In this document: in pieces, positions 1 to 64,000 of the stretch
How the letters are laid out: each line of letters begins with the position of its first letter
How positions within the stretch are numbered: position 1 is the stretch's first letter
NCBI RefSeq assembly: GCF_014931715.1
Contig: NZ_CP063164.1
Location: 1,488,001 to 1,552,000 of the forward strand
Source: Sulfurovum indicum
Lineage (GTDB): Bacteria > Campylobacterota > Campylobacteria > Campylobacterales > Sulfurovaceae
Direction: 5' to 3'
Length of the DNA stretch: 64,000 nt
The notes under the pieces: model-generated
Seen by the model: only the letters and a program-made list of their open reading frames with translations
The model's database searches: none
What the model was told of the DNA's origin: nothing
Translations under genes and position numbers: made by a program

Positions 1-1
1 T

Positions 2-208
2 GTCCTGATGACCATGTTTTCAAATGCCTTTGCCCTGCTGCCTATCGCATTGGCAATAGGCAGCGGTACACAGATCATTCAGGATATGGCAATCGCGATC
101 ATGGGTGGACTCTTTTTTGCTATTGGCGTAAATCTGTTTGTAATACCGTTGTTTTTTTATTGGCTATACAAATTACAGGACAAAAGCTTGATAGCCTCCA
201 AAAAATAA
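2..208 (+). CDS. RND-type efflux transporter permease, C-terminal fragment
   Basis: Only the last 68 or so codons are in the window; the reading frame is open to the left edge. The visible residues contain the ALLPIALAIGSG and IMGGLFFAIGVNLFVIPLFF stretches typical of the last two membrane helices of RND exporters (AcrB/CzcA family), where a glycine-rich turn precedes the final helix. Such pumps use the proton gradient to export drugs or metals across the inner membrane as part of a tripartite complex. The substrate class cannot be told from this piece. The gene ends about 110 bases before the convergent sulfatase gene. Confidence 0.6.
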   Translation, partial: VLMTMFSNAFALLPIALAIGSGTQIIQDMAIAIMGGLFFAIGVNLFVIPLFFYWLYKLQDKSLIASKK

Positions 209-315
209 AAATAGACAGTTTTGATTCTTTTCAGATCGTCTATTCTGTAATAGGTACAGCCAGTGGAGGAAAAACATATATTATTGAGCAACAATATACT
301 CTTTTTCCTTACAGC

Positions 316-2244
316 TTATCTCAACTTCTCTCTTAGCAGATTATGCTTGTAGAGATAACTTGCGCTCTGATAGTAGGTAACCGTGTCCTTGACATCTGCC
401 TCTGACGGTTTTTCTTCTGTATATTCCACACGGTAGAGTGTCTGCTTCTTTACCTTATAGTTTTGTACACTTTTATCCGGAGAGAGCACTGTAAGTGTAT
501 TGTTTCTGAAAAGGCCGAGTTTTTGATAGTTCCCTATGAATGCTCTCTCCTGATGGTCTTCTTTCAAGATATCATCTCCATAGAATTTAGCTTCATAACT
601 CTGACCAATGATCCCCAAAAGTGTAGGCACAATATCTACCTGTGAGGCAAGTTTACTGACAACCTTTGGCTCGATAAGTTTTGGTGCATAAATGAAAAGG
701 GGTATTCTGTAACGCCAGACCGGCAAAGCAGTTTTTCCTGCACTTCCGCCGTTATGGTCTGCAACAATCACAAAGAGCGTGTTGTCAAACCACGGTTTTT
801 TGGAAGCTTCTTTAAGAAATTTGTCGATGGCGTAATCTGTATATTTCACCCCGCCGTTGCGTCCTGTATGGGAAGGAATATCGATCTTGCCATCCGGATA
901 AGTGTAGGGTCTGTGGTTGGAGGTGGTCATGACAAAACTGAAGAAGGGTTTCTCTTTCGCATAAGATTTATCAGCCTCTTTGCTGACCTTGTTTAAGAGA
1001 TCTTCATCACAAACACCCCACACATTGGAAAATGTCACTTCGTCATCTTTAAAATCAAACCTGTCCACCACTTCAAATCCGTTGTTGGAAAAAAAGTAGT
1101 TCATATTGTCGAAATATCCATGACCGGCATAGATGAATTTACTCTCATAGCCTAATTTCCCGAACACGAAACCTGCCGAGTTCATGTTCTGGCAGTCAGG
1201 TCTTTTCACAATGCTTCTGCCGGGTGTCGGGGGTAGAGAAAGCGTGACCGCTTCCATACCTCTGACCGTTCTTGTACCTGTCGCATAGAGATTGTTGAAA
1301 AAGAGAGATCTTTTTGCCAGTTCATCCAGATGAGGGGTCAATCCGCGCTTGTCACCGAATACTCCCATATATTCTGCACTGAGACTCTCCACCATGATCA
1401 ATACAATATTATACCGGTGTGCCGGTCCGTCATTTTTGACCACTCTGGTAATATCATGAATATCATTCGTCTTAAAAGTTGTACTCTCCCTCTTCAAAAG
1501 CATACGCAGTCTTTTAAAGACACTGGTTTCATCAAGTGTTTTATAAAACTCATCATACTCCAGCTCATTATGTCTGAAGGCACTGAAAAGAGAATAAAAA
1601 CCGTTCTTTGCCAACTCCTGATCGAACTTGTTGGGGCAATTCTCAGTCAGGGTCTGCTTATCCAGAAATATAAAGAAGAGCAGAGGCAAGGCAAGATAGA
1701 TACTTCCGATCTTCAACCGTTTTGAAAACGGCATGTCACAGTTGAACGCGTCACAGTGAAACGTAGTCTTTTTATGATTGTAGAAAAAAATGAAACCCGT
1801 AATTACCAGTATGATCCCCACAAGAAGAGGTATAGGGTAGGACTCAAGGATGTTATGTACCACTTCATGCGTGTAGACCAGGTAATCAACAGCAATAAAA
1901 TTGAAGCGTTTTCCAAACTCTTCCCAGAAAAAGTACTCACTGAAACCGTTAAATACCACCGAATAGATCACCGCAAAATAGATCAGAAGGCTGACGATCT
2001 TGTGTATGACCGAGTTGAATATCTTTCTTGGAATAAGAATAAGATAGATGATAAACGGTATCAGGTAATACGATACCGCTACAAAGTCATAGAACATTCC
2101 GATGAAAAAGACCTTCAGCAATTCAATGATACCCGTATCGGCCTGATCATATGTCATTACCAGCAAAACAATCCTTGTGATAAAGCTCACAACGATGAAA
2201 ATACCGATAAAATTGGTAGCGAATTTAAATCTTCCTGTATTCAT
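316..2244 (-). CDS. LTA synthase-like membrane sulfatase/phosphoglycerol transferase family protein
   Basis: A 642-residue protein with about five hydrophobic helices in the first 190 residues, then a periplasmic alkaline-phosphatase-superfamily domain. The motif NIVLIMVESLSAEYMG (near residue 275) supplies the first metal-binding acidic residue, the GTRTVRG segment carries the likely nucleophilic Thr, and VADHNGG (near 510) supplies late Asp/His metal ligands. This is the LtaS/OpgB/EptA architecture. Gram-negative relatives usually transfer phosphoglycerol or phosphoethanolamine to envelope glycans or lipid A; which one applies is not visible. It is transcribed away from the upstream biotin carboxylase gene, with about 140 bases between them. 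Family assignment is firm, exact substrate is not. Confidence 0.8.
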   Translation of the reverse strand: MNTGRFKFATNFIGIFIVVSFITRIVLLVMTYDQADTGIIELLKVFFIGMFYDFVAVSYYLIPFIIYLILIPRKIFNSVIHKIVSLLIYFAVIYSVVFNGFSEYFFWEEFGKRFNFIAVDYLVYTHEVVHNILESYPIPLLVGIILVITGFIFFYNHKKTTFHCDAFNCDMPFSKRLKIGSIYLALPLLFFIFLDKQTLTENCPNKFDQELAKNGFYSLFSAFRHNELEYDEFYKTLDETSVFKRLRMLLKRESTTFKTNDIHDITRVVKNDGPAHRYNIVLIMVESLSAEYMGVFGDKRGLTPHLDELAKRSLFFNNLYATGTRTVRGMEAVTLSLPPTPGRSIVKRPDCQNMNSAGFVFGKLGYESKFIYAGHGYFDNMNYFFSNNGFEVVDRFDFKDDEVTFSNVWGVCDEDLLNKVSKEADKSYAKEKPFFSFVMTTSNHRPYTYPDGKIDIPSHTGRNGGVKYTDYAIDKFLKEASKKPWFDNTLFVIVADHNGGSAGKTALPVWRYRIPLFIYAPKLIEPKVVSKLASQVDIVPTLLGIIGQSYEAKFYGDDILKEDHQERAFIGNYQKLGLFRNNTLTVLSPDKSVQNYKVKKQTLYRVEYTEEKPSEADVKDTVTYYQSASYLYKHNLLREKLR

Positions 2245-2385
2245 TTAGAGGGTGTCCTTAGTTATTTGCCCCATTATATATTTTGAAAATGAAAATATGC
2301 TGAATGGGCCATCATGTCACTATCCCCGGCAAAGAGTGGATGCATCTAAGGCTCTACCGCTGTATACTTCGTCTCAACCTCATCC

Positions 2386-3840
2386 TTACAAAAAGTCACC
2401 TTTGATCGACAGAATACCCTTTTGGATCATTCGTGCCATAAACGATGATATATTATTGTCTTGGGTAGGCGCGATCGTATTGAGCAGTGCAAAATCTTCT
2501 GTCATTGTATTAAGGAAGTTTGTAGTGAAACAACCTTTTTGAAACTCTTCATTGCCAAGAACAGCTTTGTGCAGTGCAATATTCGTTTTTATCCCATCAA
2601 TGTAGTACTCATCCAGCGCCCTCTGTGCTTTTTTTATTACACCTTCCCAATCCAATGCCCATACAATCAGCTTGGCAACCATTGAGTCATAGTGCGGCGG
2701 TATCGTATAACCGCTGTAAATACCACTGTCAAGTCTTACACCTGGACCACCAGGGGTCAAATACTCACCTATCGTACCAAAAGAGGGCATAAACTCTTTT
2801 TGCGGATCTTCGGCATTAATACGGAACTCGATCGCATACCCTCTGAAAGATATCTCCTCCTGCAGAAACTGCAGCTTATCACCCTCTGCAATCTGTATCA
2901 TCCGCTGAATCAAGTCTACTCCTGTAGTGATCTCCGTTACCGGATGCTCCACCTGTATACGTGTGTTCATCTCAATGAAATAGATCTCATCATCCTCATC
3001 TACGAGAAACTCTATGGTTCCAACACTCTCATACCCAAGCTTGTAGATCGCTTTTTGTGCTATACGGAAAAGCTCTTTGCGTGTCTCCTGGTTGAGACGG
3101 GGAGAAGGAGAGATCTCGATCACCTTCTGATGCCGTCTCTGGATAGAGCAGTCCCTCTCTCCAAGATGTACGACATTGCCATATTTGTCAGCAATGATCT
3201 GCACTTCGATATGTCTAGGATTCCTGATATATTTTTCGACGAACAGATCACCGTTGCCAAAATACTTTTCCGCTTCAGCTCTGGCATTCTCGAATGCAGA
3301 GGCAAACCCCTCTTCACTCTCTACGATACGCATCCCTCTCCCACCGCCTCCATAGGCAGCTTTAATAATAACAGGATAGCCTATTCGTTGTGCAACCTCC
3401 ATAGCCTCCTGAACATCATATACCGGTGTGGTCGTACCCTCTATCACCGGTACACCGATCTCCTTCATCTTCTCTTTGGAAGCGATCTTGTCACCAAAGA
3501 GTGCAATATGCTCCGCTTTTGGACCGACAAAGGTCAGACCGTTCTTCTCACATGCTTTTGCAAACTCGGCATTTTCAGAGAGAAAGCCGTAACCCGGGTG
3601 TACAGCATCACATCTATGCTGTTTTGCAACTACAATGATATTCTCATAATCAAGATATACCTGTACAGGATGTCCTTTCATTTCTATGGACTGATCAGCT
3701 TTTTTAACCCATACCCCATCCTTGTCTGCCTCCGAATGTACTACGACACTTATAATGCCAAGTTCCTTACACGCACGTATCAATCTCAGTGCGATCTCTC
3801 CGCGATTTGCGATCAAAAGTTTATGAATTTTCTTTTTCAT
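2386..3840 (-). CDS. Biotin carboxylase subunit (AccC / PycA / CfiB family)
   Basis: A 484-residue biotin carboxylase: N-terminal biotin-carboxylase domain (KLLIANRGEIALRLIRACKE), ATP-grasp core with the glycine-rich KAAYGGGGRGMRIV, the ERDCSIQRRHQKVIE bicarbonate/biotin segment and EMNTRIQVEHPVTE, and a C-terminal domain. It carboxylates biotin on a carrier protein using ATP and bicarbonate. Campylobacterota usually have two such proteins, one for acetyl-CoA carboxylase and one for a two-subunit pyruvate or 2-oxoglutarate carboxylase. At 484 residues it is longer than the roughly 450 of E. coli AccC, which leans towards the 2-oxoacid type (inference). No carboxyltransferase or BCCP gene lies beside it. 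The ATG is preceded by GGAGC-like bases. Confidence 0.88.
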   Translation of the reverse strand: MKKKIHKLLIANRGEIALRLIRACKELGIISVVVHSEADKDGVWVKKADQSIEMKGHPVQVYLDYENIIVVAKQHRCDAVHPGYGFLSENAEFAKACEKNGLTFVGPKAEHIALFGDKIASKEKMKEIGVPVIEGTTTPVYDVQEAMEVAQRIGYPVIIKAAYGGGGRGMRIVESEEGFASAFENARAEAEKYFGNGDLFVEKYIRNPRHIEVQIIADKYGNVVHLGERDCSIQRRHQKVIEISPSPRLNQETRKELFRIAQKAIYKLGYESVGTIEFLVDEDDEIYFIEMNTRIQVEHPVTEITTGVDLIQRMIQIAEGDKLQFLQEEISFRGYAIEFRINAEDPQKEFMPSFGTIGEYLTPGGPGVRLDSGIYSGYTIPPHYDSMVAKLIVWALDWEGVIKKAQRALDEYYIDGIKTNIALHKAVLGNEEFQKGCFTTNFLNTMTEDFALLNTIAPTQDNNISSFMARMIQKGILSIKGDFL

Positions 3841-3952
3841 GTTCGGTGCTCCTTTTTTAGTACCGCCATTATAAAACAGTTACCAAGATAGTTCTACACC
3901 TTTTTTGACTTATAAATTATCCTTTTTTGTAAAAAAAATTATCTAAAACAGA

Positions 3953-3958
3953 TATAAT
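3953..3958 (+). promoter_or_regulatory. -10 promoter box of the AraC-family gene
   Basis: A perfect TATAAT lies only 7 bases before the ATG at 3966, behind a long T/A-rich tract. Transcription should start at or within a base of the start codon, and there is no Shine-Dalgarno sequence, so the mRNA is probably leaderless (inference). Confidence 0.55.
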
Positions 3959-3965
3959 TACTATC

Positions 3966-4832
3966 ATGAAGAAAGAAACCTACTGGAAAAATGTCCGTAT
4001 CGCCAACGATCTGATGTTTTACATCTACACCCATATCGATACACAGATCAATCTTGACGAGATTGCAAAGAATTTTCATATAGACAAATACTATCTTCAC
4101 AAGATATTTAAAAGTATCTTTGGCAGAAACATCTATGAAAGTATTAAATCGATCCGTTTGCAAAAGGCCTCCAATCTTCTTTTGACCAACCGTCACTCAA
4201 CCATATCACAAATTGCCAATGCCTGCGGATACAGTTCGCAAACTTCATTTATAAGAGCCTTCAAAGCACGTTTCGGCATGACACCCAAAGCGTGGCGGAA
4301 CGGTGGTTACCTAAACTACTCCGATGCACTGCTCTCCTTACCAAACGACCAGAATGCACCGGATACACTCTCTGTCAGCGAACCGACCATTATCAAACGG
4401 GATCCTATGGAGGGTTATTATCTCAGAGATAACGGCTATGGAGAGCACATCAAATACTCCTGGCAAAAACTTCAGACACTCATCTATACACTTGATCTAA
4501 AAGAGTACAAGCTCATCTCACTGTTCCATGACAACCCTGCAATCACACAACTTGCCTCATGCCAGCATGTCTCAGCGATCAGTTTTAATGATGACGGTCT
4601 TACCGTCAATCTGCCTAAATTCAAAATCGCAGGAGGTGTCTATGCATGCTTTAACGTTAGCGGGAAAAGAGAGGATCTTCTGAAATTCATTCGCTGGGTC
4701 TACCATACCTGGCTTCCCAAAAGCGGTTATGAGACAACCACGAAGCCTCCCTATGCAATCTACTGTAAAAACCATCACCTTGACAGATACGGAAGATTTG
4801 AAATGGATTTTTATCTCTCAATAACCTTATAG
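3966..4832 (+). CDS. AraC family transcriptional regulator with GyrI-like effector domain
   Basis: 288 residues. The first 110 or so form the double helix-turn-helix of AraC/XylS proteins (IAKNFHIDKYYLHKIFKSIF, then SQIANACGYSSQTSFIRAFK and FGMTPKAWR). Residues about 135-288 resemble the GyrI/SHV2 small-molecule-binding fold found behind the HTH in Rob-type regulators. The gene is followed in the same direction by an ABC efflux operon 180 bases downstream, so it may control that transporter in response to a toxic ligand (inference from position). The start fits the promoter box 7 bases upstream, implying a leaderless message. Confidence 0.85.
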   Translation: MKKETYWKNVRIANDLMFYIYTHIDTQINLDEIAKNFHIDKYYLHKIFKSIFGRNIYESIKSIRLQKASNLLLTNRHSTISQIANACGYSSQTSFIRAFKARFGMTPKAWRNGGYLNYSDALLSLPNDQNAPDTLSVSEPTIIKRDPMEGYYLRDNGYGEHIKYSWQKLQTLIYTLDLKEYKLISLFHDNPAITQLASCQHVSAISFNDDGLTVNLPKFKIAGGVYACFNVSGKREDLLKFIRWVYHTWLPKSGYETTTKPPYAIYCKNHHLDRYGRFEMDFYLSITL

Positions 4833-5021
4833 ATGGGAATTTCTCCAAAGCGATCCTGATCGGAAAAACATCCCTGCCCGAACAAGGTACCCAAAAGAAG
4901 CAAAAAAAAGAGTAGCCCGGCATATCTGATACTCTGCCCGATTGAGCGGAGTTTATGATGGACAAAGCAAAATGGAAATCTATTTCATCCTCATTTCATT
5001 TTCATCGTTTATGCTTTGAAT

Positions 5022-5729
5022 ATGGCAGAATATCACAAAAGAAACAGAGTACTTCACTGTACAGATATTGTAAAAACATTCAGTTCCGGAGAGACAGAGG
5101 TCAAAGCACTGCAAAGTGTAAATCTTGATGTCTACCAGGGTGAACTGCTAATGCTGGTAGGACCCTCCGGGTGCGGCAAAACTACATTTGTATCGGTCAT
5201 TACCGCTCTGCTTGGGTTTGACAGCGGCAGATGTATTGTTCTTGGATACGACCTGTCCACAATGAGTGATCAAAAAAAAACCGCTTGGAGAGGCAGGGAG
5301 ATCGGCTTTGTATTTCAGGCCTTCAATCTTATTCCCGCATTGAGTGCAGCTGAAAATACAGCCCTGCCCCTTACAATTTCCGGAATCAATAAAACAACAG
5401 CCATTTCCCGTGCAAAAGAGATGTTAAAAGCTGTAGGTCTGGAATCAAAAAAGTATGTTCTGCCAGGTAACCTGAGTGGTGGACAACAGCAACGGGTTGC
5501 CATTGCCAGAGCATTGGTGCATAGACCAAAACTCGTGATCTGTGATGAACCTACAAGCAGTCTCGATCACGAATCAGGGCAGATGGTTATGGAGCTTTTA
5601 AAAAAATTGACCAAAGAGCACGGTGTAACCATGATCGTAGTCACTCATGACAATCGCATTTATCGATACGCGGACAGGATAGCGCATATGGAAGACGGGA
5701 GGATCATAAAAGTGGAAGAGAACAGATGA
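5022..5729 (+). CDS. ABC transporter ATP-binding protein (DevA/LolD type)
   Basis: A compact ABC ATPase: Walker A GPSGCGKTTF, Q-loop FVFQAFNLIPALSAAENTAL, signature LSGGQQQRVAIARAL, Walker B LVICDEPTSSLD and switch His in VTHD. The sequence groups with the MacB/LolD/DevA ATPases that serve FtsX-like permeases. The next gene starts inside its stop codon (ATGA overlap), giving an operon ATPase - HlyD adaptor - permease. The frame could begin at TTG 5016; ATG 5022 is preferred, though neither has a clear ribosome-binding site. Confidence 0.88.
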   Translation: MAEYHKRNRVLHCTDIVKTFSSGETEVKALQSVNLDVYQGELLMLVGPSGCGKTTFVSVITALLGFDSGRCIVLGYDLSTMSDQKKTAWRGREIGFVFQAFNLIPALSAAENTALPLTISGINKTTAISRAKEMLKAVGLESKKYVLPGNLSGGQQQRVAIARALVHRPKLVICDEPTSSLDHESGQMVMELLKKLTKEHGVTMIVVTHDNRIYRYADRIAHMEDGRIIKVEENR

Positions 5730-6622
5730 AAAAGTTTTATATTTTGATGACCGTTTCAATCATCGGTCTTGCTCTTGGAATCACGGCAGTTGGATACGGA
5801 GACAGGATAATATCATCAAAAACCGTGCCTATCCCTTCTGTAAAACTGCCTTTTAAATCATTTATAGCAGGAACAGGGATCGTAGAAGCAGAGAGTAAAA
5901 ATATTACCGTTGGCTCTCCTGTTTCCGGTCTCATTCAGAAAGTCTATGTGCAAAGCGGAGACAAGATACAGAAGGGAACACTTCTTTTTGAAATAGACGA
6001 TACGCTTCTTCAAAGCAGAATAATGGTTTCCAAAGCCGAAATAAAAGCTGCCAGGGCAAAGCTGACACGTATAAAACACCACTTCGAACTGATAGAAAAC
6101 TTCAAAAAAGTCTCTCCTCAAATGGTTACGAAAGAGCAATACATACAGGCACAGGACCGCTACAAAGAGGCACAAGAGATGTTTGAAATCTCAAAAGTGA
6201 AACTATCCGCCTTGCAGGAACAATTAAAACGCTATAAGATCTACAGTCCTATAGATGGCACAGTATTAAGGTCTAAGATCAGCAAGGGAGACTTTTTTGA
6301 CAACCGAAGCAACGCACTTATTATCGGTAGCGATAATGTGAATGTACGCGTTAGCATCAATGAATATGATATTTCAAAGTTCAAACCGGGTACAAAAGCA
6401 GTGGCATATATGCGGGGCAACCATAAAGAGAAGATCGAATTAAGCTATAGATATACGATCCCTTACGTTATGCCCAAAACCAACTTGACAGGGAGAAGTA
6501 CAGAGCGTACCGATACACGTGTGCTTCAAGTCGTCTACGCTGTAAAAAGAGCAACAACCTTCCCTCTTTATGTGGGGGAACAACTGGATATCTTTATCCA
6601 AACCCCCAGGCAGGGAAACTAA
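5726..6622 (+). CDS. HlyD family periplasmic adaptor subunit
   Basis: 298 residues with an uncleaved N-terminal membrane anchor (ILMTVSIIGLALGITAVGYG), a split lipoyl/barrel-sandwich domain (ITVGSPVSGLIQKVYVQSGD and YKIYSPIDGTVLRSKISKGD) around a short alpha-helical hairpin of about 70 residues, and a beta-barrel domain. This is the membrane-fusion protein layout that links inner-membrane ABC exporters to the outer membrane. It overlaps the ATPase gene by 4 bases and stops 3 bases before the permease gene. DevB-type adaptors are the nearest match by layout. No outer-membrane TolC-like gene is seen nearby. Confidence 0.85.
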   Translation: MKKFYILMTVSIIGLALGITAVGYGDRIISSKTVPIPSVKLPFKSFIAGTGIVEAESKNITVGSPVSGLIQKVYVQSGDKIQKGTLLFEIDDTLLQSRIMVSKAEIKAARAKLTRIKHHFELIENFKKVSPQMVTKEQYIQAQDRYKEAQEMFEISKVKLSALQEQLKRYKIYSPIDGTVLRSKISKGDFFDNRSNALIIGSDNVNVRVSINEYDISKFKPGTKAVAYMRGNHKEKIELSYRYTIPYVMPKTNLTGRSTERTDTRVLQVVYAVKRATTFPLYVGEQLDIFIQTPRQGN

Positions 6623-6625
6623 AAC

Positions 6626-7819
6626 ATGTTTGAAGTAGCGGTCAAAATGCTGATGCATGACAGAACCAAATTTCTTGGACTTTTTACAGGTATTGGCTTT
6701 ACTGCATTTTTAGTGACATTTGCCATGGCATATTTTGCAGGATTTATGACAAGAGGTTTTGCACTGGTGAGTGAAAATCCCTCTGGCAATGTCTGGGTAA
6801 TGGACCCTGCTGTCAACTCAACAGAAGCAACGATCAACATGAGTGATGCGTCTCTGGGACTTGTTCGCAGTGTCAAAGGGGTAAACTATGCTGTCCCTTT
6901 CTATATAAGTAACGTAACAGCCAGGTTTCCAAATGGACATTTTCAGTCATTTCAGATGATCGGTGTAGATGACGCTACATTGAGCGGTACCCCAGAACCG
7001 GAAAACGGCTTAAATGCTGCCCTTCTGCATATGCCAGACAGCATCATTGTCGACAGTGGCGGAAGCAGTGGCAAGCTTCAGACACCACTGCATCAAAAAG
7101 ATATATGGCCGTATGACGGGGCACACCTTGATGCACCTACACGAAAACTAAGATATGGAGACGAGTTGCTCATAAATGACAAAAGGGTGGTAATAAGAGG
7201 TCTCTCCTCAACTATTCCAAGATTTCCGCCAAGACCATTGATCTATACAACACAGTCAAACTTCAAGCGACTCAATCCCGGAGAAAACAGGTACATCACT
7301 TTTATTATGGTAAAGGGAGAAAAAAATATTTCAGCCAGTACTTTAGCCGATAATATCTCTAGGCAGACAGGACTAAAGGCCATTACCAGTGATGCATTCA
7401 AAAGAGAGACCGTCCTGTGGTTTCTTGTTAACTCCGAAGATGTAGGCGATATGATCAACATGATTATCCTTGCAATGCTTGTAGGTTTTGGAGTCACCGG
7501 TGTCATGCTCTATATGTTCACCTATGAAAATCTCAGACAATATGCTGTTCTAAAAGCGATGGGAGCATCCAGTAAGCAATTGGTGACTATGGTGTTCACA
7601 CAGGCTTTTATAGGTGTAATAATCGGAAGCGGTACAGGTATAGGAGTATCTGCTTTATTAGGTGGGAGTGCAGCCAGTGCAGATTTTCCGTTTCGCATGA
7701 TGTGGTTTGCCCCTTTGCTTGGCTTTTTGGGCGTTCTGATCGTAAGTATTACTGCAGCTTTTATCAGTGTAAGAGCGATTCTGCACATGGAACCGGGTAT
7801 TGTATTTTCCCAAAGATAA
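6626..7819 (+). CDS. ABC transporter permease, FtsX-like (DevC type)
   Basis: 397 residues: one N-terminal helix (FLGLFTGIGFTAFLVTFAMAYF), a periplasmic domain of about 220 residues, then three C-terminal helices (MINMIILAMLVGFGVTGVML, the AFIGVIIGSGTGIGVS region, and FAPLLGFLGVLIVSITAAFI). The YAVLKAMGASSKQLVTMV coupling segment before the second of these is characteristic of FtsX/MacB/DevC permeases. With the preceding ATPase and HlyD adaptor it forms a complete inner-membrane exporter. Substrate unknown; cyanobacterial DevABC exports glycolipids, other members export peptides or drugs. Confidence 0.85.
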   Translation: MFEVAVKMLMHDRTKFLGLFTGIGFTAFLVTFAMAYFAGFMTRGFALVSENPSGNVWVMDPAVNSTEATINMSDASLGLVRSVKGVNYAVPFYISNVTARFPNGHFQSFQMIGVDDATLSGTPEPENGLNAALLHMPDSIIVDSGGSSGKLQTPLHQKDIWPYDGAHLDAPTRKLRYGDELLINDKRVVIRGLSSTIPRFPPRPLIYTTQSNFKRLNPGENRYITFIMVKGEKNISASTLADNISRQTGLKAITSDAFKRETVLWFLVNSEDVGDMINMIILAMLVGFGVTGVMLYMFTYENLRQYAVLKAMGASSKQLVTMVFTQAFIGVIIGSGTGIGVSALLGGSAASADFPFRMMWFAPLLGFLGVLIVSITAAFISVRAILHMEPGIVFSQR

Positions 7820-7930
7820 TAGATCACTATTAGCCTGTATCTTTGGAATACTTGTCTCTTCCACCTTTCCAAATAATCTTGTTATTATCCTGAATACCGA
7901 TAAATGACAGAATCATAATCATATTTGTCT

Positions 7931-8485
7931 CTAACTCTCTGTATCATTATTCGTCAGCTGTACTTCCTTCTGGTGGTGTATAGGTCTATGATTCTTTAAT
8001 TCGTCTAAACGATCATTATCACCATTTTCTTTAGCCTCTTTAATCTCTTCACGCCAGGACTTCATCTTTTCATGATACACTTTGTTAGCTTCTCTTTTAG
8101 CCTGACGTTCAGAAAGACGCTTTTCTTTTTTCTCCTTTTGTTCATAGTAACGCTCCAAAGCTTCAGAGCCGCGTTCTCGTGCTAATGCTTCTTTATGTGC
8201 CTCTGCTCTTTCCAGAAAATCTTCTTTGGAATCATCTTTTTTATCCATATCAGACAATATAGCATATTCGTCATTTTTTAAAACAGGCATGGCAGGTTTT
8301 AGAGATTTTTCTTTGGGCTTAGGAGTCTGTATCTTCTGTTTGCTGTCAGTTTCTGTAATCTCATTTTGTACGACGGTCTTTTTTGTTGCAGCAAGCTCTT
8401 CCTTTTTGTCCGATAGTGATATAAAAACAGCTAAAGCTGCGATAAAAAGAAAAACTCCTGCAATACGCCCTATACGTGTATTCAT
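7931..8485 (-). CDS. Hypothetical membrane-anchored charged coiled-coil protein
   Basis: 184 residues with one N-terminal hydrophobic helix (IAGVFLFIAALAVFISL) and then an almost entirely charged tail rich in Glu, Lys and Arg. The stretch from about residue 95 to 165 (EALERYYEQKEKKEKRLSER and beyond) is predicted by eye to be a long helix or coiled coil. No catalytic motif or known domain is recognised. It probably sits in the periplasm, anchored to the inner membrane. It follows the same direction as the large lipoprotein gene upstream but is separated by about 130 bases that hold a hairpin and an inverted repeat, so it may be its own unit. Confidence 0.6.
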   Translation of the reverse strand: MNTRIGRIAGVFLFIAALAVFISLSDKKEELAATKKTVVQNEITETDSKQKIQTPKPKEKSLKPAMPVLKNDEYAILSDMDKKDDSKEDFLERAEAHKEALARERGSEALERYYEQKEKKEKRLSERQAKREANKVYHEKMKSWREEIKEAKENGDNDRLDELKNHRPIHHQKEVQLTNNDTES

Positions 8486-8520
8486 TTTTCACATACCCTC
8501 TATTTCGTAATATTTTTTCA

Positions 8521-8567
8521 ATATTCTGATCAATACTATATTATTTGTTTAGAACTGATCAGAATAT
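8521..8567. repeat. 12-bp perfect inverted repeat, operator or hairpin
   Basis: ATATTCTGATCA at 8521-8532 is matched exactly by its inverse TGATCAGAATAT at 8556-8567, with 23 AT-rich bases between. It lies just upstream of the hypothetical gene that starts at 8485. The half-site arrangement suits a regulator-binding site for that gene at least as well as a terminator, because no T-run follows. Confidence 0.5.
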
Positions 8568-8573
8568 GAAGTA

Positions 8574-8600
8574 GAAAGAGACAGATAATCCGTCTCTTTC
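8574..8600 (-). terminator. Stem-loop after the Gly-rich lipoprotein gene
   Basis: GAAAGAGAC and GTCTCTTTC form a perfect 9-bp stem with a 9-base loop, starting about 15 bases past the stop codon of the lipoprotein gene. There is no strong T-run on the minus strand after it, so termination is plausible but not certain. Confidence 0.45.
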
Positions 8601-8615
8601 AGCAACATCGTTTTT

Positions 8616-11063
8616 TTAATTAAGTATGCCGCTGATCGGCGTTACATTGACAAAATCAAAGTAGATATCGCCGACATTACCCACTGTTCCGCTTCCACCG
8701 ATTCCTGCAGAAACATCAATCACAGATGCCGTATTGGTCGTATAGGTGATTTCAGACAGAAGATCTACGTATCCACCATCACTGTTATCTGCTGTACCAT
8801 TGGAAGCACCGCCATTAAAGTAGAGATCTCCACTGTTAGTTACTTTGCCTCCTGCATACACATACAGGTAACCAGAGTCATCACCTTGAGCATTAAGCCC
8901 CGTACCGTTACCGCCGGTTGCTATAATAGCACCACTGTTAAGTATATCATAGCTGGAGTACATTTCTATAGAGTCATCAGCCCCTTGACCGGCAGTAGAA
9001 GTACTTCCTTCAGCATCTCCACCCAGTGCAATAATTTCACCACTGTTCTCAACCGCATCATGACCGTAGAAGTAAAGACCACCACTGTTTCCTCCATCCA
9101 GACCAAGTCCTCCGGAGATATCAATGGCTCCACTGTTAAGTACTTTGGTCGTACCAACATAGAATTCACCTTCTGCCTCAAACTCTATATAACCTCCTCT
9201 ACCGCCGGTCCCGTTTTCAGCATAACCACCTCTTGCGATGATCTGTACTTCATTAATAATGGAGCCAACCGGAACAGCAGTATAGTCATCTCCTGTCCAC
9301 GCATCTTCTGTATAAGCTTCCACATTTCCTGCATGCCCACCGCTGATATTGCCGTCACCTCCAGAAACATCAAATGAACTGTAGCCAAGAAACTGAATTT
9401 TACCGACAGGAGGAAAATCTATATCTGAATAAGATGTTTCAACCTCTACATTACCCCCGTAACCACCATTAGTGTCACCATCACCACCATTCACTTCAAT
9501 ATTGCCGCTGATCTGTACAACTCCTGAAGCAACCTCTTCACCGTATCCATAATCATCTCCTTCACCATCGAGATATACATACACATCACCGGCATCTCCT
9601 CCATTTCCAGATACACTTAGGAGTATTCCACTGTTCGCAGGAATAATACCGGAGCTTTTGGCATTTCCACCATTGGCATAGATATTACCGGAGGTTCTGG
9701 TACTTCCACCTCCATTAAGATAAAGATATACAGTCGATCCGTTTCCGGCATTTCCGTTTCCGGCATCACCCCCATTAGCATAGATATTACCTGAGTTAAG
9801 CAGCTCTCCCACATAGCTTCCCTCTCCGGGATAGAAATCAATGTCACCGGCATCTCCCCCATTGGTACTTCCGTCACCTCCGCTGGTATTGATATCTGCA
9901 GAGTTATAAATGCTTGCCACATAAGATTCTATGTATATATAACCACCTTGTCCGCCATTACCTGCAGAACCATTACCTCCTATGGCTAAAATTGGAGCGG
10001 TATTGTAAAAACCTGTTTCTGATTCAAGAGAAAGCTGACCAGCATTTCCACCTATAGCACCATTTCCTCCACTTGCATTGATCGCTTGACTTCCGGTATG
10101 AATAAACACACCATCATACGCACTTATATACACGTGACCATAACCACTCCCTGGTTCTACAGCAGCATTTCCGCCATCTCCGCTTCCAACACCATTTCCG
10201 CCACTGGCATCAATAGCACCATTTACTTGAACCAAAGCATAATACACATTGATTCTTACATAACCACCATCTCCACCACGTTCATTTCCACTGCTTCCAT
10301 TATCTCCGGATGTATCGACTGAACCATTGGCTCCAATGATCACTGAATTGTCATTAGGAAGATAAAGGTATAAAGCACCTTTGTCCCTTACTGTCGCAGG
10401 AGCACTATGTCTCGTATCAATTGTACCACCTGCTGTTGTCAATGCTGCAGTTTTAAGTGTCCCGTTTATGATCAAGTCACCATATAATTTAAAACGGGCC
10501 TGATCCTGACCTGTAGAATCATCATTGTCAGCATCACTGTTATCATCATCAACATTAAGCCCCAATACTACTGTTACTCCTTCATCAATTTTAAGGCCTG
10601 TGACACGATTTGTAATGTTATTATCACAGGTATCACCACTGTTTACAGCCTCACAAAGATATTGAGTATTTCCATTTATCAAATAAAGAGTACCTGCTGT
10701 TGTCGGTTCATTTCCACTATCTACTGTGGTGATATTGGTATCAACTGAAATTATCTTACCGTTAGTGCCCAAGTTATCTTCATGCGGATAGCTCGGAACA
10801 GTGAATGCAGTATCAACAGTACCACTTGTAAGAAATTCTACATTCATATATCCATCAGCATAGATTGCAGAACTATCAGCATTGCCACCGCTACCACTCA
10901 TTCCATTCCCCCCTTTTGCCTGAATAGTAAATTCCCCGACTGTAACAACACTACTACTGTCACTGCTGCTACCGCCACCACACGCAGTTAATGCCAATAC
11001 TGCCGCTGTAGCTGCGAATAGTGCTATCGGGTTTCTGCTTCCCTTTAAAAAATAACTCTTCAT
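8616..11063 (-). CDS. Large glycine-rich repeat surface lipoprotein
   Basis: 815 residues. The N-terminus is a lipoprotein signal with lipobox LALTAC followed by GGGSSSDSSS, so Cys28 or so would be lipidated. The rest is built of degenerate repeats of roughly 20-35 residues with the cores GGNG, GGDGG or GGDAG next to NSG and short beta segments such as YIYIES, IYANGGDAG and VYLYLNGG. This pattern suggests a stacked beta-helix or Gly-rich beta structure. There is no catalytic motif. Composition is very rich in Gly, Asn, Asp and Ser and almost free of Lys and Arg in the repeat region. An orphan response regulator is transcribed divergently from the same 190-base intergenic region and may control it (inference). 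Confidence 0.75.
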   Translation of the reverse strand: MKSYFLKGSRNPIALFAATAAVLALTACGGGSSSDSSSVVTVGEFTIQAKGGNGMSGSGGNADSSAIYADGYMNVEFLTSGTVDTAFTVPSYPHEDNLGTNGKIISVDTNITTVDSGNEPTTAGTLYLINGNTQYLCEAVNSGDTCDNNITNRVTGLKIDEGVTVVLGLNVDDDNSDADNDDSTGQDQARFKLYGDLIINGTLKTAALTTAGGTIDTRHSAPATVRDKGALYLYLPNDNSVIIGANGSVDTSGDNGSSGNERGGDGGYVRINVYYALVQVNGAIDASGGNGVGSGDGGNAAVEPGSGYGHVYISAYDGVFIHTGSQAINASGGNGAIGGNAGQLSLESETGFYNTAPILAIGGNGSAGNGGQGGYIYIESYVASIYNSADINTSGGDGSTNGGDAGDIDFYPGEGSYVGELLNSGNIYANGGDAGNGNAGNGSTVYLYLNGGGSTRTSGNIYANGGNAKSSGIIPANSGILLSVSGNGGDAGDVYVYLDGEGDDYGYGEEVASGVVQISGNIEVNGGDGDTNGGYGGNVEVETSYSDIDFPPVGKIQFLGYSSFDVSGGDGNISGGHAGNVEAYTEDAWTGDDYTAVPVGSIINEVQIIARGGYAENGTGGRGGYIEFEAEGEFYVGTTKVLNSGAIDISGGLGLDGGNSGGLYFYGHDAVENSGEIIALGGDAEGSTSTAGQGADDSIEMYSSYDILNSGAIIATGGNGTGLNAQGDDSGYLYVYAGGKVTNSGDLYFNGGASNGTADNSDGGYVDLLSEITYTTNTASVIDVSAGIGGSGTVGNVGDIYFDFVNVTPISGILN

Positions 11064-11250
11064 CTTTTTCTCCTTTTAAACTTCAATGTTTATTAACCTT
11101 TCGGCACAATATTTATCCTCTTATCAAAAGTATAGACTTTAAAAGTGACTTATAAATTAATTTTCATTATAAAATTTATTTTTATTTATATTTTAAGTTT
11201 TTTAGTTATTATGGATTATAGTGACGTACAGAGTGAAGGAAACTACATAG

Positions 11251-11976
11251 ATGAAAATCCTGATCATTAATCATGAATACCAGTCGAATACAGAGATTGA
11301 AAAAGAATTAAAGCACAGAAGTTTTTCTACAAATTATCAAATTTTTGCTACCTTTAACAAAAATAAAACAGATATGTCAAGTTATGACCTTGTCTTGCTG
11401 GATGTACCTCTTATGAGTGATGAGAGCTATATGATCATAAAAAAAATAAGAGCTTCAGACAAACATATTCCCATTATTGTACTCAGTCCTTTCTATCAGA
11501 TAAGAAATATAGAAAAGTGCTTTATTTTTGGGTGTAATGACTATCTTAAAAAACCTGTTGTCATAGATGAACTGATCTTCAAACTAAACTTTTGGCTCAA
11601 TTTTAAAACATATCAGAATACTCAGACAATCCGTTTAAAGAATGGATTTTCCTATGATCCCGGACATCATGAACTGCTAAAAGATAAAATACCCATTTCT
11701 TTAACTGCCAAAGAAAAACTCTTTATAGAGATATTGGTCAAGAATAGAGGATGGTTCGTCCCTACTCCTACTATCATCCGGTATCTATGGGACAATTATG
11801 CTGCCCCTAACCAGTTAAGGGTCCTTGTATACAAATTACGTCAAAAAGCAGGTAAAGAACTGATCACTTCTATGAAGGGGATAGGCTATAAGATAGATCC
11901 GGAGAGTGTAAAAAAAACCATCTGGAGAGCAGAGCGAAGAAAACGTTCTGCTGCAGTGTTTCCGCATAAAAGATAA
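11251..11976 (+). CDS. OmpR-type response regulator, orphan, with altered acidic pocket
   Basis: 241 residues: receiver domain (1-120) with phospho-acceptor Asp51 in YDLVLLDVPLM, the conserved Ser in IIVLSPF and Lys in YLKKPV, followed by a winged-helix DNA-binding domain (about 135-220; SLTAKEKLFIEILVKNRGWF, LRVLVYKLRQKAG, MKGIGYKI). The usual pair of acidic residues after the first beta strand is replaced by Asn-His-Glu (INHE), so Mg binding and phosphorylation may be weakened. No histidine kinase gene is adjacent. A 20-residue basic tail follows the winged helix. It faces the glycine-rich lipoprotein gene, which is an obvious candidate target. Confidence 0.82.
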   Translation: MKILIINHEYQSNTEIEKELKHRSFSTNYQIFATFNKNKTDMSSYDLVLLDVPLMSDESYMIIKKIRASDKHIPIIVLSPFYQIRNIEKCFIFGCNDYLKKPVVIDELIFKLNFWLNFKTYQNTQTIRLKNGFSYDPGHHELLKDKIPISLTAKEKLFIEILVKNRGWFVPTPTIIRYLWDNYAAPNQLRVLVYKLRQKAGKELITSMKGIGYKIDPESVKKTIWRAERRKRSAAVFPHKR

Positions 11977-12076
11977 CTGAACTATCTATCAAAAGCAGAA
12001 AACGCAACTTCATTCCAGTCAACATTAACGGGCTATTCCAATGCAGAGTGTGCCTCTTTTACCGGAGCTGTCTCCC

Positions 12077-12084
12077 GGGGGGGG
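12077..12084 (+). repeat. Poly-G tract (G8) between convergent genes
   Basis: Eight consecutive G residues preceded by CCC, about 10 bases past the stop codon of the PhnA-family gene and about 100 past that of the response regulator. Poly-G tracts drive phase variation in many Campylobacterota, but here the tract lies outside either open frame as read. Confidence 0.6.
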
Positions 12085-12092
12085 AGGAGTAT

Positions 12093-12602
12093 TTAGAGTT
12101 TTTTCAGAAACTCCGTTTTCAGAAAGATCATCGTACCGTTGACCTTTCCCTGAATGTGTGTCGGATCATCCGCTACCATTCTGATGTTCTTCACTGTTGT
12201 TCCCTGCTTCGCGGTAAAACCGGCACCTTTGACAGGAAGGTCTTTTATGATGCTGACCGAATCACCTTCGTTCAGTACAGTCCCGTTACTGTCACGTACA
12301 ACCGGTACATCTGCACTGACCAGTCCAGCCTCAGCCCACTCTCTGATATCATCTTCAAGATACATCATATCAAGCTGATCCTGTGCACCGAGTCTGGTAA
12401 GCAGTCTGTATGCTACCACCTGTACAGCGGGTTCTGTACTCCACATACTCTCATGCAGACAGTTCCAGTGTTTCTCATTTTGTGCAGGATCTTCAATACT
12501 CGCTGCACAGGTGCTGCAGATCGTAATGGTCTCATCTTTGGGAGCTACAGTATATTCAACCAAGCCTTCCGTACTGTTACAAAGATCACATTGTGTACTC
12601 AT
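12093..12602 (-). CDS. PhnA/YjdM domain protein (zinc-ribbon)
   Basis: An N-terminal zinc ribbon with CDLC and CSTC pairs (residues about 5 and 30) is followed by the PhnA domain (VVRDSNGTVLNEGDSVSIIK, DLPVKGAGFTAKQGTTVKNI). The family was named for phosphonate use in E. coli, but most members, including YjdM, have no proven role in it and no phn genes are seen here. ATG 12602 is chosen over ATG 12608 because an AGGA motif stands 5 bases before it. The frame converges on the response regulator gene. Confidence 0.85.
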   Translation of the reverse strand: MSTQCDLCNSTEGLVEYTVAPKDETITICSTCAASIEDPAQNEKHWNCLHESMWSTEPAVQVVAYRLLTRLGAQDQLDMMYLEDDIREWAEAGLVSADVPVVRDSNGTVLNEGDSVSIIKDLPVKGAGFTAKQGTTVKNIRMVADDPTHIQGKVNGTMIFLKTEFLKKL

Positions 12603-12630
12603 AATCATCCTTTAGAAAAATTACCGTATT

Positions 12631-13119
12631 TTACTCTATTAGTTTTAATCTACCCAAAAGTCCTGCTGTGGTGGTATAGCCTACCTCAGCAAACCTCAGC
12701 TTCCCTTCTGCATCATAGATAAAGGTAGTAGGGAAAACCCGTATATGAAACTGTTTCGCCCAACTTCCGTTCTCATCGTTCAATACCCTGAAATGCAGAC
12801 CGTTCTTTTCCATATAGGCATTGACCGCCGCATTCTCTCCGGAATTCACCGCAACAGTCAAGACTTCATACTCTTTGGAAAGGGTCTCAATATTGGACGC
12901 TTCGATCTGACACACCCTGCACCATGTTGCCCAAAAATGCAGAAGAACAGGCTTCCCTCTTTTCAACGTGTACAGACTGCCGTCAAGGAGTGTCACAGTT
13001 ACCGGAGGAAGTTGTTCAGAGGAGAGGTCCGGCTTTCGAAGATAACTTATAATATTAGATAATATAAATAGAACTGTCATGCCTATTGCGATCTCTCTGA
13101 ATATTTTTTTCAGTTTCAA
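12631..13119 (-). CDS. TlpA/ScsD-like membrane-anchored thioredoxin-fold protein
   Basis: 162 residues: an N-terminal membrane anchor (IAIGMTVLFILSNIISYL), then a thioredoxin fold with active site WATWCRVCQ and the cis-proline region VFPTTFIYDAEG. It would face the periplasm and reduce or shuttle disulfides, for instance in cytochrome c maturation or protection of copper- or peroxide-damaged proteins. The frame opens with TTG at 13119, only about 10 bases past the stop of a truncated copy of the fructosamine-kinase gene; an internal ATG at 13080 would remove half the anchor. In the ancestral order it probably followed the intact kinase gene now at 18278. Confidence 0.82.
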   Translation of the reverse strand: MKLKKIFREIAIGMTVLFILSNIISYLRKPDLSSEQLPPVTVTLLDGSLYTLKRGKPVLLHFWATWCRVCQIEASNIETLSKEYEVLTVAVNSGENAAVNAYMEKNGLHFRVLNDENGSWAKQFHIRVFPTTFIYDAEGKLRFAEVGYTTTAGLLGRLKLIE

Positions 13120-13129
13120 TTCTCTGACC

Positions 13130-13302
13130 CTACACCTTCAACGTTTTCAGACACTGTTCCAGTGCTCCGACATAAGAGCTGCCGTAAAATGCAGCATACA
13201 CCAGCAAAGAATAGATCTGATAAAGCGGTATTTTCACGTCCTCAAAAGCCTTGCTGAGGAAATACACTCCGGTACAGTATTCAAAAAAGACCTCTCCAAA
13301 GG
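13130..13302 (-). pseudogene. Duplicated 3' end of the fructosamine-kinase gene
   Basis: On the minus strand this stretch encodes the last 55-60 residues of the kinase that is intact at 18278-19132, ending with the same YGSSYVGALEQ-type tail and stop codon. Hand alignment over about 178 bases gives close to 88 percent identity, and similarity runs on into the 15 bases after the stop. It has no start and no upstream part of the gene: similarity stops sharply near 13302. It marks the left edge of the glycoside-hydrolase segment. Confidence 0.8.
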
Positions 13303-13855
13303 ACCCCGTGAGACTGTAGTCTGTTAAATTCTATTTTTATATTTTGTTCCATCTTGGAAGTTTACTACAGAACCTCTGAATAACCCAAGGAGCCTGTTTT
13401 CTTCCTTTTTGGATTTTGATATACTGTTGTCAGCACTGTAGCAAGTAGCTAAAATAAAAATTATTGATTTAATATTGATATACAATACCATCGGCTCCCC
13501 ATCGCTTATCATCTTGATTCTAAAGTCTTTTTCGGTTAAAATTTTGAAGGTTTAGCATCGTAATATGGTGAAGTATTGCACTTGTACTTATATCTTTATC
13601 CATGATTCACAAGAGCTTTCAACATCCAACTTGAACCCTCTAATCAACTCCAGGAGTTTATCGGACCCATGCTCAATTGACTATAAAAATCCATCTTTTA
13701 GATATCTTTGTGTATTTTTTCATTAAATAGCCATAACTATTGACCCTCAAAGTCCAAAAACTACCTAAAAATCTGGATTTTTCGCATCAACCAGATAAGT
13801 TCAACAAACTCCCAAACATCCAGAGAGTTCAGATTAGCAAAAAAGGACATAACTC
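13303..13855. other. AT-rich non-coding region before the glycoside hydrolase gene
   Basis: No convincing gene is seen. A 62-codon open frame on the minus strand (13324-13512) has no recognisable features and no clear ribosome-binding site. The last 60 bases presumably hold the promoter of the hydrolase gene; an AAAAAGGA motif 7 bases before ATG 13856 can act as ribosome-binding site. The region forms the left arm of the inserted segment. Confidence 0.4.
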
Positions 13856-16800
13856 ATGAAAAAACTTCTCCTCTACGCAACTATAGCTGTCGCGACATCT
13901 ATACTTTGGGGACGCGCTGAGCCTGCTGCACACCACAACTCACTTATCTCAAGCATCTTTCATCTCAATAACAGCCTTCGGGACAGCAAGGGTGTTATCT
14001 CTGACCTAAAACTGAGCGGCTCTGCCAGCTTTGATGACAGTAATCTGGACTGGATGAACAACCCTTCTGGTTCCGCACTGAAATTTAATGGTGTGAATGA
14101 CCAGGCCGATGTCATCTTCAGAGTTGACCCCTACCTTACAGAAGGCTGGAGTGACAAGGATATTGCCGAAGTAAGCCTCGAAGGCTGGTTCTATTTTGAC
14201 GCCATTGACCCTAAAGATGACAACAAACTGGAACTTTTATATATGCGCCAAGGTTGGGAATATGGTTTTGAAATCATCCGTCACCCATGGACAAACAAAC
14301 TAAGTGTTTATTTGGGAAGCCATGAAGATTCCGGAGAGACGGTTAATAATGCCCTTAGTCTCAGACAGTGGCATCACATCAAAATCATCCACAACCGCAC
14401 ATACTATCTGCTTTATATAGATGGGAAAGAACTCCTCAAGGTAGCACATGGACGAGAAAAGTTAAATCTTTATAATGCCCAGCAAGATATCCGTCTAAGT
14501 TTTGGTGATTTTCACGGATGGGCAGACGAGATCCGTTTTAATCTGGATTTTGACACTGACAATGATGGTATCCCCAACAAGCGTGACCCAGACGATGACG
14601 GCGATGGGGTCAACGATAAGCAGGATGCTTTCCCACTCGACAGCAGTGAGTGGTCAGATAACGATAATGATGGTATTGGTGACAATGCAGATCATGATGA
14701 CGACAACGACGGTATCGCCGATGAACGGGATTTGCAGCCGCTGAATGCAAGCAATGCCAATGCCGATACGGACGGTGATGGTTTTAGTGACCTTGTAGAG
14801 TATCAGAGTGGCTCTCTGCCAAATGACGCAAGCTCTTCCCCGGAAAGTACTCTTCCGGACAGAGGAGTCTCCCCGGTACTAAGTGACAGGCAGCATCGAT
14901 CCCTGGAGTCTCTAATTCAAATGCAGAAGCCGGGTGAAGTGCGTATACATGCTGTTTCCAAAGAGTGGCTACGCTTGACCCTGGTCCCGGAACGAAATGA
15001 AAACAGTACAGAATTTATCCGCCAACCGGTTGACATCACCAAGGCAGAAGACCCTGCCATGTTTACTGTCAAAGATGAACAGAACAATTCCCTGTCCATA
15101 GATAAAACCGGATTAAAGAGACGCACTTTTTACGCTCCGCGTCGAGTAGGCGACCTACGGATTGCCGAGAACATCTTCATTCATCTAAACCAGCCACTTA
15201 TAGCAGGGCAGCCATATACATTGAATGTCGATACCAACCTCACAGGAACTTCTATTCATACCACTTTCCGCTTTGAACCGGAATCCCAACTGAGTGACCT
15301 GTTACATGTAGACCCTTACGGATTTCGTCCTGCAGACAAAAAGAAAGGTTACCTTGGACTGATGATGGGTAGCGCCGGCGAATATGAACCCACCGATCTA
15401 AATTTTGAAGTAGTGCGCAGCAGTGACAATCAAGTGGTTTTCCAGGGTACAGGTACACTGGAAATCTCAGAAGGCTGGCGTGATACCTTTACGAACCATC
15501 CCTATCACAAAGTTTATCAGCTGGACTTTTCGGAACTGACTACAGCAGGTGAGTATTACCTGCGCCACAGTACCGGGATCAGCCAGCCATTTGTCATTCA
15601 CAGCAACGTCTATCGCAATTGCATGAATACACTGGCACTGGGCATGTATCACCAGCGGAGAGGTGAAGCATTGGTTGAGCCCTTTACCCGCTTCACCCAC
15701 AAAGCAACCATCGAAGATCAAACCTATGTCTACGACAGCAGTGACCTCGATCCTTTTCTGACCAGCTTGCGTAACTGGGGAGACGGCATCAAATACCCTA
15801 CTACACTGGAGGGTCAACATATCGATATCAGTGGTGGTCATATGGATGCAGGAGACTATTCGCCCTATACCTGGAACAGCTCCATGACAGCATGGACACT
15901 CATTACTACACTTGATGTATATGGTGAGCGGGTTCAGCATGACAATCTGGGTATACCGGAATCTGGTGATGGCATCCCTGACCTGCTACAGGAATTCCTC
16001 ATCGAGATCAACTGGCTCAAGGATATGCAGGACCCTGTAGATGGTGGTGTATTTGGCATGAGTAAGCCCAAAGGTATGAGCTACCAATACACCATGCCGG
16101 GCGAGATGGAGGATCTGACCCGTTATCTATCACCAAAGGACACTACCGTTACCGGTGGCTATGCAGCAGCATTAGCAAGAGCAGCCCGTAGTCCGATATT
16201 GAAGCAATACGATCCAGCACTGGCGGAACTACTCAAGAAACGTGCTATTAAAGCATGGGAGTGGCTTGAAGCCAACCCGGGGATGCATGGCTACCACCAC
16301 TACGGTATCGCTTCTGCCAGTGAAGGTGATGAGGGGCATGAACATGCTCGCGCATGGGCAGCCATTGAACTGTATGCATTGACCGGGGACGAACGTTACC
16401 ACAATGCTTTTATGGAATATCACAAACCCCTGTTACGTGATGATGGTGTCTATTTAATGAATAAAGGCTATGGCTATGTCAACCGTACTTTAGCCTTATG
16501 GGAGCACGACCAGATCGCTTACCCAGTAGATGCTGATCTAAAACAGACTTCAGTGAATCGCTTTCGGGAAGCAGTGGATCAATATGTAAGTATAAGCAAT
16601 AAAACTCCTTATGATTTGGCTGTCAACGATGTAGTCAAACGATGGAATATCATCGGCTGGTTCTTTCCAGTCAGTGATTTTGGCTGGGACCTTCTGCTTG
16701 CACATGAGCTCTATGGTGATCTGGATTACCTGGAAACAGCACAGGACCAGATTCATTTCACTCTGGGTGGCAATCCCTCTAATATGAGCTATATTACCGG

Positions 16801-18037
16801 TATGGGATACAAACGCTTACGCTCCATTGTAGATCAAGAGTCCTATTATGATGGTATTGAGGCACCTGTCACCGGCCTACCTGTTTCACCAATGGTCACT
16901 GGGTACACATGGAGCAACACTTACACACGGGATATTAGTCAATATTCCTGGCCGCTGGACAACCCGGACCGGAATAGTGAAAGTGAAGTTTATGGTCTTC
17001 TTGAAACCGCTTATGACGGCTGGAATATCAATGGGGAATTCACCATTGAAAAGATGGCAGGGATGTTGACAAGCATGGCCATATTAACCCCTCACAACAA
17101 TAAGCAATATACTTACCCTGAGTTCACTCTCACTGTAGAATCATTGGCAAACGGACTGTTTCAGCCAAAACTGAACTTCAAAGACGGGGAACCACAAAAC
17201 TACAGCATCCTCTGGAGTGAGAACGACCAACATGTCAGTGCCGATCCGAATTATCTACTGCAACAGGATTTCAGCAAGCCTGTATGGAAACTTTCCGCCG
17301 AGGTCGTCACCCATGAAGGGCGACGCTGGTATGCCGAAACTCGCATCAATACCCGTGATTATACGAATACAGATATCCCATTGGAAGCCTTTTCCAATGA
17401 GAGTGTTTCTACCCTTTTTCATCTAGACGGCAGCCTCAGTGACAGTAACAGTATCATGGCAGATCTGAACCTGATGGGCAATGCCCATTTTGACAACCAT
17501 AACCTGTACTGGATGCAGACTCCTTCTGGTTCGGCACTAAGATTTGACGGCTTTGGTGATGAGGCGAAGACAACTTTTTATGTAGAAAACTACCTTTCTG
17601 AAGGGAAACGCTTTGAAGATATTGCCGAAGTGAGTATAGGCGGTCTCTTTTTCTTTGACACTCTAGGACCTGTAAACGAGAATGCCTTATTTCTTTTTAG
17701 TTTACAACAGTCTTGGGCTAACCGTACAGAACTGATACGCTATGCCTGGACCAAACAGATACTGGCAGCTCTAGGTAAAATACAAGATGAACGAGATGAT
17801 ATCAATGAGGCACTAAGTCTGCATAAATGGCACTATATCCAAATGATATATAACCGCACTCACTACATCCTAAAGGTCGATGGCAAAGAGATCGTCAAGG
17901 TTACACATGATAATGGAGAGAAACTCCTTGATCATCGTATTGTGGCTCTGAAATTCGGTAACTTCTACGGATGGGCAGATGAGATCTACTTTAGTATGAA
18001 GTTTGATGATGGAAGCATCATTACACCTTCCAACTAG
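13856..18037 (+). CDS. Secreted glycoside hydrolase family 9 protein with duplicated LamG-like domains
   Basis: 1393 residues. Order by eye: signal peptide (1 to about 22); LamG/concanavalin-like domain (about 30-230); Ca-binding thrombospondin type 3 repeats (DTDNDGIPNKRDPDDDGDG and on, about 232-315); linker; CelD_N-type Ig-like domain (about 355-585); GH9 (alpha/alpha)6 barrel (about 590-1090); a short linker domain; and a second LamG-like domain (about 1175-1390) clearly related to the first (FHLNNSLRDS versus FHLDGSLSDS, GWADEI in both). The catalytic-base motif appears as GGHMDAGDYSPY and a late NGEFTIEKMAG likely holds the acid Glu. GH9 enzymes cut beta-1,4-glucans and some related glycans; the exact substrate is unknown. 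Such an enzyme is odd in an otherwise chemolithotroph-like genome and probably came by transfer. Confidence 0.88.
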   Translation: MKKLLLYATIAVATSILWGRAEPAAHHNSLISSIFHLNNSLRDSKGVISDLKLSGSASFDDSNLDWMNNPSGSALKFNGVNDQADVIFRVDPYLTEGWSDKDIAEVSLEGWFYFDAIDPKDDNKLELLYMRQGWEYGFEIIRHPWTNKLSVYLGSHEDSGETVNNALSLRQWHHIKIIHNRTYYLLYIDGKELLKVAHGREKLNLYNAQQDIRLSFGDFHGWADEIRFNLDFDTDNDGIPNKRDPDDDGDGVNDKQDAFPLDSSEWSDNDNDGIGDNADHDDDNDGIADERDLQPLNASNANADTDGDGFSDLVEYQSGSLPNDASSSPESTLPDRGVSPVLSDRQHRSLESLIQMQKPGEVRIHAVSKEWLRLTLVPERNENSTEFIRQPVDITKAEDPAMFTVKDEQNNSLSIDKTGLKRRTFYAPRRVGDLRIAENIFIHLNQPLIAGQPYTLNVDTNLTGTSIHTTFRFEPESQLSDLLHVDPYGFRPADKKKGYLGLMMGSAGEYEPTDLNFEVVRSSDNQVVFQGTGTLEISEGWRDTFTNHPYHKVYQLDFSELTTAGEYYLRHSTGISQPFVIHSNVYRNCMNTLALGMYHQRRGEALVEPFTRFTHKATIEDQTYVYDSSDLDPFLTSLRNWGDGIKYPTTLEGQHIDISGGHMDAGDYSPYTWNSSMTAWTLITTLDVYGERVQHDNLGIPESGDGIPDLLQEFLIEINWLKDMQDPVDGGVFGMSKPKGMSYQYTMPGEMEDLTRYLSPKDTTVTGGYAAALARAARSPILKQYDPALAELLKKRAIKAWEWLEANPGMHGYHHYGIASASEGDEGHEHARAWAAIELYALTGDERYHNAFMEYHKPLLRDDGVYLMNKGYGYVNRTLALWEHDQIAYPVDADLKQTSVNRFREAVDQYVSISNKTPYDLAVNDVVKRWNIIGWFFPVSDFGWDLLLAHELYGDLDYLETAQDQIHFTLGGNPSNMSYITGMGYKRLRSIVDQESYYDGIEAPVTGLPVSPMVTGYTWSNTYTRDISQYSWPLDNPDRNSESEVYGLLETAYDGWNINGEFTIEKMAGMLTSMAILTPHNNKQYTYPEFTLTVESLANGLFQPKLNFKDGEPQNYSILWSENDQHVSADPNYLLQQDFSKPVWKLSAEVVTHEGRRWYAETRINTRDYTNTDIPLEAFSNESVSTLFHLDGSLSDSNSIMADLNLMGNAHFDNHNLYWMQTPSGSALRFDGFGDEAKTTFYVENYLSEGKRFEDIAEVSIGGLFFFDTLGPVNENALFLFSLQQSWANRTELIRYAWTKQILAALGKIQDERDDINEALSLHKWHYIQMIYNRTHYILKVDGKEIVKVTHDNGEKLLDHRIVALKFGNFYGWADEIYFSMKFDDGSIITPSN

Positions 18038-18049
18038 AATATCAAGCAT

Positions 18050-18077
18050 GGCATGAAACCCTTTTTGGTTTCATGCC
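18050..18077 (+). terminator. Stem-loop after the glycoside hydrolase gene
   Basis: GGCATGAAACC and GGTTTCATGCC form a perfect 11-bp stem around a CTTTTT loop, 12 bases after the hydrolase stop codon. No long T-run follows, but position and strength fit a terminator. Confidence 0.65.
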
Positions 18078-18277
18078 AACTAACAAGTGACCAGATCAGT
18101 TTACACTGGTATGGAGAAGACGATATACAATGCGTTATCACTCTTGTGTACTTTATTGACCTATTTCCAGTTATGATTTTTCACTAAGAGCAAAATAACA
18201 AATTCACAGATAAGAATGAAGAAAAGATCATCAAGAACAATGAATACCCCGTCTTTATAGATTTCAATTTCCCTACC

Positions 18278-19132
18278 CTACACCTTCAACGCTTTCAGAC
18301 GCTGCTCCAGTGCGCCGACATAAGAGCTGCCGTAAAGTGCAGCATGCACCAGCAAAGGATAGATCTGATAGAGCGGTACTTTCACATCCTCAAAATCCTT
18401 ACTGAGGGAGTGTACCCTGGTATAGTATTCAAAAAAGGTATCTCCAAAGGTATCAAAAAGCAGAATGAATGCCAGCTCCATCTCCCTGTCTCCAAAATAG
18501 ATCGCAGGATCGATCAGTACTGTATCTTTAATATTAAACAATATGTTTCCACTCCACAGATCTCCGTGAAGCAGTGAGGGAGTGATGGCGGAGATATCGA
18601 TACGCTTGTAAAGATCCCGACATAAACCGTCAAGCCTATCTGTCATCTCCTTGGAGATCACCCCTTTCTCATAACATATCCTGACCATAGGCATGATACG
18701 CATCTGCCCAAGGAAAAGTGCCCAGTTGTACTGTGTCTGTTCATTGATCTGCCCAAACGGTCCTATTGTAGTATCGTAATAGTAGCCGTACATTCTGCTT
18801 TCATTTGTGATACTGTGAAGACGTGACAATACTTTTGCCGCTTCAACCTCCTGTGTACACCGGGGTACCCTGCTCTCTTCGATGAATTCCATCAGCAGGT
18901 GTTGTTCGGAAACATCAAAGAGTGTGGGAACCCGTATTTCATATTTGTTAATATCTGACAACATCTTTGCCTCTGTATAGAGTCTTGAGGTAGGTTCAGA
19001 GGTTTTTAGGAGATATTTATGCATGGAGGTTTGCAAAGTATAAACAGGACCTATCTGGCCCTGGGTCAAAAAATCTGTAGAGACTATCTTATCATTAAGA
19101 AGATCTTGAAAATATGCTGTATCTATCTGCAC
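18278..19132 (-). CDS. Fructosamine kinase family protein (ketosamine-3-kinase-like)
   Basis: 284 residues with the aminoglycoside-phosphotransferase/FN3K fold: LLHGDLWSGNILF carries the catalytic Asp and Asn, and VLIDPAIYFGDREMELAF is the family metal-binding DPA(I/V)YYGDRE signature. Members phosphorylate ketosamines or ribulosamines on glycated proteins and small molecules so that the sugar falls off. About 60 codons of the 3' end are repeated at 13130-13302, on the far side of the glycoside-hydrolase segment, so the DNA between is an insertion next to this gene. Confidence 0.88.
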   Translation of the reverse strand: MQIDTAYFQDLLNDKIVSTDFLTQGQIGPVYTLQTSMHKYLLKTSEPTSRLYTEAKMLSDINKYEIRVPTLFDVSEQHLLMEFIEESRVPRCTQEVEAAKVLSRLHSITNESRMYGYYYDTTIGPFGQINEQTQYNWALFLGQMRIMPMVRICYEKGVISKEMTDRLDGLCRDLYKRIDISAITPSLLHGDLWSGNILFNIKDTVLIDPAIYFGDREMELAFILLFDTFGDTFFEYYTRVHSLSKDFEDVKVPLYQIYPLLVHAALYGSSYVGALEQRLKALKV

Positions 19133-19259
19133 CTTTTACCTTTACACATCCTTTTGGTACGTTAGAGTAATCTGCACCCTGCTTCGTCTATCAAAGCGTT
19201 TCAAAGATGAGCGTACAGCCAAGCTCCACAATAGTACGCTTCACTTTTGATACTGGTTT

Positions 19260-19478
19260 TCAGCCTATGTCCAGGCCGTCCCAGAACTCATCATAATCCA
19301 AATTGGTCATCGAGGCATCCTCTTCGATCCCTTTTTCAATAAGCTTTTGCTGTTCTTCTTCAAAATAGCGCTGCAGTGCTTCCTCGAGCATCGTATTGAT
19401 ATCTTTCTTCAGAAGTTCAGAAAAGGCCTGAAGATTCTCTACTGTATCCGGTTTAAGTTCTATAGTGAAACTGTCCAT
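19260..19478 (-). CDS. Small ribbon-helix-helix-like protein
   Basis: 72 residues starting with a beta-type segment (DSFTIELKPDTVENLQAFSE) and followed by two helices (LLKKDINTMLEEALQRYFEE), the layout of RHH/CopG repressors and some antitoxins. The acidic tail (EEDASMTNLDYDEFWDGLDI) could contact a partner. Its ATG overlaps the stop of the MoxR gene by one base (TAATG), so the two are translationally coupled. No toxin gene follows it; autoregulation of the MoxR unit is a possible role. Confidence 0.6.
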   Translation of the reverse strand: MDSFTIELKPDTVENLQAFSELLKKDINTMLEEALQRYFEEEQQKLIEKGIEEDASMTNLDYDEFWDGLDIG

Positions 19479-20491
19479 TATCGTTTTGCCTTATTTAACA
19501 TTTTTTCCCGTTCATCAGGTTCAAACCCTTCGGGTATCGGTACCTGTTCGAGAATAATATTGACGATATCATCTTTCGTCCTCTTATTGACCTGAGAGTG
19601 TTCACTTGCAATCATTCTGTGGCGAAACACATCATGGATGACTGCCTGAACATCCTTTATGTCTACTTCATCTCTGCCTTGCAGCCAGGCATGTGCCTTT
19701 GCACACTTTTGCAGAGCGATGGAACCGCGGGGACTTACACCGATCTCGATCATCACACTAAGCTGTTTACTGTAACGCATCGGATAGCGTGTTGCAAATA
19801 CAAGTTCCACAATGTAGTGCCCCAGAGCATCATCTACTTTGACCCTGGCAACCTCTTTTTGTGCTGCAAAGATAAGTTCCTGCGGCAACTTTTCTTTGAC
19901 GACGGAAGAGTGGTACTTCTCCTCCTGTACCAGTTTGAGGATTTTAAACTCCGATTCCATATCGACATACCCGATCTCTACATGCATCAGAAAACGGTCC
20001 TTCTGTGCTTCCGAGAGAGGGTAGGTCCCCTCCTGTTCAATAGGGTTCTGTGTTGCCATGACAATAAAAAGCTGAGGAAGCCTGATCGTCTGTCCTGCAA
20101 CAGTGACCTGATGCTCCTCCATCGCTTCAAGCATTGCTGACTGAACTTTTGCCGGAGCCCGGTTGATCTCATCTGCCAATATAATATTTCCAAATATTGG
20201 ACCTCTGTGGAAACGGAAGTGCTTTTTACCGTTTTCTTCGTAAAGACGCTCCTCCCCTATAATATCTGAAGGTGAGAGGTCCGGCGTGAACTGTATGCGT
20301 GAGAATTTCGCATCGATCACATTGGCCATTGAACGCACTATCCTTGTTTTTGCAAGTCCTGGAAGTCCTTCTACCAACAGGTTCCCGTCAGCAAGCAGAC
20401 CAATGATAAAACGGTCGACAATATGCTTTTGCCCTATTACCGCATCATTCATGCGTTCCCGCAAAAGCTGTATACCTTCTCTTGCTGTCAT
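19478..20491 (-). CDS. MoxR family AAA+ ATPase
   Basis: About 337 residues with Walker A GLPGLAKTR (the GLPG(L/T)(A/G)KT form typical of MoxR), Walker B ILADEINRAPAK, sensor-1 IVMATQNPIEQEGTYPLSEA and a C-terminal lid domain. MoxR proteins act as chaperone-like ATPases that activate or assemble partner complexes, generally with DUF58 and VWA-domain proteins. None of those partners is next to it here. The start at 20491 is chosen because AAGGAG lies 6 bases upstream; the open frame extends 16 codons further without a ribosome-binding site. It is coupled to the small RHH-like gene downstream. Confidence 0.88.
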   Translation of the reverse strand: MTAREGIQLLRERMNDAVIGQKHIVDRFIIGLLADGNLLVEGLPGLAKTRIVRSMANVIDAKFSRIQFTPDLSPSDIIGEERLYEENGKKHFRFHRGPIFGNIILADEINRAPAKVQSAMLEAMEEHQVTVAGQTIRLPQLFIVMATQNPIEQEGTYPLSEAQKDRFLMHVEIGYVDMESEFKILKLVQEEKYHSSVVKEKLPQELIFAAQKEVARVKVDDALGHYIVELVFATRYPMRYSKQLSVMIEIGVSPRGSIALQKCAKAHAWLQGRDEVDIKDVQAVIHDVFRHRMIASEHSQVNKRTKDDIVNIILEQVPIPEGFEPDEREKMLNKAKR

Positions 20492-20589
20492 ACTACTCCT
20501 TCTAAAAGTAAAGATATTGTAACATAAATCACAATACACTACTGCAATAAATCGCTTCTCTTTACAGGCTTCTGCTCTTCATTCCCACT

Positions 20590-20615
20590 CGTTCCATATC
20601 TCCCGATATGGAACG
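20590..20615. repeat. REP palindrome, family 1, copy 1
   Basis: Arms CGTTCCATATC and GATATGGAACG (11 bp, perfect) around a TCCC loop. It lies 16 bases past the 3' end of the RAYT gene. The tetramer ACTC precedes it. The same hairpin recurs at 21191, 21865 and 22101, twice in inverted orientation as judged by the loop. Confidence 0.85.
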
Positions 20616-20631
20616 CATATCAATATCCAAA

Positions 20632-21138
20632 CTACCAAAATCTTTCCACTTCGATCAACCCTGCTATGCCTTTATAATCCCTTGCAGAACTATATCGCCA
20701 ATGTACCGCTTCGTCGACATATCCCCTTTTGACTGGATTTTGATGAATATACGCTATCTTGGATATCATCATGGCATCTGTCTGTATCAGTTTTGGCTGA
20801 TATCCCTCTTCCCATACTTGATAATTTGTTGCTTTATGATGTGCTTTTTTATAAAACTGAAATTGCTCTAAAATAGTTTTGGCATTCTCTTTTTTCAATA
20901 GCTCCAAAAGTGCTTTTGCTGTATATTGTTTGAACGATTTCATACTTTTTTCGACATCATCACTTTGTATTACATAAGCATAGAGTTTTAAGTGATCTTT
21001 TTTTTGTAAAAACCGAAGAGAATCTATGACGATTTGTACACTCTCTTTGCGTGTAAAAAGTGGCAACCAATGAAGCACTGTACATGTCACAAAATGTGGA
21101 TGCGTCGGTTCATATACTTTGTATCTGCTTCTTCCCAT
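20632..21138 (-). CDS. REP-associated tyrosine transposase (RAYT), HUH segment deleted
   Basis: 168 residues of the TnpA_REP/Y1 transposase family: N-terminal MGRSRYKVYEPTHPHFVTCT, then LKLYAYVI, a FKQYTAKALLELLKKE helix, and the C-terminal YIHQNPVKRGYV with the candidate catalytic Tyr, ending HWRYSSARDYKG. In family members the segment after (L)YAYVI reads like MPNHxHLI, giving the His-hydrophobic-His metal site; here YAYVI runs straight into QSDDVEKSMKSF, an in-frame loss of about nine residues that removes both histidines. The protein should be catalytically dead as a nuclease. It is bracketed by inverted REP hairpins at 20590 and 21191, the expected substrate of this enzyme family. Confidence 0.85.
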   Translation of the reverse strand: MGRSRYKVYEPTHPHFVTCTVLHWLPLFTRKESVQIVIDSLRFLQKKDHLKLYAYVIQSDDVEKSMKSFKQYTAKALLELLKKENAKTILEQFQFYKKAHHKATNYQVWEEGYQPKLIQTDAMMISKIAYIHQNPVKRGYVDEAVHWRYSSARDYKGIAGLIEVERFW

Positions 21139-21221
21139 GATTTTATTCTATCGATATTGGGCTTATTGGTTTATTGAATTTGAGGTATGCATTCCATATC
21201 GGGAGATATGGAACGAGTAAA
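20990..21221. repeat. 232-bp direct duplication, left copy
   Basis: Covers the first 49 codons of the RAYT gene, its upstream region and the REP at 21191. It matches 21900-22131 base for base at a constant offset of 910, except one difference found by eye (T at 21151, G at 22061). The near identity indicates a recent event. Confidence 0.9.
21191..21214. repeat. REP palindrome, family 1, copy 2
   Basis: ATTCCATATC and GATATGGAAC around a GGGA loop, 9-bp arms, inverted relative to copy 1. It is followed by GAGT and lies just before the promoter of the toxin gene. Confidence 0.85.
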
Positions 21222-21223
21222 AC

Positions 21224-21253
21224 TTGACACACCTGTATCCTTTTGGATACAAT
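21224..21253 (+). promoter_or_regulatory. Toxin-antitoxin promoter with overlapping operator
   Basis: TTGACA at 21224-21229 and TACAAT at 21248-21253 are spaced by 18 bases. Between and overlapping them is a perfect palindrome, TGTATCC - TTTT - GGATACA (21233-21250), well placed for autorepression by the antitoxin HTH. The expected transcription start falls at or next to the toxin ATG at 21260, and no Shine-Dalgarno sequence is present. Confidence 0.7.
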
Positions 21254-21259
21254 TATCCC

Positions 21260-21559
21260 ATGTATGAAGTCAAAATGACAAAGACCTTTTCAAAGTGGTT
21301 GAGCAAACTCAAGGATATGAAAGGGCGTATCGCAGTAGCCCGTCGCATAGAGAGAATGAGTCACGGGAACTTTGGTGATGTCAAATCTGTTGGCACATCT
21401 ATCTCCGAGCTCAGGATCACGACAGGTCCGGGATACAGAGTCTACTTTGCACAAAAAAATGGTCGGATTATCATTTTATTGGTAGGCGGAGACAAGTCTA
21501 CCCAGACAAAAGATATAGAAAAAGCAGAAGCACTGCTAAAGGAGTACAACGATGAATAA
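21260..21559 (+). CDS. RelE/ParE-superfamily toxin (HigB-like addiction module killer)
   Basis: 99 residues from the ATG at 21260: EVKMTKTFSKWLSKLKDMKG, then IAVARRIERM, ELRITTGPGYRVYF and ILLVGGDKSTQTKDIEKA. The RxTxGxGYRVYF strand and the GGDKSTQ segment are hallmarks of the HigB-type killer family, which as ribosome-dependent mRNA interferases cut mRNA or otherwise block growth. Toxin-first order matches HigBA. It overlaps the antitoxin gene by 8 bases and has a strong promoter with an operator palindrome directly upstream, possibly giving leaderless mRNA. Confidence 0.87.
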   Translation: MYEVKMTKTFSKWLSKLKDMKGRIAVARRIERMSHGNFGDVKSVGTSISELRITTGPGYRVYFAQKNGRIIILLVGGDKSTQTKDIEKAEALLKEYNDE

Positions 21560-21845
21560 AGAATTGATCCCTTTTGATCTAGTAGAATATTTGGACAATG
21601 AAGAAGCAATGGCAGAATATCTTTCCCAAGTACTCGAAGATGGAGATAATGATGAGTTTCTAAGAGCTATAGGGTATCTCGCCAAAGCCAAAGGCATGGC
21701 GCAAATTGCCAAAGAGACAGGCATGGGGAGAGAAAGCCTATATAAGGCGTTTCGTCCCAACGCCAAGCCACGCTTTGATACAGTCATGAAAGTACTTCAT
21801 GCTTTGAAGCTCCAGTTGACAGCAGCACCACAGTTGCATCAATAG
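21552..21845 (+). CDS. HTH antitoxin of addiction module (HigA-like)
   Basis: 97 residues with the family opening FDLVEYLDNEEAMAEYLSQV and a Cro/CI-type HTH (MAQIAKETGMGRESLYKAF) ahead of a short tail. Such antidotes bind the partner toxin and repress the shared operon. The coupled start inside the toxin gene, an operator palindrome upstream, and its confinement between REP hairpins at 21191 and 21865 mark it as a self-contained cassette. Confidence 0.87.
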   Translation: MNKELIPFDLVEYLDNEEAMAEYLSQVLEDGDNDEFLRAIGYLAKAKGMAQIAKETGMGRESLYKAFRPNAKPRFDTVMKVLHALKLQLTAAPQLHQ

Positions 21846-21864
21846 CGTATCTCTATCTCACTCG

Positions 21865-21900
21865 TTACTCGTTCCATATCTCCCGATATGGAACGAGTAA
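21865..21900. repeat. REP palindrome, family 1, copy 3 (extended)
   Basis: TTACTCGTTCCATATC and its exact inverse GATATGGAACGAGTAA flank a TCCC loop: 16-bp perfect arms, the longest of the four copies. It abuts the right-hand 232-bp duplication with no gap and may be a fusion of two REP half-ends. Confidence 0.88.
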
Positions 21901-21903
21901 AGT

Positions 21904-22048
21904 GATCTTTTTTTTGTAAAAACCGAAGAGAATCTATGACGATTTGTACACTCTCTTTGCGTGTAAAAAGTGGCAACCAATGAAGCACTGTACATGTCAC
22001 AAAATGTGGATGCGTCGGTTCATATACTTTGTATCTGCTTCTTCCCAT
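21904..22048 (-). pseudogene. Truncated RAYT copy (5' end only)
   Basis: Encodes the first 48 residues of the RAYT at 21138, identical through LRFLQKKDH, then breaks at the duplication border and runs into REP copy 3 in another sequence. It has no catalytic part. The break lies about eight codons upstream of the place where the full-length copy has lost its HUH motif. Confidence 0.88.
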
Positions 22049-22100
22049 GATTTTATTCTAGCGATATTGGGCTTATTGGTTTATTGAATTTGAGGTATGC

Positions 22101-22124
22101 ATTCCATATCGGGAGATATGGAAC
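22101..22124. repeat. REP palindrome, family 1, copy 4
   Basis: Same sequence as copy 2 (GGGA loop, 9-bp arms, GAGTAA after it), carried by the right duplication. It forms the border between the mobile block and the AT-rich unknown genes. Confidence 0.85.
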
Positions 22125-22179
22125 GAGTAAACCAACTATTATAAATATTACGAAATAAAGTATCATTAATTATATGTAT

Positions 22180-22698
22180 TTAATTTTTCATATAAAGTAA
22201 ATTAATGAAATCATCTAAAACTCTATATCCATTAGCCTCTGATATTTCACCACCAGTGTTTATCATTGAGGCAATATTTGAGTCAATAGTAAGATTAACT
22301 GCAACTACAATTCCAAGATTATATATGCCTTGAATATGTTGTGGATTATTATATGTATAGTTTTGAACATCTTTAATAACCATATCAATGTATACATTAG
22401 ACCAACTTAACTTATCTTTCATATATAGTTTTTGTAGACCTAATGCTTTATTTTCAATATCATTTAAATCTTTATTATAATGATGTCCAAGTTCATATTG
22501 ATAAGTTAGAATATAAAATAACCCATTCAAAAATACAAAAGTTATAATTTTTTGTTCTCTATCTAGCTGTGTACCGGAATAAAAAAACTTTTTAATGTCT
22601 CTATATTGTAGTACATTAGATACTTTATTATGTATAAAATCATATCTATTTCTAGCATTACCATTAAATGCATTAGCTAAATCTCCAAAGAATCCCAT
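22180..22698 (-). CDS. Hypothetical protein, MGFF-type N-terminus (second of pair)
   Basis: 172 residues, no recognised domain, no signal peptide. The N-terminus MGFFGDLANAF resembles that of the upstream gene (MGFFSSLFSN), an amphipathic start that could touch a membrane. The rest looks alpha-helical (FVFLNGLFYILTYQYELGHH; NLGIVVAVNLTIDSNIASMI). The ATG directly follows the TAA of the upstream gene with no gap, so the two are surely one operon. AT content is clearly higher than in the housekeeping part of the window, suggesting recent acquisition. Confidence 0.65.
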   Translation of the reverse strand: MGFFGDLANAFNGNARNRYDFIHNKVSNVLQYRDIKKFFYSGTQLDREQKIITFVFLNGLFYILTYQYELGHHYNKDLNDIENKALGLQKLYMKDKLSWSNVYIDMVIKDVQNYTYNNPQHIQGIYNLGIVVAVNLTIDSNIASMINTGGEISEANGYRVLDDFINLLYMKN

Positions 22699-23127
22699 TT
22701 AGATATCCTTACTAATTGGATTAAGAATATCCAATAATTTCATTGGAGCAAAACTATCTCCATTAGCCCATGCACTAATTGCATTCCCTCCTATAACCAT
22801 GTATTCCATATAATACTCATTAGTTGTATTATCCATGAGTTCATTAGCTATGTAACGCACTTTATCAGATGGAACGTTTAATTCGTTCATTAAAAATGCT
22901 TTTAGTATTGCTATTGTTTCTGAATCACTGATGTTGTTATGTTGAGCAACATAATCTATAACACCAAAAAAATACATATACATTTTCATCTTGTTATCAT
23001 CTGACTTAATTAAATCTTTAGTAACCATTGCTAAAGATGCATCTTTGAATATTGTTATATATTCAAGAACTTTTTGATCATAACTTACTTTTGCTTTGTT
23101 ACTAAATAAACTACTAAAAAATCCCAT
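22699..23127 (-). CDS. Hypothetical protein, MGFF-type N-terminus (first of pair)
   Basis: 142 residues from ATG 23127 (GGAG stands 5 bases upstream; the frame can also open with TTG 23130). MGFFSSLFSNKAKV is followed by mainly helical sequence (ISDSETIAILKAFLMNELNV; VRYIANELMDNTTNEYYMEY). No catalytic motif is seen. It is coupled to the next gene (TAA then ATG). The shared MGFF start suggests that the two proteins are related or target the same site. Function unknown; an immunity or phage-conflict role is only a guess from the neighbourhood. Confidence 0.65.
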   Translation of the reverse strand: MGFFSSLFSNKAKVSYDQKVLEYITIFKDASLAMVTKDLIKSDDNKMKMYMYFFGVIDYVAQHNNISDSETIAILKAFLMNELNVPSDKVRYIANELMDNTTNEYYMEYMVIGGNAISAWANGDSFAPMKLLDILNPISKDI

Positions 23128-23490
23128 CAATTCTCCTTTTAGAATAGTGTATCTTCATTAAGTGTCAATTTAAATCATATAACAAGAAATAAACAAGGTA
23201 ATTACTATAGAATATCTACTTAATATTCAAATATAACTTAAATAGCTATAGCTAGTCGAGACCTGCCCAAGTCTTCAAACCAAATTCAAAGTTAGACCTT
23301 GATTCTACATAAGGCTACATTTTGTCTGCCTGAGTACGCAGTCAGAGGTTAATATTCAAGTGAACTATGCAGTTTTTCTTGTCCCAAAGCTTCAGCTTGG
23401 GATGTATATATGTCTGATGCATCTCCAAAAATCTCATAATGAAATAAAAAGATGATACACTTCTCCTATAGAAAGAAATAGATATACGTA
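23128..23490. other. Non-coding AT-rich stretch before decayed RAYT
   Basis: No supportable gene; an 85-codon frame on the minus strand (23342-23599) overlaps the RAYT remnant and looks accidental. It contains the REP-like hairpin at 23382-23402 and the presumed decayed 5' half of a RAYT. Confidence 0.4.
23382..23402. repeat. REP-like palindrome, family 2, copy 1 (diverged)
   Basis: TCCCAA - AGCTTCAGC - TTGGGA, an imperfect version of the hairpin at 23701 and 27706. It lies where the 5' REP of the decayed RAYT would be expected. Confidence 0.6.
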
Positions 23491-23681
23491 TTTCATCCTC
23501 AGCTGATGCAAACAGATGCCATAATGACAAAATGCCCCTTGAGGGTATAAATAAGATACAATATATACATGAAAACCCTGTAAAAAGAGGGTATGTCAAT
23601 GAAGTTTAACATTGGAGATATAGTTCTTTCAGGGACTATGAAGGTGTTCAGCGCTTACTTAAAATAGAGAGGTTCTGGTGA
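23491..23681 (+). pseudogene. Decayed RAYT transposase, C-terminal remnant
   Basis: Plus-strand translation gives HPQLMQTDAIM, matching PKLIQTDAMM of the intact family member at 20632. After a frame shift it reads INKIQYIHENPVKRGYVNEV, then an in-frame stop (TAA), then HWRYSSFRDYEGVQRLLKIE ending RFW and a stop. The catalytic-Tyr region is thus recognisable but broken by one frameshift and one nonsense codon. It is flanked by family-2 REP hairpins at 23382 and 23701, as a RAYT should be. Confidence 0.85.
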
Positions 23682-23700
23682 TGAAAGAATCAAGTATGCA

Positions 23701-23722
23701 TCCCCAAGCTGGAGCCTGGGGA
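23701..23722. repeat. REP palindrome, family 2, copy 2
   Basis: TCCCCA - AGCTGGAGCC - TGGGGA, followed by CGAG. The same core occurs at 27706-27731, so the two hairpins bracket about 4 kb of AT-rich accessory genes. Confidence 0.75.
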
Positions 23723-23750
23723 CGAGAAAAGCTAATAATAAGAGAGCATA

Positions 23751-25181
23751 ATGAGAATATTTTTAGTGACATTATTATTTATGACAAGTTTATTTAGTAA
23801 AAGTATTGATTACGATAGTGATTGGGTTAAAGACTTACCTAAAAATGAACAAATTTGTGTAGTTATGGATTTATCAAAAAGAGTTAATGAAAATTTAAAT
23901 ACTTTAGATAAACCAAAAACAAGTGAAGACTTTATGTGGAATCTTAAAACAGAGGTGTATTCTAAAGGGTATATATCTAAATTAATAACAAAAGATATTC
24001 ACTTAAAAAAAATATTTGATATGAACATTGATTTATTGGTTCAATTTATTAGGGGTAATATTGATTCAAAATCGCTTCAGTCAGCAATGGAAAAAAACAC
24101 TTTGAAACTTATAGAGTATTTAAAGGGTAACTATAAAGTTGAAAACTGTCGAAGGTATCAAAGTTTTTATAAAAATAAAATTGAGGAATCTTTTAAAATT
24201 TTAATGGGATATGCAAAGCTTGCAGCCCTAGATAATAATCAAAAACAACGAAATAAAAAGAAGGTTGAAATAAAAAAGCTCTCAGAAGAACAAATGAATC
24301 TTATTAAAGTCGTAATAAATACAGAGGGTTTTATTAATGAAGACTTATATAATGAATTCTGGAAAGGTATTAAAACTTACAAACTAAATCAAGAATCAAG
24401 GAAACTAATAGAAGAAGAAATGATATTTGTTCAACAAATTCAATTTGAAATTTGGAACTCGGCTTTGGAATCTATAAAACAAAAAAAAGTTTATAAAACT
24501 GAAAAACTAAAAAAATTAATCCAAAAAGCATATACTTTATTTTCAAAAAACCCAACATATGATTATAAACAAATACAATCATCAATTGATAAAATAGATA
24601 TTTTACTGAATTCAGCAGTTGATCAAACGCCATATTATGCAAATGGTAATGTTATCTATATTACACAAGATTTAGTCAATCAGGTATTGTCAGGACTTGA
24701 TGCATCAATAGAAAGAATTAAAATGTTAATTGAACCAAATTGGAATCCTATTGTAAAAGAAAGATATTTAAATGATTATGCTAATGTACTTTGGCATTTA
24801 CCGTTAACAAAAAGCTTTGAAATAATAAAAATAGATGGTGTTGATAAAAAATTTATTAGTTATTCCTCAATAATGGATTTTAATAGTGTGGTTAGCATTT
24901 CATTTATTGAATCAAAAATATCTAATACAAGAGCTTGTATAAAAGGAATAGCCAATCGTTTAGGAGAAGATACCCCTATTATATTAGATAAATATTTTAA
25001 TGGTTTTTCAGCATCAGAAGCATCATTTAATATAAATGATACAAATGGCAAGGTATATATAAATGCACAATGTATCGCAACCAAGAATCATCAGTACTCT
25101 ATACTCTCAATTTCAAATAACAATGTAGATAGTCTAAATTATTATAATGAACTGTTAAAAAAATTAATCATTAAGAAATAA
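23751..25181 (+). CDS. Hypothetical exported protein
   Basis: 476 residues with a clear signal peptide (MRIFLVTLLFMTSLFSKS) and no membrane helix afterwards, so likely periplasmic or secreted. The body is rich in Lys, Asn and Ile with helical stretches (IQKAYTLFSKNPTYDYKQIQ; LDASIERIKMLIE) and a beta-rich end. No known motif is recognised. The gene is very AT-rich, lies just inside the family-2 REP at 23701, and has no partner on the same strand until 27 kb. It ends 100 bases before a convergent small membrane-protein gene. Confidence 0.7.
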   Translation: MRIFLVTLLFMTSLFSKSIDYDSDWVKDLPKNEQICVVMDLSKRVNENLNTLDKPKTSEDFMWNLKTEVYSKGYISKLITKDIHLKKIFDMNIDLLVQFIRGNIDSKSLQSAMEKNTLKLIEYLKGNYKVENCRRYQSFYKNKIEESFKILMGYAKLAALDNNQKQRNKKKVEIKKLSEEQMNLIKVVINTEGFINEDLYNEFWKGIKTYKLNQESRKLIEEEMIFVQQIQFEIWNSALESIKQKKVYKTEKLKKLIQKAYTLFSKNPTYDYKQIQSSIDKIDILLNSAVDQTPYYANGNVIYITQDLVNQVLSGLDASIERIKMLIEPNWNPIVKERYLNDYANVLWHLPLTKSFEIIKIDGVDKKFISYSSIMDFNSVVSISFIESKISNTRACIKGIANRLGEDTPIILDKYFNGFSASEASFNINDTNGKVYINAQCIATKNHQYSILSISNNNVDSLNYYNELLKKLIIKK

Positions 25182-25280
25182 AAAATTCACAATCATTTTT
25201 TTGATATTCATTTAGTTAAAGTATCACTATGATTATGTCGAACTAAATTGAGAGGCGGTTAAATATGAGTTTATTAACTC

Positions 25281-25526
25281 TTAATCAATATTGAATTCTT
25301 TTTTTAATTCATTGATTCTTTGAGCTTTCCCAATTGAATCATATCGCATATCAGATTTATCAACAAATACAGCATATATTATATATATAATCAATATAAT
25401 TCCAATTGGAGGAAAAACTACCGTACCCAAAACAAGTATAAACCCTATAACATTCTTCATATTTGATTTTTTTTGATACATTTTTAATTCATTTTCATAT
25501 ATTTTCTCTATATCTTTGTTAGTCAT
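25281..25526 (-). CDS. Small membrane protein, unknown function
   Basis: 81 residues: a charged helical N-terminus (KDIEKIYENELKMYQKKSN), a hydrophobic hairpin (IGFILVLGTVVFPPIGIILI and onward, probably two closely spaced helices with a PP turn) and a charged tail (GKAQRINELKKEF). AAGGAG stands 5 bases before the ATG. The IS3-family element is inserted about 30 bases upstream of the start, so the native promoter is probably disrupted or displaced. Confidence 0.65.
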   Translation of the reverse strand: MTNKDIEKIYENELKMYQKKSNMKNVIGFILVLGTVVFPPIGIILIIYIIYAVFVDKSDMRYDSIGKAQRINELKKEFNID

Positions 25527-25594
25527 TACTTCTCCTTGAATTTTGAAGTTGTCATGGTAATCCTCCCATTTCCCAACCCCTCCAAAAGTAGAGA

Positions 25595-26422
25595 CTAAGC
25601 TGCAAGAGCCAACTTCTGTTTGGGAGTGATCCCGCCTATTGCCATGTTAGGGCGTTCGTTATTATATACCCAAAGCCATTTGGTTGCAAATTCTCTTACC
25701 TCCTCGATTGTGTTAAAGATGTATTGATTAAGCCAATCATATCGAACAGTACGGTTGTAGCGTTCGATATAGGCATTCTGCTGCGGTTTGCCTGGTTGGA
25801 TATACTCCAGCTTGATCTTTTGCTTTTTAGCCCAATTTTGTAATGCTGTAGAGATATATTCCGGACCATTATCACACCGTATGATCTTAGGCTTACCTCT
25901 CCATTCAATAATTCTCTTCAAAGATCTTATAACTCTTTGTGAAGGCAATGAGAAGTCTGCTTCAATTTCCAATCCTTCACGATTATAGTCATCAATCACA
26001 TTAAAGAGCCTGAAGCTTCTACCGTCACTGAGATTATCATGCATGAAATCCATTGACCATACTTCATTGGGTGCAGTTGGTACACTCAGAGGCTCTGGTG
26101 CTTCCCTTTTGATACGTTTTTTAGGCTTGATCCTGAGATTGAGCTCCAGTTCTTTGTAGATGCGGTAAACTCGCTTATGGTTCCACTTATACCCTTTGAC
26201 ATTTCTCAAATATAAAAAGCACAATCCAAAGCCCCAGTTTCGCTGGTTATGCGTTAAGCGTATCAGCCAATCGGCTATAATCTCATTTTCCTCATTGAGT
26301 TTAGCTTCATACCTGTAACAGTATTCACTGATTCTAAAGGCTTTACAGGCTAAACGGACAGTTACTTGTTTTTCTTGAACAGCCCTCATAGCCATCTTCT
26401 TACGCAAAGATGGCTTTACCAC
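25595..26422 (-). CDS. IS3 family transposase OrfB (DDE integrase core)
   Basis: 275 residues: HTH_21-type segment ([35 protein letters not shown]) followed by an rve integrase domain with the D-D-(35)-E residues in [21 protein letters not shown] and [12 protein letters not shown]. The frame opens with GTG inside the end of orfA. It is normally translated as an OrfAB fusion after -1 frameshifting at the A7 run. Confidence 0.93.
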
Positions 26423-26682
26423 TTTTTTTCCAAAGCCTCCTGTACGATCTCTGCTTTTAAACGCTCTTCTGCATACATCTTTTTTAGACGACGGTTTTCC
26501 TCTTCAAGCTCTTTGAGCCGCTTCATCAAGGAAGCATCCATACCTCCATACTTAGATCGCCAGTTATAAAAGGTCGCACTACTTATACCATGCTCTCTAC
26601 AAATTTCAGGAACCGGTATTCCGCTTTCTGCCTGTTTTAAAATTGATAGTATCTGTGTATCACTAAATCGTGACTTCTTCAT
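26416..26682 (-). CDS. IS3 family transposase OrfA (helix-turn-helix)
   Basis: 88 residues: HTH_Tnp_1 domain ([40 protein letters not shown]) and a leucine-zipper-like helix ([20 protein letters not shown]). OrfA binds the IS ends. The gene overlaps orfB by 7 bases; the last codons contain G GAA AAA AAG, a heptamer suitable for -1 slippage. Confidence 0.93.
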
Positions 26683-26753
26683 AGAAAATCTCCTTATAAT
26701 ATTTTACTGGAATTTTCTACTTTTGGGAAGATTGGGTTTTTGGGAGGATTACC

Positions 26754-27082
26754 TCATCATCATAGAAACTAGTGGTCGAAGTTCCTTTGTTCTGAAATTA
26801 ATATATAATTTTTGTTGTACCTCAAAATATATAATGCTGATATAAGGGTAGCATTTTTTTAGATATAATTAAATGAAGATAATGGAAAAGGAAAAAGGAA
26901 TGGGATTATTTTCTAATATATTATTGGGTTCAGGGATGAATCATTAAGCTAATGAATTTTCTCGTTCCACCTCTTGGCTATACAAGTTTGGATATAAGGA
27001 AAAGATAAAAAATACATGAAACAATAAATAGTTTCCCTTACAGCGAAACTATTGCTCACGACAAATATAAGGCGATAAAAAC
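26754..27082. other. Short intergenic region with mini-ORF and hairpin
   Basis: Holds the TCAT duplication next to the IS, a TATAAT box at 26864-26869, the 15-codon frame at 26900 and, just before the next gene, a perfect 9-bp stem-loop AATAGTTTC / GAAACTATT (27027-27053) that could be an operator. CTCGTTCC at 26962 resembles one arm of REP family 1. Confidence 0.45.
26900..26947 (+). pseudogene. 15-codon frame with MGLFSN start, likely gene remnant
   Basis: Translates as MGLFSNILLGSGMNH then TAA. It has an AAAAAGGA ribosome-binding site touching the ATG region and a TATAAT box 30 bases upstream. The opening resembles MGFFSSLFSN of the gene at 23127. It is either the stub of a deleted relative or a real micropeptide. 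Confidence 0.4.
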
Positions 27083-27646
27083 ATGAAAGCACGAACACTA
27101 ACAGTTATAACTATGTTGCTTGACTTGAAAGCGGCAGCATTAAAGCTTTTGCGTTCAGATCACAGAAACCCCGCATTACTTAATTTTTATACGCTTATAG
27201 ATATTTGTGCAAGCCTTTCTAATGAAAATAAACAACAAAGTCGTGAAATATTTGAAACATTCTTGTCTAATTTTGCTGAAATGACCACATGGGAATTTTA
27301 TTCCACATATGACCTTTGGTCTGCACGTTGCTCACTTGTGCATACATATTCACCATTTGGGTATCATACAAATAAACAAAACAATGGTGCACGCCCAATA
27401 TTTTATTATTCTTGGGCAGAAGAAGAGCCAAAGATTAGGGCTGCATTAGAAAAACGAGGCTATTCAGACTTTATTCTTTTAGACACGGAAGAAATTAAAA
27501 CTATTGCAATTGATGCATTTAACACCATGTACAAAAAGATAACTGAAGACCCAGAATTTGAAAAGTTATTTATTAAAAATGCAAAACATTTATTGCCTAG
27601 CCTTCAAAATATGAGGTTTGAAGATGAGTTATCAAAAATTATATAA
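27083..27646 (+). CDS. Hypothetical protein with a HEPN-like R-x4-H motif
   Basis: 187 residues, all-helical by appearance. The segment LWSARCSLVHTYSPFGYH contains R-x4-H, the spacing expected for the catalytic motif of HEPN ribonucleases, preceded by a helical region with FYTLIDICASLSN. HEPN proteins often serve as toxins or abortive-infection effectors. No nucleotidyltransferase antitoxin partner is adjacent. The gene lies alone on the plus strand between the IS and a family-2 REP at 27706, with a 9-bp hairpin just upstream of its start. The HEPN call is inference from one motif plus overall layout. Confidence 0.6.
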   Translation: MKARTLTVITMLLDLKAAALKLLRSDHRNPALLNFYTLIDICASLSNENKQQSREIFETFLSNFAEMTTWEFYSTYDLWSARCSLVHTYSPFGYHTNKQNNGARPIFYYSWAEEEPKIRAALEKRGYSDFILLDTEEIKTIAIDAFNTMYKKITEDPEFEKLFIKNAKHLLPSLQNMRFEDELSKII

Positions 27647-27705
27647 TAATTAATAAAATAAGGGTCAAAATAAGGGTCAGGCGTTGAATATACACTTTTT
27701 TTCCT

Positions 27706-27731
27706 CGTCCCCAAGCTGGAGTTTGGGGACG
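27706..27731. repeat. REP palindrome, family 2, copy 3
   Basis: CGTCCCCAA - GCTGGAGT - TTGGGGACG, 9-bp perfect arms. It closes the AT-rich block that opens with the same core at 23701. AAGGGTCA occurs twice (27659 and 27672) just before it. Confidence 0.8.
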
Positions 27732-27760
27732 AAAAATTTACCTCTTATAATTTATTATGC

Positions 27761-28984
27761 CTATTTATGACAAATAACCTGCACTATACTTTTTTTTGCC
27801 TCATCTGCAATATCAACAACCTCTATTTTACTAATATTCATATCTAAGTTATAACTAACATCATTTGCATCTAAAAACATTCTTGCCACATTATCTTTAA
27901 TTGCGAGATTAACATTTTGTGCTATTGAATTCTTTAATCCTGCATAAATAACACCTACTACATTTCCATGATTATCCAGTAAAGGCCCTCCACTATTACC
28001 ATGCTGTACTGGTGCTGTTAGTTGTAATTTAGTAGAGTCATTTAACAAACCATTTAATGAGCTAATATTTCCTAAAGTAAGTTTAATATTTGTACCTAAT
28101 AAATCCCCTAATGGATATCCCATTGCAATAATACTTTCACCTATCCTAACTCCTTTACCTCCTCTAAATTTTAGAAAAGACTTATTCGGTGTATCTGAAA
28201 CAAGTACTGCTAAATCGTTTGTTTTATCAAAAGATTTTATTTTTGCTTTTGCTTGATATCCATTTCTAACAATTTCTATATTTTTACATTCTTCTACAAC
28301 ATGTTGATTTGTTATGAGAATATTATCATTAATAAAAAAACCTGTTCCAGTCACAGTCTGCTTTTTATAATCTTCTTCTACAGGCTTCTTAATAGTAGTA
28401 TTCTTCTTTATAGTTCTTTTTTTATATATAGGAATTGATAATTGTCTAACAGAATATCCTTGCTGATCTTTGGCAAAACTTACAGATGGTATTGCTAACT
28501 CTTTTCTATTAGATTTTTTCTTACCGAAAACTAGTACACCCCTTACATTTACAAGTAAATGACTTATTCCTGAAGGAACTTTTAATTCTATAAAAAACTG
28601 TTTTTCAACTCCCCTATTCCACTTTTTTTCCCAACCTTCGACCATATAGTATTTACTTTTAATATTTCTCTTTGTTATACCACTATATATTTTATCAGGA
28701 GGGCTATAGCTTGAAATACTATCAAATGTGTTTTTAGCATAAGTTCCGTTTGTGTATCTAATTTGAGGGAAAGAAAGTGTTAAACCACCCATAACTGCAT
28801 TTTTATATCTATTTTTCATTATCCCCATAAGATGAATACTCTCACCTTGAACTATTTTATCAGGATATATAATTATAATTTCCACTTCATTATCTTCAAT
28901 CACAAAAGTCTTAACTTCACTATTGGTTTTAGCAAATGACATTGCAGTAAAAATACAAACCACAAAGAATATTTTTTGTATCAT
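27761..28984 (-). CDS. Secreted trypsin-like serine protease (S1C/DegP-like)
   Basis: About 407 residues from ATG 28984 (GGGGAG 10 bases upstream). Signal peptide IFFVVCIFTAMSFA, then a beta-rich N-terminal domain of about 190 residues, then a chymotrypsin-fold protease: His in ILITNQHVVEEC, Asp in DKTNDLAVLVSD, Ser in VQHGNSGGPLLDNHGNVVG. There is no PDZ domain, unlike DegP. It would act in the periplasm or at the surface. Like its neighbours it is AT-rich and lies just outside the REP at 27706. What the N-terminal domain binds is unknown. Confidence 0.85.
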   Translation of the reverse strand: MIQKIFFVVCIFTAMSFAKTNSEVKTFVIEDNEVEIIIIYPDKIVQGESIHLMGIMKNRYKNAVMGGLTLSFPQIRYTNGTYAKNTFDSISSYSPPDKIYSGITKRNIKSKYYMVEGWEKKWNRGVEKQFFIELKVPSGISHLLVNVRGVLVFGKKKSNRKELAIPSVSFAKDQQGYSVRQLSIPIYKKRTIKKNTTIKKPVEEDYKKQTVTGTGFFINDNILITNQHVVEECKNIEIVRNGYQAKAKIKSFDKTNDLAVLVSDTPNKSFLKFRGGKGVRIGESIIAMGYPLGDLLGTNIKLTLGNISSLNGLLNDSTKLQLTAPVQHGNSGGPLLDNHGNVVGVIYAGLKNSIAQNVNLAIKDNVARMFLDANDVSYNLDMNISKIEVVDIADEAKKSIVQVICHK

Positions 28985-29046
28985 TTTATATCTACTCCCC
29001 CTTATTATCATAAAATATTCTACATGATTAATATTAAATTATGAAG

Positions 29047-30924
29047 TTATTCTCCAAACAGATAGATCAGCTCAGGAAACATCACAATGATCCCCAATGC
29101 CAATACTTGCAGCAGGATAAACGGAACTACACCCCTGTAAATAGCTCCCGTACTCACCTTGTTCCCTGCTGCACCTTTAAGATAGAACAGTGCAAAGCCA
29201 AAAGGTGGGGTGAGGAAGGAGGCTTGCAGGTTCATTGCTATGAGAATAGCAAACCAGACAGGATCTATACCGAACGATGCCACAATAGGCACCAAGATGG
29301 GTACAACCACAAAAGCGATCTCAATAAAGTCAATAAAGAATCCAAGCAGGAAGATAACCAGCATTGCTATGAGAATGAAGGTCCACTTGTCTCCCAGATC
29401 ACCGGTAAAGAACTGCAATGCCATATCGCCGCCACCAAGTTCGTTGAAAACCAGAGAAAATGCAGTCGCACCTATAAGGATCATGAAGATCATTGCCGTA
29501 AGCTTTACCGTCTCTATCGCCGCATAACGCAAAAGCTCAAAACTGAATACCCTGTTGTATACCGCCAGTACCATTCCGCCAAGTACTCCTATGGCAGCGG
29601 ACTCGGTTGGAGAAGCAATACCGGCAAATATGCTCCCCAGTACCACTCCGATAAGCAGCAGCGGCGGGACAATGGCTTTAACGGCTTCTTTGACCACTTT
29701 AGCGTATGGCTCGTCTGAGACAATGGCCGGTGCAACTTCTTTATTGAAATATGCAATGAGTACAATATAAATAATGTAGAGGATAATAAGCAGCAGTCCC
29801 GGTACGACTGCCGCTTTGAAAAGGTCACCCACACTCAGGTGCATCTGGTCACCCAGAACGATAAGGACGATGGACGGCGGGATAAGCTGTCCGAGTGTTC
29901 CACTCGCTGCAATACTCCCTGAAGCCAATGCAGGTGAGTAATGGTGTTTCAGCATCAAAGGTAGAGCGATAAGGCTCATCATCACCACTGAAGCCCCTAC
30001 TATACCTGTACTCGCCGCCAAAATAGCCCCTACAAGCACCACAGAGACAGCCAAACCGCCCCTTACCTGCCCAAAAAGTTTCCCCATAGAACTAAGCAGG
30101 TTCTCTGCCATCTTGGACTTTTCAAGAATGAGCCCCATGAAGATAAAGAGTGGGACTGCCATGAGTGTGACATTGCCCATGATGCCGTAGGTCCTGTAAG
30201 GAAGCATCTCAAGTACTCCCAGCCCTACCTCATCGGTAATAAGTGCAAAAAAGAGTGCCACTCCTGCAAAGACAAAAGCTACCTGGAAGCCTGCCATGAG
30301 TAAAACCAAAGCCAAGCCGAACATGAGGAATACCGGATCAAACCAAAATGCCATACGGTTAAACCACGCTATGTAAACAAGGGCAGCCACCAGGGCTACC
30401 CCTACAAGAGTTTTGATGAGAGCTGTTTTGTTCTCTATTCTATGATACGCTTTAAACACTTCACTCACAGCCTGAAGAAGCAACAGCACAAAAGCCACCA
30501 CCAACATAGCCTTAATGAGCCAACGATGCGTCAATCCCCCAGGATCAGAAGAGACTTCATGTTGCATATAACTCTGATAGGTCATGTCAAACGCATCATT
30601 CAGGAACAAAAGCGAAAAAGGCACAACAAGTAGAAGCATAGAGAGTATCTGTACTATGGATCTTGTATCAGGACTGTAACGCTCAAAGAAAATATCTACT
30701 CTTACATGTTTGTCATGTTTAAGCGCATAGGTAAGCCCAAGTAAAAAGATCACATCAAAAAGATGCCACTCTACTTCCTGCAAAGCAATAGATCCGGCAG
30801 AGAACAGGTAACGCATCCCTGCATCGTAGGCTACTAAAAGTGAGAGGATGACTACCAGGATGGCTGCTGTATATCCGCTGTATTTTGAGATTCGGTCCAA
30901 ATAATAAGAAAATTGCAACTCCAT
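29047..30924 (-). CDS. Fused TRAP transporter permease, DctQ-DctM
   Basis: 625 residues joining a four-helix small permease (about 1-170; QEVEWHLFDVIFLLGLTYAL and KHDKHVRVDIF are typical DctQ motifs) to a large permease of about 12 helices (about 190-625; FMGLILEKSKMAENLL, ASTGIVGASVVMMSLIALPL, IPPSIVLIVLGDQ). TRAP transporters use Na+ gradients to import organic acids delivered by a periplasmic DctP protein. No DctP gene is in the window. The ATG abuts the stop codon of a RelE-type toxin gene, which puts the permease behind the toxin-antitoxin pair in one transcript. Confidence 0.9.
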   Translation of the reverse strand: MELQFSYYLDRISKYSGYTAAILVVILSLLVAYDAGMRYLFSAGSIALQEVEWHLFDVIFLLGLTYALKHDKHVRVDIFFERYSPDTRSIVQILSMLLLVVPFSLLFLNDAFDMTYQSYMQHEVSSDPGGLTHRWLIKAMLVVAFVLLLLQAVSEVFKAYHRIENKTALIKTLVGVALVAALVYIAWFNRMAFWFDPVFLMFGLALVLLMAGFQVAFVFAGVALFFALITDEVGLGVLEMLPYRTYGIMGNVTLMAVPLFIFMGLILEKSKMAENLLSSMGKLFGQVRGGLAVSVVLVGAILAASTGIVGASVVMMSLIALPLMLKHHYSPALASGSIAASGTLGQLIPPSIVLIVLGDQMHLSVGDLFKAAVVPGLLLIILYIIYIVLIAYFNKEVAPAIVSDEPYAKVVKEAVKAIVPPLLLIGVVLGSIFAGIASPTESAAIGVLGGMVLAVYNRVFSFELLRYAAIETVKLTAMIFMILIGATAFSLVFNELGGGDMALQFFTGDLGDKWTFILIAMLVIFLLGFFIDFIEIAFVVVPILVPIVASFGIDPVWFAILIAMNLQASFLTPPFGFALFYLKGAAGNKVSTGAIYRGVVPFILLQVLALGIIVMFPELIYLFGE

Positions 30925-31212
30925 CTACTCACTTCTTGCTTTTAGATTATCATATATACTATTGTTCTCTCTTTTTCCTGAAACCAGAACCAACACGATT
31001 ACCTCTTCATCTTTTACTTCATAGGCTAATCTATAGCCAACACTTCGTAATTTTATTTTATAGATATTTTCATACCCTTTAAGCCTGTCTTTTACAACTT
31101 TTGGTTGTTCCAATCGTTCTTTTAGCTTTTTTTTAAATTGCTCTTTTACACTATGATTAAGTTTTTTCCACTCTTTAAGTGCTTTAGGTTTAAAATGAAG
31201 CTCATAGCTCAT
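30925..31212 (-). CDS. RelE family toxin
   Basis: 95 residues of the RelE/StbE type: YELHFKPKALKEWKKLNHSV, LKGYENIYKIKLRSVGYRLA, YEVKDEEVIVLVLVSGKRE. RelE cuts mRNA in the ribosomal A site. The antitoxin gene precedes it with an 11-base overlap, and the TRAP permease gene starts immediately after its TAG stop (no gap). Confidence 0.9.
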   Translation of the reverse strand: MSYELHFKPKALKEWKKLNHSVKEQFKKKLKERLEQPKVVKDRLKGYENIYKIKLRSVGYRLAYEVKDEEVIVLVLVSGKRENNSIYDNLKARSE

Positions 31213-31453
31213 CTATATTGACCTTGATAGGCTTTTGTCCATCATTTAATCTCTCTTCTACCTCTTTCATTAGATAGTAATCATCCAGAATATCCATCAT
31301 ATTCTCATATACATCACTGGGAACCAAATAGGCACTGGGCTTATTATGGTTCAAAATAGCCACCGTCTCACCATTTGCCTCTTCTATGACAGAAGAGGGA
31401 CTTTTTTTCAGTTCAGAGATACTTGCTGTATAGTTTGCTAAAATTTGTGTCAT
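31202..31453 (-). CDS. Phd/YefM (StbD-like) antitoxin
   Basis: 83 residues with the Phd/YefM DNA-binding N-terminus (TASISELKKSPSSVIEEANG, ETVAILNHNKPSAYLVPSDV) and an acidic toxin-binding tail. It neutralises the RelE protein encoded next and should repress the operon. Its promoter region (31454-31518) contains a T-rich stretch with a repeated TTTTTAGTAtcTTATTTAGTA pattern that may be the operator. Confidence 0.9.
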   Translation of the reverse strand: MTQILANYTASISELKKSPSSVIEEANGETVAILNHNKPSAYLVPSDVYENMMDILDDYYLMKEVEERLNDGQKPIKVNIDEL

Positions 31454-31518
31454 TTTTTATATCCTTTTTAGTATCTTATTTAGTACTATTTTAGCTACTT
31501 ACAGAGAAATTGTCAAGA

Positions 31519-32319
31519 TTACTTCCAATAGGTATCGAGTCTGGAGTTCCACCCTCTTCTCCAGCGCTCTTCCCCGCGTGCAGGCGGTGAGTTCCTGATA
31601 CGTCGGGAGAGCATCGCTTTAGCTGAATCCGAAAATGCTTTGTACTTGTTCGGGTTCTTCTCATCCATATGTTCCAGTACCTGCATCAATCCCCATCCCT
31701 GGCCATGATAACGTTCACTCTTAAGTGTCCCCTCGCCTTTGAAGTTGGTATAGTCAATGAGAATGTAAAGTCCTCTCTCATCCACACTGCCGTCCTTTTT
31801 ATAAAGAATATGGTTAAAACGGCGTTCAATCATTGCAGCCTTCTCTGCATCATTAATATTCTCAAGCATTTGCGGCAATGCCTTCATCATCCTCTCCGCC
31901 ATGAACTCAGCCTGATAGGACATGGTACGCTTGAGAAAAGCAAAAAGCTCCATATAGCGCTTGGTTTTGGCTTTTTTTGCAGTAAAAAACTCTTTTTTGG
32001 TCTGCCATGGAAAATCGGTGTCATGGTTAAGCCAGTGCGGCATCCTGACATCCTTCTTTTCCATATATGCTACCACCATAGGGAATACTTCTCTAAAGCG
32101 CTCGGTATGCTCTTTGGGAAACCAGATAAAATGCCCTATGCCCAAGGAAGCAAAATCCTCTCCCTTGTTCCACCAGATAAGATATTTGTCTTTACCGAAC
32201 CCCTCATTCTGCCACACCTTTTTTGCAATATAGTCCGCCTGCTTCTGTGTGATGTTCAACTCTCCAGCCTGCAAGATCAATATTCCTGTCAGTATGAAGA
32301 GTAAAAAAAATCGGTTCAT
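31519..32319 (-). CDS. Exported conserved hypothetical protein
   Basis: 266 residues from ATG 32319, preceded by GGAGG at good distance; a longer frame to 32355 has no ribosome-binding site. Signal peptide FFLLFILTGILILQAGEL. Trp- and His-rich mature part with IWWNKGEDFASLGIGHFIWF, a central helical region and GWGLMQVLEHMDE, ending SRLDTYWK. The GIGHF and GWGLMQ segments faintly recall lysozyme or transglycosylase folds, but no clear catalytic site can be named. Probably periplasmic. Confidence 0.65.
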   Translation of the reverse strand: MNRFFLLFILTGILILQAGELNITQKQADYIAKKVWQNEGFGKDKYLIWWNKGEDFASLGIGHFIWFPKEHTERFREVFPMVVAYMEKKDVRMPHWLNHDTDFPWQTKKEFFTAKKAKTKRYMELFAFLKRTMSYQAEFMAERMMKALPQMLENINDAEKAAMIERRFNHILYKKDGSVDERGLYILIDYTNFKGEGTLKSERYHGQGWGLMQVLEHMDEKNPNKYKAFSDSAKAMLSRRIRNSPPARGEERWRRGWNSRLDTYWK

Positions 32320-32393
32320 ACATCCTCCATTAATTATCCAAATGTATAGTTGCATTGATTATACACTCTATAGACTAAAACGAGGAAACTTCA

Positions 32394-32816
32394 ATGCAAA
32401 AGAGAAGAGATTTCATGCTCTCCTTACTTTTGGGAGCACAAACCCTCCTGCAGGCTGAAAGTGTCAACCTTCAACAGCTGGAAGGTGACTGGCACCTGCG
32501 TGTGATGGATGGCAAGGAGGTACGCAAAGCCAGAGCAATTCTTGACTTTAAACCCGAAAAGATGTTACTTGAAGGATTTGACGGGTGCAACCGTATCTCA
32601 GGCAAGCTTATAGCTGTTGGCAACGGTACTTACAAAAGCAAGCTCATGACTACCCGGATGGCCTGTAGGGAAACGATACACCAGTATGTAAGCAGCAGAC
32701 TTCATGAGACCATCAGAGAGGGATTCACCATTGAAAAAGGGAAGCGTTACGGGATCATCGGGATCACCCTCAAAGGTAAAAAACATAAGCTTTTTTTTAA
32801 GAGAATGGGGAAGTAG
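32394..32816 (+). CDS. META domain protein (HslJ-like)
   Basis: 140 residues. The META fold is seen in LEGDWHLRVMDGK, MLLEGFDGCNRISGKL and LMTTRMACRETIHQYVSSRL. The N-terminus KRRDFMLSLLLGAQ resembles a twin-arginine signal peptide (RRxFM). HslJ-like proteins sit in the envelope and are linked to novobiocin resistance or stress in E. coli; no role is established here. GAGGA stands 7 bases before the ATG. Confidence 0.82.
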   Translation: MQKRRDFMLSLLLGAQTLLQAESVNLQQLEGDWHLRVMDGKEVRKARAILDFKPEKMLLEGFDGCNRISGKLIAVGNGTYKSKLMTTRMACRETIHQYVSSRLHETIREGFTIEKGKRYGIIGITLKGKKHKLFFKRMGK

Positions 32817-32889
32817 AGTTAAGAGTTAAGAGTTAAGAACAATATCTGTGCCTCCCTTTCTTAGACCTTAATCCTTAGCACTTACCCCT
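32814..32889. repeat. Intergenic tandem GAGTTAA-type repeat pair
   Basis: GAGTTAAGAGTTAAGAGTTA (three tandem units) on the left and an opposed tract CTTAGACCTTAATCCTTAGC on the right bracket about 25 bases. Similar tracts recur at 46737, 49920, 58120 and 63470 in other intergenic gaps, so this is probably a dispersed intergenic repeat. Confidence 0.5.
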
Positions 32890-34344
32890 CTATACAAATG
32901 ACGGAGCATCGTTGGCGAACAAAATCAAATCTCCCGGAGCTGTTTGTTCTACCAACATCGCTTCCATCTCAGCTTTGGATGCAAGCTTCACAAGCTTCTT
33001 GGCATCTACAAACCTCTTAAATATCTCATAATTCAGATCTCCTGTAACCACCACTACATCAAAGACCTCATTGGCTCTCTTGGCTACCTCCGCATTGAGT
33101 GCATCATCTACCTCAACCAGTCCCGGAGTGATGATGACCTTTCTGCCCTGGTAAGTGGATGCAAGATCAAACGATGCCATCATACCGTCTATGTTCCCGT
33201 TAAAAGAGTCATCAAGAATCACTTTGCCCCCTGCATCGATACGCTGAAGTCTATGCTCGACCGGTTTGAGGGTTGAAAGTCCTTTTTGAATCTCTTCATC
33301 ACTCAGGCCCATAGCTTTGGCTGTCAGAACACTTGCCGCAAGATTCATGGCATTGAACGCACCCAGAATGTTTGCTGTATAGCGTATGCCGTTGAGAGTA
33401 AAGCTTGTTCCCTCCAATGTCGCTTCAATATCTTCAATGAGAAACTCAGGTGCAGGCAACTCAGGGTTCTTTTTCGCCATCTCTCCCGTACCATAGACAT
33501 GAATATGCGCTTCAGGCTTGACCATTGCACTCTCATGCACCCACGCCTCTTTGAGACGTTTGCTCTGCATGATCTCCATCTTGGTATTGCGGATGTTCTC
33601 CATACTCTTGAAGTACTCGATGTGTGCCGGGCCTATCTTCCCTACTACCACATAGTGCGGATTGACAAACGTGGTGATCTCGGCAATATCTCCTTCCCCT
33701 CTCGCACCCATCTCAACAACATACACCTGTGTATCATCAGGAAGATCTTCATTAATATCCTTCATTACTCCGCCCAGCGTATTGACTGAGCGCGGTGTCG
33801 CATAGGTACTGTACTTTGCCTTCAGAAGATGGGTAACAAAGTTCTTGATGCTTGTCTTACCGTAGCTTGCGGTAACACCTACTACGGTCAGGTCCTTCAT
33901 CGATCCTATCTTTGCTTCTGCTTTACGCTTGAAACCGTTAAAAAGCATCTTCTCAATAAACAGTGAGATGAAATATGCCAGGAAGATAGGGATGATCACC
34001 GTAAAATGATTGAATGTCAATGCAATGAAAACAGCAAAAAGAAGCATTGCAGCATAAAAACGCTTGACACGTCCTGTCCATACAAGCGGTTTGTCCAATC
34101 CTCTGTACCACTGATACAAAAGTCCCAGATAGACAATAGCTGCCACAAATGCATAATCTCCGGAGAAATCCGCCAGCATATAGAGCCCGTAAGGAATTAA
34201 AAAGTAAACAAAATGCCACCATGCTTTCGTATGATGAAATATGACACGTTCAAGCTTGTAGCTGTACCACTGAAGATTGGTGATGGCGTAATACCCCATC
34301 CCCATCAAAAAGAGAAAATAAAAAATAAGATTGACGATTTGCAT
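32890..34344 (-). CDS. murF: Mur ligase, UDP-MurNAc-tripeptide D-Ala-D-Ala ligase
   Basis: 484 residues: unusual N-terminal membrane segments (about 1-125, four or five helices) followed by the Mur ligase ATP-binding domain (VGVTASYGKTSIKNF, P-loop), the carbamylated-Lys region and the substrate domain (VYVVEMGARGEGDIAEI, LEGTSFTLNG, ILDDSFNGN) and C-terminal Rossmann-like domain. The ILDDxFNGN segment and membrane-bearing N-terminus match MurF of Campylobacter relatives. It adds D-Ala-D-Ala to the peptidoglycan precursor. Its start overlaps the stop of the alpha/beta hydrolase by one base. Confidence 0.88.
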   Translation of the reverse strand: MQIVNLIFYFLFLMGMGYYAITNLQWYSYKLERVIFHHTKAWWHFVYFLIPYGLYMLADFSGDYAFVAAIVYLGLLYQWYRGLDKPLVWTGRVKRFYAAMLLFAVFIALTFNHFTVIIPIFLAYFISLFIEKMLFNGFKRKAEAKIGSMKDLTVVGVTASYGKTSIKNFVTHLLKAKYSTYATPRSVNTLGGVMKDINEDLPDDTQVYVVEMGARGEGDIAEITTFVNPHYVVVGKIGPAHIEYFKSMENIRNTKMEIMQSKRLKEAWVHESAMVKPEAHIHVYGTGEMAKKNPELPAPEFLIEDIEATLEGTSFTLNGIRYTANILGAFNAMNLAASVLTAKAMGLSDEEIQKGLSTLKPVEHRLQRIDAGGKVILDDSFNGNIDGMMASFDLASTYQGRKVIITPGLVEVDDALNAEVAKRANEVFDVVVVTGDLNYEIFKRFVDAKKLVKLASKAEMEAMLVEQTAPGDLILFANDAPSFV

Positions 34345-35072
34345 CAGTTCGTTTCCTTGTATTGGTCTTTTATACTTTGTGTGATCAACGGTGCATGGTT
34401 CAAAAAGAAATAGTGGTCACCCTCAAGCGGATAGAGCGTAGCATCGGGGATCATCTCCGCTATCTTCTCTGCAGTCCAGAGTGGTGTAGCCGTATCGGCT
34501 TTCCCCCAAAAAAGCAGTGCCTTTCCTGTGACATTGAAAAAGTGATGTTCAAACCTCTCATTGACAACATTCTTGAACGTCTCATACATCTCATGGCTCA
34601 TTCCCTTGGCATCGTCACTGACAAAAAGACTTTTAAGCATATTGAGTTTCAGGGGTTTAAGCAGTTTAAAAAGAGAGATCTTTACCCGTACACTGAAAGG
34701 TTTTGGTACCAGAATACCCGAAGAGGAAAGAAGCACCAGACAATGCGGATCCAAAAGTGTAGCGACCTTCCCTCCAAAAGAGTGCCCCATCACTATCTTT
34801 GGATCGAGTGACGACTTTTCAAGAAAAAGCTGTACGATATTGGCATAGTCGCGGGTCGTCAGCACCATATCATTACTGCTTTTTCCAAACCCGGGCATAT
34901 CCAGATAGATATGTCTATACTCAGGCATGTATGTGCCAAATGCCTGCTTCATGATCTCTTTATTGCTGCCCCACCCATGCAGTACCAGCAGTACCTCTTT
35001 TTGGGAAGGGTTTACCATCTCATAGGAGAGTGTAAAAGGTTGTTCTTTATAGATGATCTCTTTGGATGCCAT
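34344..35072 (-). CDS. Alpha/beta hydrolase
   Basis: 242 residues with oxyanion-hole HGWGS, nucleophile elbow MGHSFGGK, acid Asp in LLFWGKADTATP and catalytic His in EGDHYFF. A complete serine hydrolase triad. The conserved position directly before murF in Campylobacterota suggests an envelope or precursor-linked esterase, but the substrate is not known. Confidence 0.85.
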   Translation of the reverse strand: MASKEIIYKEQPFTLSYEMVNPSQKEVLLVLHGWGSNKEIMKQAFGTYMPEYRHIYLDMPGFGKSSNDMVLTTRDYANIVQLFLEKSSLDPKIVMGHSFGGKVATLLDPHCLVLLSSSGILVPKPFSVRVKISLFKLLKPLKLNMLKSLFVSDDAKGMSHEMYETFKNVVNERFEHHFFNVTGKALLFWGKADTATPLWTAEKIAEMIPDATLYPLEGDHYFFLNHAPLITQSIKDQYKETN

Positions 35073-35122
35073 TGGTCTCTACTCTTTTCTCATTTGATCA
35101 GGTTTATTTTAGCATAAAGCCT

Positions 35123-36061
35123 CTATTCTCTCGCTTCAGAAATGATATACTCACCATTTATGACATCAACATACGGCGGTACCTCTTCAGCTTCAAAGTA
35201 GTCATATCCCTCTTTGAGCTTCATCCAGAAGTCATACCACCTGTAGTGACTGTACTCTGCCATGGTCTCCTCTTCCATTTTAAAAGGAAAAATATGAACA
35301 GGCACATACTTCTGTTCATTTTTGAGAGCTGACTCTACCAAGCCGTATATCTCTTCTATCTTCTCATCTGTCATTGCATAACACCCGACAGAGACACAGT
35401 TTCCGTGTACCATCAGGTATGATCCGTTACGCTTATGTGCTCTGTCATAGGCGTTGGGATAGCCCAGGTTGAAAGCAAGGTGGAATTTACTGTGGGGATT
35501 GAGCTGTTTTGGATAGACACGGTAGAACCCCTCAGGTGCCTGCCTGTCTCCCTCCTTAAGTTTGGGTCCTAAACGGCCGGAATAGGCACAGATAGTATAG
35601 TCTTTCAGATGGACATACTTTTCATCCTTTCTGATCCACACTTCAAGCAGAGACTCTTTTTTGAAAATACGGATAAATATCGGGTCACCCTGTTTTGCAT
35701 CCACAGCTTTGAGACGTTCTTCCAAAGTACTGTAGATATATTTACTCCGTTCCAGATACTCTCTCATAGCTACCTCCTGTGATAAGCGCATGACCTCTTC
35801 CAGACTCATGACCGTACTCCTGTTCACCTCTGTTGTATTGAACTCATTGAGTAACGTCAGCGTTACATTTTCTTCCCGGAGCAAAGGTATGCTTTTGTTA
35901 CTTTCAGTACGGATTGATACGGTATGCATTTGCTGTTTTACTGCCGGTTGCTGTACCGGTGGCGCATAAGCAGGAGGATAGAGAAAAAAAAGGATGAAGG
36001 AAAAAAGAAGAAAGAGTATGACAAAGAAGTCAGCCACTATCAGCCACGTCCTTGTCATCAT
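35123..36061 (-). CDS. YkuD-fold L,D-transpeptidase/carboxypeptidase family protein (YafK/Csd6-like)
   Basis: 312 residues anchored by an N-terminal helix (FFVILFLLFSFILFFLYPP), a low-complexity linker, and a YkuD domain from about residue 145 with FYRVYPKQLNPHSKFHLAFN and the active-site signature YLMVHGNCVSVGCYAMTDE (His and Cys). This variant signature is that of YafK; in Helicobacter the related Csd6 trims peptidoglycan peptides and sets helical cell shape. Either transpeptidase or L,D-carboxypeptidase activity is possible. It follows the second L,D-transpeptidase gene by 10 bases. Confidence 0.85.
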   Translation of the reverse strand: MMTRTWLIVADFFVILFLLFSFILFFLYPPAYAPPVQQPAVKQQMHTVSIRTESNKSIPLLREENVTLTLLNEFNTTEVNRSTVMSLEEVMRLSQEVAMREYLERSKYIYSTLEERLKAVDAKQGDPIFIRIFKKESLLEVWIRKDEKYVHLKDYTICAYSGRLGPKLKEGDRQAPEGFYRVYPKQLNPHSKFHLAFNLGYPNAYDRAHKRNGSYLMVHGNCVSVGCYAMTDEKIEEIYGLVESALKNEQKYVPVHIFPFKMEEETMAEYSHYRWYDFWMKLKEGYDYFEAEEVPPYVDVINGEYIISEARE

Positions 36062-36071
36062 CTCTCAAACC

Positions 36072-37313
36072 TTAGAATTTGAGTTTCTGGATCTCGTCAT
36101 ATCTATAGATATCCTTAAAGATCTTTAATTTTCCGTCATCATCGACATATGTCGTCAAATAGGCCGTGTGGACCGGCAATCTTTTGGTTATGGCAATATA
36201 GTGTGTTTTAAAACTCTCATACATTTCCTGTGTCTCTTCCCATGATGTAGAAGTATAGTGTGTAATAATATACTTCAGCATCTTATGTGGTCTCTCAAGA
36301 CGTACACAACCATGACTGTAGGTACGCACTTTACGCTTGAAAAGATACTTGGACTGGGTATCGTGCATATAAACAGAGTGATCATTCGGGAAAAGGAATT
36401 TTACACGACCAAGGCCATTTTTTGTTGAAGGAGGTTCAATAAACTTGAACGGTACCGGTCCCTTCCCTCCGTTGTATGCAGTGAGATTAACATCTGTGGC
36501 ACAGAGCAATGGTGACTCCAGGTTGTAATCTCTGCGAATTACCAGACGCTGTTTTTTAAGATAGTCCGGATCTTTCAGAAGTTTTGGTATCACTTCATTT
36601 CTTGCAATAGAGTCAGGGACATTCCACTGCGGGTTTACAACAATATATTTCAAGTCTTCTCCGAAGACCGGAGTCTGCATATGCTTTTTCCCGACAACAA
36701 CACCCATATTAACCACTGTCTTGCCGTCTTCAATAATGCGGACTCTGAATTCCGGAATATTTACAAGAGCATAGTTCCTGCTTCTTTCCGGTTTCATCAA
36801 CTTGACCCTTTCGATATTCAACCGTATCTTATGCAGCGTAGATGCTTCCATATTCCCCTGTGCCTGTAATGTTCTATACATCATCAGGAGTCTTTCAAAC
36901 TCCCTGTAGGTCGGCACATACGGCTGGAGTATCTTCTCTATGCTCTCTCCTGCCTGAAGCTGCATTTTAATACGCTTTGAATCAACTTCCTCTTCATATA
37001 TCTCAAAATGTGTTTTAAACTTTTCTGATCTTCTTGCCTCCTGCGCTTTCTTGAAAGCAGGAATATCAATACAGCTGTTGGCAAGATTATTCGTATAGGA
37101 TAGAAGCAGTTTACTCATAAGTTTCGAGTCTTCACTCTCCTTGACTTTCTGATACAAAGCTTTCTGATCACAAAGCGAAGCATATCTATCATTCTCCAGG
37201 ATATCCAGGAATTCATCTTTCTGAGAGCTGTGCCACCCTTCACTGTCGGGTGTATCCACACACCCGTTCAAAAGCAGAGCCGACACCATTACAACCAAAA
37301 CACTTATCTTCAT
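36072..37313 (-). CDS. L,D-transpeptidase, YcbB-like lipoprotein
   Basis: 413 residues with a lipoprotein-type signal (VSALLLNGC). N-terminal helical domain, then the YkuD catalytic domain: VNMGVVVGKKHMQTPVFGED, YIVVNPQWNVPDSIARNEVI, and SHGCVRLERP with the catalytic Cys. This is the YcbB/LdtD arrangement that makes 3-3 crosslinks or attaches proteins to peptidoglycan. It starts 4 bases downstream of the flavoprotein gene and precedes the YafK-like gene, so two YkuD enzymes share one operon. Confidence 0.88.
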   Translation of the reverse strand: MKISVLVVMVSALLLNGCVDTPDSEGWHSSQKDEFLDILENDRYASLCDQKALYQKVKESEDSKLMSKLLLSYTNNLANSCIDIPAFKKAQEARRSEKFKTHFEIYEEEVDSKRIKMQLQAGESIEKILQPYVPTYREFERLLMMYRTLQAQGNMEASTLHKIRLNIERVKLMKPERSRNYALVNIPEFRVRIIEDGKTVVNMGVVVGKKHMQTPVFGEDLKYIVVNPQWNVPDSIARNEVIPKLLKDPDYLKKQRLVIRRDYNLESPLLCATDVNLTAYNGGKGPVPFKFIEPPSTKNGLGRVKFLFPNDHSVYMHDTQSKYLFKRKVRTYSHGCVRLERPHKMLKYIITHYTSTSWEETQEMYESFKTHYIAITKRLPVHTAYLTTYVDDDGKLKIFKDIYRYDEIQKLKF

Positions 37314-37317
37314 CTAT

Positions 37318-38460
37318 TTACTTCCTTGTTTTTAAACTTTGTGCACAGACATAGGCACTTGAAAATGCCCACTGGAAGTTGTAGCCTCCAAGCCTGCCTG
37401 TTACATCCTGTACTTCCCCTATAAAATAAAGCCCCTTCACCTTCTTGCTCCCCATCGTTCTTTCATCAATCTCATCTGTTGACACTCCCCCTTTGGTTAC
37501 TTCGGCTTTGCTATAGCCGAAAGTCCCTGCAGGTGCAAAAGTGTATTCATTCAAGTGTTTAAGTTTTTGGAGTTCGTCCGGTAAAAGTGTAGTCCCCGCT
37601 TTATCTTCAATGTTAAATTGTAGCAAAAATGCCTTAGTTACACGTTTTGGCATCGGAAAAAGAGAACTGATCTGTTTTTTACTCCTCTGCAGTATTCGCC
37701 AGTCAAACCCTGGAAGAAAATCAATCACGATCTTCCCTTTTTCCCAGAAAAGAGAAGCATCAAGTACTGCAGGACCGCTAATGCCTTTATGGGCAAAGAG
37801 CAGAGAACCTTGACATATTTTTTCCCCTGCTTTTATGGTTACCTCCGTTGAAACCCCGCTTAGCTCCTTAAAAAAAAACTGCTCTTTCTGTACTGTAAAA
37901 CCTACCAGTGCCGGAGCGGTCTTTCTAATGGTATGGCCAAAGTGCTCTGCAATCTCATAACCTATCCCGCTGGCACCCAGTCTGGGAAAACTCAGACCTC
38001 CGGACGCGACAACTACTCGAGGAGCCGTAACGGTCCGTTTATTGGTTTTCACATAGAAGATCTCTCCTCGTTTACGTACACCAAGAACCTGTTCATTGAG
38101 CAGGAACTTCTGTCTGCGGCTCTCTTTGAGCAGAATATCGAGCAGCTCTTCTGAAGAGTTTTGGCAAAAATACTGGCTCTCTTTGCGCAGTACAGGATGC
38201 AAACCTTGTCGTTCAAGCCATCGCAGCAGTGCCTGTTCGTCAAAATGTTTCAATACTTCTTTGACAAAATCAAACTCTCCAAAATAGAATGATGCATCCA
38301 TCCTTGCATTGGTGATATTGCATTTCCCTCCGCCTGAAATGCGTATCTTGGCACCCGGTCTGGGGTTGACATCGATGAGAAGAGCGCTGTTTTTTGGAAG
38401 CAGTGAAGCCAGCATTAATGCACTTGCTCCACAGCCAATAATAATAAGTTGATGATCCAT
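37318..38460 (-). CDS. HI0933/YhiN family NAD(P)/FAD-dependent oxidoreductase
   Basis: 380 residues: FAD-binding GxGxxA variant (LIIIGCGASALMLASLL), the family motif KIRISGGGKCNITNA, and a C-terminal FIGEVQDVTGRLGGYNFQWA. Members are flavoproteins of poorly known role (a YhiN/BaiN relative acts on bile acids, others are called aminoacetone oxidases). It heads an operon with the two YkuD-domain genes at a 4-base spacing. Confidence 0.85.
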   Translation of the reverse strand: MDHQLIIIGCGASALMLASLLPKNSALLIDVNPRPGAKIRISGGGKCNITNARMDASFYFGEFDFVKEVLKHFDEQALLRWLERQGLHPVLRKESQYFCQNSSEELLDILLKESRRQKFLLNEQVLGVRKRGEIFYVKTNKRTVTAPRVVVASGGLSFPRLGASGIGYEIAEHFGHTIRKTAPALVGFTVQKEQFFFKELSGVSTEVTIKAGEKICQGSLLFAHKGISGPAVLDASLFWEKGKIVIDFLPGFDWRILQRSKKQISSLFPMPKRVTKAFLLQFNIEDKAGTTLLPDELQKLKHLNEYTFAPAGTFGYSKAEVTKGGVSTDEIDERTMGSKKVKGLYFIGEVQDVTGRLGGYNFQWAFSSAYVCAQSLKTRK

Positions 38461-38664
38461 GCGTGTATTATATCTTTTTTATACCATTCAAACTGTATAG
38501 TTATAGAGTGATCCTCTTTCAGTCTGTCTGTTAGCTTTTTCTGGTTAAATATTTTTTTAGCAAAAAGATCATATCTATGATCCTGTCAGACTTTCTCTTC
38601 GGTTCCTGCAGTGTAAATTCACAAAACGTAAACATGCTACACGAACAATCCACACACTTTTATG

Positions 38665-38670
38665 TATAAT
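38665..38670 (+). promoter_or_regulatory. -10 box of the small cytochrome gene
   Basis: TATAAT 30 bases before the ATG at 38701, in the context TTTTATGTATAAT (extended -10). Confidence 0.55.
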
Positions 38671-38700
38671 ATAGCCAAACAGAAATGCAAAGGTATATCT

Positions 38701-39054
38701 ATGAAAAAACTACTGGTGACCACCCTGCTCTTCTATAGCACAGCAACACTCTCTTTTAGTGCAGAAAAATATGATACACAAGCCTTCAGAACCGTAACCA
38801 AACTCTGTACTCCCTGTCATGGTACTCCATTCTATATGGCAAAACAGATCGATGAAGATGACTGGGATTTCTTTTTTGAAACACCCGGTATGCTGGAAAA
38901 GATACATAAAGGTAAACCCAAAGGACTCTCCTCTCTCAAAAACGCACTCTTTCAAAAACGTAAAAAACGTATACTCAAATTTTTTGTCAACAACTCAAAA
39001 TTCTCAGGCAAGGTTAACGGTTGTGATGCAAACTTTTGCGGCACAAACCACTGA
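38701..39054 (+). CDS. Small periplasmic c-type cytochrome-like protein
   Basis: 117 residues from ATG 38701 (AAGG 9 bases upstream). Signal peptide KKLLVTTLLFYSTATLSFSA, a single heme-binding motif CTPCH at about residue 38, and Met residues (FYMAKQ, GMLEKI) that could be the distal ligand. The tail has a CDANFC pair that may form a disulfide. A monoheme electron carrier for the periplasm is likely, partner unknown. Confidence 0.75.
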   Translation: MKKLLVTTLLFYSTATLSFSAEKYDTQAFRTVTKLCTPCHGTPFYMAKQIDEDDWDFFFETPGMLEKIHKGKPKGLSSLKNALFQKRKKRILKFFVNNSKFSGKVNGCDANFCGTNH

Positions 39055-39131
39055 GTTATGAAGCCTGAGCAGTTTTGCTTTCTCAAAACCTAAAATATAT
39101 GTTTCTGTTCTTTTTTTGTCAATAGTCTTAT

Positions 39132-39397
39132 GGGCACCTCTAATAACCCCATACGCCCATAATGGGTTTTGCAGATGTGAGATTTTGCAAGAGGCTTTCA
39201 AGTCCTAGCCAAAGCTAAGACGATGGAAGCATCTTGTGAAAGATCGCGTCTGCAAAGCCCACCCCTTTGGGCAATGCCGGCTTTGCCCTATGCGGCGTTA
39301 CACTTTTTCGACTTAGCTACGGCTAGGTCTGTAAAGTGTGCCTTGCCTAGAACAAAGCCGGCAATGTTATGAGCATATGGGGTTATTAGAGGTGCCC
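39132..39397. mobile_element. MITE, copy 1 (22-bp TIRs, TTAT target duplication)
   Basis: 266 bp bounded by perfect inverted repeats beginning GGGCACCTCTAATAACCCC (22 bp in all) and flanked by TTAT on both sides (39128-39131, 39398-39401). No open frame of note. The interior folds on itself: an imperfect stem of about 36 bp between GGGTTTTGCAGATGTGAG and its inverse ending GTCTGCAAAGCCC, and a second nested hairpin with arms GCCGGCTTTG / CAAAGCCGGC around ACACTTT ... AAAGTGT. A near-identical copy is at 62117. The right end lies 18 bases before the next start codon. Confidence 0.93.
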
Positions 39398-39415
39398 TTA
39401 TGATAAAATAAGGAT

Positions 39416-40099
39416 ATGAAGTTCTATAGACTCTCACTCCTATTTATACCGTTTGCCGTGTATGCGGCAAATCTTTTTGTCATCACTGACAAAAAAGGCG
39501 TTATTGTACAGGAAAAAATACTTGAACACTCGGAAAATGAGTACCTCAACCAGGATGCCAGGGAGTTCTCTCTGCAGGCTATGTATGACCAGCTGCACAG
39601 AGAAGAGAATCTTGCCCGTGCAGCCCAGGCAGCCAAAGAAGCGGCTGAGCGTATTGCCCAGGCCGATACCGCTGCGAAAAAAGAGGGAACAACCTATCAA
39701 CTGACTACAGCTGACAGAGAAGCTCTGCTCAGGTACGCCCGCTACTTCAAGGGTGGGAAATATGTATGGGGTGGTACAACTCCCGAAGGCTTTGACTGTT
39801 CAGGATATGTGCAGTACCTTTACAAAAAACAGGGGATCGATCTACCGCGCACTGCATGGTCACAGTCAAAGAAAGGAAGGACTGTCACTCTTGACGAACT
39901 ACAAAAAGGTGATCTTCTCTTTTTCCTGACAGACAGAAAACGGGGCATCCCTGTGACCCATGTGGGCATCTATGTCGGTAACGGTGAATTCATCCATGCC
40001 GCTTCCAGAAAACAGGGTATTATCATCTCCCCGATCACACACGGAAAATACAGAAACTGTTTTGTTTCGGCACGAAGGATCATCCCTCAAAACGGGTAG
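39416..40099 (+). CDS. C40 family peptidase (NlpC/P60)
   Basis: 227 residues: signal peptide (LSLLFIPFAVYA), a helical alanine-rich spacer (NLARAAQAAKEAAERIAQAD), and an NlpC/P60 domain with Cys in TPEGFDCSGYVQYLY, His in VTHVGIYVGNGEFIHAAS and a second polar partner. Such enzymes cut peptidoglycan peptides between D-iGlu and the diamino acid. AAGGA sits just before the ATG; the MITE ends 18 bases upstream, so its promoter must lie in or beyond the MITE. Confidence 0.88.
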   Translation: MKFYRLSLLFIPFAVYAANLFVITDKKGVIVQEKILEHSENEYLNQDAREFSLQAMYDQLHREENLARAAQAAKEAAERIAQADTAAKKEGTTYQLTTADREALLRYARYFKGGKYVWGGTTPEGFDCSGYVQYLYKKQGIDLPRTAWSQSKKGRTVTLDELQKGDLLFFLTDRKRGIPVTHVGIYVGNGEFIHAASRKQGIIISPITHGKYRNCFVSARRIIPQNG

Positions 40100-40107
40100 T
40101 TCTGTGC

Positions 40108-40113
40108 TATAAT
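40108..40113 (+). promoter_or_regulatory. -10 box of the DUF89 gene
   Basis: TATAAT in TGTGCTATAATTCG, 25 bases before ATG 40139 and directly after the C40 peptidase stop. Confidence 0.5.
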
Positions 40114-40138
40114 TCGCAAAAACAGAAAGCCGTACACC

Positions 40139-40966
40139 ATGCATATCAAACCAGACTGTATCACCTGCATTATGAACCAGACACTCAAAGTGTGCAAACT
40201 GCTGGAGCTCGATGACAAAAGCAGCAAAAAACTTCTGGATTCTACAGCACAGATCCTCTTAGAGCATGATCTTGATCATACACCGCCACAGATCGCAAAA
40301 GAGACTTATGAGAAGATCGCTGAACTGACAGGAGAGTATGATCCGGTCGCAAAGGCCAAAGAGAGCGCTACAAAAATGGCACTCTCTGTCGATACCTCTT
40401 TTGTCAAGAGTCTGCACGATGCGGTAAAATTTGCCGTCATAGGCAATGTCATCGACTTTGGATCACAAAAAGCACTCGATCTTGAAGAGACCATACAAAC
40501 ACACTTTCACAAAACCTTTGGTATCGATGATTTCAAGAGCTTTGAAGATGAGCTCTCCCGCGCCAAAACAATGGTCTATATCGGTGACAATACCGGAGAA
40601 CACATCTTTGACAAACTCCTTATAGAAACCATCAAAGTACACTACAACATAAAGGTGTACTACTTTACCAGAGGCAAACCAATCATTAACGATGTAACTG
40701 CCAAAGAAGCAGATATCCTCCGCAGTGTCGCGGATATAGTCGATACCGGTGTTCCCACGCCCGGCTACGATCTTGGCTATGCCAATACCGAATCTCAAAT
40801 ACTTTTCAAGGAAGCCGATATTGTGCTGGCAAAAGGAATGGGCAACTACGAAAGCCTTTACGACATCACTGACCGTGTACTATACTACCTCTTTATCGTC
40901 AAATGCAGTGTTGTCTCACAGGCCATTGGACAAGAGGTTGGAGAGCTGATCTTTATACGACATTAA
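40139..40966 (+). CDS. DUF89/ARMT1-like damage-control phosphatase family protein
   Basis: 275 residues with the DUF89 features: N-terminal CITCIMNQ cysteine pair, FAVIGNVIDFGSQ, MVYIGDNTGEHIFDKLLIE (metal-binding Asp/Asn) and IVLAKGMGNYESLYD. Enzymes of this family are metal-dependent phosphatases that remove harmful or damaged sugar phosphates. Its own promoter box lies in the short gap after the C40 peptidase gene. Confidence 0.85.
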   Translation: MHIKPDCITCIMNQTLKVCKLLELDDKSSKKLLDSTAQILLEHDLDHTPPQIAKETYEKIAELTGEYDPVAKAKESATKMALSVDTSFVKSLHDAVKFAVIGNVIDFGSQKALDLEETIQTHFHKTFGIDDFKSFEDELSRAKTMVYIGDNTGEHIFDKLLIETIKVHYNIKVYYFTRGKPIINDVTAKEADILRSVADIVDTGVPTPGYDLGYANTESQILFKEADIVLAKGMGNYESLYDITDRVLYYLFIVKCSVVSQAIGQEVGELIFIRH

Positions 40967-41083
40967 CATATCAATACAAAGCATAACAGACTGATACAAC
41001 CTCTATCAGCACTAAATGTATTTCCAATCTTTAAGCAAAAACTTATATCTTTCTTTGCCGCAAATCATGCGGCAAAAACATTT

Positions 41084-41761
41084 TTAAAAACTATATGTGA
41101 TACCGAAGTTAAATGTATCGGAAGTAATATCTGCAAACACATCTCCATTGTACCATACCTGGATCGTATCATCATAGAGTCTCACATAATCCACAAAGAC
41201 AGCAAGCGAATCATTGATGGCATAGGATGCTCCCACTCCGTAAGAGAAAGCCGTATCAGAAAAATTCCGATGTGCATCCGGTTCACCATTATAATATTCA
41301 GTCAGGTCATAATTCATAAGAGCAAACCCAAGCAATCCGTACACATCAAGTCCATCCATGACAGGATACATTGGTTTAAGGTAAAGTCCCATTGCATCAA
41401 ACTCTGTTGTAAAAGAAGAGTTTTCTCCCCAATTCACCGGATCTGACCAATCCTCCTCTCCTGCGATCCAATAACGTGTCTCTACTGCCAGGTATTGGTT
41501 GAACTTGTATCCGACCTGAAGCATCCCGCCTAAATGGTCTGTATTTCCTACTGCATATGTATCTTCTTCACCATTATATACACCATAGGTTCTAAAATCA
41601 TTTTGAACAGCACTGATGGCACCTCCCACGTAGAAGCCGCTCTTGACTGCCGGTACTACTGTTTCTACTACCGGTTCAACCACCGGTTCTATATTTCCAC
41701 CCGCTATTGCAAGTGTACTCATTGCCAAACTCGCTACTACAGAAAATGTAAACTTTTTCAT
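41084..41761 (-). CDS. Outer-membrane beta-barrel protein (OmpA-like barrel)
   Basis: 225 residues: signal peptide SVVASLAMSTLAIAGG, a short repeated EPVVEPVVETVVPAV linker, then alternating strands starting SGFYVGGAIS and closing with the C-terminal aromatic TFNFGITYSF. An eight-strand barrel is likely. The signal region and PVVE linker resemble those of the porin at 50677, so both may follow a local export and anchoring style. Role unknown. Confidence 0.8.
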   Translation of the reverse strand: MKKFTFSVVASLAMSTLAIAGGNIEPVVEPVVETVVPAVKSGFYVGGAISAVQNDFRTYGVYNGEEDTYAVGNTDHLGGMLQVGYKFNQYLAVETRYWIAGEEDWSDPVNWGENSSFTTEFDAMGLYLKPMYPVMDGLDVYGLLGFALMNYDLTEYYNGEPDAHRNFSDTAFSYGVGASYAINDSLAVFVDYVRLYDDTIQVWYNGDVFADITSDTFNFGITYSF

Positions 41762-41873
41762 CTTAAATTCCTCCTATTCACCTTTAAGATAATAAATTAT
41801 ATCTATTATCTTCTTAAAAAATATTTAATTATTTTGAACATAAAAGGTCTGTTTAACAACAAGAATACTGCAT

Positions 41874-42431
41874 CTACAATCTCTGTAATTTCTTTAATCC
41901 TTCCTTCACCAACGTACTCGTATCACCGGAAGATCCGGCAAGTGCTTTCAGAATAGCCTCTTTTTTAAAGCCAAGACTCTCCAACGCCATCACCGCTTCA
42001 CCCATCGCACCTGAACTGCTGTCCTCTTCACTGCCATCGACAATAAAGTCTGCCAGCTCCACCAAAATGCGACTGGCTGCCTTGGGGCCGATACCGGGTA
42101 CACGTTTAAGCATCCCGACATCTTTGCCCGTTACTACTCTGGCAAAGGTTTCCGGTGTAAAGGTCGAGCAGACTGCCAATCCTACTTTTGGCCCTACACC
42201 ATTTATCTTGATGAGTGTATCGAACATCTTCTTCTCATTCATCTCCTTAAATCCGAAAAGTAGATTGGCATCTTCCCGTATCACCTGCGTGACATAGAGT
42301 TTCACCCTGCTCTCCTGTATGGCATTGGAAGTATTGATGGAGACTTGCACCTCATAGATAAGCCCGTTAACATTTATATGCACATATGTCGGATCTTTCT
42401 TCTCTACGATCCCTTCAATTCCCACGATCAT
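41874..42431 (-). CDS. ruvA: Holliday junction DNA helicase subunit RuvA
   Basis: 186 residues from ATG 42431 (GAGGA upstream): OB domain [20 protein letters not shown], HhH region [17 protein letters not shown] and [18 protein letters not shown], and the C-terminal RuvB-binding domain ([20 protein letters not shown]). It binds four-way junctions and loads RuvB. The gene is divergent from murJ, sharing about 140 bases of promoter DNA. Confidence 0.95.
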
Positions 42432-42568
42432 TTTTCTGTCCTCTGTTTGAATTACCAGAGTATAACAATTCTTCAACAGCAAAGAGTAAAAATATGTCAA
42501 ATTGTTATGTTTTTATTTCAAATCAACATTACGCTAAAATACATCTATCTGATAATCCAAAGAGAATC

Positions 42569-43975
42569 ATGCGACTTAAATCGATCTTCACCAACAGTTT
42601 TGGCATCCTGCTTTCACGCATTACCGGTCTTGGAAGAGATATCCTTATGGCGTCGGCACTGGGGGCTTCAGTATGGTCGGATATGTTCTTTGTAGCCTTC
42701 AAACTGCCCAACCTTTTCAGACGTATCTTTGCCGAGGGGGCCTTCACGCAGGCGTTCATGCCCTCTTTCATTGCATCCAGACACAAAGGAGTCTTCGCAA
42801 CAGCGATCTTTTTGCGCTTTTTACTCTTTTTAATCTCTTTTTCGCTTCTTATTACCATTTTCCCGGATCCTGTAACAAAACTTCTTGCATGGGGATGGGA
42901 ATGGGAGCTTATTGAGCAGACCGCACCTTTGACTGCCATCAACTTCTGGTACCTTGACCTCATCTTTGTCGTCACATTTTTGGCAACCCTTTTACAGTAC
43001 AAAGAGCACTTTGCCACAACCGCTATGTCTACCGCACTGCTTAACATCTCTATGATTTGTGCACTGTGGATCTTCATGAAGGATGATCCCAAAACAGTTG
43101 CCTATGCACTCAGTTTTGCCGTACTCATCGGCGGATTACTGCAGGTAGCTGTACACCTTGTCACCCTCAAACATTTCAAACTGGACAGGCTGCTGCTTGG
43201 AGGGTGGAAATACCGTAATACAAAAGAGGTCAAGAGAGAAGAAGAACACTTTAAATCCCTTTTTCTTCCCGGAATACTTGGAAACTCCACCCCACAGATA
43301 TCTGCCTTTGTCGATACCATTCTGGCTACTTTTCTGATGACCGGTTCTGTCTCTTTTCTTTTTTACGCAAACCGTATTTTTCAGCTACCGCTTGCTATTA
43401 TTGCCATCGCTACGGCAACCGTACTCTTTCCTACAGTTTCAAAAGCTCTGAAGAATGGTCAGGAAGAGAAAGCCTACCAAAATCTTACCCAGGCATTCTG
43501 GCTGCTTGCCTTTCTTCTGGGTGCAGCCATGATCGGCGGTATACTGCTTGCCGAACCGATCATCTGGCTGCTCTTTGAGAGAGGAAAGTTCACACAGGCT
43601 GAAACCTTTGAAACTATGCGCGTACTTCAAATGTATATGATAGGACTGCTCCCATTCGGTATGGCAAAACTCTTCTCACTCTTTCTCTATGCTTCACACA
43701 GACACAGAAAAGCAGCAAAAGTTGCTATCTACTCACTGTTCACATCCGTCTCTTTTTCACTCTTGCTGATGCATCCCATGGGAGCTTCCGGACTGGCACT
43801 GGCAGGAAGCATAGGGGGGTGGGTACTGTTTGTCTTTACAGTTAAAGAGGTTGGATTCAACACATTGAAACGTATCCTTAAAAACAGACGTTCACTCTAT
43901 TTTCTTACCGTAATGCCGCCTTTTGCACTACTTATATATGAACTTAACCGCTGGCTGCTGACACTTATCCGGTAA
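42569..43975 (+). CDS. murJ: Lipid II flippase MurJ
   Basis: 468 residues from ATG 42569 with the MurJ/MviN opening SFGILLSRITGLGRDILMAS, FKLPNLFRRIFAEGAFTQAF and about 14 membrane helices; conserved FYANRIFQLPLAIIAIA and FERGKFT are present. It flips lipid-linked peptidoglycan precursor across the inner membrane. Upstream in-frame codons exist but overlap the ruvA start region and lack homology. Confidence 0.95.
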   Translation: MRLKSIFTNSFGILLSRITGLGRDILMASALGASVWSDMFFVAFKLPNLFRRIFAEGAFTQAFMPSFIASRHKGVFATAIFLRFLLFLISFSLLITIFPDPVTKLLAWGWEWELIEQTAPLTAINFWYLDLIFVVTFLATLLQYKEHFATTAMSTALLNISMICALWIFMKDDPKTVAYALSFAVLIGGLLQVAVHLVTLKHFKLDRLLLGGWKYRNTKEVKREEEHFKSLFLPGILGNSTPQISAFVDTILATFLMTGSVSFLFYANRIFQLPLAIIAIATATVLFPTVSKALKNGQEEKAYQNLTQAFWLLAFLLGAAMIGGILLAEPIIWLLFERGKFTQAETFETMRVLQMYMIGLLPFGMAKLFSLFLYASHRHRKAAKVAIYSLFTSVSFSLLLMHPMGASGLALAGSIGGWVLFVFTVKEVGFNTLKRILKNRRSLYFLTVMPPFALLIYELNRWLLTLIR

Positions 43976-44149
43976 GTTTTGCCATTGTCAAACATTTTAC
44001 GCTATATCTCACAGATCATCAATACCATCCCGGTATTTGCTCAAGCCTACAGATGATCTTGCAATTGACAACGGCTGTCAGGATTCAGGGGAAAGCTCAG
44101 CTATGATACCCGATACCCAATAAGGTTTTGGCTATAACGAATTTTTGGC

Positions 44150-44155
44150 TATAAT
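44150..44155 (+). promoter_or_regulatory. -10 box of cysS
   Basis: TATAAT in TTTTTGGCTATAATCAC, about 37 bases before ATG 44192. A near copy, TTTTGGCTATAACGA, precedes it by 21 bases, so the promoter may be duplicated. Confidence 0.6.
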
Positions 44156-44191
44156 CACTTTTCCAATTCTACACACAAGGTCAATACAGCC

Positions 44192-45589
44192 ATGTTCATC
44201 TTCGACAGTGTCACCAAAACAAAACGCCCTTTTGAACCCATCAAACCGGGAGAAGCCAGTATCTATGTCTGCGGTCCTACTGTCTATGATGATGCACATC
44301 TTGGACATGCACGCAGTTCCCTTGCCTTTGACCTGCTTTCACGTACCCTAAAAGTACTGGGATACAAGGTAACAATGGGAAAAAACTTTACAGACATCGA
44401 TGACAAGATCATCAAAAAGGTTGAAGAGACAGGCAAAAGTATGCAGGAGATAACTTCCTACTACATAGAACGCTATCTTGAAGAGATGGGTCAGCTTGGT
44501 ATACAGCGTGCAGATATCGAACCAAAGGCAACTGAATCACTCCAGGCCATTGAAGATATGATACAGACACTCATTGATAAAGGGTTTGCCTATATCGTCT
44601 CCAGCGGTGATGTCTATTTTGATACGGCAAAAGACAGCCATTACGGTGATATATCGCACAAAGTCAGTGATGATGACACACAAAGCCGTGTCGAACACAG
44701 TTCAGAGAAACGAAACCCCAAAGACTTTGCTCTGTGGAAAGCCTGCAAAGGTAAAGAGGATATCTGTTTCGAAGCACCCTTTTCCTCCGGCCGTCCGGGC
44801 TGGCACATTGAATGTTCCGCGATGATAGAGAAACATTTCAAAGGCAACGGCCAGTACAGCATCGATATTCATGGCGGAGGTGCGGATCTTCTCTTCCCGC
44901 ACCATGAAAATGAAGCAGCCCAGAGCCGCTGTGCAACGGGCCATGAACTTGCCAAGTACTGGATGCACAACGGCTTTGTACAGATAGACGGAGAGAAGAT
45001 GAGCAAAAGTCTTGGTAACAGTTTTTTCCTCAAGGATGCGCTCAAGGTCTATGATGGAGAAATACTGCGCTACTATCTCAATTCGGTGCATTACCGAAAC
45101 GACTTCAATTTCAATGAAGAAGACCTGCATACGGCAAAAAAACGCCTCGACAAACTCTACCGTCTTAAAAAACGGGTGCTCCCAGGGAAAGCCTCTGCTG
45201 TCAACAAGGAGTTCAAAAAAGCACTGCTCGATGCCATGGCAGATGACCTGAATATCTCTGTCGCACTCTCTGTCATCGATGAAATGGTAGCAGCAGCCAA
45301 TGAAAAACTTGATGCCAATCCCAAGGACAAGGCACTCAAAAAAGAGACCATTGCCAATATCGAATTCATCGATACTCTATTGGGGTTTGGCGGGAAAGAA
45401 CCTTTCTCCTATTTCCAAATCGGTGTTGATGAAGCGCTTAAAGAAAAGATCGAAGCACTCCTCGCAAAACGTACCGAAGCTAAAAAATGCAGAGATTTCA
45501 CTACCTCCGATGCCATCCGTGATGAACTTACCGCTATGGGTATTGTCATTATGGACACGCCTGAAGGTACAGTATGGGAGAGGGGCTGA
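44192..45589 (+). CDS. cysS: Cysteinyl-tRNA synthetase
   Basis: 465 residues: CGPTVYDDAHLGHARSS with the HIGH-type motif and Zn ligand, ECSAMIEKHFKGNGQYSIDI, HHENEAAQS, and KMSKSLGN. Full family length; charges tRNA-Cys in the cytoplasm. Its -10 box lies 37 bases upstream. Confidence 0.97.
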   Translation: MFIFDSVTKTKRPFEPIKPGEASIYVCGPTVYDDAHLGHARSSLAFDLLSRTLKVLGYKVTMGKNFTDIDDKIIKKVEETGKSMQEITSYYIERYLEEMGQLGIQRADIEPKATESLQAIEDMIQTLIDKGFAYIVSSGDVYFDTAKDSHYGDISHKVSDDDTQSRVEHSSEKRNPKDFALWKACKGKEDICFEAPFSSGRPGWHIECSAMIEKHFKGNGQYSIDIHGGGADLLFPHHENEAAQSRCATGHELAKYWMHNGFVQIDGEKMSKSLGNSFFLKDALKVYDGEILRYYLNSVHYRNDFNFNEEDLHTAKKRLDKLYRLKKRVLPGKASAVNKEFKKALLDAMADDLNISVALSVIDEMVAAANEKLDANPKDKALKKETIANIEFIDTLLGFGGKEPFSYFQIGVDEALKEKIEALLAKRTEAKKCRDFTTSDAIRDELTAMGIVIMDTPEGTVWERG

Positions 45590-45618
45590 TACAGACCCTA
45601 CTTTTATTGAGATTTAGG

Positions 45619-45624
45619 TATAAT
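45619..45624 (+). promoter_or_regulatory. -10 box of pyrD
   Basis: TATAAT in TTTAGGTATAATCTC, about 29 bases before ATG 45653. Confidence 0.55.
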
Positions 45625-45652
45625 CTCTCATTAATTCCCCATGGAGAACCCC

Positions 45653-46717
45653 ATGTCACTTTGTTCTTATGAAACCCTCAAAAAACTGCTTTTCAAACTT
45701 GATCCTGAAACCGCGCATACCCTGGCAGGTTTTGGTCTGAAAAGTGTTGTGCACTTTCCTGTACTGCTTCGCTACTTTGCCAAAAAGAATTTTGTTACAG
45801 ATCCGATGCTTGAACAGAAACTCTTTGGACGCAGATTCAAAAATCCGGTCGGACTGGGAGCAGGATTTGACAAAGACGGAGAGTATATCACTGCCATGCC
45901 TACCATGGGCTTTGGTTTTACCGAGATAGGTACGGTCACACCAAAACCGCAGGACGGGAACCCCAAACCAAGACTCTTCAGGCTTATCCAGGAACAATCT
46001 ATCCAAAATGCCATGGGCTTCAATAACAAAGGCAAAGAGTATATGCTCAAACAGCTTGACAAGCTCTACTTCTTCGACTACCCTGTTGGCATCAATATCG
46101 GAAAAAACAAAATGACTCCCGAAAAGGAGGCACTGAATGATTATGAGATACTCTTCAACGCATTCAAAGCGTATGGTGACTATATCGTTATCAACATCTC
46201 TTCCCCAAACACTCCAGGACTAAGGGATCTTCAGAATGAACAGTTCATCAAAGATATCTTTGCAATGGCAAAACGTATCACTGATCAGCCTGTACTGCTC
46301 AAGATCGCACCTGACATGACACCGGAGGATGCCATCGCTTTATGTCATACAGCCGTTGAAGCCGGTGCTGCCGGCATCATTGCAACAAATACTACTGTCG
46401 ACTACTCTCTCACCCCAAATGCAAAAGATTTTGGAGGTATATCCGGTGCACTGCTGACCCAAAAAAGCTATGAACTCTTCAAGGCGATCGGAAAAGAGCT
46501 TTACGGCAAAACCCTGCTCATTTCTGTAGGCGGCATCGACTCGGCTGAAGAAGCCTATAAGCGAATCAAAGCCGGTGCATCCCTCATACAGATCTACAGT
46601 ATGCTTATCTACAGAGGTCCTGCGCTTATTAAAGAGATCAATGAAGGACTCATTGATCTGTTAAAGAAAGACGGGTATAGTCACATCAGTGAAGCGATAG
46701 GCGCTGATCACCGGTAA
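45653..46717 (+). CDS. pyrD: Dihydroorotate dehydrogenase (quinone), class 2
   Basis: 354 residues. FMN-binding barrel with KNPVGLGAGFDKDGE, IGTVTPKPQDGNPKPRLFRL, NAMGFNNKG, catalytic Ser in NISSPNTPGLRDLQ, and late VGGIDSAEEAYKRIKAGASL. The N-terminal helices mark the membrane-associated class that passes electrons to quinone. ATG 45653 has GGAG 8 bases upstream and is preferred to ATG 45641. Confidence 0.95.
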   Translation: MSLCSYETLKKLLFKLDPETAHTLAGFGLKSVVHFPVLLRYFAKKNFVTDPMLEQKLFGRRFKNPVGLGAGFDKDGEYITAMPTMGFGFTEIGTVTPKPQDGNPKPRLFRLIQEQSIQNAMGFNNKGKEYMLKQLDKLYFFDYPVGINIGKNKMTPEKEALNDYEILFNAFKAYGDYIVINISSPNTPGLRDLQNEQFIKDIFAMAKRITDQPVLLKIAPDMTPEDAIALCHTAVEAGAAGIIATNTTVDYSLTPNAKDFGGISGALLTQKSYELFKAIGKELYGKTLLISVGGIDSAEEAYKRIKAGASLIQIYSMLIYRGPALIKEINEGLIDLLKKDGYSHISEAIGADHR

Positions 46718-46736
46718 TCGGTAATCAAATGAGGAA

Positions 46737-46858
46737 CAAGGAGTTGAGAATGAGGAACTGTAGTACGCTTTTTTTAAAAAAGCGCTTATTTGGAAGCAAA
46801 AGCATTGCAAAGCATTGCATACCCCTACTCATCACTCACTACTCATCACTTATCACTA
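46737..46858. repeat. Dispersed intergenic repeat with opposed tandem tracts
   Basis: Left tract of GAGTTGAGAATGAGGAAC type, then AGTACGCTTTTTTT and its inverse AAAAAAGCGC, an AGCATTGCAAAGCATTGCAT block, and a right tract ACTCATCACTCACTACTCAT in the opposed sense. The tandem-plus-GGTATGC layout recurs near 58120 and 63450. Here it is read through by the M16 frame. Confidence 0.5.
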
Positions 46859-48165
46859 AAAAAATAGTACTGACACTATTTTTGATCTCAGGAGTATCAA
46901 TGGCCAATTCATTGCCAAAACATTTTACAAAAACACTTAATAACGGACTGGAAGTAGTCGTAATCCCTATGGATAATGACTCAGGTGTTATCACAACAGA
47001 TATTTACTACAAAGTAGGAAGCCGAAATGAAATACTGGGTAAAAGCGGTATGGCACATATGCTCGAACATCTCAGTTTCAAATCGACAGAAAAGCTCAAA
47101 GAAGGGGAGTTCGATGTGATTGTCAAAGGACATGGCGGAGTCAACAATGCCTCAACCGGTTTTGACAAGACGCACTACTTTATCAAAACTGCCAGCAAGA
47201 ACCTGGGTATGACATTCGAACTCTTTGCAGAACTGATGCACAATCTCAAACTTACCGATGAAGAGTTTCAGAAAGAACGTGATGTGGTTGCAGAGGAGCG
47301 TAGGTTAAGAACAGATAACAACCCTATGGGCTATCTTTATTTCAGACTCTTCAATACCCATTATGTCTACCATCCTTATCACTGGCTTCCCATCGGCTTT
47401 ATGGAAGATATTCTAGAATGGAAGATCGAAGATATAAGAACTTTCTACCGCCAGTATTACCAGCCTGAAAATGCCATTTTAGTCGTTGCCGGAGACATAG
47501 ACCCGGAAACTGTCTTTAAGGAGGCACAAAAACAGTTCGGAAATATCAAAAACGAACACAAAATACCTGTTGTCAAAGCAGTTGAGCCCAAAATAGATGG
47601 TGCAAAACGAGTCACTCTCCATAAAGAGAGCAACCGGGTCGATACACTTGCCATTGCCTATGCCATTCCAAACTATGAACATGAAGACCAGGTAGTACTT
47701 TCAGCAATCAGCCATATTCTCAGTGCAGGCAAGAGTTCACGCTTTGAGAAGAAACTGGTACACGAAAAACATCTGGTCAATCAGATATACGGCTACAATA
47801 TGGAAATGAAAGATCCGGGGGTCTTTCTTATAATGGCGATGATTAACCCGGGTGTGAAGATAGAAGATGTTGAAAAAGAGATCCTCTCCGAACTTGAAAA
47901 ACTCAAGAAGGGAAATGTTACCCAGGCAGAACTTGACAAAGTCAAGATCAATACAAAAGCTGAATTCATCTATTCTTTAGAGAGCTCAAACTCTGTTGCA
48001 AGCCTTTACGGAGACTACCTGGCTAAAGGAAATCTTGAACCTTTACTTGAATATGAAGAGAAATTGGATAAAATAACACTCAAAGATATTAGTCGAGTGG
48101 CTAAGAAATATTTCGACCATAATTTTTCTACAACCGTCATTCTTAAGAAAGAAGAAGAAAAATAA
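46750..48165 (+). CDS. M16 family zinc peptidase (insulinase-like)
   Basis: Zinc site in GKSGMAHMLEHLSFKST (HxxEH) with the third ligand in VAEERRLRTDNNPMG; two M16 half-domains follow (LPKHFTKTLNNGLEVVVIP to residue about 230, and the PIGFMEDI to C-terminal part). Periplasmic processing peptidase by family. The start is uncertain. ATG 46750 has AAGGAG but encodes about 36 residues derived from an intergenic repeat; ATG 46901 also has AGGAG and matches the family core but cuts off a signal-like segment (KKIVLTLFLISGVSMA). The export signal therefore lies between the two, without its own Met. Confidence 0.88.
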   Translation: MRNCSTLFLKKRLFGSKSIAKHCIPLLITHYSSLITKKIVLTLFLISGVSMANSLPKHFTKTLNNGLEVVVIPMDNDSGVITTDIYYKVGSRNEILGKSGMAHMLEHLSFKSTEKLKEGEFDVIVKGHGGVNNASTGFDKTHYFIKTASKNLGMTFELFAELMHNLKLTDEEFQKERDVVAEERRLRTDNNPMGYLYFRLFNTHYVYHPYHWLPIGFMEDILEWKIEDIRTFYRQYYQPENAILVVAGDIDPETVFKEAQKQFGNIKNEHKIPVVKAVEPKIDGAKRVTLHKESNRVDTLAIAYAIPNYEHEDQVVLSAISHILSAGKSSRFEKKLVHEKHLVNQIYGYNMEMKDPGVFLIMAMINPGVKIEDVEKEILSELEKLKKGNVTQAELDKVKINTKAEFIYSLESSNSVASLYGDYLAKGNLEPLLEYEEKLDKITLKDISRVAKKYFDHNFSTTVILKKEEEK

Positions 48166-48171
48166 GTAACA

Positions 48172-48199
48172 TATTATTCTGAACAGATCCAGAATAATA
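48172..48199 (+). terminator. Stem-loop between M16 gene and dapA
   Basis: TATTATTCTG and CAGAATAATA form a perfect 10-bp stem around 8 bases, 6 bases past the M16 stop. No T-run; could be terminator or attenuator. Confidence 0.45.
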
Positions 48200-48242
48200 C
48201 CATTGACAAAATATTTATAGAAACAAAGAAGTAGGAACAGAT

Positions 48243-49139
48243 ATGAACAACTACATTACCGGTGCAACTACTGCACTCATCACACCATTGAAAAACGGCC
48301 AGCTTGATGAAGCTACCTATGCCAGACTTATTCAGCGACAGATAGATAACAACATCGATGCTGTCTGCCCTGTGGGTACAACAGGGGAGAGTGCCACACT
48401 CAGCCATGATGAGCACAAACGATGTATCGAAATCGCAGTTGAAGTATGCAAAGGCACCGATACGAAAGTACTTGCCGGTGCCGGGAGCAATGCAACCCAT
48501 GAAGCTATAGATATTGCAAAGCATGCAGCAGACTGCGGTGTCGATGCACTCTTCTCTGTCAGTCCCTACTACAACAAGCCTAGTCAGGAAGGACTCTATC
48601 AGCACTACAAAGCGATCGCAAGTGCCGTCGAAGTACCTTTCATGCTCTATAACGTACCCGGACGTACAGGTGTGGATATTCTCCCTGACACAGTCAAAAG
48701 ACTTTTTGATGACGTCCCCAATATCATGGGAATCAAAGAAGCCACAGGTTCCATCGAAAGAACCGTTGAGCTGTTGGCAAAAATACCGGACCTTTATGTT
48801 TTCAGCGGTGATGATGCGATCGATTTCCCTATCTTGGCAAGCGGCGGGAAAGGTGTAACCTCGGTAACATCCAATCTCCTTCCGGATATGAAAGCGAAGT
48901 TGGTCCATGCTGCACTTGCAGGAGACTTTAAAACAGCCAAAGCGATCAACGATGATCTTTTTGCTATCAATAAAGTACTCTTCTGTGAGAGTAACCCTAT
49001 TCCTATTAAAGCTGCAATGTACATTGCAGGTTTGACAGAGACACTTGAATACAGGCTGCCTCTCGTTCCGCCAAGCAGCGAAAACATGAAGAAGATCGAA
49101 GAGATCATGAAAAAATATACTATTGCAGGAGCAGCATAA
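48243..49139 (+). CDS. dapA: 4-hydroxy-tetrahydrodipicolinate synthase
   Basis: 298 residues: GTTGESATLSHDEHKRCIE, Tyr in PYYNKPSQEGLYQHY, Schiff-base Lys in NIMGIKEATGS. First step of the lysine/diaminopimelate branch, feeding peptidoglycan. Its TAA shares a base with the ATG of the following SDR gene (TAATG), so the two are coupled. Confidence 0.97.
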   Translation: MNNYITGATTALITPLKNGQLDEATYARLIQRQIDNNIDAVCPVGTTGESATLSHDEHKRCIEIAVEVCKGTDTKVLAGAGSNATHEAIDIAKHAADCGVDALFSVSPYYNKPSQEGLYQHYKAIASAVEVPFMLYNVPGRTGVDILPDTVKRLFDDVPNIMGIKEATGSIERTVELLAKIPDLYVFSGDDAIDFPILASGGKGVTSVTSNLLPDMKAKLVHAALAGDFKTAKAINDDLFAINKVLFCESNPIPIKAAMYIAGLTETLEYRLPLVPPSSENMKKIEEIMKKYTIAGAA

Positions 49140-49918
49140 TGTCAGAAATGAAAGGCAAAACCGTCGTTATCACAGGTGCAACGAAAGGCATCGGGAAAGC
49201 AGTTGCAGAGAAATTTGCCCAGAATGGAGTCAATGTGGCATTTACCTACAACTCCAACAAAGAAGCAGCTGATGAGATCGCCGATACACTCAGCAGTACA
49301 TATGGTATCAAAGCAAAAGCATACCCTCTTAACATTATGGACACCGATGAATTCAAACCGCTTTTTGAAGCGATAGACCAGGACTTTGACAGAGTCGATT
49401 TCTTTGTCAGCAATGCCATGATCTACGGCCGTCCGGTTGTCGGAGGATACGGTAAATTTATGAAACTCCGCCCCAAAAAAGGTTTGACAAACATCTATAC
49501 TGCAACAGTAGGTGCATTCGTAGCAGGTTCGCAGGAAGCTGCCAAACGTATGGAGAAAGTAGGTGGCGGGTCCATCGTAACACTCTCCTCTACAGGTAAT
49601 CTCATCTATATTGAAAACTATGCGGGCCATGGTACCAATAAAGCAGCGGTAGAAGCCATGGCTCGCTATGCAGCCGTCGAACTTGGAGAAATGGGTATCA
49701 GAGTCAACGCTGTCTCAGGTGGTCCAATCGACACAGATGCACTCAAAGCCTTTACCAACTATGAAGAGGTCAAAGCTGAAACCATCAAGCGTTCTGCACT
49801 TAACAGAATGGGCACTCCCGAAGATCTTGCAGGAGCGATCTATTTCCTCTGTACAGACGATGCCGGCTGGATCACAGGACAGACCATCGTAGTGGATGGG
49901 GGAACAACATTCCGCTAG
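49139..49918 (+). CDS. SDR family oxidoreductase, enoyl-ACP reductase-like (FabL type)
   Basis: 259 residues: NAD(P)-binding VVITGATKGIGKAVAEKFAQ, FFVSNAMIYGRP, catalytic Tyr and Lys in NYAGHGTNKAAVEAMARYAA with Y-x6-K spacing (enoyl-ACP reductases) rather than the usual Y-x3-K, and a C-terminal WITGQTIVVDGG. Likely involved in fatty acid elongation; in Campylobacterota a gene of this type regularly follows dapA. Substrate not proven by sequence. Confidence 0.85.
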   Translation: MSEMKGKTVVITGATKGIGKAVAEKFAQNGVNVAFTYNSNKEAADEIADTLSSTYGIKAKAYPLNIMDTDEFKPLFEAIDQDFDRVDFFVSNAMIYGRPVVGGYGKFMKLRPKKGLTNIYTATVGAFVAGSQEAAKRMEKVGGGSIVTLSSTGNLIYIENYAGHGTNKAAVEAMARYAAVELGEMGIRVNAVSGGPIDTDALKAFTNYEEVKAETIKRSALNRMGTPEDLAGAIYFLCTDDAGWITGQTIVVDGGTTFR

Positions 49919-49974
49919 CGTTAATAGTTAAGAGTTAAGAACAACCGTATAGTTATTTTAAAGGAGCAGGATAC

Positions 49975-50535
49975 ATGGCAAAATCACAGATATTCAATAT
50001 CCCCAACATCCTAGCCTTCATCCGTCTGCTCCTTGCACCGCTCATGTTCCTTTTTCTTGTCAACCAAGATGCTTCTTTCTTTCATGGAGTTCACCCTACC
50101 TGGCTCAACTACTTTGCTGCCTTCATCTTTGTAGTCGCTTCTGCCACTGACTTCTTTGACGGTTATATTGCACGAACATTCGATCAGATCACTGTTTTGG
50201 GCTCCATACTAGACCCTTTGGCAGACAAAATGCTTACACTTGCAGGTTTTCTTGGACTAATGATGCAGGATATGGCATCACCATGGGCGATCTTTCTCAT
50301 TCTTACCCGTGAACTCTTTATTACAGGACTTCGGGTTTCTGCCGTTTCTCAGGGACTTGACATTTCAGCTTCATGGATGGGAAAGATCAAAACTGTTGCC
50401 CAGATGATCGCTATAGGTTTTTTACTGATGCACTGGCCCGGAGGAGAACTTCTTCTATGGATCTCCGTTATTTTAACCCTCTATTCCGGATATGAGTATG
50501 TACGTGACTTCTTTAAACATACTTCCCTGACATAA
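49975..50535 (+). CDS. pgsA: CDP-diacylglycerol-glycerol-3-phosphate 3-phosphatidyltransferase
   Basis: 186 residues, four to six membrane helices, with the CDP-alcohol phosphotransferase signature DFFDGYIARTFDQITVLGSI followed by LDPLADK (all Asp and Arg/Gly positions kept). Makes phosphatidylglycerol phosphate. AAGGAGCAGG precedes the ATG. A GTTAAGAGTTAAGAAC intergenic tract separates it from the SDR gene. Confidence 0.93.
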   Translation: MAKSQIFNIPNILAFIRLLLAPLMFLFLVNQDASFFHGVHPTWLNYFAAFIFVVASATDFFDGYIARTFDQITVLGSILDPLADKMLTLAGFLGLMMQDMASPWAIFLILTRELFITGLRVSAVSQGLDISASWMGKIKTVAQMIAIGFLLMHWPGGELLLWISVILTLYSGYEYVRDFFKHTSLT

Positions 50536-50591
50536 CTGACACTGCATACTCTATATTAAATAGAGCCGTCTATTTACAAAAATCCAGATAT

Positions 50592-50635
50592 TGATTAAAA
50601 ATTAATCATATTAGATTAACCTATTCGTTTATAAT
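50592..50635 (+). promoter_or_regulatory. Porin promoter with palindromic operator
   Basis: A perfect palindrome TGATTAA - AAA - TTAATCA (50592-50608) lies about 21 bases upstream of a TATAAT box (50630-50635), itself 41 bases before ATG 50677. The palindrome overlaps the -35 area, a good place for a regulator. Confidence 0.55.
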
Positions 50636-50676
50636 CTGTTAATATTAGGCTCTATAAAACAAAACAAGGATATTAC

Positions 50677-51804
50677 ATGAAATTGACAAAACTTAGTTTA
50701 GTAGCGGCTCTTGCTATCAGCACTGCAGTTGCCGGTGGAGACATTGCACCAGTAGAACCGGTTGTTGAAGCACCTGCGGCAGAGGCATGCAATGCAAATA
50801 CAACTATCAATGGTAAAGCACAGCTTTACTATTATACTGATGACAGTATTGATCTTTTTGACAAAGACAGTAGTGAACTCGGTGCGGCAGTTACCCTCGA
50901 TATCACACATAAAATCAATGAAAACATCAGTGCCAACTTTACAGCTGTTGGATACACCAATCTTATTGATGAGAACTATCCAATGGAAGGTCAGACAACT
51001 GGTGCCTATCTTAATGTAGCAAACATCACTGCAAGCTATGAGAATACAACTTTCATCCTCGGTCGTCAGCTGCTTGACACACCAATGCTTGGAGGTTTTG
51101 ACTGGTTGCTTGCTCCAGGTAGCTTCGAAGCATATACCGTAGCAAACAGCTCTATTGAAAACATTACATTGGTTGGTTCATATGTAAAAGCCTGGAGACC
51201 AAATAACTCAGGTAATGACTTCATTGACCTTACAAATATTGGTGATGGAAACAACTGGACAGTTGGTGCAGCATATGACAACAAAACACTTAACGGAAGC
51301 ATCTGGTACTACAATGTAGATGCAGCAGCTTATACACAGGTTTATGTTGATGCAGGCTATAACTTCGCAAGTGTACAGCTGGCAGCACAATATGTTAATA
51401 CTGACTACGATACTGCTATAGATTCCGATCTTTTTGGTGTAAAAATTGCTGGGGAACTTGCAGGATTCTCACTCATGGCGGCATATGCTAATGTTTCTGA
51501 CAATATTGCAGGGTATGTCGGAAGAGATACAATATATACAAGTTCATGGAACACATTTACTTCCAACTCTGTAGGTGATGCTTTCAAAGTTGAAGCAGCA
51601 AATGAGTTTAACGGACTCTCTGCAACTGCCAGTTATGCATATTATGAGTATGAGCAAAGTACTGATAATGGACATGAATTTGACCTGATCCTTGGTTATG
51701 GACTGACTAACTGTATCTCTGCAGACCTTGTCTATTCCAATACAAACTATGGTAGTGCTGATGACATCAATGCACTTGAGATCATAGCTACATACAAGTT
51801 TTAG
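50677..51804 (+). CDS. Outer-membrane porin (Campylobacterota Opr/MOMP-like)
   Basis: 375 residues: signal peptide LSLVAALAISTAVAGG, a short PVEPVVEAP linker, AEACNANTTINGKAQLYYYT opening the barrel, repeated amphipathic strands (FILGRQLLDTPMLGGFDWLL, NWTVGAAYDNKTLNGSIWYY), ending LEIIATYKF with terminal Phe. A 16-18-strand general porin is likely. Strong promoter and a hairpin terminator after the gene suggest high expression. Confidence 0.85.
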   Translation: MKLTKLSLVAALAISTAVAGGDIAPVEPVVEAPAAEACNANTTINGKAQLYYYTDDSIDLFDKDSSELGAAVTLDITHKINENISANFTAVGYTNLIDENYPMEGQTTGAYLNVANITASYENTTFILGRQLLDTPMLGGFDWLLAPGSFEAYTVANSSIENITLVGSYVKAWRPNNSGNDFIDLTNIGDGNNWTVGAAYDNKTLNGSIWYYNVDAAAYTQVYVDAGYNFASVQLAAQYVNTDYDTAIDSDLFGVKIAGELAGFSLMAAYANVSDNIAGYVGRDTIYTSSWNTFTSNSVGDAFKVEAANEFNGLSATASYAYYEYEQSTDNGHEFDLILGYGLTNCISADLVYSNTNYGSADDINALEIIATYKF

Positions 51805-51840
51805 TCTGTAACTTTAAATCTCCAAAATTTTTGAATACAT

Positions 51841-51862
51841 CACTCTCCTTTATGGGAGAGTG
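51841..51862 (+). terminator. Porin gene terminator
   Basis: CACTCTCC and GGAGAGTG pair as an 8-bp stem with a short TTTATG loop, 36 bases after the porin stop. Confidence 0.6.
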
Positions 51863-52004
51863 TCCGAAGCACTTCTTCTCATAAACATCTTTCTCACTTC
51901 TATTAAAAATCTCTTATTCCAAATAAAAAAGTTTTTTTGATAACCGATGTCAATTTTAACTTTTCTTAAGTAAAATAGGAGTACATTACCTCTAATTGAA
52001 ACTA

Positions 52005-52023
52005 AATGATAACTATTTTCATT
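52005..52023 (+). promoter_or_regulatory. Putative Fur box before feoB
   Basis: AATGATAACTATTTTCATT, a 19-bp near-palindrome similar to the classic Fur site (GATAATGATAATCATTATC), 34 bases before feoB. Iron-dependent repression is expected for feo operons. Confidence 0.65.
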
Positions 52024-52056
52024 TTACTTTTAAAAGATTATAAGGATTCCTAATTT

Positions 52057-54180
52057 ATGGAAAAGATCATCGTAGCACTCGCAGGGCAACCCAATGTAGG
52101 AAAATCTTCTCTTATCAATGCGATCTCCAATGCAAAACTTAAAGTCGGGAACTTTTCAGGAGTTACTGTTGACAAGACAGAAGTTATTTTTAACCTTTGT
52201 GATGAAGTCTCGTGCAGAGACTATGAAGTGCATATTATTGATCTTCCCGGAGCATACTCTCTTACTGAATATACCATAGAAGAAAAGGTCACCAAAAGCT
52301 TTTTACAGAGTGATGAATACGATCTTATCGTCAATGTTGTCGACTCAACCAATCTTCAGCGTAACCTCCTCTTTACCACTCAACTGCTTGAAACCGGCAA
52401 AAAAGTTATCGTAGCACTTAACATGAGTGACGAAGCCGAAAAAGAAGGTATCGAAATAGATGAAAAACAGCTCTCTGCTATTTTGGGAGTGCCATGCATT
52501 AAAACTTCCGCTAATACAAAAGAGGGCATCGAAGAACTCAAACATGCCATTGTAGAGGTGTATGAAAAATCAGAAACCACTGCCAAAATAATCTACTCTG
52601 ATCCTATAGAAGAAGAGATAGCACATATTGTAGCTTTTCTCAAGGAGAAAAACTACAAAAGCAACCTTCCCTATCGACACCTCGCAGTAAAACTCCTGCA
52701 GGAAGATACCGATGTTTACAAAAAAATGCATGATGAACCTATCTGGATAGAGCTGCTTCCTATCATACGAGAAGCACTTCAGCATATCTATCTGCATATG
52801 GGGACAAAAAACCTGGAAGAGATCTTTGCAGATGAACATTTTGCTTTTGCAAAAGGTGCAAAAATGGAAGTAATGTCTGTCAAATCCATGAGAGCAAAAA
52901 ACCTGACACAAAAGATCGATAACCTGCTTATCAACAAATGGCTTGGAATTCCTCTCTTTCTCTTTTTCATGTGGACGCTTTTCCAACTCACCTTTGAACT
53001 TGGTTCGATTCCTGTTGACTATATAGATGCCGCATTTACCTGGTTTGGAGAGCAGGCAAAGGGCATACTTGGTGATGGGGAACTTGGATCACTCGTAGCT
53101 GACGGAATGATCGCCGGTGTAGGTGCTGTCATTATGTTTCTTCCTAATATTGTCATTCTCTTTCTTGGGATCGCCCTGCTTGAAACTACAGGGTACATGA
53201 GCCGTGTTGCTTTTCTACTTGACGGATTCTTCCATAAATTCGGACTGCACGGAAAAAGCTTTATCCCCCTTGTTACCGGTTTTGGATGTTCCGTACCGGC
53301 ATATATGGCGGCACGTACACTGAAGAATGAAAAAGACAGGCTCATTACTCTTTTTATCATCGGTTTTATGAGCTGTGGAGCCAGACTGCCCATATATGTA
53401 CTCTTTGCAGCTGCTTTCTTTTCAGAGGAGAAAGCAGGTAATATCCTTTTTATAATCTATATTTCCGGTGCAATACTGGGGCTTATCATGGCAAAAGTAC
53501 TTAAAACTTTTGTCTTTAAAGGTGATGATGAACCTTTTGTTATGGAGATGCCAAAATACCGTATGCCCTCAGCCAAGCTTATATGGCACACTGTGTACGG
53601 ACAGGCAAAAAGTTATCTAAAAAAGGCCGGTACCTTTATTTTGGCAGCTTCCATCCTTGTCTGGTTTGCAAGCAACTATCCTAAGAATCTGGCACTTGAA
53701 GCAGAGTATACTGCCAAGATCGAACAGGTACAAACTTCTGATGAGAAACAGAGACTTTCCAACGAACTGACAGCAAAACTGCTTGAAGAGAGTTATCTTG
53801 GTAAAATCGGTCATCTTTCAGAGCCTTTCTTCGCTCCTTTAGGATTTGACTGGCGTATGGCTGTTGCACTGGAGACTGGACTTGCTGCCAAGGAAGTTGT
53901 TGTTTCAACACTGGGGGTACTCTATTCTCTTGGAAACGAGGTCGATGAGAGTAACCAGGGTCTTGTAGCACAGATTCAAGCCAATATACCGTTTGCCTCT
54001 GCCATTGCCTTTATTGTTTTTGTTATGATCTACCTTCCGTGTCTGGCCGCATCTATGGTCTTTGCCCGTGAAGCCGGAGGGTGGAAATACCTCGTTTATC
54101 TATTCTTTATGACAACACTTAGTGCATGGGTACTGAGCTTCATTGCATACAGAGTCACACTAATAATTACAGGAGGCTGA
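52057..54180 (+). CDS. feoB: Ferrous iron transport protein B
   Basis: 707 residues: N-terminal GTPase (ALAGQPNVGKSSLINAISNA, DLPGAYSL, LNMSDEAEKEG), a GDI-like helical domain, and the membrane part with two Gate motifs (LVTGFGCSVPAYMAARTLKN; IYLPCLAASMVFAREAGG) carrying the conserved Cys residues. Imports Fe2+ across the inner membrane. feoA follows after one base. A Fur-like site lies upstream. Confidence 0.96.
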   Translation: MEKIIVALAGQPNVGKSSLINAISNAKLKVGNFSGVTVDKTEVIFNLCDEVSCRDYEVHIIDLPGAYSLTEYTIEEKVTKSFLQSDEYDLIVNVVDSTNLQRNLLFTTQLLETGKKVIVALNMSDEAEKEGIEIDEKQLSAILGVPCIKTSANTKEGIEELKHAIVEVYEKSETTAKIIYSDPIEEEIAHIVAFLKEKNYKSNLPYRHLAVKLLQEDTDVYKKMHDEPIWIELLPIIREALQHIYLHMGTKNLEEIFADEHFAFAKGAKMEVMSVKSMRAKNLTQKIDNLLINKWLGIPLFLFFMWTLFQLTFELGSIPVDYIDAAFTWFGEQAKGILGDGELGSLVADGMIAGVGAVIMFLPNIVILFLGIALLETTGYMSRVAFLLDGFFHKFGLHGKSFIPLVTGFGCSVPAYMAARTLKNEKDRLITLFIIGFMSCGARLPIYVLFAAAFFSEEKAGNILFIIYISGAILGLIMAKVLKTFVFKGDDEPFVMEMPKYRMPSAKLIWHTVYGQAKSYLKKAGTFILAASILVWFASNYPKNLALEAEYTAKIEQVQTSDEKQRLSNELTAKLLEESYLGKIGHLSEPFFAPLGFDWRMAVALETGLAAKEVVVSTLGVLYSLGNEVDESNQGLVAQIQANIPFASAIAFIVFVMIYLPCLAASMVFAREAGGWKYLVYLFFMTTLSAWVLSFIAYRVTLIITGG

Positions 54181-54181
54181 T

Positions 54182-54406
54182 ATGAGACTACATGAGCTAC
54201 ACAAAGGCGACAGAGGTGAGATCATTCAGATACATGCAGACAAGGCACTCAAAGACCGTCTCAACTCTTTTGGTGTGATGCGTGGTGAAGAACTTACAGT
54301 CAAGGGCTGTTCTCTTGCAAAACAGACAATGGAGATAGAAGTAGGCGGAACCCACATTGCTCTGCGTGCTGAAGAAGCAGAAAAGATAGAAGTCGAAAAA
54401 ATCTGA
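54182..54406 (+). CDS. feoA: Ferrous iron transport protein A
   Basis: 74 residues, SH3-like FeoA fold: MRLHELHKGDRGEIIQIHAD, LKDRLNSFGVMRGEELTVKG, GGTHIALRAEEAEKIEV. Small cytoplasmic partner of FeoB. Order is feoB then feoA, the reverse of E. coli. Confidence 0.9.
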   Translation: MRLHELHKGDRGEIIQIHADKALKDRLNSFGVMRGEELTVKGCSLAKQTMEIEVGGTHIALRAEEAEKIEVEKI

Positions 54407-54488
54407 TTTATCAAAGATAAGCTTGAAACCGATTTTGAAGTTTTCATATATCATCACTGTTATATAACAGTAACAAAAAGGTTACAGT

Positions 54489-55646
54489 ATGGAGATAACA
54501 CACTTCTTTGGAGCACTCTGGCAACTGAGCATTGCCATGGCTCCTTACATTCTTTCTGGTCTTCTCTTTGCTGGGATACTGCATGAGATCATACCAAACA
54601 GTATCGTCACAAGGCATCTGGGCAAGGACAATATCACTTCGGTAGTTAAATCCACCCTTTTTGGTATCCCCCTTCCAGTCTGCTCCTGTGGAGTTGTCCC
54701 GCTGGCTACATCTATCAAAAAATCAGGTGCAAGCAAAGGTGCAACACTCTCTTTTCTGATCTCGACACCTATTACTGGCGTAGACTCCATTCTGGCAACT
54801 TACGGGATCTTTGGATGGATCTTTACGATCTACCGGGTCATAACGTCGATGATCATCGCTACAGCGGCAGGCATTCTTGCCAATCTTTTCGATAAAGAGA
54901 GTAAAAGAGAAACAGAAGAAATACAAAAAGAGAACTATTTCAAGGCAGCACACTGGGCTGCAGCACCCATCTTCACTACAGAAACATTGCACAATGTCAC
55001 TGATCATCGCTCCTTACTCTCCACCCCTTATCCCTCACCAGGTTTCTCCTCCTGTAACACTGGCAGGACAAAAAAATTCTCATTTACATCCGTAATAAGA
55101 TATGCCTTTATTACTCTGCCTGAAGACATTGCCAAAGCACTTTTTTGGGGACTTGTTATCGGTGCCCTTATAACCGTTACTATCCCGGATAATCTAAGCG
55201 AAATACTTGAAACCAACAATTGGCTAAGCTACCTCATCGTCATTGCCATTGCTGTACCGATGTATGTATGTGCAACAGCATCACTCCCTATCGCTGCAGG
55301 CCTAATGTTAAGCGGTGTAAGTGCTGGAGCTGCTTTCGTTTTCCTCTCTGCAGGACCGGCTACAAATACGGTAACCATCGGTGTGGTTAAAAAGATGCTT
55401 GGGAGCCGTTCGCTTACCATCTACCTGGGAACTATTGTCATTGGGAGTATTCTTTTCGGACTGGGGATGGATTATGTGTTTGATGCTTCCAATATCGATC
55501 CTGCTTCACTCATTCAGATGGATGAAGATGGAGGTATCATCGCCATACTCAGTTCCATTATTCTCTGGGTACTGATACTCTATTTTGTACTACAACCGTA
55601 CTTTGTAAAGAAAAAGAACTGCAGCGGAGGATCCTGCTGTCCATAG
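54489..55646 (+). CDS. SO_0444-type Cu/Zn efflux permease (DUF318 family)
   Basis: 385 residues with about eight to ten helices. The signature FGIPLPVCSCGVVPLATSIK, GASKGATLSFLISTPITGVD and a second half-repeat with CATASLPIAAGLMLSGVSAG, LSAGPATNTVT are those of the permease family that includes ArsP and the SO_0444 copper/zinc exporters. The tail NCSGGSCCP is a likely metal-binding end. It starts 83 bases after feoA, so metal homeostasis genes sit together, though it may have its own promoter. Confidence 0.85.
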   Translation: MEITHFFGALWQLSIAMAPYILSGLLFAGILHEIIPNSIVTRHLGKDNITSVVKSTLFGIPLPVCSCGVVPLATSIKKSGASKGATLSFLISTPITGVDSILATYGIFGWIFTIYRVITSMIIATAAGILANLFDKESKRETEEIQKENYFKAAHWAAAPIFTTETLHNVTDHRSLLSTPYPSPGFSSCNTGRTKKFSFTSVIRYAFITLPEDIAKALFWGLVIGALITVTIPDNLSEILETNNWLSYLIVIAIAVPMYVCATASLPIAAGLMLSGVSAGAAFVFLSAGPATNTVTIGVVKKMLGSRSLTIYLGTIVIGSILFGLGMDYVFDASNIDPASLIQMDEDGGIIAILSSIILWVLILYFVLQPYFVKKKNCSGGSCCP

Positions 55647-55741
55647 TCAACAGATCTTTACTGCCTAAAAATAGATATCATATCACTTTAGAAAGAGAAA
55701 TACAGGGAATAGACTTACCAGCCTCGTCTTGTCGGTAAGAC

Positions 55742-55766
55742 TTGTCTCCTATGAAGAGAGGAGACA
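55742..55766. terminator. Bidirectional stem-loop between convergent genes
   Basis: TTGTCTCCT and AGGAGACAA form a 9-bp perfect stem around 7 bases, 6 bases from the stop of the minus-strand gene at 55772 and about 95 after the plus-strand permease. Confidence 0.6.
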
Positions 55767-55771
55767 AACTC

Positions 55772-56923
55772 CTAGTAGCACCTGTCAAGGAAATTTTGCA
55801 GTTTGGATTTGGCACTGTGCAGGAAGAGTGTACTTTTCCCTGAAAGCTTTCCATCTTCAGACATTGATGTTGTTATAAAGTTTTTAACAGCTTTTACCAG
55901 GGTATCGGTTTCATTCATCTCAAAACGTGATTTTTCGTGATACTCCGGGATCTCCTCTTTGATACCTTCAATATGCAAAATTCTTTTCAGTTTTCCATTT
56001 TGCTCCTGCAACACTACCTGATAGGTTTTCAGTATCTTGATTGCATCATTCATGTGCGCATCGACTCTGTCCATCTCCTCTTTACAGTTACCTTTCACTT
56101 TTGCATACTCCTGAGCCTCCTCAAGCTGCTTCTTGGCAAACTGCAGATTACTGCTTGCCCGCATTGAGGTACGGACACTATAAATGATCCCCATTACAAC
56201 CAATACGACGATAACAACAAAACCTCCACCCAGAAACATATCCGGTTTGGCACCAAACAGTGTTGCATACCATCCCAATACCTGCTTGGCTGTATCCACA
56301 GACGGAACCTTGCTCATATCCAGCGTAATGCCGACTTTTTCTGCTGCAAGAAAGATAAGCCCGGCAAATATAAGGACTCCTGCAATAAGAGACAAAAGAA
56401 AACTGCTGAATTTACCACTGGATATATTCTTAACAATGAAAGGAGGCAACTCTTCTTTGGGTTTGAATGCCACTTCATCCTCGTGAGTTGACTCCTCTTC
56501 CTCTTTTCCATACCCAAGTTCATCCAGCAGTGACTCACTCTCATTCAGTGCCCCGGCCTTCAACTCTTCTTTGGCTTCTTCATAACTTTTAAGATCTTCC
56601 TGGAGCAATAATTTACATGCATCCAACTGTTTTTCTGTATCATCTACAATATGATACGTTTTTTTGATCAATAAAATAGCGGCATCGTGTTTGTTCATAT
56701 TCTCTATCTGGGAAAGCGCCTCCTCATCCAGTACTCCCGCTGATTCACTACTCTCTTCCTGAACAGACCCTTCTTTGCTTTCAGACGATTTTCTTCCTGA
56801 CTCTGCTGCCTCATCTTCGTTCAAGGAAGATTTTTCCATTACACCCTCTTCATTCGCAACAGTTTCTTCTGTTTTTTTAGGAGACTCCTCTATATTTTCA
56901 ACACTCCCTTCATGTTCTTTCAT
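55772..56923 (-). CDS. Hypothetical membrane protein with acidic N-terminal tail
   Basis: 383 residues: a very acidic, low-complexity N-terminus (residues 1-75, rich in Glu/Ser), a helical region (about 80-160), two membrane helices (SSFLLSLIAGVLIFAGLIFL and GGGFVVIVVLVVMGIIYSV), a coiled coil (NLQFAKKQLEEAQEYAKVKG) and a C-terminal helical part. No enzyme motif. The N-terminal tail would lie in the cytoplasm. Unknown function; divergent from rseP. Confidence 0.7.
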   Translation of the reverse strand: MKEHEGSVENIEESPKKTEETVANEEGVMEKSSLNEDEAAESGRKSSESKEGSVQEESSESAGVLDEEALSQIENMNKHDAAILLIKKTYHIVDDTEKQLDACKLLLQEDLKSYEEAKEELKAGALNESESLLDELGYGKEEEESTHEDEVAFKPKEELPPFIVKNISSGKFSSFLLSLIAGVLIFAGLIFLAAEKVGITLDMSKVPSVDTAKQVLGWYATLFGAKPDMFLGGGFVVIVVLVVMGIIYSVRTSMRASSNLQFAKKQLEEAQEYAKVKGNCKEEMDRVDAHMNDAIKILKTYQVVLQEQNGKLKRILHIEGIKEEIPEYHEKSRFEMNETDTLVKAVKNFITTSMSEDGKLSGKSTLFLHSAKSKLQNFLDRCY

Positions 56924-57018
56924 ACCCGCTCCTTTTCAAAATATTGTGATAATTTTTCTATTTTATCAAAAAAAAACCATAATTGATTAATCTACATCAA
57001 TTTTTTACTACTCTTGGA

Positions 57019-57024
57019 TATAAT
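57019..57024 (+). promoter_or_regulatory. -10 box of rseP
   Basis: TATAAT in TCTTGGATATAATTT, 28 bases before ATG 57052. Confidence 0.55.
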
Positions 57025-57051
57025 TTTGTACTTTTTAACTATAGGAATATT

Positions 57052-58104
57052 ATGGGTATAATCGTTGCACTTCTGGTTCTTTCTGTTCTGATCTTCTTTC
57101 ATGAACTCGGTCACTTTACAGCAGCACGCTTTTTCGGTGTACAAGTCGATATTTTCAGCATAGGTTTTGGTAAACGCCTTTGGACCAAAAAGATAGGAAA
57201 GACTGAATGGAGCCTCTCAGCTATTCCTCTTGGCGGTTATATCAAGATGAAAGGTCAGGATGATATTGATCCGACACTGAAAAGTTTTGATGAAGACAGT
57301 TACAATGCGAAGAAACCATGGCAACGCATTATCATTCTGCTTGCCGGTCCTTTTGCGAACTTTCTCTTGGCCTTTCTTCTCTACCTTGCCATTGCCTATA
57401 TGGGTGTCCCGAAACTGCTTCCTTATGTGGGTGACGTCACCCAAGACTCCCCTGCCTACCAGGCAGGCTTGCAAAAAGAAGACAAAATCCTTCAGATAAA
57501 CGGTGTTACTATCAAATACTGGGAAGAGATCGGCGAGCAGATCAATGCTTCAAAAGGAGAGATCACACTGACCATAGAAAGAGAGAGACACTCCAAAACG
57601 CTTATACTTGTTCCTAAAGTGATCGAAGACAAAAATATTTTCGGAGAAAAGATCACACGCAGGATCATCGGTATATCCCCGATGCCCAAACAGACAGAAG
57701 TCGTTTACGGTTTTACGGAGGGGTTCAAATATGCCTGGGATGAAACTGTAAAATCAAGTACGTTGATCTTTCAAAGTGTCCAGAAACTGCTTACCGGTGT
57801 GGTAGGGGCAGACAAACTTGGTGGTATCATTACCATTGTCGATGTCACAGCTCAGGCAAGTCATGCCGGTATTCTTGCGCTCTTTTTCTTTACCGCACTT
57901 ATTTCCGTCAATCTTGGTGTACTTAATCTGCTGCCCATTCCTGCACTGGATGGTGGACACATCATGTTCAATCTTTATGAGATTGTTCGAGGCAAAGCAC
58001 CCAGTGACAATGCCATGTACTATACTACTTTGGCAGGATGGGCAATACTTATCGGGTTAATGATGCTGGGACTTTATAATGATATAAACCGGCTGATGGG
58101 ATAA
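57052..58104 (+). CDS. rseP: Site-2 metalloprotease RseP
   Basis: 350 residues from ATG 57052 (ATAGGAAT upstream): HExxH in IFFHELGHFTAARFFGV, one PDZ domain (SPAYQAGLQKEDKILQINGV), and the LDG zinc ligand in LLPIPALDGGHIMF. Intramembrane protease that releases regulators such as anti-sigma factors or clears signal peptides. One PDZ rather than two, as usual in this phylum. Confidence 0.93.
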   Translation: MGIIVALLVLSVLIFFHELGHFTAARFFGVQVDIFSIGFGKRLWTKKIGKTEWSLSAIPLGGYIKMKGQDDIDPTLKSFDEDSYNAKKPWQRIIILLAGPFANFLLAFLLYLAIAYMGVPKLLPYVGDVTQDSPAYQAGLQKEDKILQINGVTIKYWEEIGEQINASKGEITLTIERERHSKTLILVPKVIEDKNIFGEKITRRIIGISPMPKQTEVVYGFTEGFKYAWDETVKSSTLIFQSVQKLLTGVVGADKLGGIITIVDVTAQASHAGILALFFFTALISVNLGVLNLLPIPALDGGHIMFNLYEIVRGKAPSDNAMYYTTLAGWAILIGLMMLGLYNDINRLMG

Positions 58105-58119
58105 ACCCTACTTTGTTCG

Positions 58120-58190
58120 AAATTAAGAATTAAAAATTAAAAATTTTGGTATGCTTTTCCTACAAAAAGCTTTTAAATACAGGGTGCTGT
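58120..58190 (+). repeat. Dispersed intergenic repeat, copy near yggS
   Basis: AATTAAGAATTAAAAATTAA tandem tract followed by TTGGTATGCTTTTCCTACAA and AAAGCTTTT. The GGTATGCT-T(n)...AAAAGCT part recurs on the minus strand near 63450 and in altered form at 46757. Confidence 0.5.
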
Positions 58191-58224
58191 CTTACCACGG
58201 CACTACATAAAGGGAACGTAAAAA

Positions 58225-58908
58225 ATGATACTTGACAAAGAACAATTGAGGAAAAACCTGGATGAAGTGATCTGGAACATAGAAGAGGCACGCATCACCG
58301 TAAGCGAACACCACATTGTAAAACTGGTCATAGTAAGCAAGTACACTGAAGTTGAAAATATCGCTACCTTGTATGAACTGGGGCAGAGAGCATTCGGAGA
58401 AAATCAGGTCCAGCAGCTCAAAGAGCGTATCAATACCCTTGACGACCTACCTCTTGAATGGCACATGATCGGCACACTCCAGAAGAACAAGATCAACAAT
58501 CTCATAGACCTTCGCCCTGTACTCATGCACTCACTCGACAGTATTGAACTGGCACAGGAACTTAACAAAAAACTTGAAGCAAAATCCAGTAATATAAGCT
58601 GCCTGCTCCAGATCAATGCAGCAAGAGAAGAGACAAAGTCCGGTGTCGCGCCCGAAAAGGCAAAGGACATCTATCATGAGATCAGGGAACGCTTTAAGAA
58701 CATCACCCTGAAAGGAGTCATGACCATTGGAGCCCATACAGATGACACAAAAGTCATTCAGGAAAGTTTTGAAACCACACGCAAAATCTATGAAAACCTT
58801 AAAAAAGATGGTGCTAGCATCTGCTCCATGGGAATGAGCGGAGACTACGAACTGGCGATCAAATGCGGATCGAATATGGTAAGGATCGGATCGGCACTGT
58901 TTAAATAA
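58225..58908 (+). CDS. YggS/PLPBP family pyridoxal-phosphate homeostasis protein
   Basis: 227 residues. PLP Lys in HIVKLVIVSKYTEVENI, then GENQVQQLKERI, LEWHMIGTLQKNKINNLI, CLLQINAAREETKSGVAPEK, and SMGMSGDYELAIKCGSNMVR binding the phosphate. Binds PLP and keeps its free level low; no catalytic activity is established for the family. Confidence 0.93.
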   Translation: MILDKEQLRKNLDEVIWNIEEARITVSEHHIVKLVIVSKYTEVENIATLYELGQRAFGENQVQQLKERINTLDDLPLEWHMIGTLQKNKINNLIDLRPVLMHSLDSIELAQELNKKLEAKSSNISCLLQINAAREETKSGVAPEKAKDIYHEIRERFKNITLKGVMTIGAHTDDTKVIQESFETTRKIYENLKKDGASICSMGMSGDYELAIKCGSNMVRIGSALFK

Positions 58909-58972
58909 AGTTTAGGAGAGATTGTCTGTACAATCTTTTCAATCTCTGATCCTTGGTAGTTACTTCATATGA

Positions 58973-59395
58973 TCAGGAAGCTTTTTGAATTTGACAGACT
59001 TTACAGACCCCATAAAGGTTCACCTGTCGTTTATTGAGCCTGAAATGCTCCTGCTGGCTCAGTTGATGAAAAATTTTGTCAGTGATATCAAGGCACATCT
59101 TGTCTTCCACATCACCACACTCTGTACATATCAAATGTATATGATCAACTTTTGACAATTCATACTTTGGCTTTTTACCAACAATCGGAACTTCTACCAA
59201 TACACCTTTTTCTTTCATAAGAATAATATTTTTGTAAATGGTAGCCAGAGAAAGAGAGGGGTGGACTTTGATGACCTCTTCGTAAATATCTTCTACAGAC
59301 ATGTGACCGTTCTTATCTACGACTCCAAGAATGTTCATACGCTGAAATGTCGCTTTAAGGCTGCTCTCCTTAAGAAGCTGTGCATAATCTGTCAT
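58973..59395 (-). CDS. perR: Fur family regulator, PerR-like
   Basis: 140 residues: winged helix (AATFQRM-like recognition region, HPSLSLATIYKNI), regulatory-site His cluster in KVDHIHLICTECG, and structural Zn pairs CTEC and CKVC. It lies 100 bases downstream of the AhpC gene on the same strand, the expected peroxide-stress pairing. PerR senses H2O2 by metal-catalysed His oxidation. A palindromic A/T box stands just upstream of its start. Assignment as PerR rather than Fur rests on the neighbour and is an inference. Confidence 0.78.
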   Translation of the reverse strand: MTDYAQLLKESSLKATFQRMNILGVVDKNGHMSVEDIYEEVIKVHPSLSLATIYKNIILMKEKGVLVEVPIVGKKPKYELSKVDHIHLICTECGDVEDKMCLDITDKIFHQLSQQEHFRLNKRQVNLYGVCKVCQIQKAS

Positions 59396-59427
59396 TTTAA
59401 TCCTTTTAATACATATAAAAGTCTACG

Positions 59428-59446
59428 ATATTATAAATTTTTATAT
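59428..59446 (-). promoter_or_regulatory. Putative PerR box before perR
   Basis: ATATTATAAATTTTTATAT, a 19-bp near-palindrome about 33 bases before the perR ATG (minus strand), consistent with autoregulation. Confidence 0.5.
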
Positions 59447-59492
59447 GCATTTGATAATAAAAGGCAGGAGACCCCACCTTTCATAAAAAAGC

Positions 59493-60089
59493 TTACAGCT
59501 CCTCTGCGTGTTTTGCAAGATATTCTGCAACACCTTCTGCATCAGGCTTCATTGCCTCATCACCTTTTTGCCAACCTGCAGGACATACTTCGCCATACTC
59601 GTTAGTAAATTGCATTGCATCGATCATTCTAAGCATTTCATCTACATTTCTACCGAGTGGAAGATCGTTGATAACTGCATGTCTTACTGTTCCGTCTGTA
59701 TCGATAAGGAAAGAACCTCTCAGTGCAACAGCCTCATCAAGAAGTACATCGAAATCTCTTGATATTTGTTTTGTAAGGTCAGCAACCAATGGGAAGTTGA
59801 TACGACCGATACCCCCCTTCTCTACCGGAGTCTCTCTCCATGCAAAGTGAGAGAACTGACTGTCTACAGAGACACCGATAACATTTACGCCTCTCTCCTG
59901 GAACTCATTGTATCTGTGAGAAAAAGCAATGATCTCAGATGGACATACGAATGTAAAATCAAGCGGATAGAAGAAAACTACTGTACCCTTTTCTCCAAAG
60001 TTTTGGTAAAGGTTGAAGTCTTCTACGATTGATCCGTCAGCGAGTACTGCTGTTGCTGTAAAATCCGGTGCTTTGTTTGTTACTAACAT
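59493..60089 (-). CDS. ahpC: Peroxiredoxin, AhpC/Tsa type (2-Cys)
   Basis: 198 residues: peroxidatic Cys in PLDFTFVCPSEIIAFSHR, Arg and Thr of the active site present, resolving Cys in YGEVCPAGWQKGD. Full length for typical 2-Cys peroxiredoxins. Reduces H2O2 and organic peroxides; no AhpF is adjacent. AAGGAAAAAC precedes the ATG. Confidence 0.95.
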   Translation of the reverse strand: MLVTNKAPDFTATAVLADGSIVEDFNLYQNFGEKGTVVFFYPLDFTFVCPSEIIAFSHRYNEFQERGVNVIGVSVDSQFSHFAWRETPVEKGGIGRINFPLVADLTKQISRDFDVLLDEAVALRGSFLIDTDGTVRHAVINDLPLGRNVDEMLRMIDAMQFTNEYGEVCPAGWQKGDEAMKPDAEGVAEYLAKHAEEL

Positions 60090-60097
60090 GTTTTTCC

Positions 60098-60116
60098 TTA
60101 ATGATAATTTTTATTA
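60098..60116 (-). promoter_or_regulatory. Putative PerR/Fur box before ahpC
   Basis: TTAATGATAATTTTTATTA lies directly upstream of the ahpC ribosome-binding site. Similar in type to the box in front of perR; binding by PerR is inferred. Confidence 0.45.
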
Positions 60117-60237
60117 CTTGAAAATTTTATCACAATATCTTTAAACTCTTATTAATAATGAAGGGAAATCAGGTACAAAAAGCCTTTTTTATCGTCACTA
60201 CTATTCTGTACCTGCTGTTTAACCCTGTATAACCGGA

Positions 60238-62058
60238 CTAAAACGGCAATAGACCAAACTTTTTTATAAAAGTTTCATCTATATCAATCAACCCTTTTTG
60301 CTGCAGTCTGTCAAGCACCTCTTTCGTACAAAACGTATCACCTGGCCATTCACGTTTATATCCATCCATTGAATTCTTGTTTGTCGCATCGATCGCAATA
60401 AAGCCTTTGAGCTTAACATCACGCTGGGCATCAATATTATTTACTACACGCCAAATAAGCATATAGGGGTCTGTAATATCATTATTGGCTTGATCTACAA
60501 TAACAAGTACTTTGAGATGGGATTTGAGAACTTTAAGTTCTTTTATGAGCTCACGCATAGAACGCTCTTTTTTCACAGCAATGACACAGACAGGGTTTCT
60601 GGTATGAATCATATACTGTTTAAGCGCAACGATATTACTGTCTATTTGCTGCATCTTTGCTAAAAGCTCAGAATCATCAAGCAGAGCTTCCATCCCGCTT
60701 TCTACTTCATCACCTGTTGCATCGATACCCAGTTTTCCACCAACAAACTGCTTTTTGGATGAGTGGTCCAAATGATCGACGATCCCCTGGGTAATAAGTA
60801 TTTTACTTTTATCCAGTCTATTCAGAATATATTTGACAAGCTCTTCAAAATCTTCCAGTTCAGGTGCATCTTCTGCTACAAAAACTGCATGCTTGACAAA
60901 GCTCATCTGTCCTACACCCCAGAATGCATGCATGAACTGCTGAGCATGCCCCGGATAGAGTGTTTTCATCTTGGCAAGAATAAGGTTGTGAAAAACACCG
61001 TTTTCCGGCATATTGTAATCGATAAGATCAGGAGCCATCGGTTTTAGCATCGGCAGAAATACCCGTTCGGTCGCCCACCCCATATATTTATCCTCAAGCG
61101 GTGGCTTCCCTACAACTGTTGCGGCAAAGACCGGCTCTTTTTTCATGGTAATGGTCTCTACTTCCATAACGGGGAACGGCTCTTTGAGTGTATAGTACCC
61201 GGTATGATCACCGAACGGTCCTTCTATCTCCATCTTTTCCGGATCAACAAAACCTTCAATAACAATATCTACATCTCTTGGAATGTAAATATCGTTGGTG
61301 ATCGACTTGACAAGCTGAGCATTTTTGTTCCTTACGAAACCATAAAGAAGCATTTCAAACATTCCATGCGGCATCGGTGCCTGCCCACACCAAATATAGA
61401 GCGGATCTCCACCGATAGCAACGGTCACAGGCATCTTCTTGCCGGCTCTTTGGTACTGGTCAAAAAAGTGTGAGGCATCTTTATGGATCTGCCAGTGCAT
61501 TCCCAGTCTGTTACTGTCATACTGCTGCAAACGGTACATACCGAGGTTCTGCATTGAACCATCCAGACTCTGGGTATAGACCTGTCCCATTGTAATGAAT
61601 GGGCCTCCATCCTCTTCCCATGTTTTTAGAACAGGCAATCTGTCAAGATCAACCTCTTCTTTTGGAATAATGATCTCCTGACACTCTCCTCTGAACTTCA
61701 AACGTTTGGGAAAGACATTTTTGAGTGAAAAGAGTTTGGGAACCATAGCAAGTTTCGCTTTGAAAGTCTTAGGCGGTTTCAGCTTGAGAAGTTCACCAAT
61801 CCCTTCTGCCACCTCATCAGGATGTTTGTCAAAGATCTTCTCTGTGATCTCCTTGTTGGCAAAGATATTCATGAGTACAGGCATATCATACTCTATGCCT
61901 TTTGCTTTGTTGACCGGTTTTGTAAACAATATTGGCCGTGAATCTTCTTTTTTGACCTCTATGTACGCCACATGCGGAATCTCAAGCTCCACATCGAGCG
62001 CTTCGTCAATGATCTTTAAATTGCCGTTGTCTTTGAGCCACTGGATGACATCCTGCAT
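60238..62058 (-). CDS. UbiD family decarboxylase, probable menaquinone biosynthesis
   Basis: 606 residues: UbiD core with PFITMGQVYTQSLDGSMQNL, GMYRLQQYDSNRLGMHWQIH, GPFGDHTGYYTLKEPFPVME, and late ALKQYMIHTRNPVCVIAVKK and FIAIDATNKNSMDGYKREWP. UbiD enzymes use prenylated FMN to decarboxylate aromatic acids. The long version seen in this phylum is assigned to the futalosine menaquinone pathway. No other menaquinone gene is in the window. Confidence 0.88.
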   Translation of the reverse strand: MQDVIQWLKDNGNLKIIDEALDVELEIPHVAYIEVKKEDSRPILFTKPVNKAKGIEYDMPVLMNIFANKEITEKIFDKHPDEVAEGIGELLKLKPPKTFKAKLAMVPKLFSLKNVFPKRLKFRGECQEIIIPKEEVDLDRLPVLKTWEEDGGPFITMGQVYTQSLDGSMQNLGMYRLQQYDSNRLGMHWQIHKDASHFFDQYQRAGKKMPVTVAIGGDPLYIWCGQAPMPHGMFEMLLYGFVRNKNAQLVKSITNDIYIPRDVDIVIEGFVDPEKMEIEGPFGDHTGYYTLKEPFPVMEVETITMKKEPVFAATVVGKPPLEDKYMGWATERVFLPMLKPMAPDLIDYNMPENGVFHNLILAKMKTLYPGHAQQFMHAFWGVGQMSFVKHAVFVAEDAPELEDFEELVKYILNRLDKSKILITQGIVDHLDHSSKKQFVGGKLGIDATGDEVESGMEALLDDSELLAKMQQIDSNIVALKQYMIHTRNPVCVIAVKKERSMRELIKELKVLKSHLKVLVIVDQANNDITDPYMLIWRVVNNIDAQRDVKLKGFIAIDATNKNSMDGYKREWPGDTFCTKEVLDRLQQKGLIDIDETFIKKFGLLPF

Positions 62059-62116
62059 ACTGTTCCCCTGTATAAATATAGGGAAGATTATAGCGAAAAA
62101 GGAGTTATAGACTTAT

Positions 62117-62381
62117 GGGCACCTCTAATAACCCCATACGCCCATAATGGGTTTTGCAGATGTGAGATTTTGCAAGAGGCTTTCAAGTCCTAGCCAAAGC
62201 TAAGACGATGGAAGCATCTTGTGAAAGATCGCGTCTGCAAAGCCCACCCTTTGGGCAATGCCGGCTTTGCCCTATACGGCGTTACACTTTTTCGACTTAG
62301 CTACGGCTAGGTCTGTAAAGTGTGCCTTGCCTAGAACAAAGCCGGCAATGTTATGAGCATATGGGGTTATTAGAGGTGCCC
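62117..62381. mobile_element. MITE, copy 2 (22-bp TIRs, TTAT target duplication)
   Basis: 265 bp, identical to the copy at 39132 except for one missing C in a C-run and one G/A difference found by eye. TIRs GGGCACCTCTAATAACCCC are perfect, TTAT flanks both sides (62113-62116, 62382-62385). It lies between the UbiD-type gene and hemC, 60 bases upstream of the former's start and in its probable promoter region. Confidence 0.93.
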
Positions 62382-62440
62382 TTATACTGATCCTTGAAAA
62401 ACAGATACGATACAGCTATACTTTACTCTGCGGTAAAGTA

Positions 62441-63403
62441 TTACAGCCTCTCCGGCATCTCATCTTTAAAGGCACTCTTCTCAGCATTTTCAAGAATATC
62501 AAGCGCACCTTTTTCTATCATGTTCTGGGCCAGCTGGTCACCGATAATATCAGCTTCATCAAGCGGTGCAGTAAGATATTCATGGAGAATGTGCGTACCG
62601 TCAGGATAGCCGATCATCGCTCTGACAGAAAGAGTCTGAGCCTCCTCATCGATAGTAGCATTAACAGCAACCGGTGCGGAACAGCCTGCTCCAATAACAG
62701 AGATGAAGTCACGCTCTACTTTGGTACAGATAAAAGTCGGCTCATGGTTCAAGCTCATAGCGATCTCTCTAACTCTGTCGTTGTTCGCCACTATCTCTAT
62801 GCCAAGTGCCGCCTGTCCCATTGGTGGGATGAAAAAATCAAGCTTTTCTGTATACGGAATATCTTTTAGCAGATCAAGTCTTTTAAGACCTATATAGGCA
62901 AGAATAATCGCATCATACTGTCCCTCTTTCAGTTTTCGCAAACGCGTATTGACATTGCCTCTGAGGTCTTTAACCTTAAGATCAGGGCGCTTCTCAAGCA
63001 GTTGCATACGGCGTCTGAGACTTGTTGTTCCTACTACTGCACCTTCAGGAAGTTCATCGAGGCTTTTATAGGTATGGGATAAAAAAACATCACTCTGGTC
63101 CTGACGCTCTGTAATGGCACAAAGTTCCAACCCTTCAGGGATGTAAGTCGGTACATCTTTAAGTGAGTGTACTGCCAGATGTGCATTTCCCGCAAGCATC
63201 TCATCTTCAAGTTCTTTTGTAAAGTGCCCTTTACCTCCAACCAGTGCCAGCGGTCTGTCAAGGATCCTGTCCCCTTTTGAAGTGATCTCATTAAGCTTAA
63301 CCGTAATCTCCGGGAAATCTCTCTCTATTCTCTCTTTAATGTGATACGCCTGCCAGAGTGCCAATGCACTCGCGCGTGTTGCAATGATCAGTGTTTCCAA
63401 CAA
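62441..63403 (-). CDS. hemC: Hydroxymethylbilane synthase
   Basis: 320 residues: ATRASALALWQAYHIKERIE, HSLKDVPTYIPEGLELCAIT, GTTSLRRRMQLLEKRPDLKV, LRGNVNTRLRKLKEGQYDAI, and the dipyrromethane-binding Cys in VIGAGCSAPVAVNATID. Joins four porphobilinogens in haem synthesis. Full length. Confidence 0.97.
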   Translation of the reverse strand: MLETLIIATRASALALWQAYHIKERIERDFPEITVKLNEITSKGDRILDRPLALVGGKGHFTKELEDEMLAGNAHLAVHSLKDVPTYIPEGLELCAITERQDQSDVFLSHTYKSLDELPEGAVVGTTSLRRRMQLLEKRPDLKVKDLRGNVNTRLRKLKEGQYDAIILAYIGLKRLDLLKDIPYTEKLDFFIPPMGQAALGIEIVANNDRVREIAMSLNHEPTFICTKVERDFISVIGAGCSAPVAVNATIDEEAQTLSVRAMIGYPDGTHILHEYLTAPLDEADIIGDQLAQNMIEKGALDILENAEKSAFKDEMPERL

Positions 63404-63513
63404 TATTCTCCCTTCCTCGTGCGTTTGGAACCGCTTCCACCATACAAAAGGAGCTTTTTAGAATGAATAGCATACCAACACTCTTCACTCTTCACTCCTC
63501 ACTTGTAAGAAGT
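63404..63513 (-). repeat. Intergenic repeat with tandem GAGTGAA tract
   Basis: On the minus strand: GTGAGGAGTGAAGAGTGAAG tandem units, then GTTGGTATGCTATTCATTCT and AAAAAGCTCC, matching the layout near 58120. No gene seen. Confidence 0.45.
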
Positions 63514-64000
63514 TTACTTTACAAGCTTCTTGTATCCGTCTCTCATCTTATCCCACTGGCCGTCAATATAGACTGTCGGTGTACCATTAACCATCATTCT
63601 TCCTGCTGCTGATTCATCTGCCTTCATCGCATCTTTAACCTCTTTGGCATCGATCTTCGCAGCAGTGATCTCATATCCTGTCTGTTTCTTGATTGCTGAA
63701 AGTACTTTTTTTGTATCCTTCTCATTAGGACTGATCTTCAGTGTATACATCTTTTCAACAATATCTGTTTTACCCTCTTTTTGCGCTACATGCATCACAC
63801 GTGTCAAAATATCTGAAACGGGGTGGATTCTTCTTAACGGAAGATGATAATAATACACTGAGATCACCTCAGGATGCTCTTTGGCCGCTTTAAAAATTTC
63901 AGGTACTACTTCCTGGCAAAAAGGACACATCGGGTCTGAAAATACCAATATCTTGTGCTTGGCATCTTTATTCCCGAAAAGAAGATGTGCATCATCATAT
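63514..64000 (-). CDS. DsbA-like thiol:disulfide protein, 5' end outside the window
   Basis: The visible 160 or so C-terminal residues hold a thioredoxin-type active site VFSDPMCPFCQEV, a helical insertion, and the cis-Pro region MVNGTPTVYIDGQWD. The frame is open to the window edge (LLFGNKDAKHKILVFSDP), so the signal peptide is missing. A periplasmic DsbA/DsbG-like oxidase or isomerase; which one cannot be told. Confidence 0.82.
   Translation of the reverse strand, partial: YDDAHLLFGNKDAKHKILVFSDPMCPFCQEVVPEIFKAAKEHPEVISVYYYHLPLRRIHPVSDILTRVMHVAQKEGKTDIVEKMYTLKISPNEKDTKKVLSAIKKQTGYEITAAKIDAKEVKDAMKADESAAGRMMVNGTPTVYIDGQWDKMRDGYKKLVK

Follow-up and report, generated by a model that had tools for sequence, protein, structure and literature searches.

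Within the 64-kb window (the whole 64,000-nucleotide stretch of Sulfurovum indicum DNA that was analysed), a glycine-rich lipoprotein gene and a response regulator gene are arranged divergently, their starts facing each other across 187 bp with 22% G+C. The features of the locus, in window coordinates, are these:

7931..8485, minus strand: charged protein of 184 aa whose N-terminus carries one hydrophobic segment, the next gene downstream of the lipoprotein and co-directional with it
8616..11063, minus strand: lipoprotein gene, 815 aa, glycine-rich (open reading frame, composition, lipobox, homologues)
within 8616..11063, minus strand: signal peptide, residues 1–27, and lipobox Cys28, followed by GGG
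8673..10385, minus strand: predicted right-handed beta-helix of glycine-rich repeats, precursor residues about 227–797 (AlphaFold2, VIA-align)
10386..10931, minus strand: N-terminal non-repetitive region, residues about 45–226, conserved in relatives by alignment, pLDDT mostly below 50
11129..11156, minus strand: predicted lipoprotein promoter, TTTATA-16-TATACT (consensus match only)
11135..11155, minus strand: candidate regulator site TTATAAGTCACTTTTAAAGTC, with halves TTATAAGTC and TTTAAAGTC around ACT (by eye)
11185..11212, plus strand: predicted regulator promoter, TTTATA-16-TATTAT (consensus match only)
11251..11976, plus strand: OmpR/PhoB-type response regulator, 241 residues, with a pseudo-receiver domain (Pfam, residues, and the definition in the available part of PMC12632262)
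11692..11892, plus strand: Trans_reg_C winged-helix DNA-binding domain, regulator residues 148–214 (Pfam)

The initial annotation, made from the sequence alone, had described an 815-residue lipoprotein of GG-rich repeats with few basic residues, and our analysis bore this out, both open reading frames being present at the coordinates above. Glycine accounts for 162 residues (19.9%) of the lipoprotein, 12 Lys and 10 Arg for only 2.7%, and Asp plus Glu for 96, giving a pI of 4.05; after residue 230 there are 9 Lys/Arg versus 69 Asp/Glu across 585 residues. The repeat motif [ILVFM]x[ASVIFTN]xGG[DNGAYL][GADY] occurs in 13 copies, whereas 500 shuffled versions of the mature sequence held 0.92 on average and never more than 5, and 10 of the 12 spacings measure 30–44 aa. 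Pfam returned 0 families for the lipoprotein at E up to 1, NCBIfam no family better than E 0.14, and the PDB no sequence match to the lipoprotein profile. Further copies of the lipoprotein or the regulator were found neither in their own genome nor among the PLSDB plasmids.

Structure prediction of the repeats, as the initial annotation had suggested, yielded a right-handed beta-helix. AlphaFold2, run on the mature lipoprotein with one relative (a two-row alignment), gave a model with a mean pLDDT of 68 and a pTM of 0.76 overall; pLDDT reached at least 70 in 44 of the 57 ten-residue blocks of mature residues 201–770, and mature residues 1–127 had no resolved fold. Among the 135 chains ranked highest by Foldseek, VIA-align placed hemopexin-binding protein 4rm6 (Z 22.0, 280 residues aligned, rmsd 4.2) and EtpA 8vbb (Z 20.9) at the top; an antifreeze protein, the HxuA secretion domain and an autotransporter came next, with transport, tailspike and lyase beta-helices lower. 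Foldseek by itself was weak (best E 4.5e-3), and against viral structures it gave nothing under E 0.001. The predicted fold is therefore a parallel, right-handed beta-helix, which many adhesins but also lyases and tailspikes share; the fold is no proof of adhesion.

We found the lipoprotein in 3 of the 175 genomes of the family, namely the window's own (G000), one of the same genus (G073) and one of another genus (G036), and in the same three among 397 sampled phylum genomes; a profile search added G053 with a weak match (5.6e-7) over 64 N-terminal positions. The G073 homologue is 65% identical over residues 1–814, and that of G036 is 35% identical over 13–229 and 46% over 724–801, with only 4 copies of the repeat motif (shuffles: mean 0.30, maximum 3). 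All three carry a lipobox, LTAC with Cys28 in G000 and G073 and LSGC with Cys21 in G036. In a genome-contig collection the lipoprotein profile matched only the G073 contig, a scan that missed G036 and so has gaps, and the regulator scan confirmed 0 of 29 candidate stretches. The initial annotation had staked its reading on the co-occurrence of the two genes, and the regulator indeed divergently adjoins the lipoprotein in all three lipoprotein-bearing genomes, among the matches listed by a search that scored up to 16 candidates per genome. The three regulators form one clade (support 100/99, with a long-branch warning) in a tree of 34 rows, for which 38 sources were tried besides the window and the G073 copy, a fragment, and 6 gave no row. 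The G000 and G073 regulator copies share 59–71% identity, and the G073 gene is interrupted between two frames, which speaks against a strict need for the regulator unless it reflects a sequencing error, as is possible in this draft MAG.

Around the pair, phnA lies within 10 kb on the regulator side in both G000 and G073 (9 kb from the regulator in G073), and the homologue of the ABC permease of the other flank is on a separate contig in G073. The flanking genes of G036 differ on both sides of the pair, the one after its regulator being, by eye, presumably metG. The pair is rare, yet its divergent arrangement is conserved wherever the lipoprotein occurs. A mobile island was considered and rejected, phnA on the regulator side being common to G000 and G073 and only the G036 flanks differing on both sides. 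Homopolymer phase variation of the regulator was also rejected: G073 has an 8-G run just before the start and G000 has none there, and the window's only 8-G run (12077–12084) lies 3' of the regulator, such a run occurring in 41 of 100 shuffles.

The regulator belongs to the OmpR/PhoB family, with a receiver domain (PF00072, 40.6 bits, cut-off 30.2) and a Trans_reg_C domain (PF00486, 35.8 bits, cut-off 26.2). The loss of part of the acidic pocket (NHE) and the lack of a kinase, both claimed in the initial annotation, were confirmed. Residues 6–9 read I-N-H-E, with the non-acidic N7 and H8 at the acidic (metal-binding) pair, and D51, S79 and K101 are retained. No histidine-kinase ATPase was found in the 64-kb window, 0 of the 28 HATPase_c matches of the genome lying inside it, and the regulator is in this sense an orphan; the nearest match, of a family not confined to kinases, lies some 25 kb away from the regulator, next to another receiver gene. 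As defined in the accessible part of PMC12632262, a pseudo-receiver lacks one or more of the five residues DD, D, T and K, and judged by its residues the window's regulator is a pseudo-receiver, N7 and H8 occupying the DD positions, but not an aspartate-less receiver (ALR), since D51 is present (Ser stands there in G036). Its D+4, T+1 and K+2 residues are Met, Pro and Val; according to the same portion of PMC12632262, the first two differ from usual receiver residues, and Val at K+2 is among the residues that shift CheY towards active conformations. By alignment, the five canonical pocket positions are N, H, D, S and K in G000 and S, S, S, D and P in G036, in which all five phosphorylation positions are thus changed and a Lys lies one residue before the aligned K position, while the pocket begins with D-H-E in G073 and N-H-E in G000. 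The AlphaFold model of the regulator (pLDDT 47) was left out of our conclusions.

The 21-bp candidate site, whose halves agree at 7 of 9 positions with a 12-bp period by eye, lies directly upstream of the predicted lipoprotein −10 and over the −35 region. Promoter consensus matches in 7800–12200 numbered 19, versus 13.0 (sd 3.5) in shuffles, and a direct-repeat scan did not list the half-site repeat. No second copy of the 21-bp stretch with up to 3 mismatches was found in the 2.2 Mb genome, with 0 for the reversed-pattern control; uniqueness at 3 mismatches is what one expects of a 21-mer, so the result shows only that there is no second close copy. The core AATTNNTAAGNCA occupies the matching intergenic place in all three genomes, with chance numbers per source of 0.31, 0.05 and 0.00, which are no independent test because the core was derived from the same three sequences. 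Another copy of the core in the window (3906–3918) lies upstream of gene 2386–3840 and has no second half-site. An intergenic 19-mer agrees at 17/19 positions between G000 and G036, a level reached by 0 of 120 shuffled pairs, whereas G073 and G036 reach only 15/19, matched by 12 of 120; for 25-mers the agreement is 19/25 in both comparisons (3 of 120 shuffles for G000–G036, 0 of 120 for G073–G036). The likeness between the G000 and G073 intergenic regions may be due to common descent. Overall, the sequences make a fair, not strong, case for a conserved intergenic stretch over the predicted lipoprotein −35 in the three genomes.

On the other side of the lipoprotein, the product of gene 7931–8485 has an orthologue in the same place in G073 (L043:5799-6356, 55% identity over 99 aa) and none in the G036 operon, and it gave no Pfam or NCBIfam match under E 0.05. 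In G073 and G036 the lipoprotein gene is followed downstream by two RimK-like ATP-grasp genes in tandem, with the small charged gene in between in G073; neither this tandem pair nor gene 7931–8485 figured in the initial annotation. The window's genome gave no ATP-grasp of this kind at E 1e-4 with a G073 protein as query or at 1e-25 with a profile, and this ATP-grasp family was found in 14 of the 175 genomes of the bacterial family and in 13 of the 397 sampled from the phylum. The homologues L070 and L077 pass the Pfam RimK cut-off. Scores of the G073 and G036 genes against RimK, CofF or MptN models stayed below cut-off, and one of these genes had no match. A tree built from 24 chosen rows placed AG1 of G073 and of G036 with the first tandem-pair gene of four genomes of another family (97/97) and AG2 of G073 with the second, for which three of the four were put in (94/90); AG2 of G036 was unplaced. 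In those four genomes the tandem pair likewise follows a lipoprotein, of 395–441 aa.

Beyond the tandem pairs, a single run of genes in G400 and in G484 holds the ATP-grasp, a DUF4915-TPR protein and an autotransporter with N-S-G-T-I repeats, seen by eye, in its passenger. Divergent from the G400 autotransporter are a regulator and a kinase-like gene; this is the window's layout with a complete two-component system. In three genomes of the window's own genus the genes found with the ATP-grasp code for a subtilase lipoprotein and an ornithine-cyclodeaminase-like protein (Pfam was run for the former on all three loci and for the latter on L070). By a crude sequence rule, which passes 5 of the 51 genes in the window, 32 of the 136 genes lying no more than three genes from the ATP-grasp counted as surface-like, versus 6 of 109 further away in the same 24 loci (Fisher p 6e-5; L145:1929-2603 is probably a false positive). 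Such a gene lay near the ATP-grasp in 20 of 24 loci, or 19 without L079:1720-2211, false positive by eye, the loci being related, some from one genome, and the fragmentary G007 locus left out. This ATP-grasp family tends to lie near exported proteins. According to the portion of PMC8939145 (on graspetides) at hand, other branches of ATP-grasp also have lipoprotein-like proteins and OmpR regulators in their vicinity, so ATP-grasp/lipoprotein/OmpR settings as a kind are not new; among the titles and starts of abstracts listed, none reported this particular combination.

We lean towards the reading that the regulator is probably a pseudo-receiver dedicated to a single target gene, that of an outer-membrane beta-helix lipoprotein. 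Sec would export the lipoprotein, Cys28 would receive the lipid, and the protein would be anchored in the outer membrane as a rod, a right-handed beta-helix that is acidic and rich in glycine, similar in build to a TPS adhesin or an autotransporter passenger and held by lipid instead of a barrel. Its gene would be under local control of the divergent OmpR-family regulator, which may dimerise and bind the shared intergenic region directly at a site overlapping the lipoprotein −35. No aspartyl phosphate would be needed, and output would thus follow the amount of regulator, with probable autoregulation, or some partner. The regulator clade and the more degenerate G036 pocket fit control without classical phosphorylation. 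The interpretation first put forward, a surface-matrix or adhesion module controlled without classical phosphorylation, is partly supported, and the lipoprotein may serve in adhesion or in a matrix.

With D51, S79 and K101 intact, the window's regulator could still be weakly phosphorylated, and it might be a degenerate yet conventional regulator in which a distant kinase or a small phosphodonor phosphorylates D51 and E9 or water replaces the metal ligands. The 28 HATPase_c matches elsewhere in the genome (a family not confined to kinases) and the Asp at the first pocket position in G073 would agree with this, but we think it rather unlikely, both metal-binding positions being non-acidic in G000 and all five positions being changed in the G036 orthologue. 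The Met at D+4 and Pro at T+1, unlike usual receivers as far as PMC12632262 was available, also argue against it. It is similarly doubtful that the two genes are adjacent without control, the regulator targeting mainly other genes and the pair being kept by descent and a compact divergent layout. The pairing is partly vertical, since G000 and G073 are congeneric and both carry phnA less than 10 kb away on the side of the regulator, and the core copy with one half-site upstream of gene 2386–3840 also suits targets elsewhere; however, the pair is kept in G036, another genus, among other flanking genes, and the genome holds no second close copy of the 21-bp stretch.

The ATP-grasp genes raise a further alternative, that the lipoprotein was once the partner or substrate of two RimK-like ligases now lost here, leaving a pair that is decaying or reduced in role. 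Their tandem presence downstream of the lipoprotein in G073 and G036, with none found in G000, and the interrupted G073 regulator are in line with such a remnant, which we nevertheless consider improbable: the G000 lipoprotein and regulator are intact frames, 65% and 59–71% identical to their G073 copies, and do not look decayed. The observations could also be joined in one wide picture, which we regard as very unlikely. A RimK-like ATP-grasp clade of the phylum would act on surface proteins destined for export, or make a ligand for them; these proteins would include beta-helix lipoproteins, autotransporters, subtilase lipoproteins and small barrels, and the chemistry might be, for instance, ester cross-linking or the addition of amino acids while they are still in the cytosol. 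The window's lipoprotein would belong to these proteins and have outlived its ligases, and the regulator would have dropped phosphorylation stepwise, from D-H-E (G073) through N-H-E (G000) to the change of all five positions (G036).

The locus offers a compact system for testing phosphorylation-independent control: the pseudo-receiver is an orphan, a single conserved candidate target lies next to it, and the three orthologues differ in how far the pocket has decayed. How bacterial pseudo-receivers switch on and off is called a mystery in the accessible part of a 2025 review (PMC12632262). The lipoprotein, outside Pfam and NCBIfam families, joins the predicted fold of a secreted adhesin with a lipid anchor, and the ATP-grasp genes of its relatives raise the question of whether surface proteins in these bacteria are chemically modified before export.

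Among known systems, RimK-like and graspetide ligases have their match in the ATP-grasp genes of the relatives G073 and G036, and no member was found in the window's genome. TpsA two-partner-secretion adhesins resemble the lipoprotein in its predicted right-handed beta-helix, 4rm6 and 8vbb (Z 22.0 and 20.9) both being what we take to be TpsA proteins. Unlike them, the lipoprotein carries a lipobox, no TPS (haemagglutination activity) domain was found, Pfam giving 0 families at E up to 1, and no TpsB lies beside it among the six proteins of 6626–13119 (pair included). Autotransporter passengers (Antigen 43 and the L147 and L148 autotransporters) share with it the beta-helix and, by eye, N-S-G-x-I repeats, and the autotransporters of G400 and G484 lie in the same gene run as an ATP-grasp of the same family, as in the lipoprotein's relatives; a C-terminal PF03797 barrel was not found in the lipoprotein by Pfam. 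We rejected membership in the TPS or autotransporter group, as Pfam finds no such domain in the lipoprotein. The regulator compares with HP1043 (H. pylori), CosR (C. jejuni) and ChxR (Chlamydia), which as described in the available parts of PMC8345958, PMC3139631 and PMC3960148, and for HP1043 and ChxR also of PMC12632262, are OmpR/PhoB proteins with a degenerate or phosphorylation-independent receiver; the likeness to the window's regulator is one of these descriptions. HP1043 and CosR are called essential in the abstracts, whereas the window's regulator occurs, among the matches listed, in 3 of 175 family genomes and stands beside one candidate target.

In six genomes from two families (L043, L044 and L140-L143), a lipoprotein gene is followed by tandem genes of the RimK-like ATP-grasp ligase family, and a search of the window's genome for these ATP-grasp genes found none. 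The ATP-grasp arrangements in relatives' loci were as follows:

L043 (same genus), 3798-5796: tandem RimK-like ATP-grasp genes, 3' of a lipoprotein gene
L044 (another genus), 4307-6297: the same arrangement
L140-L143: the same arrangement
L069; L070, 5643-9960; L071, 250-4308 (own genus): ornithine-cyclodeaminase-like, ATP-grasp and subtilase lipoprotein genes, consecutive
L147, 7236-15565: ATP-grasp, DUF4915-TPR protein and autotransporter genes, a single run
L148, 2475-8083: the same single run

Among the three subtilase lipoprotein loci, the ornithine-cyclodeaminase-like gene was assigned by Pfam in L070 only. At L073, L074, L075, L081, L145 and L146, ATP-grasp adjoins a gene resembling the GNAT-BKACE fusion of L140 (9915-11270), the one copy assigned by Pfam, the others being matched to it by resemblance. 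Small exported, barrel-like proteins are encoded close to the ATP-grasp genes of these six loci, and further neighbours appeared by eye to be alanine-racemase-like or amidoligase-like.

By eye, the autotransporter passengers of L147 and L148 both carry N-S-G-T-I repeats. In L147 the autotransporter gene is divergent from a regulator gene and a kinase-like gene. In the draft MAG G073, the regulator gene (L043, 9046-9769) is divided over two overlapping frames and has an 8-G run immediately 5' of its start.

Within the window, an eight-G run (12077-12084) lies between the regulator gene and a phnA-like gene; such a run occurred in 41 of 100 shuffles. AATTTATAAGTCA, the core of the candidate regulator site, has a second copy at 3906-3918, 5' of gene 2386-3840, without the second half-site. 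An inverted repeat, AAAGAGAC-GGATTATCT-GTCTCTTT (8575-8599, minus strand), was noticed by eye between the lipoprotein gene and the small gene 7931-8485, and was absent from the terminator scan output. Separately, window 13856-18037 encodes a 1393-residue protein of glycoside hydrolase family 9 (136 bits). It carries a cellulase N-terminal domain and one laminin-G region scoring slightly over the cut-off, while TSP3 repeats and another laminin-G region score under it.

Follow-up and report, generated by a model that had tools for sequence, protein, structure and literature searches.

A MITE of Sulfurovum indicum with IS5-type ends and a Y-shaped, covarying interior that recurs across the Campylobacterales

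Introduction

Bacterial MITEs are usually regarded as decayed insertion sequences (ISs). Named examples are Nezha, RUP and NEMIS (PMC3733652), and the REPs are 20–40 bp palindromes tagged with GTAG/CGTC that are thought to be moved by Y1 tyrosine transposases (PMC3733652). For the vent and sediment Campylobacterota nothing similar to the element studied here was found described in the literature searched: the papers covered, most subscription papers lying outside their scope, yielded no account of a MITE from Sulfurovum, from Arcobacter or from the Campylobacterota as a whole, and a search for papers containing the TIR strings returned none that was relevant. We have analysed a window of 64,000 nucleotides from the chromosome of Sulfurovum indicum (NZ_CP063164.1, positions 1,488,001 to 1,552,000), in which a sequence-only reading had proposed a recently moved MITE with an elaborately folding interior, and have compared it with the complete chromosome, with further genomes of the genus and with genomes of the order.

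Results

The element occupies positions 39132–39397 of the window, and both its length of 266 bp and its perfect 22-bp TIRs are as the sequence-only reading had described them. The left TIR, GGGCACCTCTAATAACCCCATA (39132–39153, plus strand), is the outer strand of a terminal stem and is identical over its first 17 bases to one end of an IS of the IS5 family found in relatives, the right TIR (39376–39397, minus strand) being its exact reverse complement; the target duplication TTAT adjoins it on the left (39128–39131) and on the right (39398–39401). The near-identical second copy that had also been noted measures 265 bp (62117–62381) and lies between TTAT at 62113–62116 and TTAT at 62382–62385, with two differences from the first, namely the loss of one C from the CCCC at the centre and a single G-to-A change. 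At this second site several relatives have the same two flanking genes adjacent to each other, with a short spacer and without the element. No ORF of 60 aa is contained in the 266 bp, and the report of no inverted repeats by a repeat scan of the window is an effect of its 40-nt minimum, not a sign of their absence.

The window holds other repeats as well. A perfect 232-bp direct repeat is present at 20990–21221 and 21900–22131, 910 bp apart, and within its first copy lies the 5' part of an ORF of 168 aa (20632–21138, minus strand) which by eye looks like a REP-associated tyrosine transposase (RAYT) and which gave no match in Pfam. A second direct repeat, of 86% identity, links 13114–13302 with 18262–18450; the latter overlaps the end of a 284-aa kinase-like ORF, and the former looks like a truncated duplicate of the end of that gene.

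The complete chromosome of 2,209,694 bp carries 23 full copies with 97.7–100% identity, together with three partial or deleted ones. TIRs are present in all full copies, exact 4-bp target duplications flank 21 of the 23, mostly A+T-rich (for example TTAT, ATAT, TTAA and TAAA), and according to simple ORF calls no copy in this genome lies inside a long ORF. Further copies and target duplications are thus both plentiful rather than lacking, and the recent movement that had been read from two copies is well supported; by every defining feature tested the element is a MITE. The same chromosome also has isolated TIR-like ends of 12–15 bp, e.g. near 380077, 795998, 1013861 and 2166075, four of which show at most one mismatch, against a roughly estimated chance expectation of about 0.2. 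Neither a partner end nor a transposase was found for these isolated ends, which are probably remnants, possibly of excision or deletion.

The complete genome contains no DDE_Tnp_1 (PF01609) gene and no relative of two transposases used as queries, and therefore the current mobiliser is either missing from it or unrecognised. Genes of the DDE_Tnp_1 type are present in 23 of 78 genomes of the genus, and their loci were scanned for ends. In one of these (L292, genome G060) an IS5-family gene is followed by ...GGGTTATTAGAGGTGCCC, which is the exact TIR of the MITE; the locus is at a contig edge that cuts off the left end, so that a single IS end is visible. Its protein scores 172 bits against the NCBIfam model IS5_4 (NF033581, cut-off 140) and, like that of L293, is assigned by NCBIfam to the IS5 family. 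A pseudogene of the L292 transposase in genome G030 (L321) is accompanied by GGGTACCTCTAATAACCC adjoining TTAT. As a separate observation, an IS1182-like transposase gene in G060 (L313, C205/C206) ends in GGGCACCTCTAAAAACCC; in that genome this end may be common to two IS groups.

Three TIR types are common to IS elements and to copies of the MITE core. The first, GGGCACCTCTAATAACC, is found on IS5-family elements of relatives and on the MITE itself. The second, GAACCCTCTGATTAACC, delimits complete IS5-family elements with 4-bp duplications (L291, L293) in several genomes of the genus and recurs on core copies, clearly in L127 and partly in L087. The third, AGACTTCTTGCATAACC, bounds an IS of about 908 bp on both sides in G346. 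It also occurs, variants included, on core copies of families f4, f16 and f20, part of which have 3-bp ANT-type duplications. About twelve IS copies in G427 bear GAACCCTCTGAACAA, to which GAACCCTCCGAACAA on the core copy of that genome is nearly identical. Beyond the TIRs no similarity between IS ends and core was seen by eye, a comparison that for the GGGCACC type relies on the one visible IS end and on two other IS types. The interior thus shares nothing evident with IS5-family transposons, and on this comparison the MITE is not a simple deletion derivative of a parent IS: parent-type ISs do exist, and the transposase remnants by which an interior could have been explained away do not appear in shared sequence. 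As for a parent transposase, IS5-family elements with the same TIR were found in relatives and further copies of the MITE in the own genome, but no such transposase in the own genome. A parent in the form of TIR pairs with identical 4-bp flanks at most 7 kb apart was also sought in the fetched loci; none was obtained, the search yielding short deletion versions of 50–241 bp and one chance pair of 330 bp.

The predicted fold of the element is far more stable than expected from its composition, as the reading of a folding interior had anticipated. As RNA it reaches −163.2 kcal/mol, compared to −80.4±4.8 for dinucleotide shuffles (z −17), being extreme on both strands, and with DNA parameters −87 compared to −33.9. 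When 43 diverse copies are aligned, one structure accounts for them, consisting of terminal stem, left arm, mini-hairpin and right arm. On the plus strand, the left arm (39164–39260) is an imperfect hairpin of about 97 nt and the most conserved part; it is interrupted by a symmetric 2x2 GA/GA internal loop (halves at 39181–39182 and 39242–39243) and ends in the tip TAGC-CAAA-GCTA (39206–39217), whose TAGC stem is near-invariant. It is followed by the central mini-hairpin CCC..GGG (39262–39271), paired in 100% of cells, and by the right arm (39276–39362), an imperfect hairpin that is a diverged inverted duplicate of the left one (71% inverted match, measured in one copy of the own genome) and carries the mirror image of its tip, TAGC-TACG-GCTA (39314–39325). 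In two genomes, G266 and G362, the covariance model built from the left arm (R1) picks up the right arm too, on the opposite strand.

In this alignment 97.4% of the cells assigned to pairs are paired, compared to 35–46% for slid structures, and double compensatory changes are present at 46 of 96 base pairs, counted over sequences as cells and not as independent events. The covariation score of 0.262 was reached by none of 500 shuffles (0.109±0.004). Most strongly kept are the TAGC-NNNN-GCTA tips, the GA/GA loop (31 of the 43 copies, the others being one change away), the CCC..GGG mini-hairpin and several T-G pairs, of which 32/242, 45/117 and 56/106 persist in nearly all copies. Clearly, the evidence from covariation for a fold of the interior is strong, and we infer that selection acts on the fold rather than on the sequence as such.

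Compensatory changes may nevertheless arise without selection, as imperfect palindromes can be corrected by template switching at replication. The element could accordingly be an ordinary MITE whose interior is passive filler, its fold going back to an ancient inverted duplication and its covariation to palindrome correction or conversion between copies. The arms are indeed inverted duplicates with a 71% match, such correction is known for long quasi-palindromes, and the internal-deletion versions of 50–241 bp retain the same TIRs and duplications. Correction should however remove mismatches, whereas nearly every copy has retained the GA/GA loop together with several T-G pairs, and this speaks against it as the whole story. 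The loop moreover recurs in other families, conservation of the interior exceeds that of the TIRs, the opposite of what is expected of filler, and a length of 264–272 bp is nearly constant across families for most full-length copies. We thus regard a passive interior as very unlikely.

The distribution of the element bears on the same point. It is present in 44 of 78 genomes of the genus with 75–95% identity and a nearly constant length of 266 bp. Between TIR types the TIRs are 40–66% identical and the arms 82–89%, the interior being better kept than any other part. When named genomes were scanned for the TIR pattern, the hits came almost exclusively from assemblies of Sulfurovum, Nitratifractor and other Campylobacterota. 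At a threshold of E≤0.001, a search of 399 genomes of the order with the R1 model found the left arm in 97 genomes from 26 of 87 genera and ten families, with many E values below 1e-14, and the order-wide covariation supports the view of the sequence-only reading that the structure goes beyond what a passive deletion derivative would need. Most of the distant copies fetched have TIRs and target duplications. Elements only 48–61% identical to the window copy refold in most cases into the same Y shape, the exceptions being L377, whose right arm differs, and L393, whose fold is weaker; most folds from distant families also have the GA/GA loop at the corresponding position. Single-arm versions of 161–164 bp are also present among them. 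Phage sequences gave no match to the element, and plasmids gave one (L447), on the 395-kb plasmid NZ_CP087125.1 of Sulfurovum mangrovi, where a diverged core copy (71% over 198 bases) lies between TCA-cycle genes.

Several shorter forms were recorded as well. Family f20 (L395, L397, L398, L404, L405, L407 and L413) has a single-arm core of about 164 bp with AGACTT-type TIRs. Mini-elements, among them L161, L197, L204, L214 and L247 of about 50–57 bp, comprise little beyond two TIRs, with the 4-bp duplications intact in most, which would suit either a loss of the arms at the site itself or mobility of TIR-only elements; the TIR-to-TIR remnant L154 is shorter still. L144 (G009) and L149 (G033) have GGGCACCTCTAATGCTTCGAAGCGGGGTGCT or a near-identical string at one place per genome, which is a different short palindrome with its first 13 bases in common with the TIR.

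A distinct aspect of the fold is the way in which pairs deviate on each side. Comparing G-T with A-C cells, the ratio is 33:3 in the left arm, 4:18 in the right arm and 28:42 in the terminal stem, a separate strand-neutral count giving 54 to 48 overall; as these cells are not independent events, the ratios are a lead rather than proof. The pattern is mirror-symmetric: whichever strand is read, G-T is tolerated in its 5' arm and A-C occurs in its 3' arm. A single selected RNA should show an excess of G-T over A-C throughout its strand, and in the right arm this is reversed; a single-strand RNA gene is therefore disfavoured. The pattern agrees with a structure that either strand has to be able to form, with which RNA and single-stranded DNA are both compatible. 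An intrinsic/U-tract terminator and a sigma-70-like promoter were sought inside the element and neither was found.

These observations weigh on the proposal that the core represents a mobilised host gene for a trans-acting noncoding RNA, like a bacterial SINE. The kept loops and tips, the covariation, several T-G (G-U) pairs on the plus strand and a lower energy of this strand in 61 of 67 copies would agree with it. The reversed bias of the right arm does not favour the plus strand alone, though, the element has no promoter-like site inside, Rfam 15 at gathering score returned no family (sub-threshold chance matches were of weak microRNA-type and other kinds) and no fixed single-copy host locus was identified, all of which makes a host RNA gene distinctly unlikely.

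The core could also serve as an insulator, a terminator or an mRNA-processing cassette, whose hairpins would limit read-through or be cut by RNase III on co-transcription, a kind of role known for NEMIS-type MITEs. The lack of copies within long ORFs in the own genome is in agreement with such a role, and mirror-symmetric arms would be workable in either orientation. Against this, the element has no U-tract terminator and the arm sequence is kept beyond the needs of a generic hairpin, so that we consider this explanation unlikely.

Discussion

Taken together, we consider it probable that the element is a non-autonomous transposon moved by IS5-family transposases and built around an old Y-shaped core selected for its structure. 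A DDE transposase of the IS5 family would recognise the TIR and move the MITE in trans. Insertion would take place in DNA rich in A+T, for the most part between genes, and generate a 4-bp duplication. The interior of about 210 bp would be an old core under selection and not a leftover transposase gene, with the TIR terminal stem, two mirror-related imperfect hairpin arms of about 90–100 nt and the mini-hairpin between them making up the Y. Such a core would have spread through the Campylobacterales by accompanying several IS5-family groups as their satellite, its outer 20 bp or so matching each of them.

Most likely, though unproven, is that the fold works in cis as a single-stranded structure which either of the two strands can form. 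The G-T and A-C pattern is what would be expected if RNA read in from one side or the other, or each DNA strand when single, had to fold its first arm. The benefit would lie in better survival of insertions in gene spacers or in better transposition. That the core acts as RNA from both directions is a serious possibility which we hold tentatively, and action as a DNA hairpin or cruciform is one to which we attach more doubt; what remains of our expectation falls to neither. It is likewise conceivable, short of being our expectation, that an ancient two-armed fold selected on both strands, selfish or serving the host, has repeatedly taken the ends of unrelated IS5-family groups across the order, as a bacterial counterpart of SINEs. 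The interior is the part best kept and has outlived changes of its own ends, and the role of structure in a non-autonomous element, be it in transposition, in spacer survival or as RNA, becomes testable.

Among known systems, MITEs such as Nezha, RUP and NEMIS resemble the element in being short and non-coding, with TIRs, target duplications, many copies and ends shared with ISs; here, unlike in those, an interior of about 210 bp is conserved in structure across at least ten families, above the level of the TIRs and with several TIR types. The IS5-family ISs (NF033581 IS5_4; Pfam DDE_Tnp_1) have the same TIR, be it GGGCACCTCTAATAACC, GAACCCTCTGATTAACC or AGACTTCTTGCATAACC, and those with GAACCCTCTGATTAACC also the same 4-bp duplication length, but the element has no transposase gene and no interior similarity to them seen beyond the ends, so that it is at most their satellite. 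REP/BIME sequences with their RAYTs (PMC3733652) are likewise palindromic, intergenic and mobile, and differ from the 266-bp element with TIRs and 4-bp duplications, which does not have the defining traits of a REP/RAYT system. Eukaryotic SINEs, by analogy only, likewise combine a structured non-coding core with the use of enzymes of other elements; the present element, in contrast, moves by DNA transposition, with TIRs and target duplications and with no RNA-copying step implied.
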